Notes under the pieces: generated by a model
Told to the model about the DNA's origin: nothing
Seen by the model: the letters and a program-made list of their open reading frames with translations, nothing else
Database searches by the model: none
NCBI GenBank assembly: GCA_930633495.1
Contig: CAKNFJ010000001.1
Coordinates: forward strand, 2,415,001 to 2,479,000
DNA length: 64,000 nt
Origin: Hyphomicrobiales bacterium
Lineage (GTDB): Bacteria; Pseudomonadota; Alphaproteobacteria; Rhizobiales; Beijerinckiaceae
Direction: 5' to 3'
Made by a program: the position numbers and the translations under genes
Part shown: piece by piece, positions 1-64,000 of the stretch
How positions within the stretch are numbered: position 1 is the first letter of the stretch
How the letters are laid out: each line of letters starts with the position of its first letter

Positions 1-1
1 C

Positions 2-163
2 ACCGAGGCCGGGCATTTCCAGCAGGCCGGACTTGCGACCGTGGTCTGCGGGCCGGGCTCGATCGACCAGGCGCACCAGCCGGACGAGTACATCACGCTG
101 GAGCAACTTCAGGCCGGCGAGACCTTCATGCGCAAGCTGATGGCGGAGTGCCAGGCGGGGTAG
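2..163 (+). CDS. argE: Acetylornithine deacetylase (ArgE-like), C-terminal end only
   Basis: This is the last 53 codons of a gene that begins before the window. The segment VVCGPGSIDQAHQPDEYI is the hallmark C-terminal block of acetylornithine deacetylases of the M20 metallopeptidase family, including the metal-binding His of the AHQPDEY motif. The family removes the acetyl group from N-acetylornithine to give ornithine in arginine synthesis. It converges on hslO-argF-argD, which act in the same pathway, and this supports the assignment. A related M20 amidohydrolase cannot be fully excluded because only the tail is visible. It ends at a TAG stop. Confidence 0.8.
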   Translation, partial: TEAGHFQQAGLATVVCGPGSIDQAHQPDEYITLEQLQAGETFMRKLMAECQAG

Positions 164-195
164 GTCGCCCGCCGGGCCGAGGTAGCGCGCTCTGC

Positions 196-286
196 GTCAT
201 GCTCGCCCTTGTGGCGAGCATCCACGTCTTGAACGCAACCTTCGACCAGCGAAGACGTGGATGGCCGGGACAAGCCCGACCATGAC
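196..286. repeat. GTCAT...ATGAC intergenic palindrome (REP-like)
   Basis: This inverted repeat lies between the convergent argE-like gene and hslO. It opens with GTCATGCTCGCCC and closes with an imperfect complement ending CCATGAC, around a spacer of about 20 nt. Its left arm (from 196 through the ACGTCTT block) is the same as that of the element at 19547-19637. It may also act as a bidirectional transcription barrier between the two convergent genes. Confidence 0.8.
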
Positions 287-307
287 GGGAACGTTGCGCT
301 CGGAGGC

Positions 308-1306
308 TTATAACCCCGCCGACAGCCCGCTCTCGACCTCGGCCGGATCGAAGGAATAGCGCCGCGAGCAGAATTCGCAGGTGACGCCGAGCCTGCCGTC
401 ATCGGCTATCATCGCGCGGCGATCCTCCGGCGAGAAGCCGCGCAGCATCGACAGCACGCGCTCGCGCGAGCAGCGGCAGGCCTCGTGCACGGTGACCGGC
501 TCGAAGACGCGGGCGCCCCGCTCGTGGAAGAGACGGTAGAGCAGGCGCTCGCTTTCCAGCATCGGGTCGAGCAATTCATGGTCCTCGACCGTCTCGACCA
601 GCGAGCGCGCCTCCATCCAGGCGTCGTCGCTGATGCCGTCGGGATCGGTGCTCGTCAGGATCTGGTGCCCCTCCGGCGCATCGCCGGGATGGATGTCGGC
701 GGCACGCAGGCGATCATGGGAATGCGGCATGAACTGAACGAGGATGCCGCCGGCGCGCCATTGCGGCCGCCCGCCCGTCGTGACCGTGCCGACGCCGAGC
801 CGCACGCGGGTCGGTATCTGCTCCGACTGCCGGAAATACTGGTGCGCCGCCTCTTCGAGGCTCTGGCCCTTCAGCGCGACGATGCCCTGATAGCGGGTCG
901 TGGCCGAGCCCTGGTCGACGGTCATGGCCAGATGGCCCTCGCCGAGCAGCTCCCCTGTCGAGATCTTGTCGAGCGCGATCGCCTCGACGAGCTTCGCCTC
1001 GTCGATATGAGCGACGGCGCGGAAATTGTCGGGCGCATTGAAGTCGACGACCATCATCGGGATGGCGCCGTCGCTCTTGGTCTGGAGCTGGAAGCGGCCC
1101 TCGAACTTCAGCGCCGTGCCGAGCAGCACGGCCAGGGCGGCCGCCTCGCCCAGCACGCGCGAGACCGGCGCGGGATAACCGTGCCGGTCAAGGATCGTGT
1201 CGATCGAAGGGCCCAGCCGCACGACGCGGCCGCGCACGTCGAGATCGGGCACGGCGAAGGGGACGACCCGATCGTCGAGCCCAATGATGGTGTCGCCGGC
1301 GGCCAT
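308..1306 (-). CDS. hslO: Hsp33 redox-regulated holdase chaperone
   Basis: This 332-residue cytoplasmic protein matches Hsp33, which binds unfolding proteins when oxidised. The zinc-binding redox switch is intact near the C-terminus, with Cys277 and Cys279 (CRC) and Cys310 and Cys313 (CEFC). These thiolates hold zinc when reduced and form disulfides under peroxide stress. The start is ATG at 1306, which shares one base with the argF stop (TGATG), so translation is probably coupled to argF. The order argD-argF-hslO is common in alphaproteobacteria. Confidence 0.95.
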   Translation of the reverse strand: MAAGDTIIGLDDRVVPFAVPDLDVRGRVVRLGPSIDTILDRHGYPAPVSRVLGEAAALAVLLGTALKFEGRFQLQTKSDGAIPMMVVDFNAPDNFRAVAHIDEAKLVEAIALDKISTGELLGEGHLAMTVDQGSATTRYQGIVALKGQSLEEAAHQYFRQSEQIPTRVRLGVGTVTTGGRPQWRAGGILVQFMPHSHDRLRAADIHPGDAPEGHQILTSTDPDGISDDAWMEARSLVETVEDHELLDPMLESERLLYRLFHERGARVFEPVTVHEACRCSRERVLSMLRGFSPEDRRAMIADDGRLGVTCEFCSRRYSFDPAEVESGLSAGL

Positions 1307-2226
1307 CAGGCCGCCGCTCCGCCGAAGCACCAGGCCAGGATGCCCTTCTGCGCGTGCAGTCGGTTCTCGGCCTCGTCGAAGACGGCCGATTGCGGGCCGT
1401 CCATGATCTGGTCGGTGACCTCCTCGCCGCGCGAGGCCGGCAGGCAATGCATGAAGATCGCCTCCCTGTCGGCGCGCTCCATCAGCCGCTCGTCGACCTG
1501 ATAGGGCCGCAGCAGGTTGTGGCGCGTGCCTTCCTCGTCGCCCATCGAGACCCAGCAATCGGTGATGACGCAATCGGCGCCCTCGACGGCCTCCTCGGGG
1601 CGGTTGGTCAGCGACAGCTTCGCGCCCTGCTTCTTCGCCCAGGAGATCAGGGCCGGCGGGGGCGCGAGCTCCTCCGGCGTCGCGATGGCAAGCTCGAAAT
1701 CGAGCCGGCCGGCGGCATGGACCCAGGAGGTCAGCACATTGTTGGTGTCGCCGGTCCAGGCGATGCGCTTGCCCTCGATCGCGCCCTTGCGCTGCTCGAA
1801 GGTCATGACGTCGGCCATGACCTGGCAGGGATGCTGGCGCTTGGTCAGGCCGTTGATCACCGGGACGGTGGCGTATTTCGCCATCTCGACCAGCGAGTCG
1901 TGGTCGAGGATGCGGATCATGATCGCGTCGACATAGCGCGACAGCACACGGGCGGTATCGGCGATGGTCTCGCGCTCACCGAGCTCGATCTCATGGCCGG
2001 CGACCATCATCGGCGATCCCCCGAGCTCGCGGATGCCGACATCGAAGGAAACCCGCGTGCGCAAGGACGGCTGCTCGAAGATGGTCGCGACGACCTTGCC
2101 TTCGAGCAGGCGGTCGCCCGCGGCCGCGGGCGTACGGCGTCGCGATTTGATCTCCTCGCCGGTGCGCAGGATCGCGCGCAGCTCGCTGCCGGAGAAATCG
2201 GAGAGATCGAGGAAATGGCGCGTCAC
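1306..2226 (-). CDS. argF: Ornithine carbamoyltransferase
   Basis: This 306-residue enzyme condenses carbamoyl phosphate with ornithine to give citrulline in the arginine pathway. The carbamoyl-phosphate loop reads SLRTRVSF rather than the more usual STRTR. The HPCQ motif and the ornithine-binding [10 protein letters not shown] segment near the C-terminus are both present. The length is normal for the anabolic enzyme. It lies 39 nt downstream of argD and overlaps hslO by one base, so the three genes look like one leftward operon. Confidence 0.96.
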
Positions 2227-2265
2227 GGGCGCTTCCTTCGCTTTCGCAGGATGGATCGGTTGAAC

Positions 2266-3486
2266 TTATTCGGCGGCCGGGCGCTTCAGTGTCGCCTCGA
2301 TGGCGCCGGCGGCCTTGTCGAGCCGCGCCACGGCCTCGGCGACATCCGCCTCGCTGATGATCAGCGGTGGCAGCAGGCGCACGACGTTGTCGCCGGCCCC
2401 AACCACAAGCAAGCCTTGTGCCCGCGCCTCGTTGACGAAGTCGGTATTGGGCGTGTGGAGCTTGAGGCCGAGCATCAGGCCCTCGCCGCGGATCTCCGCA
2501 ATGACCTCGGGATGCCTGTCCTTGAGCTCGGCCAGGGACTGCTTGAGCCTGAGGGCGATCTGGCCGACCCGTTCGATGAAGCCCGGCTCGAGCACCACAT
2601 CGAGCACGGCATTGCCGACCGCCATGGCGAGCGGATTGCCGCCGAAGGTGGTGCCATGCGTGCCGAGCGTCATGCCGGAGGCGGCGTCCTCGGTCGCGAG
2701 GCAGGCACCCATCGGAAAGCCGCCGCCGATGCCCTTGGCGATCGACATGATGTCGGGCGCGACGCCGTAGATCTCATGGGCGAAGAACTTGCCGGTGCGC
2801 CCGACGCCGGTCTGGATCTCGTCGAAGATCAAGAGCAGGCCGTTCTCGTCGCAGAGTTCGCGCAGAAGCTTGAGGAAGCGGGCCGGCACGGAGCGCAGTC
2901 CACCTTCGCCCTGGATCGGCTCGATCATCAGCGCGGCGGTTTCCGGCGTGATCGCGGCGCGCAGCGCCTTCTCGTCGTCGAAGGGCACCTGGTCGAAACC
3001 CTCGACCTTCGGGCCGAAGCCGTCGATGTATTTCTGCTGGCCGCCGGCGGCGATGGTCGCCAGCGTCCGGCCGTGGAAGGCGCCCTCGAAGGTGATGATG
3101 TGGAAGCGCTCGGGATGGCCCTTCGCGGCATGGTATTTCCGCGCCATCTTGATGGCGCACTCGTTCGCCTCGGCGCCGGAATTGGTAAAGAAGACGCGCT
3201 CGGCGAAGGTCGCCTCGCAGAGGCGGCGGGCAAGCCGCTCGCCCTCCGGCGCGCCATAGAGATTCGAGGTGTGCCAGATCTTGCCGGCCTGCTCGGTCAG
3301 CGTCTTGACCAGATGCGGATGGGCGTGGCCGAGTGCGTTGACGGCGATGCCGGCGCCGAAATCGAGATAGCGGGTGCCATCGGCGGTGATCGCCCAGGGG
3401 CCCTCGCCGCGCTCGAAGGCGACGGGCGCGCGGGCATAGGTCGGGACGAGCACGGACTGGCTGGCGGAAACAGGGGCGGGAGCCAT
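2266..3486 (-). CDS. argD: Acetylornithine aminotransferase (class III, PLP)
   Basis: This 406-residue PLP enzyme belongs to the class III aminotransferases. Visible motifs are [16 protein letters not shown] in the first half, the [14 protein letters not shown] segment holding the cofactor-contacting Asp, and [13 protein letters not shown] containing the Schiff-base Lys. It converts N-acetylglutamate semialdehyde to N-acetylornithine, and many members also serve in lysine synthesis (succinyl-DAP aminotransferase). It is the first gene of the leftward argD-argF-hslO operon and is divergent from gcrA. Confidence 0.95.
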
Positions 3487-4028
3487 GAGACGAAGATCCT
3501 CGCGAAGGGGGCGGGGTGAGAACGGACTGGCGCTGGATTGAGAACGACGATCCGGGATGGACGCTGCCTACATGCAGCCATGATAAGACCCGGTGACGAC
3601 GTTATCGTCGCACCCAGCTCCGGACTTCTCGTCGCGCCGTCATCCGCATCGTTCGGGCCTTGATCCGCAAACATAAGCGCCGCCCGAACGGGGCGGCGTC
3701 ATCTTGTGGATAAATATGCTTAAGGCGACCGGGACTGTCAATTCAAAGCGGCGCGGACAGTGTTGCCGAAAGGATTCGCTTGACGGCGCAATTGCGAATC
3801 GCCTGGGGAAAAGCTGTTTTCAGATTCGGCGACTCTTGTTCGCGAGTCACCTCAGCTTGTATGGTCGGCTTCGTCAGATACGACATTTCGTGCGGCGCCT
3901 CCTGTACCGTCTGTTGCGGCAGTAACGGCTTTGTCCCAGCGACATCGCCGACGGTCCCGGATTCCGTCACGAAGCGCCCTTAAAGGCAGGCACCGCGAGG
4001 GGCCGGCCGGACAAGACAGGTGATGCGG
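3487..4028. promoter_or_regulatory. argD-gcrA divergent control region with DnaA box and GANTC cluster
   Basis: This 542-bp gap has no convincing gene; the short open frames in it lack ribosome sites and family resemblance. It holds a GC-rich hairpin at 3680-3699 (CGCCGCCC/GGGGCGGCG). It also holds a perfect DnaA box at 3705-3713 (TGTGGATAA, that is TTATCCACA on the other strand). Six GANTC methylation sites start at 3773, 3796, 3823, 3831, 3844 and 3960. DnaA activates gcrA in Caulobacter and GcrA acts at CcrM-methylated GANTC promoters, so these sites probably control gcrA. That last step is inference. Confidence 0.7.
3705..3713 (-). promoter_or_regulatory. DnaA box upstream of gcrA
   Basis: The plus strand reads TGTGGATAA, so the minus strand carries the exact consensus TTATCCACA. 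It lies about 315 bp before the gcrA start. DnaA is a known activator of gcrA in Caulobacter crescentus. A single box fits a role as a transcription factor site and does not suggest an origin here. Confidence 0.65.
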
Positions 4029-4574
4029 ATGAACGAAGCCGGAGCATGGACTGACGAACGCGTCGAACTGCTCAAGAAGCTCTGGAGCGACGGGCTGAGC
4101 GCCAGCCAGATCGCCGCCGAGCTGGGCAATGTCACGCGCAACGCGGTGATCGGAAAGGTTCACCGTCTCGGCCTTTCGGGCCGGGCCAAGAGCGCGGCCC
4201 AACCGGCCGCGCCCCGCAATGCCGCCCCGCGCAAGGCCCCGCCGCGCTCGCCGAGCCACCCGATGGCGAGCCCAGCGGTCGTGACGCGCGGCGCCAACGC
4301 ACTGGCTCCCGATTTCGCGCCGGAGGCCGAGATCGAGGCCCAAGCCGCGCCGCTGCCTTCCGAAGACGTGGTGATCCCGTTCTCCGAGCGCGTCACCATC
4401 ATGGATCTGCGCGAGTATATGTGCCGCTGGCCGATGGGCGACCCGACGAGCCCGGATTTCCGCTTCTGCGGCGCGCGCTCGCAGACCGGCCTGCCCTATT
4501 GCGCCCACCACTCGCGCATTGCCTACCAGCCCGCCGCCGACCGCCGGCGCGACCGGAACAAGGCCCGGGCCTGA
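4029..4574 (+). CDS. gcrA: GcrA cell-cycle regulator
   Basis: This 181-residue protein starts with the conserved GcrA N-terminal helix-turn-helix (WTDERVELLKKLWSDGLSASQIAAELG, written here only to name the block that begins at about residue 6). A proline- and alanine-rich linker follows, then a C-terminal sigma-interacting region with CRWPMGDP and FCG/YCAHH cysteine-histidine motifs. GcrA binds RNA polymerase sigma70 and stimulates open-complex formation at GANTC-methylated promoters. The ATG at 4029 is preferred because AGG lies 8 nt before it; ATG 4023 and GTG 4020 are alternatives. A strong terminator follows. Confidence 0.95.
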   Translation: MNEAGAWTDERVELLKKLWSDGLSASQIAAELGNVTRNAVIGKVHRLGLSGRAKSAAQPAAPRNAAPRKAPPRSPSHPMASPAVVTRGANALAPDFAPEAEIEAQAAPLPSEDVVIPFSERVTIMDLREYMCRWPMGDPTSPDFRFCGARSQTGLPYCAHHSRIAYQPAADRRRDRNKARA

Positions 4575-4598
4575 GGCAGCAGGGCAGGCAAAAAAAGA

Positions 4599-4625
4599 AA
4601 ACCGGCCCTCGCGGCCGGTTTTTTA
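4599..4625 (+). terminator. Rho-independent terminator of gcrA
   Basis: The arms AACCGGCC (4601-4608) and GGCCGGTT (4614-4621) flank a five-base loop and run into a T tract. An A tract on the 5' side means it could also stop leftward transcripts. Confidence 0.9.
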
Positions 4626-4650
4626 TTCCCCAGTTCGCAAATCCTCCCTC

Positions 4651-4694
4651 GTCATCCCGGACAAGCTGCGACAGCGGCGCCGATCCGGGATGAC
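4651..4694. repeat. Short GTCAT...ATGAC palindrome
   Basis: The arms GTCATCCCGGA (4651-4661) and TCCGGGATGAC (4684-4694) are perfectly complementary. This is the compact version of the palindrome family found throughout the window, placed between gcrA and the convergent toxin gene. Confidence 0.85.
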
Positions 4695-4740
4695 ATCGTG
4701 TTTGATGTCGAAACCGACCTGTTCTGAGGCGGCCCGGACT

Positions 4741-5031
4741 TCAGAACCCTGCCTCCTTCTGGTGTCGCACCGCGAGGATCGTCACGGCATCCCCACCAAG
4801 GCGATAGCGCACGACATAGCCGCTATCGCCAAAATCGATCAGCCATTCGCGGTATGGCTCGGGCAGATCCTCGATAAGACGGCCCATCTGAGGGTGCGCA
4901 CCCAGCGCGCGCACTCCCGAGACGATTGTTTCGCCCGCACGCCTGGCAGCCGAGGGATTCTTGGGTCGCAGAAAGGCACGAAGCCGCTCTAGATCGCGGA
5001 TCGCCGCCGGGGAGAAGATCACGCGCGGCAT
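4741..5031 (-). CDS. ParE/RelE-family toxin
   Basis: This 96-residue basic protein has the RelE/ParE fold signature: an N-terminal strand (VIFSPAAIRDLERLRAFL), an Arg-rich middle and a C-terminal block (GDAVTILAVRHQKEAGF). Family members poison gyrase (ParE) or cleave ribosome-bound mRNA (RelE). The sequence cannot say which, though the Y-x-V-R-Y and late VRH arrangement is ParE-like. It overlaps the antitoxin gene upstream by 13 nt, the usual antitoxin-first layout. Confidence 0.85.
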   Translation of the reverse strand: MPRVIFSPAAIRDLERLRAFLRPKNPSAARRAGETIVSGVRALGAHPQMGRLIEDLPEPYREWLIDFGDSGYVVRYRLGGDAVTILAVRHQKEAGF

Positions 5032-5297
5032 GCAGGCGCGGGCTGCTCGTCTTCAGTTCCCCAGCTCAGCAGCCATTTCTCGACCTCGTCAGCCGTGGCG
5101 TGCAGGCCGTTCGCCTGGAATTCCTCCCACGCCTTGAGCGTGTCCTGCCGCAACGCCTCGCGCTTTTCCTCGCGCTCGACATACTCCGCGATCGCCTCCC
5201 GCATGATCCAATGCGAGGTGCGGCGGCGCGCCGTGGCGAGATTCTGCACGCGGCCTTTCAGCTCGTCGTCGAGCTTGATGGAGGTAACCCCCGCCAT
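5019..5297 (-). CDS. Ribbon-helix-helix antitoxin (ParD/CopG-like)
   Basis: This 92-residue acidic protein begins with an RHH DNA-binding module (TSIKLDDELKGRVQNLA, then SHWIMREAIAEYVEREE). A C-terminal tail rich in Glu and Trp should wrap the toxin. It is the first gene of the pair with the ParE-like toxin. On the minus strand the ribosome site AGGAGA precedes the ATG at 5297 by about 8 nt. RHH antitoxins normally repress their own promoter, and a palindrome that could serve as the operator lies just upstream. Confidence 0.87.
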   Translation of the reverse strand: MAGVTSIKLDDELKGRVQNLATARRRTSHWIMREAIAEYVEREEKREALRQDTLKAWEEFQANGLHATADEVEKWLLSWGTEDEQPAPACRA

Positions 5298-5314
5298 GTC
5301 AACGCTCTCCTAAA

Positions 5315-5325
5315 AGGTAATACCT
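5315..5325. promoter_or_regulatory. Candidate operator of the first toxin-antitoxin pair
   Basis: AGGTA and TACCT form a perfect inverted repeat around a single A, 18 bp before the antitoxin start. A further TACC half-site follows about 10 bp away. Spacing and position suit an RHH repressor. Binding is inferred, not shown. Confidence 0.5.
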
Positions 5326-5365
5326 GACGCTACCATAGCGCATTCGCGCACAAGCGTCACGCGCC

Positions 5366-6409
5366 TCACAGCCTCCGCTTCTTCTCCAGCGAGCGGCTCC
5401 AACGCGAGAGCGCGAAGCAGATCAGCCAGTAGATCGCCCCGGAGAAGACATAGGCCTCCATGTTCATGCCGACCCAGTTGGGATCGGCCAACGAAGCCTG
5501 CGCGATGCCGAGCAGGTCGAGGATCGAGACGACCAGCACCAGCGTCGTGTTCTTGATCAGGGCGATGAACTCGTTGGTCATGGCCGGCAGCGAGATGCGC
5601 AGCGCCTGGGGCAGGACGATGAGGCCTGTCGCCTTCCAGTAGTTGAGCCCGAGCGCCGTCGCCGCCTCGCGCTGGCCCTTGGGCAGGGCCTGCAGGCCGC
5701 CGCGCACCGCTTCCGCCATATAGGCGGCGATGACGAAGCCGAGCCCGATCACGGCGCGCGCCAGCCGATCGATGCCGATGCCGCCGGGCAGGATCAGCGG
5801 CAGCAAGAGCGAGGCGAGGAAGATCACGGCGATGATCGGCACGCCGCGCCAGAACTCGATGAAGACGATGCTGATCAGCCGGATCACGCGCAGCTCCGAC
5901 TGGCGGCCGAGCGCGAAGAGGATGCCGAGCGGAATCGCGATCAGGCTGGAATAGATCGAGATGAACAGGGTGAGCATCAGCCCGCCCCATTCGCGCGTCT
6001 CGATATAGCGCAGCCCGAAGCCGCCCGAGAGCAGCCAGATGCCGAGCGGCGGCAGCAGCACCAGCATCGTGACGCCGAGCCTGAGCTTCAGCCGGTGCGG
6101 CGCGAAGATGACGGAAGCGATGCCCAGCACGAAGGCGATGCCGGCGATATCGACGCGCCAGCGCTGGTCGGCAGGATAGAGCCCGTACATGAACTGGCCG
6201 AAACGGGCCTTGATGAAGACCCAGCAGGCGCCGCCGGGCGCGCAATCGGCCCGCGTCGTGCCGGTCCAGGTCGCGTCGATCAGCGCCCAGCGGATAAGCG
6301 GCACCGCAAGCCAGGCGATGCCGAAGGCAAGCACCAGCGTGGTGAAGCCGGTGAAGGGCGTGCCGAAGAGGCGCTCGCGCCAGAGGGAGAGGGAGGAGGT
6401 GCGATTCAT
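5366..6409 (-). CDS. aapM: General L-amino acid ABC transporter permease AapM
   Basis: This 347-residue inner-membrane permease belongs to the HisMQ family. It has an N-terminal membrane segment, a periplasmic insertion rich in Cys and Trp (ADCAPGGACWVF), and a C-terminal permease core. The EAA loop (GGLQALPKGQREAATALGLNYW region) contacts the ATPase. In Rhizobium the Aap system imports many L-amino acids. The start ATG at 6409 overlaps the aapQ stop as ATGA, so translation is coupled. No aapP ATPase gene follows; a toxin-antitoxin pair lies there instead. Confidence 0.93.
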   Translation of the reverse strand: MNRTSSLSLWRERLFGTPFTGFTTLVLAFGIAWLAVPLIRWALIDATWTGTTRADCAPGGACWVFIKARFGQFMYGLYPADQRWRVDIAGIAFVLGIASVIFAPHRLKLRLGVTMLVLLPPLGIWLLSGGFGLRYIETREWGGLMLTLFISIYSSLIAIPLGILFALGRQSELRVIRLISIVFIEFWRGVPIIAVIFLASLLLPLILPGGIGIDRLARAVIGLGFVIAAYMAEAVRGGLQALPKGQREAATALGLNYWKATGLIVLPQALRISLPAMTNEFIALIKNTTLVLVVSILDLLGIAQASLADPNWVGMNMEAYVFSGAIYWLICFALSRWSRSLEKKRRL

Positions 6410-7569
6410 CGCGTCACCAGGGCGATGCGGGCGTTGTACCAGTTCATGAAGGCCGAAACGGCAAGGCCGATGACCAGATAGACGGCGAGCGTCATGGCGA
6501 TGATCTCGATGGCCTGACCGGTGTTGTTGAGCGCCGAGCCCATGAACAGACTGACGACGTCGGGATAGGCGATGGCCGCACCGAAGGAGGAGTTCTTCAG
6601 CACGTTGAGATACTGGTTGGTCATCGGCGGGATCATCACGCGCAGCGCCTGCGGGATGGTGACGAGCCGCAGGATCTGGCCGGAGCGCAGTCCCAGAGCC
6701 GAGCCGGCCTCGGTCTGGCCGTGCGAGACCGACTGGATGCCGCCGCGGACGATCTCAGCGATGAAGCCGGCCGTGTAGGTGACGAGTGCCGCCAGTAGCG
6801 CCACGAATTCGGGAATGACGGCGAAGCCGCCGCGATAGTTGAAGCCGCGTAGCGCCGGAACGTCCCAACGCGTCGCAAGCGTGGCCCAGACCAGCGCCAG
6901 CAGCGGCACGGCAACCAGCAGGGCAAGGCCGACGGCCAGCGTCGGCGCCTGCTGGCCGGTGCGCTCCCGCCGCCGCCGGCCCCAGATCGAGAAGACCCAG
7001 AAGGCGAGGGCGCAGACGAGGATGACGAGCCCGGCGATCCGGAAATTCTCCATCCCGTCGGGCAGCGGGATGGTCACGCCGCGATTGTTCAGGAAGGCGA
7101 CGCCGAACAGGCTGATGCTCTGGCGTGGCGCGGGCAAGGCGGCGATGACGCCGAAATACCAGAACAACACGAAGAACAGCAGCGGGATGTTGCGGACGAA
7201 CTCGATATAGGCGCCGGCGATCGTCGAGAGCAGCCAGTGCGAGGACAGCCGCGCAATGCCGACGACGAAGCCGAGTGCCGTCGCCAGCACGATCGCGATC
7301 ACCGTGACCAGCATGGTGTTGGCGACGCCGACCCAGAACAGGCCGAGGATGTTGTCGGCCTGGGTGTAGCCGGTCAGCACGAAGGGCACCTCGATGCCGG
7401 AGGTGCGCCAGAGGAAATCGAAGCCGGAGGCGATGCCGGCCTTGACCATGTTCTCCGAGGCGTTGCGCACGAAGAAGACGGTCATGCCGACGAGGAAGAC
7501 GACGACGGCGATCTGGTAGATCCAGTCGCGGACGCGCTTGTCGTTAATGAGGGATAGGGCCTTGGCCAA
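6406..7569 (-). CDS. aapQ: General L-amino acid ABC transporter permease AapQ
   Basis: This 387-residue HisMQ-type permease has several membrane segments and a large central insertion between transmembrane blocks, as in AapQ. The EAA loop reads GGIQSVSHGQTEAGSALGL near the C-terminus. I chose the TTG start at 7569 because GGAGG lies exactly 6 nt upstream; no ATG fits better. The gene follows aapJ after a gap filled by a large palindrome, a common arrangement that lowers permease expression relative to the abundant binding protein. Confidence 0.93.
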   Translation of the reverse strand: MAKALSLINDKRVRDWIYQIAVVVFLVGMTVFFVRNASENMVKAGIASGFDFLWRTSGIEVPFVLTGYTQADNILGLFWVGVANTMLVTVIAIVLATALGFVVGIARLSSHWLLSTIAGAYIEFVRNIPLLFFVLFWYFGVIAALPAPRQSISLFGVAFLNNRGVTIPLPDGMENFRIAGLVILVCALAFWVFSIWGRRRRERTGQQAPTLAVGLALLVAVPLLALVWATLATRWDVPALRGFNYRGGFAVIPEFVALLAALVTYTAGFIAEIVRGGIQSVSHGQTEAGSALGLRSGQILRLVTIPQALRVMIPPMTNQYLNVLKNSSFGAAIAYPDVVSLFMGSALNNTGQAIEIIAMTLAVYLVIGLAVSAFMNWYNARIALVTR

Positions 7570-7609
7570 GGCAGTCCTCCGGCAAGAGGGCTGGGAGGAA
7601 AAACCAGCC

Positions 7610-7708
7610 GTCATTCCGGGCGGAGCGGAGACCCGGAATCCATCATAGCGCACCGCGCTCTACGATGGATTCCGGATCGGCGCCGCTACGCCGCTTATCC
7701 GGAATGAC
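7610..7708. repeat. GTCATTCCGG...CCGGAATGAC palindrome
   Basis: This 99-bp inverted repeat lies between aapJ and aapQ. Its outer arms are GTCATTCCGG and CCGGAATGAC, and an inner pair is built from GGAATCCATC/GATGGATTCC. It belongs to the same family as the elements at 29085, 53982 and elsewhere. Inside an operon such a hairpin can stabilise the upstream mRNA. Confidence 0.85.
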
Positions 7709-7752
7709 GGCCGCGTTTCATTGTCGAGCGAATGCGTCCAAGCGCCCTGCTC

Positions 7753-8784
7753 TCACTGGAAGGGCGGGGTGAAGAGCAGTCCGCCCTTGGTCCAGAGCTG
7801 GTTCTGGCCGCGCTCGAGCTTCAGGGCAGAGCCCATGCCGACGGTGCGCTCATAGCTCTCGCCGTAGTTCCCGACCTGCTTGATCGCGTTGTACATCCAG
7901 TCGTTCGACAGGCCCATCATGGCGCCGAAACCGCCCTCGGCGCCGAGCAGGCGCCGGACTTCGGTGTTCTTCGAATTGGCCTTCATCTCGTCGACGTTCT
8001 TGGAAGTGACGCCGAGCATCTCGGCCGCGATGGTGCCGTTGAGCACCCAGCGGACGATGAGCTGCCAGCGTTCGTCGCCCCAGCGCGTCACCGGCCCCTG
8101 CGGGTCGTTCGAGATCGGCTGGGTCAGGATGATGTGATCATCCGGGACCTTGAGCTTGGCGCGCTGTCCAGCGAGCGCGCCGACGCCGGCCGTATAGGCA
8201 TCGCAGCGGCCCGAATCATAGGCGGTGATAGCGTCGTCGTTCTTCTGGAAATTGGTGATGGTGACCTTGAGGTTGCGCTCGCGGAACCAGTCGGCGGCGT
8301 TCTTCTCCTCGGTCGAGCCGGCAGCAACGCAGACCGAGGCGCCGTCGAGGCCGGCCGCGTCCTTCACGCCCGTCGACTTGCGCACGATGAAGGTCTGGCC
8401 CTCGTAGAAATTGATGCCCTGGAAGTTGAGGCCGAGCGTGGCGTTGCGCGAGAAGGTGATGGTCGAATTGCGCGAGAGCACGTCGACCTGGCCCGATTGC
8501 AGGATCGGCCAGCGCTGCTGCACCGAGGTCGGCGTGTACTTCACCTTGTTGGCGTCACCGAGGACGGCGGCGGCGAGCGCCCGGCAGTAGTCGACGTCGA
8601 GGCCGGTCCACTCGCCCTTGTCGTTGGCGAAGGAGAAGCCGGGCAGGCCGAGATGCACGCCGCATTCGAGATTGCCACGCGCCTTGACCGCATCCAGCGT
8701 CGGGCTCGGAGCGAGCTGCTGCGCCTGCGCGAAAGACATTCCGGCGGCAAGCATGCCCGCCACGCCCAAGATTCTGATGGTCAT
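7753..8784 (-). CDS. aapJ: General L-amino acid-binding periplasmic protein AapJ
   Basis: This 343-residue protein has a signal peptide (about residues 1-21, ending AQAQ) and a type II periplasmic binding fold of the family 3 solute-binding proteins. The opening block VKARGNLECGVHLGLPGFSF and the motif TGLDVDYCRALAAAVLGD are characteristic of AapJ and BztA. It captures amino acids in the periplasm and delivers them to AapQM. It is the first gene of aapJ-aapQ-aapM. Confidence 0.94.
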   Translation of the reverse strand: MTIRILGVAGMLAAGMSFAQAQQLAPSPTLDAVKARGNLECGVHLGLPGFSFANDKGEWTGLDVDYCRALAAAVLGDANKVKYTPTSVQQRWPILQSGQVDVLSRNSTITFSRNATLGLNFQGINFYEGQTFIVRKSTGVKDAAGLDGASVCVAAGSTEEKNAADWFRERNLKVTITNFQKNDDAITAYDSGRCDAYTAGVGALAGQRAKLKVPDDHIILTQPISNDPQGPVTRWGDERWQLIVRWVLNGTIAAEMLGVTSKNVDEMKANSKNTEVRRLLGAEGGFGAMMGLSNDWMYNAIKQVGNYGESYERTVGMGSALKLERGQNQLWTKGGLLFTPPFQ

Positions 8785-8883
8785 ATCCGTCTCCCCGAAG
8801 CCATTGACGGCTTTCTGCGTTGGAGACCGGACTATGCAACAGCCGCGCCGAAAGCGATAGCGCCCGGCGCGGCCTCGATTTCA

Positions 8884-9927
8884 TCAGTTGCCGAACACGG
8901 TGTTGAGCTGGGCACCGACCATGATGAAGGTGGTGCGCTTCGACATCTCCTTCAGGTGCACCGCGCCGATATAGGTCATCGCCGAGCGCACCCCACCCAT
9001 GATCTCCTGCATCGTGCCCTCGACCGGGCCGCGATAGGGCACCTCGACGGTCTTGCCTTCGGAAGCCCGGTACTTGGCGACGCCGCCGGAATACTTGTTC
9101 ATCGCCGTGTCCGAGGACATGCCGTAGAAGGTCATCGCCACCGGCACCTTCTGGCCGCCGCGCTCCTCGTAGCGGATCTCGCCCTCGCACTCGTCATGGC
9201 CGGCAAGCATGCCGCCCATCATCACGAAGTCGGCGCCGCCGCCATAGGCCTTGGCGACATCGCCCGGCACGGTCAGTCCGCCATCGCCGCAGACCAGGCC
9301 CTTCAGCCCGTGCGCGGCATCGGCGCATTCGATGATCGCCGAGAGCTGCGGATAGCCGACGCCGGTCATCTTGCGGGTGGTGCAGACCGAGCCCGGCCCG
9401 ATGCCGACCTTGACGATATCGGCGCCAGCAAGAATCAGCGCCTCGGTCATGTCGCCGGTGACGACGTTGCCGGCCATGATCGCGGCATCCGGAAAAGCGG
9501 CGCGCGTCGCCTTGACCGTGTCGACGAACTTCTCGGTATAGCCGTTGGCGACGTCGAGGCAGATCTTGGAGATCGGCGACTGGGCGTGAACCGCCTTGAG
9601 CTTGTCGTGGTCGGCATCGGTGGTGCCGAGCGAGTAGAAGGCGTTGGCCGAGCCCGGCTCGCGGAAGAAGGCGATCAGTTCCTCGGCACTGTAATGCTTG
9701 TGCAGCGCGACCATGGCGCCGTGCTTCAGCAGGGCGCGGGCCATGCTCATCGTGCCGACCACGTCCATATTGGCGGCGATGAGCGGGAAGCCCTTCCACT
9801 CCTTGCCCGTATGGGCGAAGCGGAAGCTGCGCTCGACATCGACTTCGGCGCGGCTGCCGAGCGTCGAACGCTTCGGCCGGATCAGCACGTCGCGAAAGTC
9901 GAGCTTCGGATCGTTTTCGATGCGCAT
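8884..9927 (-). CDS. guaC: GMP reductase
   Basis: This 347-residue TIM-barrel enzyme belongs to the IMPDH/GMPR family and lacks CBS domains. The signature loop [20 protein letters not shown] holds the catalytic Cys and the GMP-reductase-specific Thr-Arg-Lys. The NADP-side segment [11 protein letters not shown] and the C-terminal [15 protein letters not shown] block are also typical. It reductively deaminates GMP to IMP with NADPH in purine salvage. ATG 9927 is chosen because the conserved domain starts at once ([20 protein letters not shown]). It is a single gene whose 99-bp downstream gap leads to aapJ, with unclear co-transcription. Confidence 0.95.
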
Positions 9928-10053
9928 GATGAGCCTCTGGTGGCGTTCCGGCCCGGCTTGGGCCGGAAACCCGAGGATTTTGCCCGGGTGACGCACGCGA
10001 AAGAGGCGTGCGCCGACACATAGCGCCCGGCCCCGCGCGATGCAATCCCGGCT

Positions 10054-10154
10054 GGAGCACCTCCGCGTTTCTTCGAATCGCGGAGGTGCTCCATCTATTT
10101 GTTTTGACGCATTTTCTTCACGCGAACCGGTGCCCACTTCGCTCGAAAATGCTC
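10054..10154. repeat. Composite dispersed repeat: perfect 14-bp hairpin plus conserved tail
   Basis: The first part is a perfect hairpin with arms GGAGCACCTCCGCG (10054-10067) and its complement (10079-10092) around an 11-nt loop. It is joined to a tail at 10093-10154 that reads on the minus strand GCATTTTCGAGCGAAGTGGG, then CACCGGTTCGCGTGAAG, then AAAACAAATAGAT. I recognise the tail as resembling an abundant intergenic repeat of Rhizobiales genomes, from memory only. A degraded relative lies near 16163-16242. It sits between guaC and the DMT transporter gene. Confidence 0.65.
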
Positions 10155-10158
10155 TCGC

Positions 10159-11241
10159 TCAAGCCGTGGCAGGCGGGCCAGCCGGGCGCGCGTTCTTGCG
10201 GATGGTGTAGAGGGTTGCGCCGATCACGATCGCGGCTCCGATCCAGGTGGTCAGCGCCGGAATCTCGGCGAAGAAGACGAAGCCGGTGAAGCTCGCCAGC
10301 AGCAGGCGGCTGAAATCGAGCGGCGCCAGCGCCGCCGCCTCGCCAACCTGATAGGCGCGGGTGATGAGCCATTGCCCCGCTGTGCCGAACACGCTGAGGA
10401 CGACGAGCCAGAACCACTGGTTCGGCGTCGGCGACTGCCACCAGAGCCAGGTCGGGACGGCCAGCAGGACGATCAGCACGATGCCCTGGTAGAGCAGGAT
10501 GGTGTCCGTGCGCTCGCTCCCGGCCAGCTTGCGGACGCTGACCGTGATGCCGGCGCCGAAGACAGCCCCGGCGACGGAGAGCAGCGCGTAGATATCGAGG
10601 CCCTCCGCCCCCGGCCGCAGCATGATCAACACACCGACGAAGCCGATGATCGTCGCGGCCCAGCGCCGCCCGTCGACCGCCTCCTTGAGCACGAGGACCG
10701 CGGCAATGGTGACGAAGAGCACCTGGCTGAAGCCGATCGCCGTCGCCTGGGCGAGCGGAATCTTGACCACGGCGGTGAAGCCGCAAAGCATCGACAAGAG
10801 CGTGACCACGCTCCGGAAGACCTGCAGGCCGAGACGCTCCGTATGCAGCGCCCGGCGCAGGCTGCCCGCTGCGAAGGCGAGCAGGATCGCGGTCATGATC
10901 ACCTGACGGATCAGCAGGATCTGCGCCAGTGGAACGGCCTGGCCGACATGCTTGATGCCGGCGACCATCACCGCATAGACCAGCAGGGCCGCGATCATGA
11001 AAACCGAGCCGCGCAGATTGGGGCTGGCGCCACGCCACCAATGCCGCAGCCTGCGCGCAGGCGAACCCGGCGCAGCCTTTCGCCCGGCATCGCCCGGCGC
11101 CGCGCTCAGGACGATCGGTTCAAGCGTATCGGGCACGACGACCCTGTCGGAGAGCGAAGGCTCGGCCGGCTCCTGCCAGGCCTGCGCCGCATCCTCCCCA
11201 TCCGTCCGGCTGTGCCGGCCGGTCCGCCGATCGTCGCTCAT
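10159..11241 (-). CDS. DMT-superfamily transporter (EamA domains)
   Basis: This 360-residue protein has an unusually long polar N-terminal extension of about 75 residues. Ten predicted membrane helices follow, arranged as two EamA repeats (for example GSVFMIAALLVYAVMVAGIKH and later IGFVGVLIMLRPG). The DMT family exports or imports small metabolites, and the substrate is not predictable here. I chose ATG 11241 (MSDDRRTG); the open frame continues further upstream but without a clear ribosome site. It is divergent from the AbrB-family gene across a gap with a strong palindrome. Confidence 0.85.
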   Translation of the reverse strand: MSDDRRTGRHSRTDGEDAAQAWQEPAEPSLSDRVVVPDTLEPIVLSAAPGDAGRKAAPGSPARRLRHWWRGASPNLRGSVFMIAALLVYAVMVAGIKHVGQAVPLAQILLIRQVIMTAILLAFAAGSLRRALHTERLGLQVFRSVVTLLSMLCGFTAVVKIPLAQATAIGFSQVLFVTIAAVLVLKEAVDGRRWAATIIGFVGVLIMLRPGAEGLDIYALLSVAGAVFGAGITVSVRKLAGSERTDTILLYQGIVLIVLLAVPTWLWWQSPTPNQWFWLVVLSVFGTAGQWLITRAYQVGEAAALAPLDFSRLLLASFTGFVFFAEIPALTTWIGAAIVIGATLYTIRKNARPAGPPATA

Positions 11242-11313
11242 CGCCCCTCGACTCGGCCGGCCTCGGCCGGTCCTGCGTTGTTTCCCCTGCCCCCAAATCA
11301 TTGAGGAATCTTG

Positions 11314-11351
11314 GCAATCCGGCCAATGACAATGTCACATGGCCGGATTGC
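11314..11351. promoter_or_regulatory. Nested perfect palindrome in the DMT/AbrB divergent gap
   Basis: The outer arms GCAATCCGGCCA (11314-11325) and TGGCCGGATTGC (11340-11351) are perfect. Inside them lies a second perfect palindrome, TGACA-A-TGTCA (11327-11337). The element is placed symmetrically between divergent starts at 11241 and 11452, so a shared operator is the simplest reading. No T tract follows on either strand, which argues against a terminator. Confidence 0.6.
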
Positions 11352-11451
11352 TCCGGCGGCGCGGCGACAGCAGGGCCGGCATTCGCCGCGAGGGCTGGGC
11401 AAGCGACCGGGCAGGCTCTAGGACGGCACCTGTTCGTCGCGGAGCACGCGC

Positions 11452-12564
11452 TTGAAGGTTCTGGTCGAGGATTTCACCAAGGGGCTGCGGGCGCTGGCGC
11501 CGAGCCGCTTTCCCTATCGACGCTTCGCCCTTGCGCTGGCGCTCGGCGGGCTCGGTGGCTGGCTGTTCGTGCAGGCGCGGCTGCCGTTGCCGTGGATGCT
11601 GGGTTCGATGGTGTTCTGCACGGTCGCGGCCCTGATCAAGCTGCCGGTCGCCGCCCCGCCGGTGATCCGGCCGCCGATGACGGCGGTGATCGGCGTGATG
11701 CTGGGCGCCTCCTTCAAGCCGGACGTCGTGGCGCAGCTGCCGAACTGGCTGCCGACGCTCGCCGGCCTCGTGCTGTTCATGATCGCCTGCGGCATCTGCT
11801 GCGTCGGCTATTTCCGCCGTGTCGCCGGCTTCGACCCCGTCACCGCGTTCTTCTCCGGCATGCCGGGCGGACTCGTCGAGATGGTGACGGTCGGCGAGGA
11901 GAAGGGCGGCGACGCCAGCGTCATCGCCCTGATCCACTCCGCCCGCATCCTGCTGGTGGTGATGACGCTGCCGTTCCTGGTGCAATGGATCGGCGGTGTC
12001 TCCCTCGGCGGCGGCCGGATCGCCGGCCCCTCCTTCGCGCAGACGCCGCTCGGCTCCGAGCTCTGGCTGATCGGCTGCGGCGTCTTCGGGGTGATCGCGG
12101 GACACTGGCTCGGATTGCCCGCCAAGTACCTGCTGGGTCCGATGGTGGTCAGCGCGGCCGTCCATGTCACCGGGCTGAGCGCGGCGGTACCGCCCGCCGA
12201 GATCGTCAATGCGGCGCAGCTCGTGCTCGGCGTCACCATCGGCAGCCGCTTCGTCGGCACCGCGCCGCAGGTCATCCTGCGCGTGCTGCTGCTCTCGGTC
12301 GGCTCGACCGTGATCCTGCTCGGGCTGACTCTGGGCTTCGCCTGGCTCGTCGCGCTGGTCTCGGTCCACGGCCATGTGCCGCTGATCCTCGCCTATTCGC
12401 CGGGCGGCCTCGCCGAGATGAGCCTGATCGCATTGGCGCTGCACACGGAGGTCGCCTTCGTCGCGGCCCACCATATCGTGCGCGTCTTCCTGGTCATGAT
12501 TTCGGCCGGGCCGATCTTCGGACTGATCCGCCGTCGCCGCGAGAAGGCCGCCCCGGCGGAATAG
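11452..12564 (+). CDS. AbrB-family integral membrane protein (PF05145)
   Basis: This 370-residue polytopic membrane protein has two similar halves, each carrying the PWMLG/YLLGPM-type motif and the SGMPGGLVEM and SPGGLAEMSLIAL motifs of the AbrB membrane family. These are often mislabelled ammonia monooxygenases. The function is not established; some members influence gene regulation or transport. The TTG start at 11452 is preceded by GGAG at 7 nt. It is convergent with the Wzz-like gene, 33 bp between stops. Confidence 0.87.
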   Translation: MKVLVEDFTKGLRALAPSRFPYRRFALALALGGLGGWLFVQARLPLPWMLGSMVFCTVAALIKLPVAAPPVIRPPMTAVIGVMLGASFKPDVVAQLPNWLPTLAGLVLFMIACGICCVGYFRRVAGFDPVTAFFSGMPGGLVEMVTVGEEKGGDASVIALIHSARILLVVMTLPFLVQWIGGVSLGGGRIAGPSFAQTPLGSELWLIGCGVFGVIAGHWLGLPAKYLLGPMVVSAAVHVTGLSAAVPPAEIVNAAQLVLGVTIGSRFVGTAPQVILRVLLLSVGSTVILLGLTLGFAWLVALVSVHGHVPLILAYSPGGLAEMSLIALALHTEVAFVAAHHIVRVFLVMISAGPIFGLIRRRREKAAPAE

Positions 12565-12597
12565 CGGTTCTCGCGCATCAAGCCGGAACCCGGATGC

Positions 12598-15003
12598 TCA
12601 GGCCGCGTTGAGGACGACGCCGCGCAGCTTGCCGGCCTCGGCACCGAGCGCGGCGCGCCAGGTTTCCGGCCCATCGGAAGCAACCTTGCCGCCGCGCACA
12701 ATCAACACGATGTCGTCCGCCGCCTCGGCAAAGCCCCGGGCGAGGCCATCGGGCCGAAGGCTGCCGCCGTCGATGACGATCGGGCCGAAGCGCCGCGCCG
12801 CCGTCAGGAACTCCGCGCCGATGGGGCCCGAAGCCGAGGCGGAACCGGCGCCGGCGCGCGGCAGGAAGGCGAGGCCGGTGCCCTCGTCCTTGCGAATCGC
12901 GCTGGTCAGGGCAAGCTTGCCGTCGAGCACGTCGCCGAGGCCGTGGCGGGCGTCGGCGGCGAACACCCGGGTCAATGCCAGCTTTCCGTCTCCCGCATCG
13001 ACGAGCAGCGCCGGCAGGCCGGATCGCGCCGCATCGAGCGCGAGATTGAGAGCGAATGTGGTCGCACCGGCCTGCGGCTCCAGGCCGAGGACGAGGATGC
13101 GCCGTTCCGGCCCCTGACGCCCCAGCTCGGCACGAAGCCCGGCGATCGCCTCGGCAAAGCCGCCATGCGGCTTGTCGACGACATCGACCAGATGGGTCTG
13201 CCCCTGGAAGACCGAACGCAGCTCCGCCGGCTCGTTGCGCCAGCGCCGATGACGGACTGCGGGCAATAAGCCCAGCGTCGGGACAGGCGGGGGAGCGGAT
13301 ACGGCGGCGGCCACAACGGGCTCGGCCGCAGGTGATTCGACCTTCTTGCGGCTCGCGACGAGGCGCCGCCAGCCGGTCGGGCCAGCACTTTTCTCCTCAC
13401 GGGGAGCGGCGGGCGGCGGTTCCGGCTCCGGCTCGGGTGATGGAGCCGCTGGCTGCGGCGACGGCGACGGCTCGGCCACCGGCTCCTCCGCCGTGGCAAT
13501 CGGCGCAACCTCAGGCCGGCGCGCGCGCCTCCAGAAGGGTGTCCGTGGCGGCTCGTTCTCCAGCGTCGGCCGCGGCACGGCGAAGAGCGCCAGAGCCAGC
13601 GCCAGCACGGCTCCGACACCACCGCCGCCGACGGTGCCGATCAGGGCAAGCGTCCGGCGGCTCATCCCGCTCCTTTCGAGCGGCGGCATCGCCGGGCTGA
13701 TGATGCGCGCATTGGTGGTGTCGATCCCGCCGAGCTCGCCGGTTTCGCGGGCGCGCCTCAGGAAAACGTCATAGAGCGCCCGCGAGGACTCGACCTCGCG
13801 CTCCAGCTCTCGCAGCTGCACCGAGGCCCGCCCGGCGGCGTGTTGGCCCACCGTCAACTCGTCGACGCGCTCGGCGAGCAACCGTTCCGCCTCGGCCGCG
13901 CGATCATATTCCACCTTGGCGGCGCGGGCGATGCGGGCGAGCTCGTCGGCGATCTGGCGCCGCGCGTCGCGAACCTGGGACTGGGCGGCGGACAAGGCCG
14001 GATGGCGCGCACCCAGCGAGGAAACGAGGTCGGCCTCTCGGGCACGCGCAGCGCCGAGCTGGGCGCGCAGGGCGGTCATCGTGGGGGAGGCGACGGCTTC
14101 CGGAAAGGCGCCCGCCTCGACGCTGGATGCGCGGGTCGCGACGATCTGGTCGTATTTTGCCTTCGCCTCGGTCGTCCGCGTCCGTGCCGCGACGAGTTGG
14201 GCCGCATTGAGGGAAAGCTGCTCCTCACGCAGGGAACGACCGTTGAGACCAACGATATTGTTCGCCTCCTTGTATTTCTCGGTTTTCTCCTCGGCGACGC
14301 GTAGGCGGTCGCGCAGCTCGGCCAGGCGCCCCGTCAGCGCGGCGGATGCGCGCTGCGCGGCTTCGGAGCGGACGGCGGCCTGATCGTCGAGATAAGCTTC
14401 GGCCAGCGCATTGGCGATCCTCGCGGCCTTTTCCGGATCGTCGGCCGTTGCGGAAATGTCGATGACGAAGGACCGCTCGCCGCGACGAATCACGATGTTC
14501 CGGTCGAGCGCCGCCAGGGCATAGAGCCGGGCATTCCGAGGTGGCCCCGCATCACTGCGCCCCAGCAGGCGGGCCAGAAAGCCGCGTGACGCCCCACCGA
14601 AATCAGGGTCGCTGTCGAGACCCAGCCGCTCGACCACCCGCGACTTGATGCTGTCCGAAGCGATCACCCGCGCCTGGCTTTCGAGATAGCTGGCGATCGA
14701 GGTCGGGTCGCCGCCCACCGTGTTCGGCGATACGTCGTTCTGAAGCACGCGCAGATCGCGCGGATCGATGAAGAGCTGCGCCGTCGATACATATTTCGGC
14801 GTCATCGACAGGCCGACGAGCACGGCCAGGAGAAAACCGAGCCCGGCCATCGCCAGGATCAGCCAGCGCCGGGCCCACAGCGTCACCATGATCCAGGCAG
14901 GATCGCCGAGGCGCGCCAGCTGAGCGGACAAGGGTCCGGCCGGCCGCTCCGGATGATCGGCCGCCTCCTGTCCCGCATTCGCTGTGGGTACGGTCGTGAA
15001 CAT
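12598..15003 (-). CDS. Wzz/GNVR chain-length regulator fused to a degenerate tyrosine-kinase-like domain
   Basis: This 801-residue inner-membrane protein begins with a Wzz domain: first membrane helix at about 47-66, a long periplasmic coiled-coil region rich in Ala, Arg and Glu, and a second helix near 450-475. A proline-rich cytoplasmic linker leads to a bacterial tyrosine-kinase/ParA-like ATPase domain. The position of the Walker A loop (about residues 639-649) reads GLEPQAGATTF and lacks the catalytic Lys. There is no C-terminal tyrosine cluster. It probably controls polysaccharide chain length without kinase activity. No polysaccharide genes lie nearby. Confidence 0.85.
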   Translation of the reverse strand: MFTTVPTANAGQEAADHPERPAGPLSAQLARLGDPAWIMVTLWARRWLILAMAGLGFLLAVLVGLSMTPKYVSTAQLFIDPRDLRVLQNDVSPNTVGGDPTSIASYLESQARVIASDSIKSRVVERLGLDSDPDFGGASRGFLARLLGRSDAGPPRNARLYALAALDRNIVIRRGERSFVIDISATADDPEKAARIANALAEAYLDDQAAVRSEAAQRASAALTGRLAELRDRLRVAEEKTEKYKEANNIVGLNGRSLREEQLSLNAAQLVAARTRTTEAKAKYDQIVATRASSVEAGAFPEAVASPTMTALRAQLGAARAREADLVSSLGARHPALSAAQSQVRDARRQIADELARIARAAKVEYDRAAEAERLLAERVDELTVGQHAAGRASVQLRELEREVESSRALYDVFLRRARETGELGGIDTTNARIISPAMPPLERSGMSRRTLALIGTVGGGGVGAVLALALALFAVPRPTLENEPPRTPFWRRARRPEVAPIATAEEPVAEPSPSPQPAAPSPEPEPEPPPAAPREEKSAGPTGWRRLVASRKKVESPAAEPVVAAAVSAPPPVPTLGLLPAVRHRRWRNEPAELRSVFQGQTHLVDVVDKPHGGFAEAIAGLRAELGRQGPERRILVLGLEPQAGATTFALNLALDAARSGLPALLVDAGDGKLALTRVFAADARHGLGDVLDGKLALTSAIRKDEGTGLAFLPRAGAGSASASGPIGAEFLTAARRFGPIVIDGGSLRPDGLARGFAEAADDIVLIVRGGKVASDGPETWRAALGAEAGKLRGVVLNAA

Positions 15004-15344
15004 GGGGCCGGGTTTTGCCGTCAGGCCTTCACCATGCCGCTGTTTCGCGACTGGTTGCCGCCGAAACGAGCCGTTCTGCCGGATCGCGCCATCATTTCCG
15101 CCTGCCTTATCGTCCTGAGCGGCCTGGTCAGCCCGCTCGCCATCCCCCTGTCTACGTCTTCATCCTTGCAAATAGGTTGACCTTTCGCGGGTTTCGGCAG
15201 TTTGCGACAGCCTCCACTGTTCGGCCGCCCCATTGCAAAGCGCATGGCCGGTCTGCGGCAGCCCCGGAAACGAAAACGGCCTCTGGCCGCTGCGAGGCGG
15301 CGCAGCTAGGGTTGCTCCCAACCAGAAACGGGAGGACCGGGGGC
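15004..15344. other. Divergent intergenic region, no gene found
   Basis: This 341-bp gap separates the divergent Wzz-like and SDR genes. I see no convincing gene, terminator or palindrome. A TTGACC at about 15177 could be a -35 box for rightward transcription, but no good -10 box is spaced from it. Confidence 0.5.
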
Positions 15345-16091
15345 ATGAACCAAATCGATTTAAAGAACCGTGTCGCGATCGTGACCGGAGGCGCGCAAGG
15401 CATCGGCCGGGCCGTCGCCGAACGCTTCGCGGCCAGCGGCGCCACCGTGGCGATCTGGGATGTCGACGGCGCTCTCGCGGAAAAGGCGGCGGCGGAGATC
15501 GGCCAGGGCGCCACCGGCTTCGCGGTGGATGTGACGGACGCCGCCGCGGTGCAGAAGGCGAGCGATGCGCTCGAGGCGAAGCATGGCAGCATCGACATCC
15601 TCGTCACCAGCGCAGGCATCGCCGGGCCGAACCACAAGACCTGGGACTATCCGCTGGAGGACTGGGCGCGCGTCATGCGGCTCAATGTCGACGGCACGCT
15701 GCATTGCTGCCGGTCGGTCATCCCCGGCATGCTCAAGCGCAATTATGGCCGCATCGTCCTCGTCGCCTCGATCGCCGGCAAGGAAGGCAACCCGAATGCC
15801 TCGGCCTATTCGGCATCGAAGGCGGCGGTGATCGCGCTGACCAAGTCGCTCGGCAAGGAACTGGCAGACAAGGACATCGCCGTGAACTGCATCACGCCGG
15901 CGGCGGCGCGCACGCGGATCTTCGATCAGATGAGCGAGGAGCATATCGGCTACATGCTCGCGAAGATCCCGCGCGGGCGTTTCCTGATGCCTGACGAAGT
16001 GGCCTCGATGGTCGCCTTCCTGGCCTCGGCCGAGAACAGCTTCACCACCGCAGGCGTCTTCGACCTCTCGGGCGGCCGGGCGACCTACTGA
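15345..16091 (+). CDS. Short-chain dehydrogenase/reductase (SDR)
   Basis: This 248-residue NAD(P)-dependent enzyme has the TGGAQGIG dinucleotide loop near residue 13. It also has the catalytic Ser in LVASIAG and the YxxxK motif (AYSASKAAV). The ending FDLSGGRATY is shared with a subgroup of SDRs that act on sugar or keto-acid substrates; the substrate here is unknown. ATG 15345 has GGAGG 9 nt before it. It stands alone, divergent from the Wzz-like gene. Confidence 0.9.
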   Translation: MNQIDLKNRVAIVTGGAQGIGRAVAERFAASGATVAIWDVDGALAEKAAAEIGQGATGFAVDVTDAAAVQKASDALEAKHGSIDILVTSAGIAGPNHKTWDYPLEDWARVMRLNVDGTLHCCRSVIPGMLKRNYGRIVLVASIAGKEGNPNASAYSASKAAVIALTKSLGKELADKDIAVNCITPAAARTRIFDQMSEEHIGYMLAKIPRGRFLMPDEVASMVAFLASAENSFTTAGVFDLSGGRATY

Positions 16092-16348
16092 CCGCCACGC
16101 CTCATGAGGGCTGCGCCGGATGGGTATATCCTGGCCGGCGCAGTCCCGCATCGACCTTGCCAGAACGTTTTCGAGCGAACAGGCGCCGAATAAAAAAATC
16201 AATATAAACAAATAGATAAACGATTCACGCTTCAGCGAATCGGGAAAACACTCTGGCCTGCGCCAGATCGACGCACGATTATCGCGATCATGTTTACGCC
16301 TCGGTAAGGCTCTCTTCTCACCCTGAAAGGGCAAAAGGAGATGAAACG
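16092..16348. other. AT-rich intergenic region with degraded repeat
   Basis: This gap between the SDR and IalB genes is AT-rich compared with its surroundings. Three blocks resemble the tail of the composite repeat at 10 kb: TTTTCGAGCGAA (16168-16179), AAACAAATAGAT (16206-16217) and an inverted pair CGATTC/GAATCG (16221-16242) containing two GANTC sites. It probably also contains the promoter of the IalB-family gene. Confidence 0.5.
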
Positions 16349-16864
16349 ATGATCAAGATGGCGCTCTCGACGACGGCCATTGTCCTTCTGACCGCCTCGG
16401 CAGCTCTGGCCGTAACCGCCAAATCACTCGGCCAGTTCGGCGACTGGAGCGCGGCGACCTACGATCAAGGCGATACGCAGCGTTGCTTCATCATCAGCAA
16501 GCCATCGACCGAGGAACCTTCGAGCCTGCGCCATGGCGAGGTGTTCTTCTTCGTGCAGTCCGGTGACAGCGGCAACAATACCGAATCGAGTTTCCAGACG
16601 GGCTATGACTTCGCCCGGAACTCGGTCGTCACCGTCACCATCGGCGATGACAGCTTCCGCATGCTGACCGAGGGCAACAATGCCTGGCTGGAACGGCTCG
16701 AACGCGAGCCCGCCCTGCTCGCGGCAATGCGGGGCGGCAGCAGCATGGTCCTGGAAGCGCGCTCCGCGCGCGGCAACGTCACGACCTACACGTTCTCGCT
16801 CACCGGCGTCACCGCCGCCTCGCGCATGATGCAGCGTTGCAGCACCGGCGCCACACAGAGCTAG
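16349..16864 (+). CDS. IalB-family (invasion-associated locus B) secreted protein
   Basis: This 171-residue protein has a signal peptide (residues 1 to about 21, ending ALAV). The mature part has the IalB-family core: FGDWSAATYDQ, then a Cys in RCFIISKP and a second Cys near the end (MQRCST), which probably form a disulfide. The family is widespread in Rhizobiales. Its name comes from Bartonella, but most members, presumably including this one, have no proven virulence role. AAAGGAG lies upstream of the ATG. Confidence 0.85.
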   Translation: MIKMALSTTAIVLLTASAALAVTAKSLGQFGDWSAATYDQGDTQRCFIISKPSTEEPSSLRHGEVFFFVQSGDSGNNTESSFQTGYDFARNSVVTVTIGDDSFRMLTEGNNAWLERLEREPALLAAMRGGSSMVLEARSARGNVTTYTFSLTGVTAASRMMQRCSTGATQS

Positions 16865-16945
16865 CGGCTGCCGCGCGCTCTGATCGGGAGCGGCGGGCAA
16901 AAATGCCTGTCGCAGTTTGGCTGGCCGTGCACTAACGTCGCCGCC

Positions 16946-18205
16946 ATGACGCAGATGCTTCCTTCCGCCACTGTCCTCGGTGCCCGTGCCTTTGCCGCCC
17001 TCGACGGCCTCAACCGGTTCAGCGACGAGCCGGGCAAGCTGACCAGGCTCTATCTCTCTCCCGCGCACCGTCAGGCGGCCGAATGGGTCAAGGGCGCGAT
17101 GGAGGTGGCCGGTCTCACCGCCTTCATCGACGCCGCCGGCTCGGTGCAGGGGCGGCGCGAGGGCACGGTTCCCGGCGCGCCTTCCGTGCTGATCGGCTCG
17201 CATATCGACACGGTGAAGGATGGCGGACGTTTCGACGGCAATCTCGGCGTCGTCGCCGGCATCCTCGCGGCACAGGCCCTGCGCGATGCGGGGATCAGCC
17301 TGCCCTTTCCGCTCGAGGTCGTCGCTTTCGGCGACGAGGAGAATGTGCGCTTCCCGACGCATCTGTCGACCTCCGAGGCGCTGGCCGGCGGTTACAATTC
17401 CGCCTGGCTGGAGGCTCGTGACAGCGACGGCGTGAAGCTCGGCGACGCGCTCACGGCCTTCGGCGGAAATCCTGACGCAATCCCGGCCCTGGCGCGCAAG
17501 CCCGGCTCGATCCAGGCCTATCTCGAAGTCCATATCGAGCAGGGTCCCGTCCTGGAGGCCGAGAGCGAGCCGGTCGGCATCGTCACCGCCATCAACGCCC
17601 AGAGCCGGGCGCGGATCCGCGTCACCGGCGAGGCCGGCCATGCCGGCACCGTGCCGATGGCGCTGCGCAAGGACGCGCTGACGGCCGCCGCGGAGATGGC
17701 GCTTGCGCTGGAGCAGATCGCCGCCGCGCATGAACTCGCCGTCGGCACCGTCGGCGTGCTGCGGCCGGAACCCGGCGCGACGAATGTCGTGCCCGGCGCC
17801 GCCGAATTCACCATCGACTACCGCGCCCCGAAGAACGAGACGCTGGCGGCGATGGAAACCGCCATCCGCAGCCGCTTCGCCGAGATCGCCGCGCGCCGCG
17901 GCGTCGGGCTCGACATCATGCCCTATGCCGCGGCCAAGGCCGTGCCGATGGAACCGCGCCTGCAAGAGGCCTTCGCGGCTGGAATCGCGCGGACCGGCAG
18001 CAACATCGCCGGCCGGCGGCTGCCCTCCGGCGCCGGCCACGACGCCATGGTGATGGCGGCGGTCGCGCCGACGGCGATGCTTTTCGTGCGCAACGAGAAA
18101 GGCATCAGCCACTCGCCGCTCGAAAACATGACCGAGGCCGACGCCGGCATCGCGATCAAGGTTCTGCTCGAAACGATTCTGGAACTAGCCGGGCGCTCAA
18201 AGTAG
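16946..18205 (+). CDS. Allantoate amidohydrolase / N-carbamoyl amino-acid hydrolase family (M20)
   Basis: This 419-residue zinc hydrolase shows the family metal-binding motifs in order: [15 protein letters not shown], a GDEENVRF block, [20 protein letters not shown] and [11 protein letters not shown] near the C-terminus. The family hydrolyses ureido or carbamoyl groups, as in allantoate, ureidoglycine or N-carbamoyl amino acids. The sequence alone does not fix the substrate, and no purine-catabolism genes are adjacent. It stands 80 bp before hemA on the same strand. Confidence 0.88.
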
Positions 18206-18285
18206 AAGAATTCCAGCCGCGACACCGCGCACCATTCCGCAAGGGCCCGGAAGGGCTTAGGAGAGGCGCGCCCCAGGAGGCTGGA

Positions 18286-19497
18286 ATGGATTTCGAAAGT
18301 TTCTTCCGCGAAGAGCTGGACGGGCTGCGCAGCGAGGGCCGCTATCGCGTCTTCGCCGATCTGGAGCGCAAGGCCGGCCACTTTCCGCTCGCGACCTATC
18401 ACGGCGAGAGCGGGCCGCGCGAGGTCACCGTCTGGTGCTCGAACGACTATCTCGGCATGGGCCAGCACCCGAAAGTCCTGGCCGCGATGCATGAAGCCCT
18501 GGACGGCAGCGGCGCCGGCGCCGGCGGCACGCGCAATATCGGCGGCACCAATCACTACCATGTCCTGCTGGAGCGCGAGCTCGCCGACCTGCACGGCAAG
18601 GAAGCGGCGCTGATCTTCAATTCCGGCTATGTCGCGAACTGGGCCTCGCTCTCGACGCTGGCCGCGCGCATTCCCGGCTGCATCGTGCTGACGGACGGGC
18701 TGAACCATGCCTCGATGATCGAGGGCATCCGCCATTCGCGCGCCGAGAAGCATATCTTCGCCCATAACGACCCCGCCGACCTGCGCCGCAAGCTCGCGGC
18801 GCTCGATCCGAACCGGCCGAAACTGATCGCCTTCGAGTCGGTCTATTCGATGGATGGCGACATCGCGCCGGTCCGCGAGTTCTGCGACATCGCCGAGGAA
18901 TTCGGTGCGATGACCTATATCGACGAGGTCCATGCCGTCGGGCTCTACGGGGTCCGCGGCGGCGGCATCTCGGAGCGCGAGGGGCTAACCGACCGGCTGA
19001 CCCTGATCCAGGGCACGCTGGCGAAATCCTACGGCGTGATCGGCGGTTATATCACCGGCTCGGCTGCGCTCTGCGACTTCATCCGCAGCTTCGCCTCCGG
19101 CTTCATCTTCTCCAGCTCGCTGCCGCCCGCCGTGGCGGCGGGCGCGATCGCGGCGATCCGGCATCTCAAGGAAAGCTCCGTCGAGCGCGAGCGCCAGCAG
19201 GACCGCGTCGCGGCGCTGCGCGGCAAGCTCGACGCCGCCGGCATCCCGCATCTCGCCAATCCCAGCCATATCGTGCCGGTGATGGTCGGCGAGGCGAAGG
19301 CCTGCAAGGCGATCAGCGACGAATTGCTCGCGCGCTTCGACATCTATGTCCAGCCGATCAACTACCCGACCGTGCCGCGCGGCACGGAGCGGCTCAGGAT
19401 CACGCCCTCGCCCTTCCATTCCGACGCCGATATCGACCGGCTGGTGGCAGCACTCGGGGCGATCTGGGCGCGGGACGGGCTGAAGCGGGCGGCCTGA
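18286..19497 (+). CDS. hemA: 5-aminolevulinate synthase (ALAS)
   Basis: This 403-residue PLP enzyme condenses glycine with succinyl-CoA to give 5-aminolevulinate, the first step of alphaproteobacterial heme synthesis (Shemin pathway). Visible features are [12 protein letters not shown] near the N-terminus, the [13 protein letters not shown] glycine-rich loop, [10 protein letters not shown], and the PLP lysine at about residue 247 in [14 protein letters not shown] lies 5 nt before the ATG, a very strong ribosome site. A large palindrome follows the gene and separates it from the convergent truB. Confidence 0.96.
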
Positions 19498-19546
19498 GGG
19501 CGGTCAGCCTCGCCACCCGCGACATGTCTCGAACGAAGTGCGAGTC

Positions 19547-19637
19547 GTCATGCTCGCCCTTGTGGCGAGCATCCACGTCTTCTTCGATGCAGTGCGGTGT
19601 TCAAGACGTGGATGCTCGCCACAAGGGCGAGCATGAC
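19547..19637. repeat. Perfect 35-bp-arm palindrome (REP-like)
   Basis: The arms at 19547-19581 and 19603-19637 are perfectly complementary over 35 bp around a 21-nt spacer. It opens GTCATGCTCGCCC and closes GGGCGAGCATGAC. The left arm is identical to that of the copy at 196. It lies between the convergent hemA and truB and could terminate both. Confidence 0.92.
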
Positions 19638-19646
19638 GGCCTTTCT

Positions 19647-20594
19647 TCAGAGATTGAAAACCCGGTGAGGGACGAACTCGCCGTTCTGGACAGAACCCGT
19701 CGAGACCAGCGTGCCCGCACAGGTGGCGTAGGCGGCCTCAAGCTCGATCGGCGCTCCGGCACCGCGCAGCAGGGCGCTCTGGCCGCGCTTGAGGCGGGCT
19801 GCGGCGTCACGATGGATCATGATCTCCGGGATCAGCGTCAGCGCCGCCTTGACCGGCTGCAGGGCCGCCAGCGCGCTCTCCGGGCCTTCCCGCAGCGTCT
19901 CGACGCTGGCAGCATCGGCAACCAGGAAGGGGCCGACGCGGGTACGGCGCAGATGCGCGACATGCCCGAGGCAACCGAGCGCAAGGCCGAGATCGCGGGC
20001 GATGGCGCGGACATAGGTGCCCTTGCCGCACTCGGCCTCGAAGGTGGTGGTGGCGCCGTCATGGCTCACGATCGACAACGCATCGATTTCGACCGGGCGA
20101 GCCTCAAGCTCGACCTCCTCGCCGTCGCGGGCAAGGTCATAAGCACGTTCGCCGGCGATCTTGATCGCCGAGAATTTGGGGGGCGTCTGCAGGATGGTGC
20201 CGGTGAAGCGCGGCAGCAGGGCCGCGATCGCGGCAGCATCCGGGCGCTCATCCGAGGTCGCGATGACGCGGCCTTCGGTATCGTCGGTATCGGTCTGCGT
20301 GCCCCAGGCCACGGTGAACTGATAGGCCTTGCGGCCGTCCATGACGAAGGGAACGGTCTTCGTCGCCTCACCGAGCGCGATCGGCAGCAGGCCCGAGGCC
20401 AGCGGGTCGAGGGTGCCGGCATGGCCGGCCTTGCGAGCCGAGAAGGCGCGCTTGACCACGGCGACGGCATGGGTCGAGGTCATGCCGACCGGCTTGTCGA
20501 GCACGACCCAGCCATGGACGTCGCGCTTCTTCGGACGAGGCGCCGGAGCGCTGTCCAAATTGCGGGCGGCTTCGGAATTGCTCTCAGCGGTCAT
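19647..20594 (-). CDS. truB: tRNA pseudouridine-55 synthase
   Basis: This 315-residue enzyme makes pseudouridine 55 in the T loop of tRNAs. The core motif [16 protein letters not shown] carries the catalytic Asp63, and [13 protein letters not shown] and [12 protein letters not shown] are the other family blocks. ATG 20594 lies inside the end of rbfA (11-nt overlap); GTG 20600 is an alternative. It is the last gene of the rimP-nusA-ylxR-infB-rbfA-truB run. The rpsO gene that usually follows lies about 30 kb away. Confidence 0.95.
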
Positions 20595-21024
20595 CGTCAC
20601 GGTCGTCTTCGTGGTCCTGGTCGATCTTCAGGCGCTGGACCTGCGTGTCGCGGCGCACAGCCTCGGTGTCGAGCAGCGCGTCGATGCGCTCGGCCTCGGC
20701 GAAGCTCTCATCAGCGCGGAAACGAAGATCCGGCGCATATTTGAGATTCACCCGATGGGCGATCTCGCCGCGCAGGTAGCGCTTGTTGGCGTCGAGCGCC
20801 TTGAGCACGGGGCCGGTGTCCAACCCGCCGAGCGGCATGATGTAGCAGGTCGCGAGCTTGAGGTCGGGCGAGAGCCGCACCTCGGGCACGGTCACGACAT
20901 GCTTCGCCAGCACATCGTCGTGGATGTCGCCGCGCGCCAGCATCTCGGCGAGAGCGTGCCGGATCAGCTCGCCGACACGCAATTGCCGTTGGGACGGGCC
21001 GGAAGGTTTTGCAGGTTTGGCCAT
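20584..21024 (-). CDS. rbfA: 30S ribosome-binding factor A
   Basis: This 146-residue cold-shock and 16S-maturation factor has the KH-like core ([20 protein letters not shown], then [19 protein letters not shown]). The acidic Asp/Glu/Arg tail at the C-terminus is common in this order. It binds helix 1 of 16S rRNA during 30S assembly. The start ATG 21024 gives the expected N-terminus. It lies downstream of infB across a 152-bp gap containing a palindrome. Confidence 0.95.
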
Positions 21025-21118
21025 GGTTCTCGTTTCTCCGGGATCGGACCGGACCAAACGTCCCGGCAGGCCGGGCCCGCCGTCTCTTCGAAGATGAGGC
21101 GCCTGACGCGCTCTTCTC

Positions 21119-21152
21119 GTCACGAGATGGCCGGGACGAGCCCGGCCATGAC
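21119..21152. repeat. Short palindrome between infB and rbfA
   Basis: GGCCGGG and CCCGGCC sit inside a GTCA...TGAC frame. This compact member of the palindrome family interrupts the infB-rbfA junction and may modulate downstream expression. Confidence 0.7.
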
Positions 21153-21176
21153 GCGCTGTTTCAGTAAGCGAAGCCC

Positions 21177-24020
21177 TTACAGGCTGCGCTTGATCTCCTC
21201 GACGCGATAGCACTCGATAACGTCGCCGACGCGCATGTCCTGGTAGTTCTCGAAGGCCATGCCGCATTCCTGGCCGGCCACGACTTCCTTGGCGTCGTCC
21301 TTGAAGCGCTTGAGCTGGCCGAGCTTGCCCTCGTGAACCACGACGTTGTCGCGGATCAGGCGGACATTCGCGCCACGCTCGATGGTGCCGTCGGTGACGC
21401 GGCAGCCGGCGATCTTGCCGACCTTGGAGACGTTGAAGATCTCGAGGATCGACGCGTTGCCGAGCATGGTCTCGCGGAGCGTCGGCGCCAGGAGGCCCGA
21501 CATCGCATCCTTCACGTCATCCATGAGGTTATAGATGATGTTGTAGTAGCGGATCTCGACGCCGGCCCGCTCCGCCGCCTCGCGCGCTTCCTTGTGCGCA
21601 CGGACGTTGAAGCCGACCACGACCGCGCCCGAAGCCTGGGCGAGCGTGACGTCCGACTCGGTGATGGCGCCGACGCCCGAGGAGAGAACGCGGGCGCGCA
21701 CCTCGTCGTTGCCGACCTTCTCAAGCGCACCGACGATGGCCTCGACGGAGCCCTGCACGTCGCCCTTGACGACCAGCGGGAACTCCTTGCGGCCAGCGCC
21801 TTCCTTGAGCTCGCGCATCATCTCGGCAAGCGAACGGCCGGCGCCGGAAGCGGCACCGCGGGCAGCCTGACGGTCGCGGCGCTGACGCTCGCGATACTCG
21901 GTGATCTCGCGGGCACGCGCTTCCGACTCGACCACCGCGACGCGGTCGCCGGCCTCGGGCGTGCCGTTGAAGCCGAGCACCTCGACCGGCATGGAGGGCG
22001 GAGCCTCCTTCACCTGGGCGCCGGTATCGGCGATCAGCGCACGGACGCGGCCCCATTCGGCACCCGCCACGACGATGTCGCCGGTGCGCAGCGTGCCGCG
22101 CTGGACGAGAACCGTGGCGACCGGGCCGCGGCCGCGATCGAGCTTGGCTTCGATAACCGTGCCTTCGGCGGCGCGATCGGGATTGGCCTTGAGATCGAGA
22201 ACTTCGGCCTGCAGCGCGATCGCTTCGAGCAGCTTGTCGAGGTTGTGGCCGGTCCTGGCCGAGACCTCGACCTCCAGCGTCTCGCCGCCGAGCGACTCGA
22301 CCTGGATCTCGTACTGCAGCAGTTCGGCGCGCACCCGGTCCGGGTTCGCATCGGCCTTGTCGACCTTGTTGATCGCGACGATCAGCGGCACGCCGGCCGC
22401 CTTGGCGTGATGGATCGCCTCGGCCGTCTGCGGCATGACGCCATCATCGGCCGCCACGACCAGCACGACGATATCCGTCACCTTGGCGCCGCGGGCGCGC
22501 ATCGCCGTGAAGGCGGCGTGGCCCGGGGTGTCGATGAAGGTCACCTGGCTGCCCAGCGGCGTCGTCACCTGATAGGCGCCGATATGCTGGGTGATGCCGC
22601 CAGCCTCGCCGGTGACGACCTTCGTCTTGCGGATCGCGTCGAGCAACGAGGTCTTGCCGTGGTCGACATGGCCCATGATGGTCACGACGGCCGGCCGCGA
22701 CTCGAGGGTCTCGTCGGTGTCCGGCGTATCGAACAGGCCTTCCTCGACGTCGGATTCGGCGACGCGCTTGACCGTGTGCCCCATCTCCTCGGCGATGAGC
22801 TGGGCGGTGTCGGCATCGATCACGTCGGTGATCTTGTGCATCGCGCCCTGCTTCATCAGCAGGCGGATGACGTCGACGCCGCGCTCCGTCATGCGGTTGG
22901 CGAGTTCCTGGATGGTGATCGTCTCGGGGATGATCACCTCGCGCATCACGCGCTCTTTCTGCGCGTCGGAGGCCCGGTGGCCGGTCATGCGCTGCACGCG
23001 GCGGCGGAAGGACGCGACAGAACGTGTCCGCTCGTCGTCGCCGCCCGTGGCGGTGGCGAGCGTCAGGCGGCCGCGCGGCTTGTCGTTGTTGCTCTTCGGC
23101 ACCTTGGGCGCCGCCGGAGCCGGGCCACGGCCGGCGCCAGCACCGACACCGGCGCGGCGGAAGGCGGCGCGGACATCGACATCACCATCCGCACGGTTGC
23201 GCGGTGCGCCGCTCGACGGCGGAGCCTGCCGGGTCGGACGGGCGACGGCCGGCTCGGCCGGAGCCGAGGAATCCACGCGCGGCGGACGCGGCGAATCGGA
23301 ACGCGGCGGACGGGAGTCCAGCCGCGGCGGGCGGGCGCCGGTGTCGCGCATCGGCTGACGCGGCGTGAACTCGCGCGGACCGGAGGGAGCCGGGCGGCCA
23401 TAATACTGGGTCGGCTGCGGCGCCGGCGCCTGGGTCTGGGCCGGAGGAGCGGACTCACGCGGAGCGGCAGGAGGCGCGGCCGGGCGAGCGACCTGCTCGT
23501 CGCGCTGGCGGGCGGCGCTTTCGGCGCGGCGCTTCTGCTCGTCGTCGTGGCGACGGCGCTCTTCTTCCTGGCGCTGGCGGGCCGCGGCGGCCTCGCGCTC
23601 CTGACGCTCGCGCTCGATGGCGGCGGTGCGCTGGCGCGCCTCCTCCTCGGCGATGCGCCGGGCCTCGGCCTCGGAGCTGCGCGCCTCGGCAAGGGCGCGC
23701 TGACGGGCGTCCTTCTCCTCATCGGAGAGGGTGCGCAGCAGCATGCCGCCAGCCGGGCGCTGCGGCGCAGCCGGCTGGGACGGAGCGGCCGGACGGGGCG
23801 CAGCCGCCTGCGGGGCGGGGGCCTGCGGCGCGCGCGGCGCGACCGGCTCCTTCACCTCATGGCCGGCGGCGCGGCGCTTGACCTCGACGACGACCTGCTT
23901 CGAGCGCCCATGCGAGAAGCTCTGGCGAACAGTGCTCTGCTCGACAGGCCGCTTCAGCGACAGGGTCTTGGGCGGGTTGACGGTGAGTGTCTTGTCGCCC
24001 GGGTTCTTGGTATCGGTCAT
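21177..24020 (-). CDS. infB: Translation initiation factor IF-2
   Basis: This 947-residue GTPase places initiator tRNA on the 30S subunit. The N-terminal 340 or so residues are low-complexity (Ala, Pro, Arg, Gln and charged coiled coil), followed by an IF2_N block. The G domain has GHVDHGKTS at about residue 449, DTPGHAAF and [10 protein letters not shown]. Domains II to IV complete the C-terminus, where CRVTDG and the [17 protein letters not shown] block are seen. The start ATG overlaps the ylxR-like gene stop (ATGA). Confidence 0.97.
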
Positions 24021-24706
24021 TCCGCGTTCGGTCCTGCCGGTTCGGTCGTGTCTTCGGTGTCGTTCTGGTCGGATGCGGCGGTATCGTCCGTCCGGTACCG
24101 GACGAGCCGACGCCAGCGCGAGAGGACACCCTCGGCCGCTGGTCCCGGAGCAAGCGCGGCATGTATCACATGTGCGCGCCCCAACGCCAATTCCAAATCC
24201 GCCGCCGTGAAAATCGCGACGACGGGCAGTCCGCGGGCCTTGAGCCCTTCGGCCTCGCGGGCCGCCGCCAAGCGGCGAACGGCCTGGCCGATCTTGCGCT
24301 TTCCATCCTCGGCGCCATCGCTGGCGGCGATGACGGCGTGGCAGCGGCCGGATTCGATCAGGGCCTCGACCTTGGCGAAGCCGGCGGTGACGAGGCCAGC
24401 CTTGTTGGCCATCGACAGCGCCTGCAGCGCATCCCGGTACATCAGCCCGTCAATCCTGTCCGGCAAATCCGCCGGAACCAAGACCTTCGCCTTGAGCGAG
24501 CGCTCGAAGGCCTTGCGCTTGATCGCCTCTGCCACGGTCTTGCGGCTGAGGCTCGCCCAGACGCCGCGTCCGGGCAGCTTGCGCCGCAGATCCGGCACGA
24601 GCACGCCGTCCGGGCCGGCGACGAAACGGATCAGCTCGTCAGGCGCCTTCACGGCCCGCGTGACGACGCAGCTCCGTTCCGGTCCCTCGTTCCGAGCCGC
24701 CTTCAC
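24017..24706 (-). CDS. YlxR-family RNA-binding protein (DUF448) with L7Ae-like domain
   Basis: This 229-residue protein begins with the YlxR fold ([18 protein letters not shown], then LPGRGVWA, a conserved surface motif). It continues into an L7Ae-like segment ([22 protein letters not shown]). The family sits between nusA and infB in most bacteria and is thought to bind RNA; a role as RNase P regulator has been proposed for Firmicutes homologues. The start is GTG 24706, 14 nt after the nusA stop. Confidence 0.9.
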
Positions 24707-24720
24707 CGCGAAAACCCTGC

Positions 24721-26313
24721 TCAGGCCTCGGCCGCCTCGTCGGCTTCCGCCTCAGGCTCCGCGGCCGGCGCCTCGACCCAGCCGGCATGGATGCGGGCGG
24801 CCATGATGATGGCCTCGGCATCCTGGCGCGACAGATCGAAGCCATCGAGATAGCCGGCGTGGCGGGTCGCCTCGCCGTCCTTGCGCTCGGTCCAGCCGAT
24901 CAGGTCGTCCGTCGCGCAGCCTGCAAGATCCTCGACGCTCTTCACGTCGTTCTCGCCCAGCGCGACCATCATGGAAGTGGTGACGCCATCGACCTCGCGC
25001 AAGGCGTCTTCGACGCCGAGCGCGCGGCGCTTCTCGTCGAGTTCCGCCTCGACGGCGGCGAGATGCTCCTGGGCGCGGCTCTGGATCTCGCCGGCCGTGT
25101 CCTCGTCGAAGCCCTCGATCGAGGCCAGCTCCGAGAGATCGACATAGGCGAGCTCCTCGACATTGCGGAAGCCTTCGGACGCCAGCAGCTGGCCGACCGT
25201 CTCATCGACGTTCAGCGCGTTCATGAACAGCTCGGTGCGCTGCACGAACTCCTTCTGGCGGCGCTCCGACTCTTCAGCTTCAGTCAGGATGTCGATGTCC
25301 CAGCCGGTGAGCTGCGAAGCGAGGCGCACGTTCTGGCCGCGGCGGCCGATGGCGAGCGAGAGCTGCTCGTCGGGAACCACGACCTCGATCTTGTCGGCTT
25401 CCTCGTCGAGCACGACCTTGGCGACCTCGGCCGGCTGCAGCGCGTTGACGACGAAGGTCGCGACATCCGGCGACCACGGGATGATGTCGATCTTCTCGCC
25501 CTGCAGCTCGCCGACCACGGCCTGCACGCGCGAGCCGCGCATGCCGACGCAGGCGCCGACCGGGTCGATCGAGGAATCGCGCGAGATCACGGCGATCTTG
25601 GCGCGCGAGCCCGGATCGCGGGCGACGGCCTTCACTTCGACGATCCCGTCATAGATCTCAGGCACTTCCTGGCCGAAGAGCTTGGCCATGAACTGCGGAT
25701 GGGTGCGCGACAGGAAGATCTGCGGGCCACGCGGCTCGCGGCGCACGTCATAGACATAGGCCCGCGCCCTATCGCCGACCTTGAAGGTCTCGCGCGGAAT
25801 CATCTCGTCGCGGCGGATGATGGCTTCGCCACGGCCGAGATCGACGAAGACGTTGCCGTACTCGACGCGCTTGACCGCGCCGTTGACGATCTCGCCGATG
25901 CGATCCTTGTACTCGTCGTACTGACGGTCACGTTCGGCCTCGCGCACCTTCTGCACGATGACCTGCTTGGCCGACTGGGCGGCGATGCGGCCGAAATCGA
26001 AGGGCGGCAGCGGATCGGCGATGACGTCACCGACCTGCGCAGCAGGATTGTGGCGCTTGGCCTCCTCGACCGTGATCTCGATCGCCGGGTTCTCGACATG
26101 CTCGACCACCTGGAGGTGGCGGGCCAGACGCAGTTCGCCGGTCTTGGTGTTGATCTCGGCGTGGACGTCGGTCTCGATGCCGTAGCGCGAGCGGGCCGCC
26201 TTGGCGATGGCGTCCTGCATGGCGTCGACGACGATCTGGCGATCGATCGACTTCTCACGGGCGACCGCGTCGGCGATCTGCAGCAGTTCGAGCCTGTTGG
26301 CGCTGACGACCAT
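24721..26313 (-). CDS. nusA: Transcription termination/antitermination factor NusA
   Basis: This 530-residue RNA polymerase factor has the N-terminal polymerase-binding domain (SANRLELLQIADAVAREK). An S1 domain, two KH domains (VGACVGMRGSRVQAVVGELQ and LAIGRRGQNVRLA) and two C-terminal acidic repeat/helix-hairpin-helix regions follow. ATG 26313 is preferred over GTG 26322 because GGAG lies 8 nt upstream. It begins 5 nt after rimP. NusA often autoregulates its operon through leader terminators, and one is visible upstream of rimP. Confidence 0.97.
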   Translation of the reverse strand: MVVSANRLELLQIADAVAREKSIDRQIVVDAMQDAIAKAARSRYGIETDVHAEINTKTGELRLARHLQVVEHVENPAIEITVEEAKRHNPAAQVGDVIADPLPPFDFGRIAAQSAKQVIVQKVREAERDRQYDEYKDRIGEIVNGAVKRVEYGNVFVDLGRGEAIIRRDEMIPRETFKVGDRARAYVYDVRREPRGPQIFLSRTHPQFMAKLFGQEVPEIYDGIVEVKAVARDPGSRAKIAVISRDSSIDPVGACVGMRGSRVQAVVGELQGEKIDIIPWSPDVATFVVNALQPAEVAKVVLDEEADKIEVVVPDEQLSLAIGRRGQNVRLASQLTGWDIDILTEAEESERRQKEFVQRTELFMNALNVDETVGQLLASEGFRNVEELAYVDLSELASIEGFDEDTAGEIQSRAQEHLAAVEAELDEKRRALGVEDALREVDGVTTSMMVALGENDVKSVEDLAGCATDDLIGWTERKDGEATRHAGYLDGFDLSRQDAEAIIMAARIHAGWVEAPAAEPEAEADEAAEA

Positions 26314-26318
26314 GACGC

Positions 26319-27017
26319 TCACTCCTCTTCGTTATTGTCTTCGTGCGGAGCCGATCCGCGGGCTTTCGTACCCGGTCGCGGTCCCAGCGATTTGCCTCGG
26401 CCCTTCTTCGGGCCGGCGATGTCGTCGGCGGCCGGCATTTCCGGCGGCAGGCCGGATTTGCCGCGACGCAGCGATTCCGTGACGAGCGCATCGGTCAGGA
26501 CCAGCCGCGCCTCGGCAATCAGCCGCATCGGAATGGCGACGTCGCGCTCTTCCTCGCTCTTGGCGTCGTCCCGCGACAGCAGCGCGTCCTCGCCGGAGGC
26601 GCCGCGCAGGATGCCGCGAAAACGCTTGCGGCCCGCGACCGGCTCGCTCGTGTCGATCTTGGTGAGATGGCCGGCCCAGCGCTCGAAATCGCTCGCGCGC
26701 ACCAGCGGCCGGTCGATCCCCGGCGACGAAACTTCGAGATGGTAAGCCGCCTGGATCGGATCGTCGACGTCGAGCGCCGGCGAGACCGCCTGGCTGATCT
26801 CCTCGCAGCCCTCGACATTCATCGAGCCGTCGGGCAGCTCGGCCATGATCTGCACGGTGCAGCCGTTCTGGCCGGTGACGCGCACGCGCACCAGCCGATA
26901 GCCGAGATCCATGATCGCCGGCTCGACGATCGCCGCGACGCGCGCCGCCACGCCGCTTTCGACGACGAGGCGCGCTTCCTGATCGGGCGCTGCTTTCGGA
27001 TCGCTTGGTTCGTTCAT
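26319..27017 (-). CDS. rimP: Ribosome maturation factor RimP
   Basis: This 232-residue protein assists 30S assembly. Conserved blocks are [28 protein letters not shown] and [16 protein letters not shown]-terminal Lys/Gly/Arg-rich extension of about 60 residues goes beyond the E. coli length and is common in Rhizobiales. The ATG at 27017 gives the usual N-terminus. It is the first gene of the operon and is preceded by a leader with a strong terminator-like hairpin. Confidence 0.93.
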
Positions 27018-27056
27018 GGCCGGGCCGTCCCGTCTGCCTCCGGCGGGTCGCGGCCA

Positions 27057-27088
27057 ATAAAAAAGAGCGGGCCGGCCGGCCCGCTCTT
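27057..27088 (-). terminator. Intrinsic terminator in the rimP-nusA leader
   Basis: The 26-bp sequence 27063-27088 is a perfect palindrome built on AGAGCGGGCC/GGCCCGCTCT. On the minus strand it runs straight into TTTTTTATT. It lies about 40 nt before the rimP start and after any upstream leader promoter, so it would terminate leader transcripts unless read through. This looks like an attenuator for the operon. Confidence 0.8.
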
Positions 27089-27165
27089 GATCATCGGCGT
27101 TAACCGATACCAGAGCTGTTGGCCGCTTCTTAGTCCGCATCGCGCCGATATGCAAGTTCTGCAAC
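27089..27165 (-). ncRNA. Candidate structured leader RNA of the rimP operon
   Basis: The segment just upstream of the leader terminator can fold through complementary blocks ATCGGCG and CGCCGAT (plus-strand positions 27093-27099 and 27143-27149). With the terminator it would form a short attenuated leader transcript. No tRNA is recognisable here, unlike E. coli where metY heads the operon. Structure and transcription are inferred. Confidence 0.4.
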
Positions 27166-27290
27166 GATTACGCTAACCCGATGGTCATCCTTGGCTGCCA
27201 GTGTGCGGACGGGCGAGAGCCGGACCCGACCAGTTTTGGGCGGTGAACCCGTCTCCCGACCATGGATAGAGCACGCGCCGAGGGCAGAGT

Positions 27291-28379
27291 ATGAGTGCGG
27301 TCGCAACGCTGCTGCGAGATCTCGAAAACACGATGGCGCGCGGGTCCGGCGACGAGCGCGCCGAGATGCTGTCGCGCCTGACCGACCTGTTCCTCGCGAC
27401 CGCAGGCGACATGGGCGACGAGCAGGTCGGCGTCTTCGACGCGGTGATCGGGCGGCTGTCGCGGGCGATCGAGCTGCGCGCCCGGGTCGAGCTGTCGGAG
27501 CGGATCGCGCCCGTGCCGAACGCGCCGGTCGGCGTCGTGCGCCAGCTCGCCCTAGACGAGATCGCCGTGGCGCGGGCGGTGCTGGTCCAGTCGCCGCGCC
27601 TCACCGATCAGGACCTCGTCGCCGTTTCCGCCGCCAAGGGCCGGGATCATATGCTCGCCATCACCGAACGCCCCGACCTCGGCGAGCCCGTCACCGATTT
27701 CCTGATCCTGCGCGGCGGCCGCGTCGTGACCCATGCGGTCGCGGCCAACCAGAGCGCTCGCTTCTCGCGCCACGGCATGGGCGTGCTGGTGATGCGCGCC
27801 GCCCAGGACGACGCCTTGCAGGCCACGCTCGGCCTGCGGCACGATATTCCGGCCGAGCTCGTCGGCCAGCTCATGGCCGCGGCGAAGAGTTTTGCGCGCC
27901 GGCGGCTGAGCGAAAACCTGGAGCCGGCCCTGGCCGGAGAGCTCGACGGCGCCGTCGAACGCAGCGCCAGCGCCATCGCCGCCAGCGGCCGGATGCCCGG
28001 CGAGCTCGGCGCCATCAGCGCCGCGCTGGTCCAGGTCCGCGAGCTGAACGAAGCCGGCCTGCTCGACGAGGCGAAACTGCGCGACTTCGCGCGCGAAGGG
28101 GCATCGGAGCACGCCATCTGTGCCGTCGCGGTGCTGGCCCAGCTCGGCCTGCCGGCCAGCGAGCAGGTCGTCCTCGGCAGCGACCGCGAAGCCATCCTGA
28201 TCGTCGCGCGCGGGCTCGGCTGGTCGTGGGAGACGACGGCCGCGCTGATCTCGCTGCGCAAGGATCAGGGAAAATCGCAGGCCGCGCTCGACCGTGCCCG
28301 CGAGCGCTTCCGCGATCTCGCGCAGAGCACGGCCCAGCGCGTGCTCGGCTTCCTCAGGATGCGCGACGCAAAGCCGTGA
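27291..28379 (+). CDS. DUF2336 family protein
   Basis: This 362-residue, mostly helical protein matches the DUF2336 family common in alphaproteobacteria. The family core begins around LSRLTDLFLATAGDMGDEQ, with repeated Ala/Leu-rich helices and a C-terminal block (GWSWETTAALISLR). No function is established and no catalytic motif is visible. It is the only rightward gene in a long leftward region. Its 3' end overlaps the end of trmB by 26 bp in convergent orientation. Confidence 0.85.
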   Translation: MSAVATLLRDLENTMARGSGDERAEMLSRLTDLFLATAGDMGDEQVGVFDAVIGRLSRAIELRARVELSERIAPVPNAPVGVVRQLALDEIAVARAVLVQSPRLTDQDLVAVSAAKGRDHMLAITERPDLGEPVTDFLILRGGRVVTHAVAANQSARFSRHGMGVLVMRAAQDDALQATLGLRHDIPAELVGQLMAAAKSFARRRLSENLEPALAGELDGAVERSASAIAASGRMPGELGAISAALVQVRELNEAGLLDEAKLRDFAREGASEHAICAVAVLAQLGLPASEQVVLGSDREAILIVARGLGWSWETTAALISLRKDQGKSQAALDRARERFRDLAQSTAQRVLGFLRMRDAKP

Positions 28380-29049
28380 GGTAGCTGGACACGCGGCCCT
28401 CGCGCACGGCCTTGGCCTCGTAACGGGTCCGGATCCAGCCGGGATAGGGCGTGCGCCAGTCGCCGGGCCGCTCGTCGGTCCAGTCGAAATCGGGCGAAGC
28501 CAGCAGCCGCGACAGCGTCCAGCCGACGTAATCGTCGATATCGCTGGCAAAGCGGAAGCGGCCGCCGGACCTGAGAGCGCGCGCGAACAGGGCAAGCGTT
28601 TGCTCGGACACGAAACGGCGCTTGCGCTGGCGGCGCTTCGGCCACGGATCGGGATAGAGCAGGTCGATCGCGTCGAGGCTGCCAGCCGGGAACCGCGGCA
28701 GCAGCAGCGCGGCATCGTCGTCCCAGACCCGGATATTGGTCAGCCCCTCGCGCTCGGCCACGGCCAGGAACTTGGCCATGCCGTTGATGAAGGGCTCGAC
28801 GCCGATGAAACCGATCTGCGGGCTTTCGCGCATCCGCATCAGCAGGTGCTCGCCGCCGCCGAAGCCGATCTCGAGGCGGACCGCCTCGACCGGCTGCGGA
28901 AAGAGCGCCTTCAGATCCGCGATCTCGCCTTCGGGCAAGCGCAGGCGCGGCAGCGTGTGCTCGATCAGATGGCTCTGGCCGTCGCGCAGCGCCTTGCCCT
29001 TGCGGCGTCCATAGAAGGCGCGGTCGTCATGATCGGGGTGGTAGGTCAT
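28354..29049 (-). CDS. trmB: tRNA (guanine-46-N7)-methyltransferase
   Basis: This 231-residue SAM-dependent enzyme methylates G46 in tRNA variable loops. It shows the SAM-binding loop EIGFGGGEHLL, the INGMAKFLAVAE segment and LYPDPWPKRRQRKRRF, the family signature. The C-terminus ends with the YEAKA-type block. It follows metK across a palindrome and terminator. Its tail overlaps the convergent DUF2336 gene. Confidence 0.95.
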   Translation of the reverse strand: MTYHPDHDDRAFYGRRKGKALRDGQSHLIEHTLPRLRLPEGEIADLKALFPQPVEAVRLEIGFGGGEHLLMRMRESPQIGFIGVEPFINGMAKFLAVAEREGLTNIRVWDDDAALLLPRFPAGSLDAIDLLYPDPWPKRRQRKRRFVSEQTLALFARALRSGGRFRFASDIDDYVGWTLSRLLASPDFDWTDERPGDWRTPYPGWIRTRYEAKAVREGRVSSYLTALRRAS

Positions 29050-29084
29050 GATCGTCTTCGTGTCGCTTTGTCCAATGGAACGCC

Positions 29085-29172
29085 GTCATTCCGGACGCAG
29101 CGAAGCGGAGGTCCGGAATCCATCATGGAGCTGCGCGCTTTGCGATGGATCCCGGGTCAAGCCCGGGATGAC
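29085..29172. repeat. GTCATTCCGGA...GGGATGAC palindrome
   Basis: The outer arms GTCATTCCGGA and CCCGGGATGAC are imperfect complements, and the inner GGAATCCATC/GATGGATCCC pair is related to the copy at 7610. It lies between metK and trmB. Confidence 0.8.
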
Positions 29173-29208
29173 GGCGGTGTTTCAGCGACCTCATCCATCA
29201 AGTCAAAG

Positions 29209-29239
29209 AAAAAAGGCCGGGTGGACCCCGGCCTTTCCG
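29209..29239 (-). terminator. Intrinsic terminator after metK
   Basis: On the minus strand the hairpin AAAGGCCGGGG/CCCGGCCTTT is followed by TTTTTTC, about 22 nt past the metK stop. It separates metK from trmB transcription. Confidence 0.85.
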
Positions 29240-29260
29240 TTCGTGACCCGATGGGCTGCC

Positions 29261-30466
29261 TCAGGCGACGGCCTTCTTCAGCGCGTCGACGAGGTCGGTC
29301 TTCTCCCAGGAGAAGGAGCCGTCACGGCCGGCCTTGCGGCCGAAATGGCCGTAGGCCGAAGTCTTGGCGTAGATCGGCTTGTTGAGGCCGAGATGATTGC
29401 GGATGCCGTTCGGCGAGAGATCGACCAGCTTGCCGAGGACGTCCTCGAGCTTGGCCTCGTCGACCTTGCCGGTGCCGTGCAGGTCGACATAGATCGACAG
29501 CGGCTTGGCGACACCGATGGCGTAGGAGAGCTGGATCGTGGCGCGGTCGGCGAGCTTGGCCGCGACGACGTTCTTGGCGAGGTAACGCGCCGCATAAGCC
29601 GCCGAACGGTCGACCTTGGTCGGATCCTTGCCCGAGAAGGCGCCGCCGCCATGCGGGGCCGCGCCGCCATAGGTGTCGACGATGATCTTGCGGCCGGTGA
29701 GGCCGGCGTCGCCGTCCGGCCCGCCGATCACGAACTTGCCGGTCGGGTTGATGTGCCAGACCGTGTCCTTGGAGATCCAGCCGTCCGGCAGCGCTTGGCG
29801 GATATAGGGCTCGACGATCTTGCGGACATCGGCGGACGACAGCGTCTCGTCGAGATGCTGGGTCGAGAGCACGATCTGGGTGACGCCGACCGGCTTGCCG
29901 TTCTCGTACTTGACGGTGACCTGGCTCTTGGCGTCCGGGCCGAGCTTGGCGGCGTCGCCCTCGCCCTTCTTGCGGGCGAGTGTCAGGGTCTCGAGGATCT
30001 TGTGGGCATAGTAGATCGGGGCGGGCAGCAGCTCGGGCGTCTCGCGGCTGGCATAGCCGAACATGATGCCCTGGTCGCCGGCGCCGACATCCTTGTTGCC
30101 GGCCTCATCGACACCCACGGCGATATCCGCGGATTGCGGATGCAGCAGCACGTCGATCTTGCACTTCTTCCAGTGGAAGCCGTCCTGCTCGTAGCCGATC
30201 GCCTTGATCGCCTTGCGCGCGGCCGATTTGACCTTGCTCTTCATCGCCTTTTCATCGAGCGAGGTGCGAACCTCGCCGGCGATGACGACGCGATTGGTCG
30301 TCGCGAGCGTCTCGCAGGCGACGCGAACCTTGCTCGCATCCATGCCCGCCTTGGCGGCTTCCTTGAAGAAGAGATCGACGATCTCGTCGGAGATGCGGTC
30401 GCAGACCTTGTCGGGATGGCCCTCGGAGACGGACTCGCTGGTGAACAGATAATTCTGGCGTGACAC
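29261..30466 (-). CDS. metK: S-adenosylmethionine synthetase
   Basis: This 401-residue enzyme makes SAM from methionine and ATP. The N-terminal [16 protein letters not shown] block holds the active-site His and Lys. [12 protein letters not shown] is the substrate loop, and [22 protein letters not shown] is represented by its [12 protein letters not shown] core. The start is GTG 30466, with a purine-rich GGGG about 10 nt upstream. A credible promoter and hairpin leader precede it. Confidence 0.97.
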
Positions 30467-30481
30467 GGTCGCAGGACCCCT

Positions 30482-30533
30482 GAATCAGCACATTGAAAAG
30501 GCCGGCGCACGCACCAGCCTCAGGAAACGCCAC
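30482..30533 (-). promoter_or_regulatory. Hairpin leader of metK
   Basis: On the minus strand, just after the predicted transcription start, a strong stem forms from GGCTGGTG and CGCCGGCC. It is enclosed by CCTGA and TCAGG, which can pair around it. The element lies entirely in the metK 5' leader. It does not match the SAM-II or SAM/SAH aptamer sequences as I know them, so any regulatory role is conjecture. Confidence 0.3.
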
Positions 30534-30534
30534 G

Positions 30535-30562
30535 TCTTTACAGCGGACGCGTTCGCCGTCAA
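30535..30562 (-). promoter_or_regulatory. metK promoter
   Basis: On the minus strand TTGACG (30562-30557) and TAAAGA (30540-30535) are separated by 16 bp, a good sigma70-type match. It lies about 70 bp before the metK start. Confidence 0.55.
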
Positions 30563-30588
30563 GCGAATAATCCGTTTATCGGGAGGAA

Positions 30589-30606
30589 CGTTCGTCCTGA
30601 CGAACG
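30589..30606. promoter_or_regulatory. Inverted repeat between xre and metK promoter
   Basis: CGTTCGTC and GACGAACG form a perfect 8-bp inverted repeat with a 2-bp centre. It lies 26 bp upstream of the metK -35 box and just after the xre stop. No T tract follows, so an operator is more likely than a terminator. The adjacent XRE protein is an obvious candidate ligand, but this is inference. Confidence 0.45.
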
Positions 30607-30620
30607 AACACAGAGCCGAT

Positions 30621-31034
30621 TCAAGCTGTTTCGCTGTCTTCCTCGCCCAGCGCCTCGACGAGGTCGATGATCCTGCGCCGAACCCGGCCGCTCTTGATGC
30701 GGGTGAAGGCCTTGGTGAGCTGCACGCCCTCGCTGGTCGCGAGAAAGTCCGAGATATAGGCGGTCGCGGACGAATCCGCGAAGCCGCCGGCCGGCGTATC
30801 GACCGTCGGAGCCCCGTCGAAGAAGAAGGAGACCGGCACGTCCAGCATCTTGGCGATCTGCTGCAGGCGGCTCGCGCTGATGCGGTTGGAGCCCTTCTCG
30901 TATTTCTGAACCTGCTGGAAGGTCAGGCCGAGCGCATCGCCCAGCTTTTCCTGGCTGATGCCCGCGAGCATCCGGCGCATGCGGACGCGGCTACCGACGT
31001 GCTTGTCGATCGGATTGGGGACCTTCTTGATCAT
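30621..31034 (-). CDS. XRE-family transcriptional regulator
   Basis: This 137-residue protein has a Cro/CI-type helix-turn-helix at about residues 15-70 (VRMRRMLAGISQEKLGDALGLT, then FQQVQKYEKGSNRISASRLQQIA). A short C-terminal acidic helical region follows. It is conserved between lnt and metK in Rhizobiales. Its regulon is unknown from sequence; the neighbouring palindrome upstream of metK makes metK or self-regulation possible. Confidence 0.92.
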   Translation of the reverse strand: MIKKVPNPIDKHVGSRVRMRRMLAGISQEKLGDALGLTFQQVQKYEKGSNRISASRLQQIAKMLDVPVSFFFDGAPTVDTPAGGFADSSATAYISDFLATSEGVQLTKAFTRIKSGRVRRRIIDLVEALGEEDSETA

Positions 31035-31158
31035 GATTAACCTGCTCTGCGTCAGTCGTCATGACCAGGAGCGCCATCCTGGTCGGCGCGAAACCGTGTG
31101 TATTATAGGCTCCTGGAACGGTCCACTGTTATCGTAAAATTTGTTCCAAATGGGATGA

Positions 31159-32751
31159 TCACGCCCGCCAGAATCGGGAAAAAGCCATAAAAATAAGCAA
31201 CATGCCTGCAAAAAGCGCATCGCCGGCGCGGCCGTAAAGCGTGATCGGCCCGCTGCGCGGAAGGACGGAGTCGAGCACGCCCTCCACGCCCAGCGGCAGG
31301 CTCGCAAGCGTGCGGCCATAGGCATCGACCACGGCGGAGATCCCGGTATTGGCGACGCGCACCAGCGGCAGGCCCTCCTCGATGCTGCGCAGCCGCGCCT
31401 GCGCGAAATGCTGGTGCGGGCCGCTGGTCTGGCCGAACCAGCCATCATTCGTGACATTCAGGAAAAAGCCCGCGCGCGGTCCGCGCGACGTCACCTCGCC
31501 GGGGAAGACCGCCTCGTAGCAGATCAGCGGGGCCGCCGCCGGCAACCCCTTGACGGCCAGCGGCATACGGCTCGATCCCGCCGCGAAACCACCGGGAATG
31601 GAGACGAACTCGGAGAGGCCGACCCGGCGGATTAGGGCGTCGAGGAAGGGCGGCAGGTACTCGCCGAAGGGAACGAGGTGGACCTTGTCGTAGCTGCCGG
31701 TGATGACGCCTTCGTCGTTCACGACCTGGATCGCGTTGTAGATCGGCGGCCGCCCTTCTCCCGGCAGCATTTCGCCCGCCCTCGCCGCGCCGGTGATCAG
31801 CGTCACGTCGGGCGGAAGAGCCGCCGCGATGCGGGACAGCGCCTCCGGCGTGCGGCCGAGCAGGAAGGGAAAGGCGGATTCCGGCCAGATCACATGCGTG
31901 ACGGCTTGCAGGCCGGGCGTCGTCGGACTCGTCGCCCGATCACTGAGGGCGAGATAGTGGTTGAGGATGGCCTCGCCGTTGCGGCCGTTGAACTTGGCGT
32001 CCTGCGGCAGGTTCGGCTGCATCAGCCGGAGCTTGACCCCCGCCACGGCGGGCGAGGGCGCCGACGGAATGCGCCAGAAGCCGAAGGTGAACAGCCCTGC
32101 GAGAGCCGCCAGCGCCAGCAGCGGCGCGGTCCAGCGCTCCGCCGGGGACTTGGCGGTGCCGATCACCGCGGGCGCGGCGCCGATCGCCACGGCCAGCAGG
32201 GTCAATCCGTAGAGGCCCGCGAGCGCGGCGAACTGGGCGAGATGGATCTCGCCCGCCAGCATCATGCCGTAGACATTCCACGGAAAGCCGGTCAGCACAT
32301 GGCCGCGCAGCCATTCGCTCGCCGCCAGCGCCACGGCGAGCACGAGAATCCGCCGGCTCCCAGCCGGCCAAGCGAGGCGGGCGAGGCCGAAGGCACAAGC
32401 GGGAAAGAGCGCCAGAAACGCCGGCAGCGCGACGACACCAAGCGGCATCGCCCAGGCGAATTTGTCGGCCTCGACGAGGAACGCGGCGCCGAGCCACCAC
32501 AAACCGGCGAGGAAAAAGCCGAAGCCCCACCACCAGCCCACGGCGAAACCGGCCCGGAAACGGCGGCCGAGGCTGGTGCCGACCGCACCGTCGAGGAGCC
32601 AGACCGCGACGCTCATCGGGACGACGACGAGCGGCCAGAGATCGAGCGGCGGCAAGGCGAGCGCCCCGCTGGCACCCGCGAAAAGCGCGATGAACCGCCT
32701 CCGCCATCCCCAGGCGAGGATGACGGCCTCAGCGAGGCCCGCCAGACGCAT
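31159..32751 (-). CDS. lnt: Apolipoprotein N-acyltransferase
   Basis: This 530-residue inner-membrane enzyme adds the third acyl chain to lipoproteins. The first 200 or so residues form membrane helices. The nitrilase-like domain follows, with catalytic Glu in WPESAFPF, Lys in YDKVHLVPFGEY and Cys in LICYEAVFP. The ATG at 32751 shares a base with the corC stop (TGATG). A TTG one codon upstream is an alternative. Confidence 0.95.
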   Translation of the reverse strand: MRLAGLAEAVILAWGWRRRFIALFAGASGALALPPLDLWPLVVVPMSVAVWLLDGAVGTSLGRRFRAGFAVGWWWGFGFFLAGLWWLGAAFLVEADKFAWAMPLGVVALPAFLALFPACAFGLARLAWPAGSRRILVLAVALAASEWLRGHVLTGFPWNVYGMMLAGEIHLAQFAALAGLYGLTLLAVAIGAAPAVIGTAKSPAERWTAPLLALAALAGLFTFGFWRIPSAPSPAVAGVKLRLMQPNLPQDAKFNGRNGEAILNHYLALSDRATSPTTPGLQAVTHVIWPESAFPFLLGRTPEALSRIAAALPPDVTLITGAARAGEMLPGEGRPPIYNAIQVVNDEGVITGSYDKVHLVPFGEYLPPFLDALIRRVGLSEFVSIPGGFAAGSSRMPLAVKGLPAAAPLICYEAVFPGEVTSRGPRAGFFLNVTNDGWFGQTSGPHQHFAQARLRSIEEGLPLVRVANTGISAVVDAYGRTLASLPLGVEGVLDSVLPRSGPITLYGRAGDALFAGMLLIFMAFSRFWRA

Positions 32752-33740
32752 CAACCGGGCTCCATCGCCGCTTCTTCGGGGGCCGTCTGGTCGCGACGGT
32801 GAATCGTCAGGCGCTTCACGCGGCGCTGGTCAGAGTCGAGGATCTCAAAACTCAGCCCTTCCGGCCCCTCGACGACCTCGCCCTGTGCCGGGACGCGGCC
32901 TGCGAGCGTCACGATCAGGCCGCCGAGCGTGTCGATGTCGTCCGCGATCTCGTTCTGCGAGAGATCGACACCCGTCGCCTGCTTGAGCTCCTCGAGCGTG
33001 GCGCGGGCATCGGCGGTGAAGCTGCCCTCGCCGGCCGGCGCGATCGGCACTTCCTCGAGATCATGCTCGTCCTCGATGTCGCCGACGACGATCTCGATCA
33101 GATCCTCGATCGAGACGAGCCCGTCCGTGCCGCCATATTCGTCGATGACCAGCGCGATATGGGTGCGCGTCGCCTGCATCCGTACCAGAAGGTCCACGGC
33201 CGGCATCGAGGGCGGGACGTAGAGCACCGGACGCAGCAGCTTCGTCGCCGAAAGCGACGTCGTCAGATCGACGGCCGCGAGATCATGCGGCACGGCGAGC
33301 TTGCCGCTCTCCTGCGAAGGAACGTCTCCTTCGGGACGGGCCTTCTCGGCGATGTATTCGAGGAAGTCGCGGATATGGACCATGCCGCGCGGATCATCGA
33401 GCGTGTCGTCGAAAACCGGCAGGCGCGAATGCCCGGCCGTGCGGAAATGCGCAAGCAGCTCGTCGAGCGACGCATCCGCCGGCACCGCTACGATGTCGGC
33501 GCGCGGAATCATGACGTCGCCGACGCGGCGCTCGCGCAGGCTCAGCACATTGGTGAGCATCGAACGTTCCTGCGCGGAGAGGTCGGCGAGCTCGCCATTC
33601 TCCTCCGCCAGGGCCTCCACGATCTCCTCGCGCGCCGTGCCGCCGGCGCGCAGGCCGAGGCGTTCCAGGAACTGGCCGAGCCAGTGGCCGAGGCCACGGC
33701 CGTTGGTTTCGGATTGGGTTTGTCGACTGTCGTCGCTCAT
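32751..33740 (-). CDS. CorC/HlyC-type CBS-domain protein
   Basis: This 329-residue cytoplasmic protein has a CBS pair (starting VGDVMIPRADIVAVPAD, with a second CBS around RPVLYVPPSMPAVDLLVRMQ). A C-terminal CorC_HlyC domain (EGLSFEILDSDQRRVKRLTI) follows. It lacks the DUF21 membrane domain, as in E. coli CorC (YbeX), which is linked to Mg/Co efflux and ribosome homeostasis. Its place between ybeY and lnt matches the ybeZYX-lnt order of many Proteobacteria. Confidence 0.92.
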   Translation of the reverse strand: MSDDSRQTQSETNGRGLGHWLGQFLERLGLRAGGTAREEIVEALAEENGELADLSAQERSMLTNVLSLRERRVGDVMIPRADIVAVPADASLDELLAHFRTAGHSRLPVFDDTLDDPRGMVHIRDFLEYIAEKARPEGDVPSQESGKLAVPHDLAAVDLTTSLSATKLLRPVLYVPPSMPAVDLLVRMQATRTHIALVIDEYGGTDGLVSIEDLIEIVVGDIEDEHDLEEVPIAPAGEGSFTADARATLEELKQATGVDLSQNEIADDIDTLGGLIVTLAGRVPAQGEVVEGPEGLSFEILDSDQRRVKRLTIHRRDQTAPEEAAMEPG

Positions 33741-33751
33741 GGCTGCGGGGA

Positions 33752-34318
33752 CTATAGGGAAGAAGGAGCCGGCGCGGCAACGAGTTCGGCGTCGGCATAG
33801 GGATCGGCGATGCCGAGGCTGGCGAGCGCCGCGACCTCAAGCGCTTCCATCCGGTGCGCCTCGGCCTCGGTCTCGTGATCCTCGCCGAGCAGATGGAGCA
33901 ACCCGTGAATGACGAGGTGGCGCAGGTGGTCGGCGATGTCCTTGCCCTCCGCCTGCGCTTCGCGCTCGACGGTCTCATAGGCGATGACGATGTCCCCGAG
34001 CAGCGGGCTCGCCGCAATGCGCTCCGGCGGAGCCGCCGGGAAGGACAGGACGTTCGTCGCCTTGTCGAAGCCGCGCCAGTCGCGGTTGACGATGCGGATG
34101 CGCCTGTCGTCGGTCAGCAGCAGGCTGAGCTCGGCACCCGCCAGCGGCTTGCGCGGCGCGACACTCAGCCCGGCTTCGAGCGCCTGGTTGATCAGGCTGC
34201 GCAGGCTCGCGAGATTGCCGAGCGCCTGCCAGCGGCGCGACTGCGCCCTCAGATCGCAATCCAGCGATACCTTGCCGGGGCGCGGCGCCGAGCGCCGCCC
34301 CGGAGGTCGATCGTTCAT
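33752..34318 (-). CDS. ybeY: Endoribonuclease YbeY
   Basis: This 188-residue zinc metalloenzyme processes rRNA 3' ends and acts in ribosome quality control. The metal-binding motif HGLLHLLGEDHE contains the three zinc-binding His. The NVLSFPAAPPERIA block is also conserved. The start ATG overlaps the phoH stop (ATGA). Confidence 0.95.
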   Translation of the reverse strand: MNDRPPGRRSAPRPGKVSLDCDLRAQSRRWQALGNLASLRSLINQALEAGLSVAPRKPLAGAELSLLLTDDRRIRIVNRDWRGFDKATNVLSFPAAPPERIAASPLLGDIVIAYETVEREAQAEGKDIADHLRHLVIHGLLHLLGEDHETEAEAHRMEALEVAALASLGIADPYADAELVAAPAPSSL

Positions 34319-35484
34319 CGCGGTCGCTCCCGCGCCAACATCCGCTTCAGTCCTTCGCTGTCGCCCTCGCGATTCGGATCGCCGGGCGTTTCGGGATTGC
34401 GCAAACGCTCTTCCCGCTCCTCGCGCTCACGGCGCGACGCCGTCTCATAAGCCATGACGATGCGTCGCACCAGTTCATGCCTGACGACATCGCCCTCCTC
34501 GAAGCGGGCATAGCCGACGCCGTCGACGTCCTTGAGCAGCTTCACCGCCTCGACCAGACCCGAGCGCTGGCCCGGCGGCAGGTCGATCTGCGAGGGATCG
34601 CCGGTGATGATCATGCGCGAGCCCTCGCCCAGGCGGGTGAGGAACATCTTCATCTGCATCGAGGTGGCGTTCTGGGCCTCGTCGAGCAGCACGACGGCGT
34701 TGCTCAGCGTGCGGCCGCGCATGAAGGCGAGCGGCGCGATCTCGATCATGCCGGTCTGCAGGCCACGCTCGACATGGCGCGCCTCCATGAAGTCGTTGAG
34801 CGCGTCGTAGATCGGTCGCAGATAGGGATCGACCTTCTCGCGCATGTCGCCGGGCAGGAAACCGAGCCGCTCGCCGGCCTCCACCGCCGGGCGGGAGAGG
34901 ACCATGCGCTCGACGATGCCCTGCTCGATCAGCGAGACCGCATGGCCGACGGCAAGCCAGGTCTTGCCGGTGCCGGCCGGACCCTCGGCGAGCACGAGCT
35001 CATGGCGCTTGAGCTGGCGCAGATAGGCGTCCTGTGCGGCGTTGCGCGCCCTCACAGGTCCCCGCTTCCGGGTCACGACCGCATCGAAGGAGGCCTTTCC
35101 GACATCCGCCGCCGGGAAGAGCGAGCGCTGCACGTTGCTTTCCTCGATCGCCCCGTCGACCTCGCCGAGCGTCACGGAGGCACCCGCCTTAGCGCGGGCA
35201 TAGAGCGTCTTGAGGACCCGCCCCGCCTGTTCGGCGGTCTCGCGCGGCCCCTTCACCGTGACGTGGTTGCCATTGGGATTGACCACGACGCCGAGCCGGC
35301 GCTCGAGATGCGCGAGATGCTGGTCATATTGGCCGAAGACGAGGCTGGCGAGACGGTTGTCGTCGAAGGACAACACGACCTCGGTCGCCGACAACCCGTC
35401 GCGGCCCGCGCCCTCGGGGCGAGCTGGCGGCAGGTCGCGCCGCGGGGTTCTGTCGGGTCTGTGCGTCGAATCAGCCTGTGCCAA
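34315..35484 (-). CDS. phoH: PhoH-like ATPase (YbeZ)
   Basis: This 389-residue cytoplasmic ATPase has an N-terminal KH-like region and the PhoH domain, with Walker A GPAGTGKTWLAVG near residue 167 and Walker B VVLLDEAQNA. TGDPSQIDLP is the sensor motif. It acts with YbeY in RNA metabolism. I chose TTG 35484 because GGGAGA lies about 8 nt upstream; an ATG at 35562 would add 26 residues of atypical sequence. Confidence 0.93.
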   Translation of the reverse strand: MAQADSTHRPDRTPRRDLPPARPEGAGRDGLSATEVVLSFDDNRLASLVFGQYDQHLAHLERRLGVVVNPNGNHVTVKGPRETAEQAGRVLKTLYARAKAGASVTLGEVDGAIEESNVQRSLFPAADVGKASFDAVVTRKRGPVRARNAAQDAYLRQLKRHELVLAEGPAGTGKTWLAVGHAVSLIEQGIVERMVLSRPAVEAGERLGFLPGDMREKVDPYLRPIYDALNDFMEARHVERGLQTGMIEIAPLAFMRGRTLSNAVVLLDEAQNATSMQMKMFLTRLGEGSRMIITGDPSQIDLPPGQRSGLVEAVKLLKDVDGVGYARFEEGDVVRHELVRRIVMAYETASRREREEREERLRNPETPGDPNREGDSEGLKRMLARERPR

Positions 35485-35637
35485 ATGCGTCGTCTCCCTC
35501 GAGGGGGCCCTTGCACCCGTTCCCGCCGGGCAGGAGCGTCCGGCCGGGTCGTCTCGCAGCATAACCGAACGCTACAATCTCAGCCTGATGACAAGCCAAG
35601 CCCTTCCGGCAAGAGATGGGCACGAGCCGCAGCGTGC

Positions 35638-37008
35638 TCAAGCGGCCATGTCCTTTCCAGCCGTCTGTCCTGCCTGCGCCAGCCGGCCGAAGAGCGAGTT
35701 GGTACTGATCCGGTCGATCGTCACCTGCACGATCTCCCCGATCTGATTCGTCTCGCTCTCGATCTGCACAGCCTGCAGATAGGGTGACTTTCCGGCAAGC
35801 TGGCCGGGGTGACGTCCCGCACGCTCCAGCAAGACATCCACAGTCCGTCCGACCATGGCCGCGTTGAAAGCCTTGCGGTGGTGCTCGATGCGCTCCTGCA
35901 GCCGGTAGAGGCGCTCATCCATGACCGCGCGCGGAACCTGCGCGTCGATCTCGGCGGCCGGCGTTCCGGGGCGCGACGAATACTTGAAGGAATAGCTCGA
36001 AGCGAAGCCGATCTCGTCGACGAGACGGATCGTGTCCTCGAAATCGGCATCGGTCTCGCCCGGGAAGCCGACGATGAAATCCGAGGACAGGGCGATATCG
36101 GGACGCGCCTCGCGAATGCGCTCGATCAGGCGGCGATATTCGTCGCCCGTATGCTTGCGGTTCATCGCGGCGAGGATGCGGTCCGAGCCCGCCTGCACCG
36201 GCAGGTGCAGGAACGGCATCACCTGGGGCAGATCGCGATGGGCGGCGATGAGATCGTCGTCCATGTCCCTGGGGTGGCTGGTGGTGTAGCGGATGCGGGC
36301 GATGCCCGGCACTTCGGCGACGCGGCGCATCAACCGCGCCAGGCCCCAGACCGCCCCATCCGGCCCCTCGCCGTGATAGGCGTTGACGTTCTGGCCGATC
36401 AGCGTGACGTCGCGCACGCCGGCATCGGCCAGGCGCTCGACCTCGGCCAGAACCTGGGCGACGGGGCGCGAGAACTCGGCGCCGCGCGTATAGGGCACCA
36501 CGCAGAAGGCGCAGAACTTGTCGCAGCCCTCCTGGACCGTGACGAAGGCGGAGACGCCGCGCGCGCGGATGATCTGCGGCTTGGGCGCCGGCAGGAAGCC
36601 GAACTTGTCCTCGATCGGCAGATCGGTGTCGACGACGCGCTTCCTGGCCGCTTCCGCCAGCAGCTCCGGCAGGCGGTGATAGGCCTGCGGCCCGACCACG
36701 AGATCGACGGCGGGCTGGCGGCGCTGGATTTCGGCGCCCTCGGCCTGGGCGACGCAGCCAGCGACGACGATCTTCGTCTCCTGACCCTCCGCTTTCTGGG
36801 CGTTCTTGATGTCGCGCAGCTTGCCGAGCTCGGAATAGACCTTCTGCACCGCACGGTCGCGGATGTGGCAGGTGTTGAGCAGGATCAGGTCCGCGCCCTC
36901 CGGCGTCGCCGTCTCCTCATAGGCCTGGTGGCTCAGGATGTCGGCCATGCGCTGCCCGTCATAGACGTTCATCTGGCAGCCGAAGGACTTGATGTGAACT
37001 TTCTTCAT
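35638..37008 (-). CDS. miaB: tRNA-2-methylthio-N6-dimethylallyladenosine synthase
   Basis: This 456-residue radical-SAM enzyme methylthiolates i6A37 in tRNA. The N-terminal UPF0004 domain carries [13 protein letters not shown]. The radical-SAM cluster motif reads [15 protein letters not shown], and a C-terminal TRAM domain ends the protein. It heads the miaB-phoH-ybeY-corC-lnt run. Confidence 0.96.
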
Positions 37009-37115
37009 CGTCGCGGATCAGGTCTCCAAAGCGTTTCCTTTACTGCGGATCGGGCGCCTTGGAAACGGCCCGGCCGCTTGCGGATGCGACAGGCAAACTG
37101 CGCGCCAACCCGGTT

Positions 37116-37916
37116 TCAGGCGTCGGGCCGGCCCGTCACCGCTTCGCGTCGGGCCGCGCGCACCGCCGCTTCCGCGCGTCTGGTCGCCTCCTTGCGAGAC
37201 ATGGCGCGCCCCATGACGATCGGCTCGCCCCAGACCAGCTCGGCATCGATCGCGCCGCATTCCAGCACCAGCTTGAGATGGGGCCAGAGATCGGTGTCGC
37301 CGTACCAGGCGAGTGCCGCACGCTCGACCCGTCCGCCCGGCAGGCCCCGCCAGCCGGTATAGGTGATGGTCAGGGGGTAGACGGTCACATCCGCATCCGC
37401 ATCGCCCATGGCCTGATGGGCCGCGCCGAGCAGCGAGGAGCGGAAGGGCAGGATGCGCGTGCCGTCGCCGGTCGTGCCCTCGGCGAAGAGCACCACCTCC
37501 TCGCCGGCAGCAATGCGGGCGCCCATCGTGGCGGCGACGCCGGCGGTCGCGCCACGGCGCTGCCGGTCGATGTAGACGGTGCGCTGGAGATTGGCGAGGA
37601 AGCCGACCACGGGCCATTGGCCGACCTCGCTCTTGGCGACGAAAGCGAGTTCGCGCTCGGCGCCGATGACACCGATATCGAGCCAGGAGACGTGGTTGGC
37701 GACGATCAGCGCCCCGGTTCCGGGTGGGGGCGGCAATCCGGCGACACGCCGGCGCACGCCGAGGCACCAGCAGGTCAAGCGATGGAAGCGCAGAGGCAGG
37801 GCGCCGCGATGCTTCGGCGCGACGCGCATCACCACGAGCTGGACCAGGACGAGACCGAGCGTGCCGCCGACGAGGATGGCGAGTCGAAGAAGCGCGCCGA
37901 CGCGGATCTCTTTCAT
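37116..37916 (-). CDS. plsC: 1-acyl-sn-glycerol-3-phosphate acyltransferase
   Basis: This 266-residue membrane enzyme makes phosphatidic acid. An N-terminal membrane helix (about residues 9-35) is followed by the catalytic HX4D motif in NHVSWLDIGVIG and the glycerol-phosphate site FAEGTTGDGTRILPF. The C-terminal basic tail is poorly conserved. It lies between rimI and miaB, where many Rhizobiales carry a fur/mur gene. Confidence 0.93.
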   Translation of the reverse strand: MKEIRVGALLRLAILVGGTLGLVLVQLVVMRVAPKHRGALPLRFHRLTCWCLGVRRRVAGLPPPPGTGALIVANHVSWLDIGVIGAERELAFVAKSEVGQWPVVGFLANLQRTVYIDRQRRGATAGVAATMGARIAAGEEVVLFAEGTTGDGTRILPFRSSLLGAAHQAMGDADADVTVYPLTITYTGWRGLPGGRVERAALAWYGDTDLWPHLKLVLECGAIDAELVWGEPIVMGRAMSRKEATRRAEAAVRAARREAVTGRPDA

Positions 37917-37996
37917 GCGCGGACAGGTCCGGTCATCGGCAGGGCAGGCGCCTCGTCAGGATCTGGAGCTGTCAATGACGTGATCGTCCGGCAATG

Positions 37997-38491
37997 TCAC
38001 GCGAGATCGAGGCGCATCGCGATCGCGGTGGCGCGGCTGCCATCGACCTTGGGATAATAGCCCTTCCGGCGCCCCACCTCGCGGAAGCCGAAATGGCGAT
38101 AGAGACGCTCCGCCGCCACATTCCCCTCCTCGACCTCCAGGAAGACGTGCGCGACACCGTCCTCCGCCAGCCGTGCGAGATGGGCCGCGAGCAGCACCCG
38201 GCCCAAGCCATCGCGCCGGTTCGCCGGAGCGACGGCGATGCTCAGAATTTCCGCCTCGTCCGCCGCCTTGCGGGACATGACGAAACCGACCGGGTCGCTC
38301 CCCCGGCCGAAGATGCCATCCGCCACGACGCCGGCATCCGCGATCAGCGCCGCGCATTCGGCAGGCTCCCAGCCGCGGGCGAAACCGCCCTGATGATGCA
38401 GGATCGCGACCTGTCGCGCGAAGGCGGTATCGAGCCGCATCGTGCGCGCCGGCATCGAATCGGGGTGCAGGAGTTTGCGTAGCCAGTCCAT
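37997..38491 (-). CDS. rimI: Ribosomal-protein S18 alanine N-acetyltransferase-like (GNAT)
   Basis: This 164-residue GNAT enzyme has the acetyl-CoA loop in VAPANRRDGLGRVLL and the LEVEEGNVAAERLYRHFGF block typical of RimI. It acetylates S18 in E. coli; other targets are possible here. I start at ATG 38491, where conserved sequence begins. A GTG at 38548 that overlaps the tsaB stop (GTGA) is an alternative. Confidence 0.9.
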   Translation of the reverse strand: MDWLRKLLHPDSMPARTMRLDTAFARQVAILHHQGGFARGWEPAECAALIADAGVVADGIFGRGSDPVGFVMSRKAADEAEILSIAVAPANRRDGLGRVLLAAHLARLAEDGVAHVFLEVEEGNVAAERLYRHFGFREVGRRKGYYPKVDGSRATAIAMRLDLA

Positions 38492-38544
38492 GCCGCTTGG
38501 TGGCACAGACTGACGTAACGACAACCACCATTTAGAGGATGCGC

Positions 38545-39228
38545 TCACCTGCGCGGCAAACGTGCTTTGTCCTGTGGCGTCGTCTCCGGCGCCTTCAGGT
38601 AGAGCGGGCGGGGCGGGGCGTTCTCCGGATCGGCGATCAGGCCGAGCCGCGCGACCCAGGCGATGTCCGGCGCCTTCGCATCGTCGACGACCACGGCATC
38701 GAGGCCGATCGCCCAGGCTTCGTTGGCCACGGCCAGCGCCGAGGAGCCGACGAGGCTGACCGGGCCGGCGCCGATGGCGCGCGCGGCGTCGCGATAGCTG
38801 ACCTGACGGAGCGAGACGAGCGGCTTGCCTTCCGAGGTCAGCGCCTGGAACCAGACCTGGCCGTGCCGGGCATCGAGCGCCGCCGCAATGACGCGGCCCG
38901 ATTCGCCCACGATCAAGGGCGCCGCACAGGCCGCGACCGTAGTGACGCCGACGGCCGGAATACCGGCGGCGAAGGCGATCGCGCGGGCCGCGCTGACGCC
39001 GACGCGCAGACCGGTATAGCTGCCGGGACCGACGGTGACGGCAACGCGGCCGAGCGACGGGAAGCCGCCATCGACCGCCTGCATCACCCGCTCGACCAGC
39101 GGCATCAGCGCCTCGGCATGGCCGCGATCCATTGCGAGCTGCTCTTGCGCCAGCGGCTCCGCCGCGCCCGCCTCGAGCACGCAGGCTGAGCAGGCTCCCA
39201 GAGCCGTGTCGATCGCGAGAATGCGCAT
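38545..39228 (-). CDS. tsaB: tRNA t6A synthesis protein TsaB
   Basis: This 227-residue ASKHA-fold protein partners TsaD in threonylcarbamoyl transfer to A37 of tRNA. It begins MRILAIDTALGACSACVLE. The GPGSYTGLRVGVSAARAIA block that defines TsaB is intact. It precedes rimI, a common tsaB-rimI pairing. Confidence 0.94.
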   Translation of the reverse strand: MRILAIDTALGACSACVLEAGAAEPLAQEQLAMDRGHAEALMPLVERVMQAVDGGFPSLGRVAVTVGPGSYTGLRVGVSAARAIAFAAGIPAVGVTTVAACAAPLIVGESGRVIAAALDARHGQVWFQALTSEGKPLVSLRQVSYRDAARAIGAGPVSLVGSSALAVANEAWAIGLDAVVVDDAKAPDIAWVARLGLIADPENAPPRPLYLKAPETTPQDKARLPRR

Positions 39229-39281
39229 CAGATCTTCATTCCGCGAAAGGCCGGCCCGTCACGCATTCGTCCTCCGGCCCG

Positions 39282-39842
39282 TCAAACCGCTTCGACTTCG
39301 CGCACTTCCGGCAGGAAGTGGCGCAGCAGATTCTGGATGCCGTGCTTCAACGTCGCAGTCGAGGAGGGGCAGCCGGAGCAGGCGCCCTTCATGACCAGAT
39401 AGACCGTGCCGTCACGATAGCCGCGGAAGGTGATGTCGCCGCCGTCGCCGGCCACGGCCGGGCGGATGCGGGTTTCCAGCAGATCCTTGATCGTCTCGAC
39501 CGTCTCGGCATCCTCCGGAGCGAAGAACTCGCCTTCCTCGTCGAGGTCGGCAGCGGAGTCCTCGGCCAGCACCGGGGCGCCGGACATGAAATGCTCCATG
39601 ATCGCGCCGAGGATGGCCGGCTTCAGATGCGGCCACTCGCCGTCGGACTTGGTGACGGTGATGAAATCGGAGCCGAGGAAGACGCCGGAAACGCCGGAAA
39701 CGCCGAACAGGCGCTGCGCTAGCGGCGAACGCCCGGCATCGGCGACATCGCGCATATCGAGCGTGCCGCTACCCATGACGATGCGTCCGGGCAGGAATTT
39801 CAAGGTCGCCGGATTCGGCGTCGCTTCGGTCTGGATGAACAT
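39282..39842 (-). CDS. NifU-family iron-sulfur carrier (Nfu)
   Basis: This 186-residue protein has the Nfu N-terminal domain (MFIQTEATPNPATLKFLPGR) and the C-terminal NifU domain with the CxxC cluster site in GACSGCPSSTATLK. It carries 4Fe-4S clusters to target enzymes. Its place upstream of tsaB is conserved in Rhizobiales. It starts with ATG at 39842. Confidence 0.94.
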   Translation of the reverse strand: MFIQTEATPNPATLKFLPGRIVMGSGTLDMRDVADAGRSPLAQRLFGVSGVSGVFLGSDFITVTKSDGEWPHLKPAILGAIMEHFMSGAPVLAEDSAADLDEEGEFFAPEDAETVETIKDLLETRIRPAVAGDGGDITFRGYRDGTVYLVMKGACSGCPSSTATLKHGIQNLLRHFLPEVREVEAV

Positions 39843-39922
39843 GGATACCTCCGGTACCGGCGATTCAAGGTCGCCGTTCCTAGTCTCGATATAGGCCCGC
39901 GGATGGAATCATTCCAGCGGTG

Positions 39923-39954
39923 CCGTCATTGCAAGCGCAGCGTAGCAATGACGG
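39923..39954. repeat. Short CCGTCATTGC...GCAATGACGG palindrome
   Basis: The 10-bp arms at 39923-39932 and 39945-39954 are perfect, around a 12-nt spacer. It is a compact variant of the GTCAT/ATGAC family, at the uspA-nfu junction. Confidence 0.85.
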
Positions 39955-39961
39955 AAGAGCA

Positions 39962-40456
39962 TCACGCCAGCGCGTCGATCTCCTCGTCATCCAGATGGCC
40001 CGGGACGATGGCGACGGGGATCGGGAAGCTCGCCGAGGATTTGCCGGCGAGCGCGCTGACCAGCGGGCCGGGGCCTTCGCGCCCGGTCCCGGCGGCGAGC
40101 ACGAGGAGCGAGATGTCCTCGTCCTCCTCGATCAGCTTGACCAGTTCACCGGCCTTGTCGCCGGTGCGCACGAGGCGCTCGGGCTCGAGGCCGGCGAGGG
40201 CCCGCACCGCCGCCGCAGCAGCATCGAGCAGCTTCTCGGCCTGCGCCTCGGCCTCGGCGCGCATCACGTCGCCGACGCCGAGCCAGGTCTCGTGCTCGGG
40301 CGGAGGCGCGACAGCGAGCAGCACCATCGCCGCCCCGACGCGGGCGCAACGGCGCGCCGCAAAGCGAACCGCCTTGGCGCATTCCTCGGTGTCGTCGACC
40401 ACCGCGAGAAACTTCGGCCGATGGCCCGTCTCGTAGGATCGCCGCTTCTTGACCAT
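39962..40456 (-). CDS. Universal stress protein (UspA family)
   Basis: This 164-residue protein has one Usp domain, opening with FLAVVDDTEECAKAVRFAA. The ATP-binding G-x2-G-x9-G region is represented by LAAGTGREGPGPLVSALAG. Family members bind ATP and act in stress survival. ATG 40456 is chosen because AGGA lies about 8 nt upstream; ATG 40489 is possible. It is co-oriented with trpS. Confidence 0.9.
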   Translation of the reverse strand: MVKKRRSYETGHRPKFLAVVDDTEECAKAVRFAARRCARVGAAMVLLAVAPPPEHETWLGVGDVMRAEAEAQAEKLLDAAAAAVRALAGLEPERLVRTGDKAGELVKLIEEDEDISLLVLAAGTGREGPGPLVSALAGKSSASFPIPVAIVPGHLDDEEIDALA

Positions 40457-40540
40457 GAAACCATCCTGCCGCCGCTTCGGGGCGGGCATGGTGGCCTGCG
40501 CCGGTACCCCGGCGCAAGCCCGCCCGGCCGAACGGCCCCG

Positions 40541-41587
40541 TCAGCGGCGCACGAAGCCGACGATGTCCTTGACCTCGCGCATGATCGGCGCGGCGATGGC
40601 ATCGGCGCGAGCGGCCCCCTCGCCGAGGATCGCATCGATATGCTTCGGCTCCGCCAGCAGGCGGCGCATCTCGCCGGCGATGGGGCTGAGCTTCTCGACC
40701 GCGAGATCGACCAGCGCGGCCTTGAAGCCCGAGAACTGGCTGCCACCGAACTCCTTCAGCACCGCGCTCTTCGCCACCCCCGAGAGGCCGGCATAGATGC
40801 CGACGAGGTTCTCGGCCTCGGGCCGGCCCTCCAGTCCCTTCTCCTCGGAGGGCAGCGCCTCGGGATCGGTCTTGGCCTTGCGGATCTTCTGGGCAATGGC
40901 ATCGGCATCGTCGGTCAGGTTGATGCGCGAATAGTCGGAAGCGTCCGATTTCGACATCTTCTTGGTGCCGTCGCGCAGGCTCATCACCCGCGGCGCCGGG
41001 CCCTGGATCATCGGCTCGGGCAGCGGGAAGAAGCCGAGTTCGCCCGTGCCGAGGCCGAGCTCGGCGATTTGCGGGGCGAAGTCGTTGTTGAACTTCTGGG
41101 CGATGTCGCGGGTCAGCTCCAGATGCTGCTTCTGATCCTCTCCGACCGGCACATGCGTCGCCTTGTAGAGCAGGATGTCGGCGGCCATCAGGTTCGGATA
41201 GGCATAGAGCCCGACCGACGCGTTCTCGCGGTCCTTGCCGGCCTTTTCCTTGAACTGGGTCATGCGGTTGAGCCAGCCGAGGCGGGCGACGCAGTTGAAC
41301 ACCCAGGCAAGCTCGGCATGGCCGGAAACCTGGCTCTGGTTGAAGATGATGCTCTGCTTCGGATCGACGCCGGCGGCGATATAGGCGGCCGTGACCTCGC
41401 GGATAGCGCGCTTCAGGTCGGCGGGGTCCTGCCACATCGTGATCGCGTGCATGTCGACGACGCAGTAGATGCACTCATGCGTCTTCTGCATCGCCACCCA
41501 GTTGGTCAGCGCGCCGAGATAATTGCCGAGATGCAGCGTCGAGGTCGGCTGCATGCCTGAGAATACGCGCTGATGAAAACCCGACAT
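40541..41587 (-). CDS. trpS: Tryptophanyl-tRNA synthetase
   Basis: This 348-residue class I synthetase charges tRNA-Trp. The HIGH-type motif reads TLHLGNYLG near residue 17, and KMSKS is intact in [11 protein letters not shown]. The length is standard for the bacterial enzyme. It follows murJ by 46 nt on the minus strand. Confidence 0.96.
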
Positions 41588-41633
41588 GGGGCACTCCGTC
41601 GTCACGATGGAGGAGGGAAGCGGCGCTTCTGGC

Positions 41634-43196
41634 TTAAGCCCGCCGCTTGCGCAAGGGGAGAGCGCCAAAGGCGCCGAGCGCCCAGCCCGCCGCGCCATAG
41701 CTCATGAGCCCCGCAAGGCAAAGCAGAGCGAGTGCGCCGATCCGGTGATTCACCGGCTGGTCCGCCGCCAGCGACGGCGCCAGCAAGGGCAGAAGCAGCT
41801 CCAGCACGGCGAGCATGATCGCGCTGGCGGCGAGGCTGGCGGCGATCGGCCGCATGTTGCCGGAATCCGGCCGCCAGATGCCGGCGCGCAGCAAGGCGAG
41901 CGCGAGCATCGACGCCTGAACCGCAAAGGCCAGGGTCGCCGCCAGCGCCGCCATCTGCGCCGCCTGACGGCCGCCGGGCAGCAGGACGCCGGCGAGCACC
42001 GCGACGACCACTGCCAAGCCGCCCGAGATCAGGGGCAGGCGCGGCAGGCTGCGCACGAAATAGACCTGACCGAAGACCTTCGCCATGACGGCGAAAGGCA
42101 GGCCGCAGCCGAAGGCGGCCAGCGCCGCGGCCGTGCGCTCGCGGTCGGCGGCATCGAAGCGCCCGTGTTCGAACAGCACCGAGACGATCGGCGCGGCGAG
42201 CACGACGAGCGCCGTCGCCGCCGGCAGGGCGAGCGCGAGACCGAGCGCCAGCGAAGGCCCGAGCATGGCGTCCGGTCCGCCGCGATTCGCCGCCAGCGCC
42301 ATGTCGGAGAGCACGACCGTGCCCATCGCGACGCCGACGAAGCCGAGCGGAAGCTGGAAAACGCGGTCGGCATAATAGAGCGCCGCCACGGCGCCGGGTT
42401 CGGCGGAAGCAATCTGCGTCGCCACCAGCAGGACGAGCTGGGCCGAGGAAGCCGCCAGCAACGTCGCACCGCCGGTGCGGATCAGCCGGGTCATCTCGGG
42501 CGACCAGCGCAGGCTCGGGCGGGGCAGGCCGAGGCCGCGCAGGCTCAGCAGAATCATCGCGAAATGGGCGAATCCGGTGAGGCTGACGCAGATCGCGAGC
42601 CAATGCGCGCCGATTTCGGGCTCGGCCCCCGTCGCGTGCAGCACGACGAGGAGGCCCAGCAGGATCGCATTCATCAACGCCGGCGCGAGCGCCGCGACGG
42701 TGAAGCGGCGCTCCGCGTTGAGCAGGGCCGCCAGCAGCGCCGCCAGCGTCGTCAGCAGCAGGAAGGGCAGCATCAGCCGGGTATAAGAGGCCGCCAGGGC
42801 GAGTGTCTCGGGTTCCTCGGCGAAACCGCCGGCGAGGCCGAGGACGAGCCAGGGGGCAAACAGCTCGCCCAAGGCGACGAGCGCAAGCAGCAGAAGGCCG
42901 AGATGGCCCACCGCCTCCCCGGCGAACCGCAGCGCCGGCTTGCTGCCTTCGCTCTTCCTGACGGCCAGATAAAGCGGCACGAAGGGCGCGTTGAGCCCGC
43001 CTTCGCCGAGCACGCGGCGCGCCAGATTGGGCAGGCGCAGCGCCGCGAGGAAGGCATCCGCGACCGGCCCGGCGCCGAGCAGGCGGGCGATCAGCACGTC
43101 GCGCGCGAAGCCGAGCAGGCGCGACGCGACCGTGGCGGCACCGACGACGGCCGAATCGCGGGCGAGGCGGGATGGCGGAGTCTGAGATTCGCTCAA
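41634..43196 (-). CDS. murJ: Lipid II flippase MurJ
   Basis: This 520-residue polytopic membrane protein of the MVF family flips lipid II across the inner membrane. The N-terminal [25 protein letters not shown] block is diagnostic, and about 14 helices follow, with GQVYF and [14 protein letters not shown] blocks. The start is TTG 43196; the gene cannot start further upstream without running deep into the toxin gene. It lies 16 nt after the toxin stop. Confidence 0.93.
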
Positions 43197-43212
43197 GACG
43201 GAGGATTCCCGA

Positions 43213-43527
43213 TCACAAGCCGAAATCCTCGCGGAAGCGATCGATCTGATGCATGCGCTCATGCAGGATCGTCACAATGCCGATGTCGCCATCCGCCAGT
43301 CTGCGCCAATAGACGACGTGGCTCTCGTAGCGAAAGGTGAAGCCATCGACACCGAAGGCCGCGGGCACCGGGCGGGACGGGACGCCATGCGTCTCGATCC
43401 ACGCGAAGGCCTCGAAGAGGCCCTCGATATAGCGGTCAGCCTGCGCCGCGCCGAATTGCTCCAGAGTGTAGCGATAAATCTCATCCAGGCGGCGCGACGC
43501 CGCTTCCTGGATGCGAACGGCGCTCAT
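43213..43527 (-). CDS. ParE-family toxin
   Basis: This 104-residue protein has ParE/RelE features: an N-terminal helical hairpin (ASRRLDEIYRYTLEQFG), then FRYESHVVYWRRL and a late ILHERMHQIDRF block. The family targets gyrase or mRNA. It overlaps its antitoxin by 4 nt (ATGA), supporting a functional pair. It lies directly before murJ. Confidence 0.88.
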   Translation of the reverse strand: MSAVRIQEAASRRLDEIYRYTLEQFGAAQADRYIEGLFEAFAWIETHGVPSRPVPAAFGVDGFTFRYESHVVYWRRLADGDIGIVTILHERMHQIDRFREDFGL

Positions 43528-43784
43528 GCCCGCGCCTTGTTGCGCGCAATCACTTCGGCCGCCGTCAGAGGCCGGTAGGACGAATCCGGGGCGGCGAAGG
43601 CATGCGTCAGCTCGGCCTTCAGCCGCTCAAAGGCTTCGCGTTCCACGCGCTCCTTATCGCGGCGAATCAGGTCGCGGACATACTCGCTGACATTCTCATA
43701 GGCGCCGTCCTCGCCAACATTCCGGGCAACGAAATCACCGAGCGTGCTGCCGATGCGCACCGTCATGGTCGTCGTGCGTGACAT
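43524..43784 (-). CDS. ParD-family antitoxin
   Basis: This 86-residue protein has an RHH N-terminus (TTTMTVRIGSTLGDFVAR, then YENVSEYVRDLIRRDKERVE). A C-terminal segment should neutralise the toxin. A perfect 37-bp palindrome upstream is a likely autoregulatory operator. It is only weakly similar to the antitoxin at 5.2 kb, so the two modules are separate acquisitions. Confidence 0.9.
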   Translation of the reverse strand: MSRTTTMTVRIGSTLGDFVARNVGEDGAYENVSEYVRDLIRRDKERVEREAFERLKAELTHAFAAPDSSYRPLTAAEVIARNKARA

Positions 43785-43796
43785 CGTTCCATCTCC

Positions 43797-43833
43797 TTCT
43801 CGTCTTCAAGATACACAATCTTGAAGACGAGAA
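43797..43833. promoter_or_regulatory. Perfect 16-bp-arm palindrome upstream of parD-like gene
   Basis: The arms TTCTCGTCTTCAAGAT (43797-43812) and its exact complement (43818-43833) flank the centre ACACA. It begins 13 bp from the antitoxin start and ends 28 bp from the convergent-side hslU stop. Without a T tract it looks like an operator, though it could also form a hairpin at the hslU end. Confidence 0.7.
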
Positions 43834-43861
43834 CTATGGCGACGGCCGCGAACCGTATCCG

Positions 43862-45172
43862 TCACAGAATGAACCGGCTCAGATCGGCATTCTTCGACAG
43901 ATCGCCGATGCGGGTCTCGACATAAGCCGCGTCGATGACGATGGTCTCGCCCGAGCGGTCCGGCGCCGTGAAGGAGATGTCGTCGAGGATGCGCTCGATC
44001 ACCGTCTGGAGCCGGCGGGCGCCGATGTTCTCGACCGTGGAATTCACCTCGACGGCGATGCGGGCGATGGCGTCGATCGCATCCGGCCTGAACTCGATCG
44101 CAACCTCCTCGGTCGCCATCAGCGCGACCGACTGCTTGATCAGGCTCGCCTCGGTCTCGGTCAGGATGCGCTTGAAATCCTCGATATCGAGCGGGTTGAG
44201 CTCGACGCGGATCGGCAGGCGGCCCTGCAGTTCCGGCAGCAGGTCGGACGGGCGCGAGACGTGGAAGGCGCCCGAGGCGATGAAGAGGATGTGGTCGCTC
44301 TTCACCGCGCCGTGCTTGGTGGCGACGGTCGTGCCCTCGATCAGCGGCAGCAGGTCGCGCTGCACCCCCTCGCGCGAGACGTCGGCGCCGCCCTTGCCCT
44401 CGCGGGCGCAGATCTTGTCGATCTCGTCGAGGAAGACGATGCCGTTGTTCTCGACCTCGCGGATCGCGGCCTGCACGATCGCGTCCTGGTCGATCAGCTT
44501 GTCGCTCTCCTCGGCCAGCAGCGGCTGGTAGGCGTCCTTGACCAGCATGCGCTTCGGCTTGCCCTTCTGGCCGAAGGCCTTGCCGAACATGTCGGAAAGA
44601 TTGATCGCGCCGATTGAGGCGCCGGGCATGCCGGGAACCTCGAACATCGGCGCCGCCGCTCCCGCACCGGCCGAGACCTCGACCTCGATCTCCTTATCGT
44701 CGAGTTCGTTGTTGCGCAGCTTGCGGCGGAAGGAATCGCGCGTCGCCTGGCTGGAATTCGCCCCGACGAGAGCGTCGAGCACGCGTTCCTCGGCCGCGAC
44801 ATGGGCCTTGGCCTCCACATCCTTGCGGCGGCTCTCGCGCACCAGCGCGATCGCGACCTCGACGAGATCACGCACGATCGATTCGACATCGCGGCCGACA
44901 TAGCCGACCTCGGTGAACTTGGTCGCCTCGACCTTGAGGAAGGGCGCGTTGGCGAGCTTCGCCAGCCGGCGCGCAATCTCGGTCTTGCCGCAGCCGGTCG
45001 GCCCTATCATCAGGATGTTCTTCGGCGAGACCTCCTCGCGCAGCGGCCCTTCGAGCTGCTGCCGGCGCCAGCGGTTGCGCAGCGCGATGGCGACGGCGCG
45101 CTTGGCATCCTTCTGGCCGACGATGAAACGGTCGAGTTCGGAGACGATCTCGCGGGGGGAAAAGCTGGTCAT
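43862..45172 (-). CDS. hslU: HslU ATPase of the HslUV protease
   Basis: This 436-residue AAA+ unfoldase forms the cap of HslUV. Walker A is GPTGCGKTE at residues 57-65, and Walker B is [11 protein letters not shown]. The I domain interrupts the ATPase domain, and the C-terminus ends in the family DLSRFIL tail that activates HslV. It follows hslV by 52 nt. Confidence 0.97.
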
Positions 45173-45224
45173 TACGCTATGATATCCGGATCAGATGGCC
45201 TGAGGCATGGCTCGGCAGCGATGA

Positions 45225-45794
45225 TTATGCCGCCTCCAGCGTCTCGATGACGAGGCTGTGGTTGGTGTAGACGCAGATGTCGCCGGCGATCTTCATCGCC
45301 TTGCGCACGATCGTCTCGGCATCGGGCTCGACGTCGATGAGGGCACGGGCCGCCGAAAGCGCGTAGTTGCCGCCGGAGCCGATCGCCATCACCGCCCCGT
45401 ACTCGCTCGCCTCCGGCTCCAGCACGTCGCCCGTGCCGGAGATCAGCAGCGAGACCTCCTTGTCGGCGACAAGCAGCATCGCCTCCAGCCGGCGCAGATA
45501 GCGATCGGTCCGCCAGTCCTTGGCGAGTTCGACGCAGGCGCGCAGAAGCTGCGTCGGATATTGCTCGAGCTTGCTTTCCAGCCGCTCGAACAGCGTGAAG
45601 GCATCGGCGGTCGCGCCAGCAAAGCCGGCGATCACCTGCCCCTTGGCGAGGCGGCGGACCTTGCGCGCATTGCCCTTCATGATCGTCTGGCCGAGCGAGA
45701 CCTGTCCGTCGCCGCCGATGACGACCCGCCCGCCCTTGCGCACCATCAGGATGGTGGTGGCGTGCATAACCGGGGCATTGCTGTGTTCGGACAT
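45225..45794 (-). CDS. hslV: HslV peptidase of the HslUV protease
   Basis: This 189-residue proteasome-like threonine peptidase has its nucleophile in the [13 protein letters not shown] segment after a short N-terminal extension seen in other alphaproteobacteria. The conserved [11 protein letters not shown] and [14 protein letters not shown] blocks are present. It is co-transcribed with hslU and preceded by a heat-shock-type promoter. Confidence 0.96.
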
Positions 45795-46153
45795 GGCGAT
45801 CGGAAACCGAAATCTGGACTGCGGAAGACGCCAACATGTTCAGGCCGGCCCGCTCTATCAAGGGGTAAGCGCAGCAATGCGCGCCCGCGGCAGCGATAAG
45901 CGACCCTCACCGCATTTCGCCAGACGCCTGCCAGACGGCCGCCCCTGACGAGATTGCTGCCAGATCATTTCGCGGCCTGCTCATCGCTCGACGCTGGCCG
46001 GGCCTACGCAGATCTTTCGATATCCTGCGGCGCGCGCGAAAATTCTACGTCACCGATCGATCGGTTTTTAAGCAGTTTTTTAGCGTTAATCGCGAAAGGT
46101 CGTTCTGTTGAAGCGGTTTCCCTGTTCGGGCGGCCGCCCCCGGGACCGTCACG
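45795..46153. promoter_or_regulatory. hslV / chemoreceptor divergent gap
   Basis: This 359-bp gap has no gene. It contains a sigma32-like promoter for hslVU. Near the chemoreceptor, a perfect palindrome ACCGATC/GATCGGT (46052-46065) is followed by T residues. Next comes a CtrA-like TTAA-N7-TTTA at 46068-46082. The CtrA-like site is degenerate and uncertain. Confidence 0.5.
45833..45865 (-). promoter_or_regulatory. Heat-shock (sigma32-type) promoter of hslVU
   Basis: On the minus strand CCCCTTGAT (45865-45857) and CATGTT (45838-45833) are 18 bp apart. CCCTTGA is the hallmark -35 of RpoH promoters. The position about 40 bp from the hslV start is right. Confidence 0.55.
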
Positions 46154-48301
46154 ATGAAATCCATTCGCCTGAAGATTCTCGCCATGCTCGCCATCGTCGC
46201 GAGCGGGGCCATCCTGTCCGCATTCGTCAGTTTCTACGGCCTGCACAAGGCCGACGACCTGAATACACGCTCCGAGATCCAGGCCAATGTCGCCCTGCTG
46301 ACGCAGCGCATCAACGGCGTCGTCACCGCGGTGGTGATGGAATCGCGCGGCATCTACATGTCGAAGACCACCCAAGATGCCGAGCCCTTCGCCAAAGGCA
46401 TCGACGACCGCGTTCCGACGCTGCGCAAATTCGTGGCCGACCTTCAGAAAATCGCACCCGCCGAAGAACGCGAGACCATTGGCCAGATCGCCAAATCTGT
46501 CGAGGAATTCATCGCCTTCAGGACCGAAACCGCCCGGCTCGGGCGGCAGGTTTCGCCCGATGCCGCCAATATCCAGGGCAACAACGAGGCGAACCGCGCC
46601 AACCGCAAGGCCCTGAACGACCTGCTGATCAGCTTCAGCCAGCGCCTCGAGAAGGCCGGCATTGCCGTCGGCGAGGAAGCGACCGCCTTCACCCGGCAGG
46701 TCCAGCTGATCATGCCGATCATCCTGCTGGCCACACTGCTGATCTCCGTCGGCGTCGCGCTCGTCTTCGCCCAGCGTTCGATCACCCGCCCGATCCTCGA
46801 CCTCAGCGGGGTGATGGAGAAGCTGACGGCGGGCGACACGCGGATCGACGTTCCCCATACGAACCGCCCGGACGAGATCGGCGCGATGGCGCGTGCCGTC
46901 TCCGTGCTGCGTGAAAGCACCGAGCAGGTCGCGCTGCTGCAGGAGCAGGAGCGCGCCGCCGCTGCCACCCGCCTCGCCCGGGCGCAGTCGATGGAGGCCG
47001 TCGTCTCGGATGTCGGCGAGGTCGTCGCTGCGGCGGCCGCCGGCGATTTCTCGGCGCGCCTGAAGATTGACGACGCCGACGAGCAGATGCAGCGGCTCGT
47101 GGCCGGCATCAACGAGATCAATGTGGTGGTCGATTCGGCGACGACGGAATTCGCCCAGGCCCTGTCGGCGATCGCGGGCGGAGATCTGACGAACCGGGTC
47201 GAGACGTCCTATCGCGGCCGCTTCGCCGATCTCAAGGGCGCCATCAACGAAACGGTCGACCGCCTGTCCGACACCGTCGCGACGATCCAGACCACCTCGG
47301 CCGATGTCGGCCTCGCCGCCCGCGAGATCAACATGGGCGCCGACGACCTCTCCAAGCGCACCGAGGAGCAGGCCTCCTCGCTGGAGGAGACGGCGGCCAC
47401 CACCGAGGAACTCGCGGCCTCGGTCAAGGCTTCGGCCCAGGCCTCGAAGGATGCCGCGCGCATCGCCGACGATGCGATGCAGGCGGCGCAGAACGGCGGC
47501 GCCATCGCCGGCCAGGCCGTCGAGGCCATGGCCCGCATCGAGACCGCCTCGCAGAAGATCTCCGACATCATCCGCGTCATCGACGACATCGCCTTCCAGA
47601 CCAATCTGCTGGCGCTCAATGCGGCGGTCGAGGCGGCGCGTGCCGGCGAGGCTGGCAAGGGCTTCGCCGTCGTCGCCTCGGAAGTCCGCACGCTGGCGCA
47701 GCGCTCCGGCGAGGCCGCCAAGGACATCTCGGCCCTGATCTCCTCGTCGAACACCGAGGTCGGCGAAGGCGTGAAGCTGGTGCGGCAGGCCGGCGACCAG
47801 CTCAGCCGCATCCTCCAGGCGTCGCAGAAGGTGGCGGCGACCATCGCCGACATCTCGGCCGCCTCCGGCGAGCAGGCCAACGGCATCGACGAGATGAGCC
47901 AGGCCGTGGCGCATCTCGACGAGATGACGCAGCAGAACGCGGCGCTGGCCGAGCAGAGCGCGGCCTCCGCCAATGCGCTCTCGGGCCGGATCGGCCAGCT
48001 CAACGAACTCGTCGCAACCTTCCGCACCGGCCGCGAGGCGGTGGGCCAGTCGAGCTATCCGCAAGCCGCCATGGCCTCGCCCGCCTCCGCCGCCGCGCGC
48101 CCCGCAAGGGCGGCGCCCCGGCCTCTCGGCCGGCCGGCCCCGGTTCCCGCCGGCACCCCTTCCCCGGCCGCTGCCGACGGTTCCGAGCCAGAGCGGCTGC
48201 GCCAGCTCGCCGAGGCCGCCTTCGCGCAGTCCAGGGCGGCTCCCGCCCCGCGCAAGATCGCCAATGGCCGGGCCCAGGACTCGGGCTGGGAAGAGTTCTG
48301 A
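46154..48301 (+). CDS. Methyl-accepting chemotaxis protein
   Basis: This 715-residue inner-membrane chemoreceptor has a first membrane helix at about 7-30, a periplasmic four-helix ligand region and a second helix at about 185-206. HAMP and HAMP-like segments follow (DRIEIG-type DEIGAMARAVSVL). The signalling hairpin core reads IIRVIDDIAFQTNLLALNAA. The tail is a proline/alanine linker ending GWEEF, resembling the CheR-tethering NWETF pentapeptide. The ligand is unknown and no che genes are nearby. Confidence 0.95.
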   Translation: MKSIRLKILAMLAIVASGAILSAFVSFYGLHKADDLNTRSEIQANVALLTQRINGVVTAVVMESRGIYMSKTTQDAEPFAKGIDDRVPTLRKFVADLQKIAPAEERETIGQIAKSVEEFIAFRTETARLGRQVSPDAANIQGNNEANRANRKALNDLLISFSQRLEKAGIAVGEEATAFTRQVQLIMPIILLATLLISVGVALVFAQRSITRPILDLSGVMEKLTAGDTRIDVPHTNRPDEIGAMARAVSVLRESTEQVALLQEQERAAAATRLARAQSMEAVVSDVGEVVAAAAAGDFSARLKIDDADEQMQRLVAGINEINVVVDSATTEFAQALSAIAGGDLTNRVETSYRGRFADLKGAINETVDRLSDTVATIQTTSADVGLAAREINMGADDLSKRTEEQASSLEETAATTEELAASVKASAQASKDAARIADDAMQAAQNGGAIAGQAVEAMARIETASQKISDIIRVIDDIAFQTNLLALNAAVEAARAGEAGKGFAVVASEVRTLAQRSGEAAKDISALISSSNTEVGEGVKLVRQAGDQLSRILQASQKVAATIADISAASGEQANGIDEMSQAVAHLDEMTQQNAALAEQSAASANALSGRIGQLNELVATFRTGREAVGQSSYPQAAMASPASAAARPARAAPRPLGRPAPVPAGTPSPAAADGSEPERLRQLAEAAFAQSRAAPAPRKIANGRAQDSGWEEF

Positions 48302-48614
48302 GACCGCAAAACGCGGCCCGGCCTCCCAGCCGCCGGATATTACCGATCACGCGACACGGCGCCCCTTGGGGCGCCGTTTTCGCTTGCCGCCGAATTTTTC
48401 ATAGGCCGCGCCTTGCAGCAAAGCTGCAGCGACCTATCTCTGCAGCAGGCGCCGGGCCTCCGTGCCCCATGACGCCGCCTTCGCAACACAGATTCGTGAC
48501 GATCGTCCGGCCGTTTCCGAGGAGACGGCAGATGCTCAACCGCTTGCTGACAGATCCCGACGGGGATGTCTGCGACAAGCGGTTTCAGCCGTCACCACAA
48601 CAGGGAGACGAACC
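48302..48614. other. Gap after the chemoreceptor gene
   Basis: Apart from the terminator at 48356-48380, this 313-bp gap shows no gene. A CTGCAGC-rich stretch near 48422-48445 and an imperfect palindrome near 48549-48571 (CAGATCCC/GGGATGTCTG) are present, with no clear role. The ribosome site GGGAGA of the next gene lies at its end. Confidence 0.5.
48356..48380 (+). terminator. Terminator of the chemoreceptor gene
   Basis: The arms ACGGCGCCCC and GGGGCGCCGT flank TT and lead into TTTT, 54 nt past the stop. Confidence 0.9.
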
Positions 48615-48965
48615 ATGCCATTCAGTCAGGTTCTTCAAGCTCTCGGCCAGCTCGCTTCCGGCTTCGCGCCCGGCAGCCGTTCGGTCCGCCCGCTCGAGAT
48701 CGAGCTCGATGGGGTCGATGGCCCCAGCCTTTTCGAACAAGCCGCCATCGGCCGGTGGAAGACCGAGGACGGGTCGATCCTGATCGACCTGCGGCCCGAC
48801 GGGCAGTTCCACAAGGCCAAACCGGCAGCAGGTGCGCAGCATCGCGGCCGCTATGCCGTCGATCGCTCGAAGCTCTATTTCGAGGGCGATTCGGGCTGGG
48901 TAGCGCTCGGCAAGCTCAAGCGCGGCACCCTCAGCATCGGCGAGAAGCGCTTCCACAAGGCCTGA
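48615..48965 (+). CDS. Atu4866-domain small protein
   Basis: This 116-residue protein has a C-terminal region with the Atu4866-family features: GRWKTEDGSILIDLRPDG, GAQHRGRYAVDRSKLYFEGDSGW and a final GTLSIGEKRF. The family is small beta-sheet proteins of unknown function, known mainly from Rhizobiales. ATG 48615 has GGGAGA 7 nt upstream. It has its own terminator and looks monocistronic. Confidence 0.8.
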   Translation: MPFSQVLQALGQLASGFAPGSRSVRPLEIELDGVDGPSLFEQAAIGRWKTEDGSILIDLRPDGQFHKAKPAAGAQHRGRYAVDRSKLYFEGDSGWVALGKLKRGTLSIGEKRFHKA

Positions 48966-48992
48966 TGCGTCACGGCCGATCGGTCGAAAAAG

Positions 48993-49031
48993 CGGCCGCA
49001 CCTCCATCCGAGGTGCGGCCGTTTCATTTTT
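48993..49031 (+). terminator. Terminator after the Atu4866-like gene
   Basis: The arms CGGCCGCACCT and AGGTGCGGCCG flank a 7-nt loop. They are followed by TTTCATTTTT. Confidence 0.9.
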
Positions 49032-49052
49032 AACGGCAGCCGAACAGGGTTT

Positions 49053-49664
49053 TCAGTAGCCGACGGTGAACCGCCGGCGGCTATGGGCCGGCTTCTCCAG
49101 CTCGTCGACCAGCGCCACCGCATAGTCCTCGGCCGAGATCGCGCTGCTGCCCGTCTGATCGACCAGAAGTCGGTCGGTGCCGAGCCTGAATTTGCCGGTA
49201 CGCTCGCCCGGCTGAATCAGGGCCGAGGGCGAGAGGAAGGACCAGTCCAGCGCCTGCTCGCCCTTGAGGAGATCGAGGAAGACGGCGCCTTTTCTGGCCT
49301 CGCCGAGATAGGCGGCCGGAAACTCCGGGGTATCGAAGAGCCTGACGCCCGGCGCGACTTCGAGGCTGCCGGCGCCGCCGACCACAAGATAGCGCGCCAC
49401 GCCCGACTGCTTTGCCGCCGCGAGCAGGATCTGCGGATCGCTGGCGGTGAAATGGACAGCGCTGATGGCGGCGTCGTGACCCGCGAGCAGGCGGGCGAGC
49501 CCATCCCTGTCGAACACGTCGCCCTTGGCGGCGGTGACGCCCGGAAGCGCCGCGACATTCTGCGGATTGCGCACGATGGCGGTGACGTCGTGGCCGCGCC
49601 GGGAAAGCTCGGCGAGCACGCGCGAGCCGATGAAACCGCTGGCGCCGATCAGGGCAACTTTCAT
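49053..49664 (-). CDS. NAD(P)-binding oxidoreductase (NmrA/SDR-a type)
   Basis: This 203-residue Rossmann protein starts MKVALIGASGFIGSRV, the GxxGxxG nucleotide site. It resembles the NAD(P)H-binding proteins related to NmrA and YhfK-like epimerases. No YxxxK catalytic motif is obvious, so it may act as a redox sensor or quinone reductase. It is divergent from an HxlR regulator across a palindromic operator, suggesting it is that regulator's target. Confidence 0.87.
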   Translation of the reverse strand: MKVALIGASGFIGSRVLAELSRRGHDVTAIVRNPQNVAALPGVTAAKGDVFDRDGLARLLAGHDAAISAVHFTASDPQILLAAAKQSGVARYLVVGGAGSLEVAPGVRLFDTPEFPAAYLGEARKGAVFLDLLKGEQALDWSFLSPSALIQPGERTGKFRLGTDRLLVDQTGSSAISAEDYAVALVDELEKPAHSRRRFTVGY

Positions 49665-49682
49665 GACAAAGGTTCCTTTCAA

Positions 49683-49703
49683 TGGTATCTGTTGGATACC
49701 AAC
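49683..49703. promoter_or_regulatory. Candidate HxlR operator
   Basis: Two overlapping palindromes are present: TGGTATC-TGTTG-GATACCA (49683-49701) and GTTGG-ATA-CCAAC (49691-49703). They lie 19 bp before the oxidoreductase start in the divergent gap. HxlR proteins bind such palindromes as dimers. Confidence 0.65.
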
Positions 49704-49788
49704 ACTCCGATGGAACCTATCTGGCCATGCGCCGCCGCCCCGTAAAGAAGGCACTTCCGCGCGACATGGTCACCTTGACGAAACCGCC

Positions 49789-50172
49789 ATGCTGAAACGT
49801 CCCGACCCTTTCCAGGCCCTCTGCCCCACGCGGCGCGTGCTCGATCGCATCGGCGACACCTGGGCCGTCCTGATCCTGATCGCGCTCGACGGCGGCACGC
49901 TGCGCTTCAACGAACTCAGGCGGCGGATCGAGAACATCTCCCAGAAGATGCTGTCCCAGACGCTGAAGAGCCTGGAACGCGACGGGCTGGTGCGACGCGA
50001 GGTGTTTCCGACCGTGCCGGTGACGGTCGAGTACTCGCTGACCGAGCTCGGCCGCACCTTGTCGCAGACGGTCAACCAGCTCACGCTCTGGGCCGAAAGC
50101 CATATCGGCGAGATCGAAGACGCGCAGCGGCGCTACGACAAGGGCGAGAACGCGATGCGGAGGGCGGGCTGA
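49789..50172 (+). CDS. HxlR-family transcriptional regulator
   Basis: This 127-residue winged helix-turn-helix protein matches the HxlR family. WAVLILIALDGGTLRFNELRRRIENISQKMLSQTLKSLERDGLV spans the recognition domain (residues about 24-70). A Cys at residue 12 (ALCPTRRVLDRIG) matches the position of the redox-active N-terminal Cys of YodB/QorR-type regulators. Those respond to quinones and electrophiles, so a similar signal is plausible here. It is divergent from the oxidoreductase. Confidence 0.92.
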   Translation: MLKRPDPFQALCPTRRVLDRIGDTWAVLILIALDGGTLRFNELRRRIENISQKMLSQTLKSLERDGLVRREVFPTVPVTVEYSLTELGRTLSQTVNQLTLWAESHIGEIEDAQRRYDKGENAMRRAG

Positions 50173-50358
50173 CCCGAGGCCGGCCACCGCAATGCGGTGG
50201 CGCTGGCGTTTCCGCCGATTTCGTGTATATGCCCCGCATCCGGACCGAAAAGCCGGCTGCGCGACCCCTCCGCGATGAGGCGGCTCGCGGGCTTCGGACC
50301 TTGCTGGACGACATCCCGGCCTGGCCCGCCAGATCAACCCGAACACGAGGATATCCCG

Positions 50359-50628
50359 ATGTCGATCACTGCCGAGCGCAAGACCGCGCTGCTGAAGGAA
50401 TACGCCACCAAGCCGAACGACACCGGCTCGCCGGAAGTCCAGGTCGCGATCCTGACCGAGCGCATCACCAACCTGACCGGCCACTTCAAGTCGCATGCGA
50501 AGGACAACCATTCGCGCCGCGGCCTGCTCAAGCTGGTCTCGCAGCGCCGTTCCCTGCTCGACTACCTGAAGGGCAAGGACCAGGCTCGCTACAAGACGCT
50601 GATCGAGAGGCTCGGCATCCGCCGCTGA
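50359..50628 (+). CDS. rpsO: Ribosomal protein S15
   Basis: This 89-residue 30S protein has the full S15 sequence ([23 protein letters not shown] and [20 protein letters not shown] blocks). It binds 16S rRNA helices 20-22. The ATG at 50359 follows a weak AGGA-like site. It is 258 bp upstream of pnp on the same strand. The usual upstream neighbour truB is about 30 kb away. Confidence 0.97.
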
Positions 50629-50645
50629 TCCTCAGCTGATGGTTT

Positions 50646-50680
50646 CCGCCCGGTGCGTCACGCTCCGGGCGGCTCCTTTT
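50646..50680 (+). terminator. Terminator-like hairpin between rpsO and pnp
   Basis: The arms CCGCCCGG and CCGGGCGG are extended by GCG/CGC and are followed by CTCCTTTT. It could terminate rpsO or be an RNase III processing site for pnp mRNA. Confidence 0.7.
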
Positions 50681-50886
50681 CAGGCGATGCCGCAACGGGC
50701 GGTGCGCCTCAATCCCGCGGCAGCCGCATGGGGCGGCCTCTCCGCGTGACCCGCCGGGCGCCCAAGACGTCCATGGCAGGATCGCCGAGCGCTCGGGCGC
50801 ATTCCCTTTCCAACCCGAGCGTTCCGCCGTCTTGCCCATGGGCCTGAAGGCACCGGACGGGTCGAACCCGACCGAAAGACATATCC

Positions 50887-53061
<2,175 letters not shown>

Positions 53062-53091
53062 TCGCCGCAAGCCGATTCATGTGAAACGAGG

Positions 53092-53121
53092 CGCCCCGCA
53101 TCGGCTGATGCGGGGCGTTTT
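53092..53121 (+). terminator. Terminator of pnp
   Basis: The perfect 10-bp arms CGCCCCGCAT and ATGCGGGGCG flank CGGCTG and run into TTTT. Confidence 0.9.
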
Positions 53122-53158
53122 GCTTTAAGCGAAGGCTGTATGGGCGAGGCCAACCGCC

Positions 53159-53259
53159 GTCATGCTCGGGCTTAACCCGAGCATCTCTTGCCGGAGAAGG
53201 CCCCCTGCGCTCGCGTATTGAGATTCTTGGGTCGCCGCTGTGCGGCGCCCGATAATGAC
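53159..53259. repeat. GTCATGCTCGGGC palindrome element
   Basis: It begins GTCATGCTCGGGCTTAACCC with the inner pair GCTCGGG/CCCGAGC and ends in an imperfect ATAATGACG. It is the relative of the copy at 59717. It lies between pnp and the PNPOx-like gene, which are co-oriented. Confidence 0.7.
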
Positions 53260-53328
53260 GCCCATGTTCCCGGTTGGTGACGCGGCGCTCACAATAGTCT
53301 AGACATATGTCGATCCATGGAGACCGGC

Positions 53329-53964
53329 ATGTCCGACCACCGCATCGCATCGCTCGACGATCTCGCTCGCGCCTATCCCAATCCGGCCGCGCCGGCTTCG
53401 GTCTTCAAGGAGATCGATCATGTCGACGAGAATTATGCAGCGCTGATCACCGCCTCGCCGTTTTTCGTGCTCGCGACGATCGGCCCGGAGGGGTTGGATT
53501 GTTCGCCGCGCGGGGATTTGCCGGGCTTCGTCACGGTCCGGGACACGAAAACGCTCCTGATTCCCGACCGAAAAGGCAATAACCGCCTGGATTCCTTGAA
53601 GAATATCCTGTTTGACGATCGAATCGGAATGCTCTTCCTCGTCCCCGGCTGCGGCGAGACCCTGCGCGTGAACGGACGGGCGGAGATTTCCTGCGACCCT
53701 AAGTTGTTATCGCGGTTCGAGATAGCCGAGAAGCTGCCGGCGAGCGTGATGATCGTCCATGTCGAGGCCGTCTACTTCCAGTGCTCGCGTGCGGTGGTGC
53801 GGGCGGAGCTGTGGAATGCCGAGCGGCAGGTCGATCGCCGCAACCTGCCCTCGCCCGGCACGATCCTGCGCGACATCACGGCGCGCAATGCGACGGTCGA
53901 GACCTTCGACGGCAAGGCTTATGACGCGGCGCTGCCGGCGAGGGTCAAGGCGACGCTGTATTGA
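53329..53964 (+). CDS. PNPOx-like FMN-binding protein
   Basis: This 211-residue protein matches the pyridoxamine 5'-phosphate oxidase-like flavoprotein group. Its ASPFFVLATIGPEGLDCSPRGDLPGFV and IPDRKGNNRLDSLKNI blocks are the FMN-contacting strands. It is probably an FMN-dependent oxidoreductase of unknown substrate. ATG 53329 is preferred because GGAG lies 7 nt upstream; ATG 53317 is an alternative. Confidence 0.88.
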   Translation: MSDHRIASLDDLARAYPNPAAPASVFKEIDHVDENYAALITASPFFVLATIGPEGLDCSPRGDLPGFVTVRDTKTLLIPDRKGNNRLDSLKNILFDDRIGMLFLVPGCGETLRVNGRAEISCDPKLLSRFEIAEKLPASVMIVHVEAVYFQCSRAVVRAELWNAERQVDRRNLPSPGTILRDITARNATVETFDGKAYDAALPARVKATLY

Positions 53965-53981
53965 GAAGGAAGACCCGTCTT

Positions 53982-54125
53982 GTCATTCCGGGGCTTCGCG
54001 CAGCGAAGAACCCGGAACCCACGACCGGGTGAGACCAGTCGTGCAGCACAGCAGATAAATGGTAATTCCGGACGTCGCCCAGTCGTGGGTTCCGGGTTCG
54101 GCCCAAAGGGCCGCCCCGGAATGAC
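53982..54125. repeat. Long GTCATTCCGGGG palindrome
   Basis: This 144-bp element has outer arms GTCATTCCGGGG and CCCCGGAATGAC, plus an inner pair GAACCCGGAACCCACGAC / GTCGTGGGTTCCGGGTTC. It lies between two convergent genes and is a composite of two nested units of the family. Confidence 0.85.
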
Positions 54126-54138
54126 AACCGTGGTGCGC

Positions 54139-55137
54139 TCAGAGCAGCCCTTCGTTCCCCGCCAGCGTCTTCAGGCTGACATCCGGCCGGGCGCCGATAT
54201 GGGAGATGATCTCGGCTGCCGCCAGCGCGCCAAGACGCAGGCTATCGCGGATCTCGCGGCCCGAGGTCAGGCCGTAGAGGAAGCCCGCGGCGAAGAGATC
54301 GCCGGCGCCGGTCGCATCGACGACGCGCTCGACCGGGAAGACCGGTTCCTCGACGATGCCGTCCGGCGTCACGGCGAGCGCGCCCTTCTCGGAGCGGGTG
54401 ACCACGGCCAGGACGTTCTCGGAACGCAGCCAGGACAGGGCGGTATCGAAATCCGAGGTCTGGTAGAGGCTCTTGAGCTCATGCTCGTTGGCGAACACCA
54501 GATCGACCATGCCGTTGCGGATCAGGCCGACGAATTCGTCGCGATAGCGGTCGACGCAGAAGGAGTCCGACAGCGTGATGGCGACACGGCCGCCGGCCCT
54601 GTGCGCGACCTCGGAGGCCTTGCGGAAGGCTTCCTTCGCTGCCGGCGGGTCCCAGAGATAGCCCTCGAGATAGATGATGTCGGCGTTCTCGACCGCCTTC
54701 TCGTCGACATCGGAGACCGAAAGGCCCTGGCAGGCGCCGAGATAGGTGTTCATCGTGCGCTCGCCATCGGGCGTGACGATAATGAAGGAGCGCGCGGTCG
54801 CCGGGCCGTCAGCCGCAGCCGCGGTGTCGAAAGCGACGCCGAGCGAGGTCAAATCGTGGCGATAGAGCTTGCCGAGCTCGTCGGCCCTGACCTTGCCGAT
54901 GAAGGCGCCCTTGCCGCCGAAGGAGGCCAGGCCGGCGATGGTGTTCGCCGCCGAGCCGCCCGAGATGATGCGCGCCGGCCCCATCGCCGCATAGAGCGAT
55001 TCCGCTCGTTCCTCGTCGATCAGCATCATCGCGCCCTTGGTCAGCTTCTGGGCGGCCAGGAAATCTTCTTCGGCCGAAGCCAGGACATCGACGATGGCGT
55101 TGCCGAGGGCGAGGACATCCGTACGGGTCTTGGTCAT
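54139..55137 (-). CDS. PfkB-family sugar kinase, adenosine-kinase type
   Basis: This 332-residue ribokinase-fold enzyme has the N-terminal GGSAANTIAGLASFGGKGAFIG substrate block and the C-terminal DATGAGDLFAAGFLYG signature with the catalytic Asp. The closest group is bacterial adenosine kinase, so purine salvage is likely. ATG 55137 gives the conserved N-terminus. It stands alone downstream of the smr-xre pair. Confidence 0.9.
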   Translation of the reverse strand: MTKTRTDVLALGNAIVDVLASAEEDFLAAQKLTKGAMMLIDEERAESLYAAMGPARIISGGSAANTIAGLASFGGKGAFIGKVRADELGKLYRHDLTSLGVAFDTAAAADGPATARSFIIVTPDGERTMNTYLGACQGLSVSDVDEKAVENADIIYLEGYLWDPPAAKEAFRKASEVAHRAGGRVAITLSDSFCVDRYRDEFVGLIRNGMVDLVFANEHELKSLYQTSDFDTALSWLRSENVLAVVTRSEKGALAVTPDGIVEEPVFPVERVVDATGAGDLFAAGFLYGLTSGREIRDSLRLGALAAAEIISHIGARPDVSLKTLAGNEGLL

Positions 55138-55231
55138 GGGCTGTTCTGTCCGGAATGACGCGGCGAAAGTGCCGGAAAGGAAGGTTTCGGCGTGTCGCAT
55201 CCGCACGCCGCCGGGTCAAGCGCAGCCGCTC

Positions 55232-55606
55232 TCAACCGGCGCTGCGGCGCTGGGCAGCCTCATCGAGGATCGCCGCGAGGCGGCGCAGTTCGTCGCCGTC
55301 GAGGTTCGCGATCTCGCGGGCAAGGCGATTGGCGAGGAGCGTCGCCTCGGGATCGAGGCCGGCCGTGTCGACCGTGACTCGCGGATGCGACAGATCGGCG
55401 AGGCGGACGAGCTCGTCCGCCTCATCCCAGATCACGCCGAGCAGATGGATCGTGCCCTGAATCAGGGTGAAGGTCGGGCGGCCTCGCTTGCCGTGCTCCA
55501 GGGCCGAGAGATAGGCCGGCGTCACGCCGAGGCCTTCCGCCATCTCCGCAAGGGTCAGCCCACGCCGCTCCCTGAGCTCGCGCACGCGCCGTCCGAACGG
55601 GGTCAT
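55232..55606 (-). CDS. XRE-family regulator next to smr
   Basis: This 124-residue protein has an HTH at residues about 5-45 (FGRRVRELRERRGLTLAEMAEGLGVT). A short C-terminal helix-rich region with conserved Asp/Glu follows (LDPEATLLANRLAREIANLD). The ATG at 55606 overlaps the smr stop (ATGA). It is the last gene of tim44-mltA-smr-xre. The target is unknown. Confidence 0.9.
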   Translation of the reverse strand: MTPFGRRVRELRERRGLTLAEMAEGLGVTPAYLSALEHGKRGRPTFTLIQGTIHLLGVIWDEADELVRLADLSHPRVTVDTAGLDPEATLLANRLAREIANLDGDELRRLAAILDEAAQRRSAG

Positions 55607-56166
55607 GGCCCGTGCTCCCGCAGCCTGCGGATGCGGACATAGAGCGCGCCGGAGCCGCCATGGCGCTGCTCCGCCTCCTCGAACCCCAGGACCAGCGGGC
55701 GCAATTCCGAGAGCCGGAGCCAATGCGGCACCATCCGGCGCAGGACGCCGCGCTCCTCGCCGAACAGCACCGGCGCCGGACCACCCTTGCCCGTGACGAC
55801 GAGGCAGAGGCGCGTGCCGCGCGCCTGCTCGCGACGCAGGAAGCCGTGCAGGGCCAGATGTGCCTCGTCCTGGCGCATGCCGTGCAGGTCGATCGAAGCC
55901 TCGATCTCCTGCTGGCCACGGCGAAGCTGGGTCCGTAAGCGGCGCTCGATCGGCGCCAGTGGCGGCCCGGCTGGCGACGTGGCCTTCACCGGGGGAGCCG
56001 CCGCGACGACGAGGATGGAGGTTTCGGCCGGAGCCGGCGTTGCCGGTGGCGGCAGCGGTTCGGGTTCGATCGGCGCCCGGCCGGGCAAAGGCTTCACCGA
56101 GCGTGCCACCTGTCGCCAGAGCGCGATATCGGCCTCCGTCAGCGTCTTCCCCCGGCGCGAGCGCAT
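55603..56166 (-). CDS. Smr-domain protein
   Basis: This 187-residue protein has a proline/alanine-rich N-terminal half and a C-terminal Smr domain. The conserved DLHGMRQDEAHLAL and TGKGG motifs are present. Smr domains cleave nucleic acid, including ribosome-linked mRNA in some proteins; the target here is unknown. The mltA stop lies 1 nt before its ATG. Confidence 0.9.
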   Translation of the reverse strand: MRSRRGKTLTEADIALWRQVARSVKPLPGRAPIEPEPLPPPATPAPAETSILVVAAAPPVKATSPAGPPLAPIERRLRTQLRRGQQEIEASIDLHGMRQDEAHLALHGFLRREQARGTRLCLVVTGKGGPAPVLFGEERGVLRRMVPHWLRLSELRPLVLGFEEAEQRHGGSGALYVRIRRLREHGP

Positions 56167-56167
56167 C

Positions 56168-57334
56168 TCAAAGCGGCCAGAGCACGGTGAAGGCGACCGG
56201 GTGGCGGATGAGCCCGGCGCGATGGCCGGCGGCCGGGCCTGAACCGACGAAGAGATCCATCCGGGCGGCACCGAGGATGGCCGAGCCGGTATCCTGCGCG
56301 ACCATCAGGCGGGTGAGATGCGCGTCGCCGCCTTCGCCGTCGGGAATCGTCGCGTCGATCCAGACCGGCAGGCCGTAGGGCCAGACCGTGCGGTCGATGG
56401 CGATGCTGCGCAGCGGCGTCAGCGGCAGGCCGGCGCCGCCGATCGGCCCGCTTTCCGCCGGCAGATCGTCGCGGCGCGCGAAGAAGACGAACGACTTGTT
56501 CAGGCGGATCAGGTCACGCGCGAAGACCGGATCGGCCTTCAGCCGCGCGACGAGCCGGTCCATCGTCATCTGCTCGGGCGGAATACCTTCGCGCTGGCTG
56601 AGAGCCCGGCCGAGCGAGGTGTAGGGGTGCCCGTTGCGGCCGGAATAGGTCAGCCGCGTCACGGAGCCGTCCGGCAGGCGCACGCGGCCCGAACCCTGCA
56701 CCTGCAGCACGAAGCGGTCGACGGGATCGCGCAGCCAAAGGATTTCGAGGCCCTGCCCGTCGAGCGCGCCGGTCTCGATCGCAGTGCGGTCCGGGAACGG
56801 TTCGAGCCCATTGCCGGTGCGGCGCGCGGCGGAGAGCGCCTTGTCGAGACCGGGCCAGTCATCCTCCGGGAAGCGCGTCACGAGATCCTTCGGCCGGTCG
56901 TAGAGCGGCGTCGGGAAAGCCTCGGAACGGGTGAGCGAGCCTTCGAATTCGGGCTCGAAATAGCCGGTGGTGAAGCCGGTCTCGGCGCCCGCCGGACGGA
57001 TGCGCCAGAAGCCGAAATTCTGCTCGAAGAAGGCCCGGGCCTGATCCGGGGACACGTCGCCCTTCGCCGCGAGCGCCTTCGCCTTGTCGCAGGCGGCAGC
57101 GAGTGCATCGGGAACCGGCACGGCCTGGCGCAGCGGCGGATCGGCCATGCAGCCTCGCGCGAAGATCGCGAAGGCCTTGCCATGATCGTCCCGCGCCCAG
57201 CCTGCGAGCTCGCGCGGGGCAAGCCGCTCGGCCCGAGCACCGTCAGGAAGCGGAAAGGGAGCAGCCCCTGCGCTCATGGATGCGAAGCCGGCCGCCACCG
57301 AAACGGCCAGCGCGATCCAGGCGCCACGGTTCAC
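56168..57334 (-). CDS. mltA: Membrane-bound lytic murein transglycosylase A
   Basis: This 388-residue enzyme cleaves peptidoglycan to 1,6-anhydro muropeptides. It has a signal peptide (about residues 1-24), the MltA barrel and the C-terminal 3D domain. The catalytic Asp lies in the AQDTGSAILGAARMDLFVGSG segment. It starts with ATG 57334, overlapping the tim44 stop (ATGA). Confidence 0.95.
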   Translation of the reverse strand: MNRGAWIALAVSVAAGFASMSAGAAPFPLPDGARAERLAPRELAGWARDDHGKAFAIFARGCMADPPLRQAVPVPDALAAACDKAKALAAKGDVSPDQARAFFEQNFGFWRIRPAGAETGFTTGYFEPEFEGSLTRSEAFPTPLYDRPKDLVTRFPEDDWPGLDKALSAARRTGNGLEPFPDRTAIETGALDGQGLEILWLRDPVDRFVLQVQGSGRVRLPDGSVTRLTYSGRNGHPYTSLGRALSQREGIPPEQMTMDRLVARLKADPVFARDLIRLNKSFVFFARRDDLPAESGPIGGAGLPLTPLRSIAIDRTVWPYGLPVWIDATIPDGEGGDAHLTRLMVAQDTGSAILGAARMDLFVGSGPAAGHRAGLIRHPVAFTVLWPL

Positions 57335-58059
57335 GCCGCCGATTCGGTGGCGACGAGCAACCAGTTCGGATCGCGGCTGCCGAGCTGACGCGAGAACGTC
57401 CAGATGTCGTTGACCTCGGAGACCTGCTCGGCGCTGCCATCGACGACCGCGCCCTGGGCATCACGCGTGACGCTGATCAGCTGCGAGATGAAGGCGACCG
57501 TCACCTGGGCGGTCTTGCCCTTGACCTCGACAGCAGCGAGATCGGCCTTGTCGATCGAGACGAAGTTGGATTCCGCCTTCTCGCCGCGCTTCTCGCGCTC
57601 TGTGATCGCCTGCTCGAAACCGTCATAGACGTCCTTGGCGAGCAGGCCCTTCAGCATCTTGCGGTCGCCGCGCGCAAAGGCGGTGACGATCGCCTCATAG
57701 GCGGATTTGGCGCCCGAGACGAAGGCGTGGGGATCGAAACCCGGCTCCTGGCGGATGATCGCCTCGATGCCGGCGCTGACCGGCGAATCCGCTGCAGCGA
57801 GGTCCTTCCAGCGCTCGGCCGCCGGCTGCTCGGGCGCGACCGGATCGTTGGCGGCACCGGGCAGCCTGATCACATTGTCGCGCTTTTCCGGCGCTTGTGC
57901 CTGATCCGGCCGCATCGGCGGCGTCTCGCGACGGGCGAATGGGTCCTTGGGCGGCTGCTCGTGGCCGGTCTTCTGGCCAAGCACGGAGCGCAGCTTCCAG
58001 GCGACGAAAACGGCCAGAGCCAAGAAGACCAAAGTCGTCATGTCGAAGGAATTTTGCAT
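57331..58059 (-). CDS. Tim44-like domain protein
   Basis: This 242-residue protein has an N-terminal membrane anchor (residues about 8-25), an acidic/proline linker and a Tim44-like domain (FVSGAKSAYEAIVTAFARGDRKMLKGLLAKDVYDGFEQAI). The domain is related to the mitochondrial import motor component; in alphaproteobacteria it is an inner-membrane protein of uncertain role. It heads the tim44-mltA-smr-xre run and is divergent from secB, as in other Rhizobiales. Confidence 0.93.
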   Translation of the reverse strand: MQNSFDMTTLVFLALAVFVAWKLRSVLGQKTGHEQPPKDPFARRETPPMRPDQAQAPEKRDNVIRLPGAANDPVAPEQPAAERWKDLAAADSPVSAGIEAIIRQEPGFDPHAFVSGAKSAYEAIVTAFARGDRKMLKGLLAKDVYDGFEQAITEREKRGEKAESNFVSIDKADLAAVEVKGKTAQVTVAFISQLISVTRDAQGAVVDGSAEQVSEVNDIWTFSRQLGSRDPNWLLVATESAA

Positions 58060-58305
58060 CGAAGGCTGACCCGCGGCTCCCCGTATTGCTTACGGCCTTT
58101 CCGCGAAGCCGCGGCAGGCCTTAGCCGTCATATGGTAAGACAGGCTCGTAACATCCACCCCCCCGCTTGTGAAGGCGACTTCTTGTGCCAGCCCGACGTC
58201 CATGATAGCCGACGCGCGCAACGCTCCTGAATATGGGGCGTAGTCCCGGACGCCGGCAATGGCGCGGGATTTCCCGAGACCGCCTGCCAGAACAAGATGG
58301 GACCG

Positions 58306-58800
58306 ATGGCCAACGAACACCCCAACGGAAACGGCGCCGGCGCCGACGCGGCTCCGAGCTTGAACGCCCTGATCCAGTACACGAAGGATTTCTCCTTCGA
58401 GAACCCCAAGGCGCCGCGCTCGCTCGCCCAGCAGGACGCCCAGCAGGGCCCGCAGATGTCGCTGCAGGTCAATGTCGGCTCGACCGCGCTCGGCGACAGC
58501 GACTACGAGACCGTGCTGCGCCTCGAGGGCAAGGCCGAGCTGAAGGGCGAGACGCTCTTCGCCTTCGATCTGAGCTATGCCGGCGTCTTCCGCCTGCAGA
58601 ACATCCCGCAGGAGCACGTCCATCCCGTTCTGGTGATCGACTGCGCCCGCCTGCTCTTCCCCTTCGCGCGCCAGATCGTCGCCGAAGCGGTGCAGAACGG
58701 CGGCTTCCCGCCCTTCTACATCCCGCCGATCGATTTCGCCGCGCTCTATCAGCAGCGCATGCAGGAGCTGCAGGGCCAGCCCGGCGGCGCCACCAACTGA
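58306..58800 (+). CDS. secB: Export chaperone SecB
   Basis: This 164-residue tetrameric chaperone keeps preproteins unfolded and delivers them to SecA. The core YAGVFRLQNIPQEHVHPVLVIDCARLLFPFAR block is diagnostic. The proline/glutamine tail is common in the order. ATG 58306 is preferred (MANEHP); ATG 58297 is an alternative. A terminator follows. Confidence 0.95.
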   Translation: MANEHPNGNGAGADAAPSLNALIQYTKDFSFENPKAPRSLAQQDAQQGPQMSLQVNVGSTALGDSDYETVLRLEGKAELKGETLFAFDLSYAGVFRLQNIPQEHVHPVLVIDCARLLFPFARQIVAEAVQNGGFPPFYIPPIDFAALYQQRMQELQGQPGGATN

Positions 58801-58830
58801 CGGCAGCCGTCTCGCGACGGCGACCGGTGA

Positions 58831-58854
58831 AAGGGCCCCTACGGGGCCCTTTTT
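58831..58854 (+). terminator. Terminator of secB
   Basis: The arms AAGGGCCCC and GGGGCCCTT flank TAC and lead into TTTTT. Confidence 0.92.
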
Positions 58855-58919
58855 CGTTTGTTGCGGATTATTGTTGCCCTTGCGGAGCCTGCCCCCCCTC
58901 TCCATCTCGCCCAGGCAAC

Positions 58920-58951
58920 GGCGGACGCCCCGGCAGGGACGCCCGCCTTTT
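58920..58951 (+). promoter_or_regulatory. Hairpin in the terC leader
   Basis: GGCGG, CG and CCC on the left can pair with GGG, CG and CCGCC on the right, followed by TTTT. It sits 21 bp before the terC start and could attenuate the gene. I see no yybP-ykoY (manganese) aptamer motif. Confidence 0.4.
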
Positions 58952-58971
58952 CCGTATCCGATGGAGACCCG

Positions 58972-59703
58972 ATGGACACCCTTCTGACGCTTGCCGCCGA
59001 TCCCACCGTCTGGGCCGCGCTCGGGGCACTGATCGCCATGGAGGTCGTGCTCGGCATCGACAACCTGATCTTCATCTCGATCCTGACCAACAAGCTGCCG
59101 GAGCATCAACGCTCGAAGGGCCGCAAGATCGGCATCGGCCTGGCGCTGATCCTGCGGCTCGCCCTGCTCAGCACCGTCGCCTTCATCGTGACCCTGACCG
59201 CGCCGGTGTTCTCGGTTCTCGGCAAGGCCTTCTCCTGGCGCGACCTCATCCTCATCGCCGGTGGCCTGTTCCTGGTCTGGAAGGCGACCAAGGAGATCCA
59301 TCACAAGGTCGATCCCGATCCGGAATCGGTGCTCGCCGCCGGCGGCCGGGCCGTGACGCTCGGCTTCGGCAGCGCGATCTTCCAGATTCTGCTGCTCGAC
59401 CTCGTCTTCTCGATCGACTCGATCATCACCGCCGTCGGCATGACCGAGCATGTGCCGGTGATGGTGATCGCGGTCATCGTCGCGGTCCTGACGATGCTGC
59501 TCGCCGCCGATCCGCTGGCGCGTTTCATCGACCGGAACCCGACCATCGTGATGCTGGCGCTCGGCTTCCTGCTGATGATCGGCGCGACGCTGATCGCGGA
59601 AGGCTTCGGCGTGCATGTGCCGAAGGGCTACATCTACGCGGCCATGGCCTTCTCGGCCCTGATCGAGGCGCTCAACATGCTGTCGCGGCGCAGGGCGTCG
59701 TAA
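58972..59703 (+). CDS. TerC-family membrane protein
   Basis: This 243-residue inner-membrane protein has about seven helices and the TerC-family acidic motifs [20 protein letters not shown] and [20 protein letters not shown]. The family is linked to metal-ion export (notably manganese) and tellurite resistance. ATG 58972 follows GGAGA at 5 nt. It lies between secB and the convergent dnaQ, where fxsA is often found. Confidence 0.93.
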
Positions 59704-59716
59704 GTCCGCCTGCCGC

Positions 59717-59807
59717 GTCATGCTCGGGCTTGACCCGAGCATCTCTTTCAGCAGGAGGCTCCGACGCTTTCTCGTCCAGAGATTCTCGAGTCAAGCCCGA
59801 GAATGAC
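59717..59807. repeat. GTCATGCTCGGGCTTGACCC palindrome
   Basis: Outer and inner arms (GCTCGGGCTTGAC and GTCAAGCCCGAG) are near-perfect complements, and the element ends AGAATGAC. It lies between convergent terC and dnaQ. Confidence 0.85.
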
Positions 59808-59814
59808 GTACTGC

Positions 59815-60531
59815 TTACTGCGCCGCGTCGTCGGTGATGCCGAGATAGCCCTTCCAGAGCGGAGCCTTCAGCGAACCGAGAATGAAGGCCTCATGCGCCT
59901 TGATCGCGGCCTCGTCGAGCCGCGGCGCGAGCGGGCGCTGGCGCTGCGGCCTTTCGGCCGCGACCACGGCAAGGCCGCCGCGACCGGCGGCCGCACCGAC
60001 GCCCAGCCCGAGCGATGCCTGTTTGCCGCCGATCAGCTCGATATAGACCTCGGCGAGGATTTCGGAGTCGAGCAGAGCCCCGTGCTTTGTACGGCGGCTG
60101 TTGTCGATGCCGTAGCGCGAACAGAGCGCATCGAGGCTGTTCGAGGCGCCCGGATGCTTGCGGCGCGCCATCGATAGCGTATCGACCACCAAGGCCTGCT
60201 CGACCGGCGGCAATCCCAGGCGCTTGAACTCCATGTTGATGAAGCCGACGTCGAAGGCGGCGTTGTGGATCACCAGCTTCGCGCCCGCGATGAACGCGGC
60301 GAAGTCCTGGGCGACGGCGGCGAAGACGGGCTTGTCGGACAGGAACTCTTCCGACAGGCCGTGAACGTTGAAGGCCTCGACCGGCATCGAGCGCTCGGGG
60401 TTGATGTAGACGTGGAAGGTGCGGCCGCTCGGGCAATGGTTGACCAGCTCGACGCAGCCGATCTCGACGATGCGGTCGCCATTATTGGCTTCGACGCCCG
60501 TGGTTTCGGTATCGAGAACGATCTCGCGCAT
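59815..60531 (-). CDS. dnaQ: DNA polymerase III epsilon subunit
   Basis: This 238-residue proofreading exonuclease shows the DEDDh family motifs: Exo I (DTETTGVEANNGDRIVEIG), Exo II (HNAAFDVGFIN) and Exo III (HGALLDSEILAEVYIEL). The C-terminal tail would bind the alpha subunit. It is the last gene in the order maf-aroE-coaE-dnaQ when read leftward from oriC. The ATG at 60531 lies 4 nt after the coaE stop. Confidence 0.95.
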   Translation of the reverse strand: MREIVLDTETTGVEANNGDRIVEIGCVELVNHCPSGRTFHVYINPERSMPVEAFNVHGLSEEFLSDKPVFAAVAQDFAAFIAGAKLVIHNAAFDVGFINMEFKRLGLPPVEQALVVDTLSMARRKHPGASNSLDALCSRYGIDNSRRTKHGALLDSEILAEVYIELIGGKQASLGLGVGAAAGRGGLAVVAAERPQRQRPLAPRLDEAAIKAHEAFILGSLKAPLWKGYLGITDDAAQ

Positions 60532-60535
60532 CGTT

Positions 60536-61150
60536 TCAGGACCTCGCTTCCGCGCCGCGCCCGGGACGGCCGGCAAGCGCCTTCAGGATAGAGCCGACCT
60601 CCCGCTCCGCGGCCACGAGCCCGCGAGAGGTGTCCACAAGGAAATGGGCCCGGCGTCGCTTCTCAGCATCGGGCATCTGGCGCGAGAGGATCGCGTCGAG
60701 CTTCTCCGCCGTCATGCCCGGCCGGGCCAGGACGCGCTCGCGCTGCACCTGTGCCGGCGCGGTGACGACGAGGACCGCATCGCAGCGCCCCTCGCCGCCG
60801 GTTTCAAGCAGCAGCGGCACGTCGATGACGGCAAGCTCCGCGCCGTCACGGCGGCAACGCGCGATGAAGGCTTCCTCCTCCTCCCGCACCAGCGGATGGA
60901 TGATCGCCTCCAGACGTCGCAGCTCTTCCGGCTTGCCGAGCACGGCGGCGCCGAGCCTTGCCCGTTCGACCGCGCCATCGACGACGGTGCCGGGAAAGGC
61001 CGCCTCGATCGGAGCGGCGGCACGACCGCGATGCAGCCGGTGCACGGCCGCATCGGCATCATGCAACGGCACGCCACGCTGGACGAACAGCGCGGCCGTG
61101 GTCGATTTTCCCATTCCGATCGAGCCCGTCAGGCCCAGCACGAAGGTCAT
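60536..61150 (-). CDS. coaE: Dephospho-CoA kinase
   Basis: This 204-residue P-loop kinase makes CoA in the final step of the pathway. The P-loop GLTGSIGMGKST is at residues 6-17. It follows aroE by 15 nt and precedes dnaQ. Confidence 0.95.
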   Translation of the reverse strand: MTFVLGLTGSIGMGKSTTAALFVQRGVPLHDADAAVHRLHRGRAAAPIEAAFPGTVVDGAVERARLGAAVLGKPEELRRLEAIIHPLVREEEEAFIARCRRDGAELAVIDVPLLLETGGEGRCDAVLVVTAPAQVQRERVLARPGMTAEKLDAILSRQMPDAEKRRRAHFLVDTSRGLVAAEREVGSILKALAGRPGRGAEARS

Positions 61151-61165
61151 GTCTTCTCCGCCGAA

Positions 61166-61999
61166 TCAGGCCTTCAGGATATCGGCTTCGATCAGCGCGT
61201 GCAGGGCCGGCGTGACCTGTGGCGTCACGCCGAACCAGCGGGCGAAGCCGGGCACCGCCTGATGCAGCAGCATGCCGAGCCCATCGACCGGGATGCCGCC
61301 CCGCCCTTCCGCCTCCGCCAGGAGCGCCGTCTTGAGCGGGACATAGACGATGTCGTCGACGATAGTTCCGGGTCGCAGGCGGGAGAGATCGAGCTCCAGC
61401 GGCGGCTTGCCCTGCATGCCGAGCGCCGTCGTGTTCACGATGAGATCGGCCTCGGCGACAAGCCGGTCGCGCCGATCCCAGGCGCCTGCTTCGAGCGGGC
61501 GCTCGAAGGCCGCCACAAGTTCCTCGGCCCGGCCCGGGCTGCGGTTGACGACGAGGATACGATCAACGCCCCTCGCCTTCAGGCCATAGCAGATGCCTCG
61601 CGCAGCTCCCCCGGCACCGAGGATGAGCGCGGTCCTGACGCGCTCCTGCCAACCGGGCACCGTCGCGTCGAGATGGGCGAGAAAGCCCGGCACGTCGCTG
61701 TTGTCGGCCAGGATGCGTCCATTCTCGCGCCAGAGCGTGTTGACCGCGCCGACCGCACGGCCGGCATCGCTGACCGCATCGACCAGCGCCATCACCGCCT
61801 CCTTGTGCGGGACGGTGACATTGCCACCGGCGAATTCTCCGTCGCGCAGGCGCCGGATGAAGGCAGGCAGATCGGCGGGCGCGACATCGACGCGCTCATA
61901 GGAGCCGGCGATCCCGTATTGGCGCAACCATTCGCCATGGATCAGCGGCGAGCGCGAATGGGCAATGGGGTGTCCAACGACGAAGCAGCGAGGCGACAT
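61166..61999 (-). CDS. aroE: Shikimate dehydrogenase
   Basis: This 277-residue NADPH enzyme reduces 3-dehydroshikimate. The substrate side has VGHPIAHSRSPLIHGEWLRQ and NVTVPHKEAV, with the catalytic Lys in the latter. The cofactor loop is ALILGAGGAARGICYGL. It lies between maf and coaE. Confidence 0.95.
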   Translation of the reverse strand: MSPRCFVVGHPIAHSRSPLIHGEWLRQYGIAGSYERVDVAPADLPAFIRRLRDGEFAGGNVTVPHKEAVMALVDAVSDAGRAVGAVNTLWRENGRILADNSDVPGFLAHLDATVPGWQERVRTALILGAGGAARGICYGLKARGVDRILVVNRSPGRAEELVAAFERPLEAGAWDRRDRLVAEADLIVNTTALGMQGKPPLELDLSRLRPGTIVDDIVYVPLKTALLAEAEGRGGIPVDGLGMLLHQAVPGFARWFGVTPQVTPALHALIEADILKA

Positions 62000-62011
62000 G
62001 GGGAAGTCCGG

Positions 62012-62638
62012 TCAGCGGGCGAGGTAGCCGAGATCGCGCAAGGCGGCGAGAACGGCGAGCAAGGGCATGCCCAGGATGGTGAAGTGGTTGCCTTCGACGA
62101 TCTCGAAGAGCTGCACGCCCAGCCCTTCGAGCTGGTAGCCGCCAACGCTGGACAAGACCGCCGGGCCGACAAGCTCGACATAGGTGCCGATGAACTCGAT
62201 ATCGAGCGGGCGCATGGTCATCCGCGCGGTCTCCCGCCCTTCGGCGATCGGCGCACCATCCTTCGCCAGGACGAAGGCGGCGTGGAGCTCATGCGTCCTG
62301 CCGGCAAGCGCGGCAATTTGCTCGGCGGCGGCGAAGCTGTCGGTCGGCTTGTGGAAGGAGACTCCGTCGCAAGTCAGCGTCTGGTCCGCGGCAAGGACGA
62401 GGCGTCCGGGTCGCTCATGCGAGACCGCAAGCGCCTTGGCGCAAGCCAGCGCGGCGGCGATCTGGTCGGCCGGAACCCCCTGCTCGACAAGTGGGTGCTC
62501 GACCGCGCGCTCGTCGATCTCGGGTTTCAGGACCTCGACGGGAATGCCTGCGGCGACGAGCATGTCCCGCCGGGCTTCGCTGCCGGATGCCAGGATCAGG
62601 GGCTGCTCCCGCAGCCAGAGGCTGGTCGTCGGGGTCAT
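62012..62638 (-). CDS. maf: Maf-family nucleotide pyrophosphatase
   Basis: This 208-residue protein is a Maf house-cleaning nucleotide pyrophosphatase. The N-terminal [19 protein letters not shown] and the active-site [14 protein letters not shown] block are intact. The start ATG overlaps the DUF299 stop (ATGA). Confidence 0.93.
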
Positions 62639-63498
62639 GTCGCAATGAACTTCATGCGATGGTCGCGGAGCAGATCGAGAATCGAGGCGGCCGTTTCCTC
62701 GATCGAGCGGCGCGTCACGTCGATGACCGGCCAGCCCCTGCGGGCACAAAGCCGGCGCGACTGCGTGACCTCGTCGGCCACCGCGGCCGGATCGACATAG
62801 GCCGTCTCCTCATCCGCCCGCAGGGAGAGAAGCCGGTTCTGCCGGATCTGGACGATCCGGTCGGGGCTGGCGATCAGCCCGACGATCAGCGGGCGCTTGG
62901 CATTCTCCAGTTCCGACGGCAGGGGGATATTCGGAACCAGCGGGATATTGGCGGTCTTGATGCCGCGATTGGCGAGATAGATGCTCGTCGGCGTCTTCGA
63001 GGTGCGGCTGATGCCGACGAGAATCACATCGGCGCCATCGAGATCGCCGCCCGTCTGCCCGTCGTCATGAAGCAGCGTGTAGTTCATCGCGTCGATGCGG
63101 CGGAAATATTCGGTGTTGAGCACATGCTGCGCGCCCGGCTTCGGTGCCGAGGCCTGGCCGAGATAGGACTGGAACAGCGACAGCACCGGCTGCAGCACGG
63201 AGAGGCAGGGACAGCCGAGCTCGCGGCAGAAGCTCTCCAGCTTCTCCTGCCATTCCGGCTCGACCAGCGTGTAGAGCACCACACCCGGCGAAGATTCGAT
63301 CTCGGCCAGGACGCGGGCGAGCTGCGCCTCGGAACGCACCAGCGGGTAGACATGCTCGATCGCGGAGACGCTCTCATACTGCGCCGCGGCCGCGCGGCTG
63401 ACGGCGATCAGCGTTTCGCCGGTCGCATCCGAAACCAGATGCAGATGGAAATAGTTGCGGACCACGGCATCCCCCGGCCTGAAGCGCTTCGTCATCAT
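62635..63498 (-). CDS. DUF299-family kinase/pyrophosphorylase (PEP synthase or PPDK regulatory protein type)
   Basis: This 287-residue protein has the DUF299 N-terminal block ([22 protein letters not shown]) and a P-loop-like [18 protein letters not shown] motif. The family phosphorylates and dephosphorylates PEP synthase or pyruvate phosphate dikinase. It heads the leftward run from the oriC region and is divergent from hemE. Confidence 0.93.
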
Positions 63499-63684
63499 CT
63501 AGCGCGCTTTCGCCCGGACCGGAATCACGCATTCGCGCGCCGGGCCGGGTTCCGCCTCGGGCCGGCTTGTCCACCGGCATGGGGAGCAATGTGGACAACC
63601 CGGGTTTCGCCGGGGCGCCGGGCGCGCGTCTGTATAACCCGCCCCGGCCATCAACAGCCCCCATACTGTGCATGGTTAAGGAAG

Positions 63685-63700
63685 TGTTTCACGTGAATCA
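63685..63700. other. parS-like centromere site
   Basis: TGTTTCACGTGAATCA matches the bacterial parS consensus TGTTTCACGTGAAACA at 15 of 16 positions, with only position 14 different. The ParB-contacting core TTTCACGTGAA is intact. parS sites cluster at origins, and this lies in the oriC-type gap. Confidence 0.8.
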
Positions 63701-63737
63701 TTTCGCCGTCCCGGAAGGGTCGACGGATTCCGATCCG

Positions 63738-63752
63738 TTAACAAAGCCTTAA
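63738..63752. promoter_or_regulatory. CtrA-binding site (exact consensus)
   Basis: TTAA-CAAAGCC-TTAA is the exact full CtrA motif TTAA-N7-TTAA. CtrA silences Caulobacter Cori by binding such sites. Here it lies between the parS-like site and the hemE start. Confidence 0.75.
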
Positions 63753-63856
63753 CGACCTGGCTGCCGATCGTGGGCCCGCGACCTGCTGTCCCACCGGCTG
63801 TGGAACGGTTGTGGACAGAATTGTGGCGGGCTATCTCCCCCGTCCAAGAGTCAAAG

Positions 63857-63883
63857 AAAGAGATTCTTTCATACAATCTCTTT
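63857..63883. repeat. AT-rich inverted repeat before hemE
   Basis: AAAGAGATT and AATCTCTTT are perfect 9-bp arms around CTTTCATAC. It lies 16 bp upstream of hemE in the AT-rich part of the putative origin. It may be a promoter-proximal operator or a DNA-unwinding feature. Confidence 0.6.
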
Positions 63884-63899
63884 TATGAGAGGACACGGG

Positions 63900-64000
63900 A
63901 TGAGCGGGCGAGCCCCGGAAACGACCCGCACCGAGCCGCTCTTTCTGCGCGCGCTTGCTGGCGAAACGCTGAAGGTTCCTCCGGTCTGGCTGATGCGTCA
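63900..64000 (+). CDS. hemE: Uroporphyrinogen decarboxylase, N-terminal part
   Basis: The first 33 codons of a gene running off the window are seen. They read MSGRAPETTRTEPLFLRALAG followed by ETLKVPPVWLMR, the usual start of HemE, which makes coproporphyrinogen III in heme synthesis. AGGA lies 7 nt before the ATG. Confidence 0.85.
   Translation, partial: MSGRAPETTRTEPLFLRALAGETLKVPPVWLMR

Follow-up and report, generated by a model that had tools for sequence, protein, structure and literature searches.

How the replication and segregation of a newly copied origin are coordinated is a question on which this locus may bear. The locus lies in the window (the whole stretch of 64,000 nucleotides analysed here, C1:2415001-2479000) of a 5.94-Mb genome assembled in three contigs, with 5.14 Mb in contig C1; Sinorhizobium meliloti and Brucella belong to the same order. 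The best relatives of its PpsR with named records were mostly Bosea, with a top identity of 95% in the protein comparison. The initial annotation had proposed that the gap between hemE and a DUF299 gene, the same neighbours as at Caulobacter Cori, was the chromosomal replication origin. Both flanking genes were confirmed by scores above the curated-model cut-offs, the Cori border genes were thus found here as well, and the gap between them was 401 bp long with 39% AT.

62635..63498, minus strand: ppsR (DUF299/COG1806), left border of the predicted origin; NF003742, 343 bits against a 225-bit cut-off
63499..63899, no strand: ppsR-hemE gap, almost certainly the chromosomal origin of replication, judged by the GC-skew minimum, the neighbours and the Bosea-group footprint
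63900..64000, plus strand: start of hemE, which continues past the window end, right border; TIGR01464, 393.5 bits against a 303-bit cut-off

Past the window the genes followed in the order hemE-rho-mnmE-mnmG-rsmG-parA-parB (locus L103), and a check for parAB and rsmG-mnmG downstream of hemE found both. Profile and motif searches of the whole genome placed its best ParB match, a protein resembling the solved ParB 6t1f (E 3e-67), and both of its parS sites near this gap. ParB_N matched once more, less strongly (30.8 bits), at G000:C1:3806726-3806935 (L090), away from the origin. We also collected 80 related ppsR loci, which were not chosen for parS and reached at most 10 kb on either side of ppsR; a divergent hemE adjoined ppsR in 77 of them. 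Three fetched loci (L023, L075 and L085) contained ppsR without a hemE match, a contig end and a rearrangement not being distinguished. At L014 and L015 the HemE was 58% identical to that of the window, compared with 87% for PpsR, which hints at hemE replacement at the origin, and at L009 and L010 the gap measured ~850 bp instead of the usual ~400, with the extra ~450 bp at the ppsR side and the core sites kept.

Chromosome-scale GC skew was sampled in 20-kb stretches of C1, one about every 100 kb, and in 175 contiguous kb. Most sampled stretches of C1 that lie left of the gap had negative skew and most of those right of it positive skew, with exceptions at 1, 1400001, 2300001, 2415001 and 2431001 (positive) and at 5122541 (small negative). 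The running sum reached its minimum of -0.370 after the stretch 2463001-2479000, with a near tie of -0.367 at 2400001; the position of the cumulative minimum, named beforehand as a possible refutation, thus falls here. Four lines converge here: the skew turn, the ppsR-hemE bracket, the parAB genes nearby and a footprint common to the Bosea group. The gap is almost certainly the chromosomal origin of the hemE-linked alphaproteobacterial type, as the initial annotation had supposed, and as such it is a further case of a known kind. The true origin might lie elsewhere, for example at dnaA, since the best DnaA match was found 236 kb from the gap (C1:2242495) and the skew of the 175 contiguous kb bottomed out 1.7 kb to the left of the gap (window 61802); the trough was shallow, with its 2000 lowest positions lying within window 52534-67219. 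We consider an origin elsewhere extremely improbable, as the best DnaA match sits well away from the turn in skew and the other markers converge on the ppsR-hemE gap. Two more DnaA C-terminal-domain matches occurred in shorter frames, at G000:C2:671437-671634 (L005, 294 aa) and C1:1038603-1038788 (L006, 187 aa); C2, the 759-kb contig that bears the L005 match, had a sampled GC content of 58-64%, below that of most of C1.

The sites within the gap were scored against 500 shuffles. The DnaA consensus used was that of E. coli, and an IHF consensus and the Caulobacter G-box were searched for as well.

63522..63526, no strand: GANTC site, motif match
63567..63575, plus strand: weak DnaA-box-like sequence TTGTCCACC, not kept in the Bosea-group alignment
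63590..63598, minus strand: DnaA-box-like sequence TTGTCCACA (TGTGGACAA on the plus strand), 95 bp upstream of the parS site
63685..63700, plus strand: parS variant TGTTTCACGTGAATCA (A14 to T) inside the predicted origin, one mismatch to TGTTTCACGTGAAACA (15/16 bases)
63695..63699, no strand: GANTC (GAATC) that the altered parS arm creates, motif match inside the parS site
63726..63730, no strand: GANTC site, motif match
63738..63752, no strand: CtrA-type box TTAACAAAGCCTTAA, exact TTAA-N7-TTAA
63798..63831, minus strand: tandem DnaA-box-like array, TGTGG at 63799, 63810 and 63822, about one helical turn apart
63848..63852, no strand: GANTC site, motif match
63849..63898, no strand: AT-rich stretch that may serve as unwinding element and as leader of hemE, 64% AT against 39% in the gap, with a conserved CCAAGAGT...AAGA core
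63862..63866, no strand: GANTC site, motif match

Every kind of site listed in the initial annotation was recovered: DnaA-box-like sites, a parS-like site one mismatch from the consensus, an exact CtrA site, five GANTC sites and an AT-rich tail. The DnaA-box-like sites were weak by the E. coli consensus, yet their cores were enriched. No strict E. coli TTWTNCACA occurred in the gap, and TTGTCCACA, a single mismatch from the E. coli consensus TTATCCACA, was equalled in 18/500 shuffles; in contrast to these weak matches, the three TCCACA cores and three TGTCCAC sequences exceeded all 500 shuffles. A DnaA-box cluster, made of weak-consensus boxes with enriched and conserved cores, thus lies beside an AT-rich stretch. 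An exact CtrA box was present in only 1/500 shuffles and in none of the other 63,498 bases of the window, and the five GANTC sites compared with a shuffle mean of 1.6, a number of five being reached by 8/500 shuffles. The single IHF match (one mismatch), which overlapped the CtrA box, was not above chance, as 58/500 shuffles held as many, and Caulobacter-type G-boxes (TGATCCACA, at most one mismatch) were not found in the gap.

With its match to TGTTTCACGTGAAACA, its rarity in the genome and its place near parAB, the site at 63685..63700 has the marks of a chromosomal parS. The 5.94-Mb genome contained two parS sites at up to two mismatches, both within ~9 kb of parB, and the second, at C1:2485500 in the mnmG-rsmG region, was perfect. 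The one deviating base is a particular one. When parS is numbered 1-16, A14 to T (its mirror image being T3 to A) is the single change that gives GANTC in that arm, turning GAAAC into GAATC, a target of the CcrM methyltransferase. The initial annotation had missed that this mismatch is conserved, that it creates a CcrM target and that the form recurs across the order.

Conservation was assessed in an alignment of 16 Bosea-group gaps, made up of the window together with 15 named records, of which 12 bear the title Bosea and three the title Rhizobiales or Beijerinckiaceae bacterium. Only 81 of the 349 ungapped columns were invariant, and the longest invariant run was an 18-mer, TGTTTCACGTGAATCATT, that contains the parS variant; none of 10000 column shuffles reached this length. 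The same 18-mer was present in 19 of 19 further same-genus gaps, but these had been fetched around the GAATC-parS 16-mer, whose presence was thus preselected, and the informative point is that all 19 sites fell within the ppsR-hemE gap. Three of the 19 were identical to named gaps and one other pair was 96% alike; across all 35 gaps, pairs were identical at a median of 80% of aligned bases. The DnaA-like box TGKGGAHAA, with Y in place of H in 15 of 16 cases, began exactly 95 bp before the parS run in 16/16 Bosea-group gaps, and in the 19 further gaps the spacing was 95 bp in 17, 94 in one and 96 in one, which amounts to 33/35 overall or 30/32 after counting three identical pairs once. The CtrA box, located 53, 54 or 63 bp after the parS run across the 16 gaps, was exact in 16/16 and in 17/19 of the further gaps, with one mismatch in the remaining two (33/35 exact). 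A TGTGGA pair 11 bp apart, beginning 114-125 bp downstream of the parS run, was also found in 16/16. The gap of a divergent genus member, G040 (HemE 55% and PpsR 71% identical), carried neither the parS variant nor the CtrA box. In a different group, Microvirga, nine of nine gaps (L025, L026, L028, L030-L033, L036 and L067) had two exact CtrA boxes with starts 59 bp apart.

The variant was not restricted to this gap or this genus. Sixty of 61 genus genomes had at least one parS site within one mismatch, G025 having none, and among the matches listed the GAATC form occurred in 35/36 genus genomes (of the 61), the exception being G040. At the family level TGTTTCACGTGAATC was found in 35/149 genomes and at the order level GAATC-parS in 134/297, and the reversed control patterns gave no match in either scan. 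Beyond the order, only GAAAC was seen among the 14 genomes of the class listed; the pattern of the phylum scan mixes A14 and T14. The RAMA domain, which we take to be the C-terminal domain of CcrM, was detected in 288/297 order genomes including this one (PF18755, E 9.5e-18), so that GANTC sites coexist here with a candidate CcrM-type enzyme, scored by its RAMA domain. GAATC-parS was absent from 163/297 genomes though the RAMA domain is nearly universal, and this near universality left no power to correlate GAATC-parS with CcrM inside the order.

Is it GANTC itself that is kept? The pattern TGTTTCACGTGABTC matched 19 times in 15 of the 297 order genomes, each time as GAGTC, with two matches for the reversed control, and neither GACTC nor GATTC was found, so that N was only A or G. 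The pattern TGTTTCACGTGANSC, which yields GANSC and excludes GANTC, matched once in each of 21 genomes (16 GAAGC, three GAACC, one GACGC and one GATCC) against 11 matches for its reversed control, and TGTTTCACGTGABAC (GABAC) gave one site in one genome. Against a chance expectation of ~2.4 sites per 15-mer, which assumes equal base frequencies, GAATC, GAGTC and GAAGC were above chance and the other forms were not. The GAAGC form, which lacks GANTC, recurred in families f29 (three genomes) and f51 (five genomes).

The 80 loci showed how the arms vary. After GTTTCACGTG, the arm read AAAC in 62 cases, AATC in 49, GAAC in eight, AGTC in five and AAGC and TGAC in one each; five others (ATCG twice, CCGG, TGGG and CTCG) look like chance, and GANTC in both arms of one parS was not seen in the loci checked. 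All 54 T14 arms kept A12 and C15 and varied at position 13 alone (5/54), whereas position 12 was changed in 9/71 A14 arms and in 0/54 T14 arms (p 0.01, Fisher, a value that is too generous because sites were treated as independent although they share ancestry). G at position 13 accompanied T14 in 5/54 and A14 in 1/71 arms (TGAC, L020), with p 0.08 by the same generous test; this contrast was not significant in the 80 loci and thus rests on the order scans, in which G13 occurred with T14 at 19 sites and with A14 at one. The intact arm started with T1 in 34/35 non-Bosea T14 sites compared with 61/90 canonical arms, and this stricter intact arm suggests that T14 costs ParB affinity. The two forms also differed in location: 61/62 canonical sites were on the hemE/parAB side, whereas the 54 T14 sites were divided between that side (24), the gap (17, of which 15 in the Bosea group) and the ppsR side (13). 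With the Bosea group left out, 44/45 canonical and 23/35 GANTC-parS sites were on the parAB side, and the flanks of parS sites outside Bosea showed no conservation. The idea that the T14 arm serves as a DnaA half-box (TGATTCACG) was weakened, as position 16 was free (C in 14/35 non-Bosea T14 sites) and many T14 sites were kilobases from the gap; a similar TGATTCACG in six Microvirga gaps was not within a CACGTG palindrome.

These distributions bear on what T14 means. It could be that T14 is merely tolerated, or preferred, by the ParB of this order and that GANTC is a by-product without regulatory role, to which we give an appreciable chance clearly short of even. The excess of GAAGC (16 sites in 16 genomes against ~2.4 expected) fits such a view: ParB seems tolerant of some change at position 14, which on this account is not read only as GANTC. 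So do the many RAMA-domain genomes without GAATC-parS, the restriction of N to A or G, and the G13 contrast that fails significance in the 80 loci with the TGAC arm included. Tolerance is harder to reconcile with the frequency of T at position 14 (134 genomes, compared with 16 sites for G and three for C), with the near confinement of G13 to T14 sites across the order, with the affinity cost suggested by the stricter intact arm and with the separate locations of T14 and canonical sites. We thus prefer the reading that A14 to T provides a CcrM GANTC target within the ParB footprint and is probably kept by selection.

Two further readings question whether the site matters as a parS at all. The gap could be an ordinary Caulobacter-type origin with the variant as an unimportant remnant, as the border genes, the skew and the CtrA box agree with the account of Cori in the accessible part of PMC1914354, but a remnant would hardly stay invariant over 16 gaps in which just 81/349 ungapped columns are so, nor at a fixed spacing from a DnaA-like box, and we regard this as improbable. 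The site's position between two divergent genes would also suit a CACGTG operator through which some other regulator controls hemE or ppsR, with no role for ParB. That reading is more improbable still, given that 15/16 bases match parS, that the genome has just one other site of this kind and the two are close to parB, and that other genera carry the motif around the origin up to kilobases from hemE and ppsR with unconserved flanks. Against these readings, a ParB loading site is very likely part of the origin itself, and the overall best explanation, which we hold with moderate confidence, is a hemE-type origin with a built-in candidate ParB site carrying a methylation target.

From this anatomy a working scheme can be proposed. 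DnaA would bind the upstream box and the tandem array beside the AT-rich tail and open the DNA there, CtrA could silence the origin via its conserved box, and ParB would load at the parS variant inside the gap, a site that pairs a canonical arm with one altered from A14 to T. The parS variant would be fully methylated before firing, half methylated after fork passage and fully methylated again late in the cell cycle; CcrM methylation within the ParB footprint would then alter ParB loading behind the fork, its state changing the ease of loading at the freshly copied origin, and the canonical parS beside parAB would act as a constant, methylation-blind loading site. That parS methylation ties replication, methylation and segregation at one site is a possibility we hold at somewhat less than even confidence. 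A broader proposal is more tentative: Hyphomicrobiales may have two kinds of centromere, a constant parS by parAB and a methylation-gated parS with a CcrM target in one arm around the origin, in Bosea inside it with constant spacing to a DnaA box, and hemimethylation made by the fork would turn ParB loading on or off at the new origins as an epigenetic segregation timer. If this is true, DNA methylation would be one more factor in ParB loading. Should ParB and CcrM share a site whose spacing from a DnaA-like box is constant, a single base change would suffice to test a direct link. The rule TGTTTCACGTGANTC (N so far A or G) allows such sites to be sought in other bacteria of the order.

To our knowledge, neither parS nor ParB is involved in the control of E. 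coli oriC by SeqA and Dam. That system resembles the present proposal in that hemimethylation of the new origin is a timing signal (PMC2865523, in its accessible part). In Caulobacter, GANTC sites near the origin stay hemimethylated over an appreciable portion of the cell cycle (PMC11514494, partial text), which makes the timing for a methylation switch plausible. GANTC methylation has been measured at the Caulobacter parS locus too, but there it served as an unaffected locus, and the available portion of the source does not state whether the GANTC lies within parS (PMC5172544). GANTC sites near both origin and parS are shared with repABC replicons, where GANTC-rich stretches occur near parS (PMC9040568, partial text) and one motif in Agrobacterium has been proposed to affect partitioning; in those secondary replicons the sites are near a RepB-type parS, whereas here GANTC is inside a chromosomal parS (PMC11514494 and PMC9040568, as far as their available text goes). 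The chromosomal parS consensus of Agrobacterium is reported to match that of Bacillus subtilis, and the accessible part of PMC9239152 does not mention a GANTC form. In the literature searched, which took in few subscription papers and not the 2007 parS survey, we found no statement of a CcrM site within a chromosomal parS, no match to four 14-mers of the GAATC and GAGTC parS forms, and no methylome or ChIP paper treating GANTC-parS sites.

A ParB-type site near an origin also links segregation to replication in the rctA/parS crosstalk of Vibrio cholerae chromosome II, which differs in being a secondary chromosome governed by RctB, in contrast to a primary chromosome that presumably depends on DnaA (PMC6399470 and PMC3688505, partial texts). 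Hyphomonas neptunium shares a hemE-linked origin, parAB ~7 kb from hemE and a canonical parS that is bound by ParB in vitro; its two perfect parS sites are upstream of parAB, and the part of PMC6650430 available mentions none within the origin, whereas here one is in the gap. The origins of S. meliloti and Brucella are reported, in the accessible text of PMC4433202 and PMC2877005, not to be bound by CtrA, in contrast to the exact CtrA box in 33/35 gaps of the present group. The closest counterpart is Cori of Caulobacter crescentus, placed between hemE and COG1806 with DnaA, CtrA and IHF sites (PMC1914354, in part), which shares with this locus the border genes, DnaA-like sites, a CtrA box, an AT-rich part and a parS near the origin. 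Cori, as described in the available portions of PMC1914354 and PMC6399470, has five CtrA sites and a parS ~8 kb away, whereas the origin proposed here has one exact CtrA box and carries its parS variant inside the gap.
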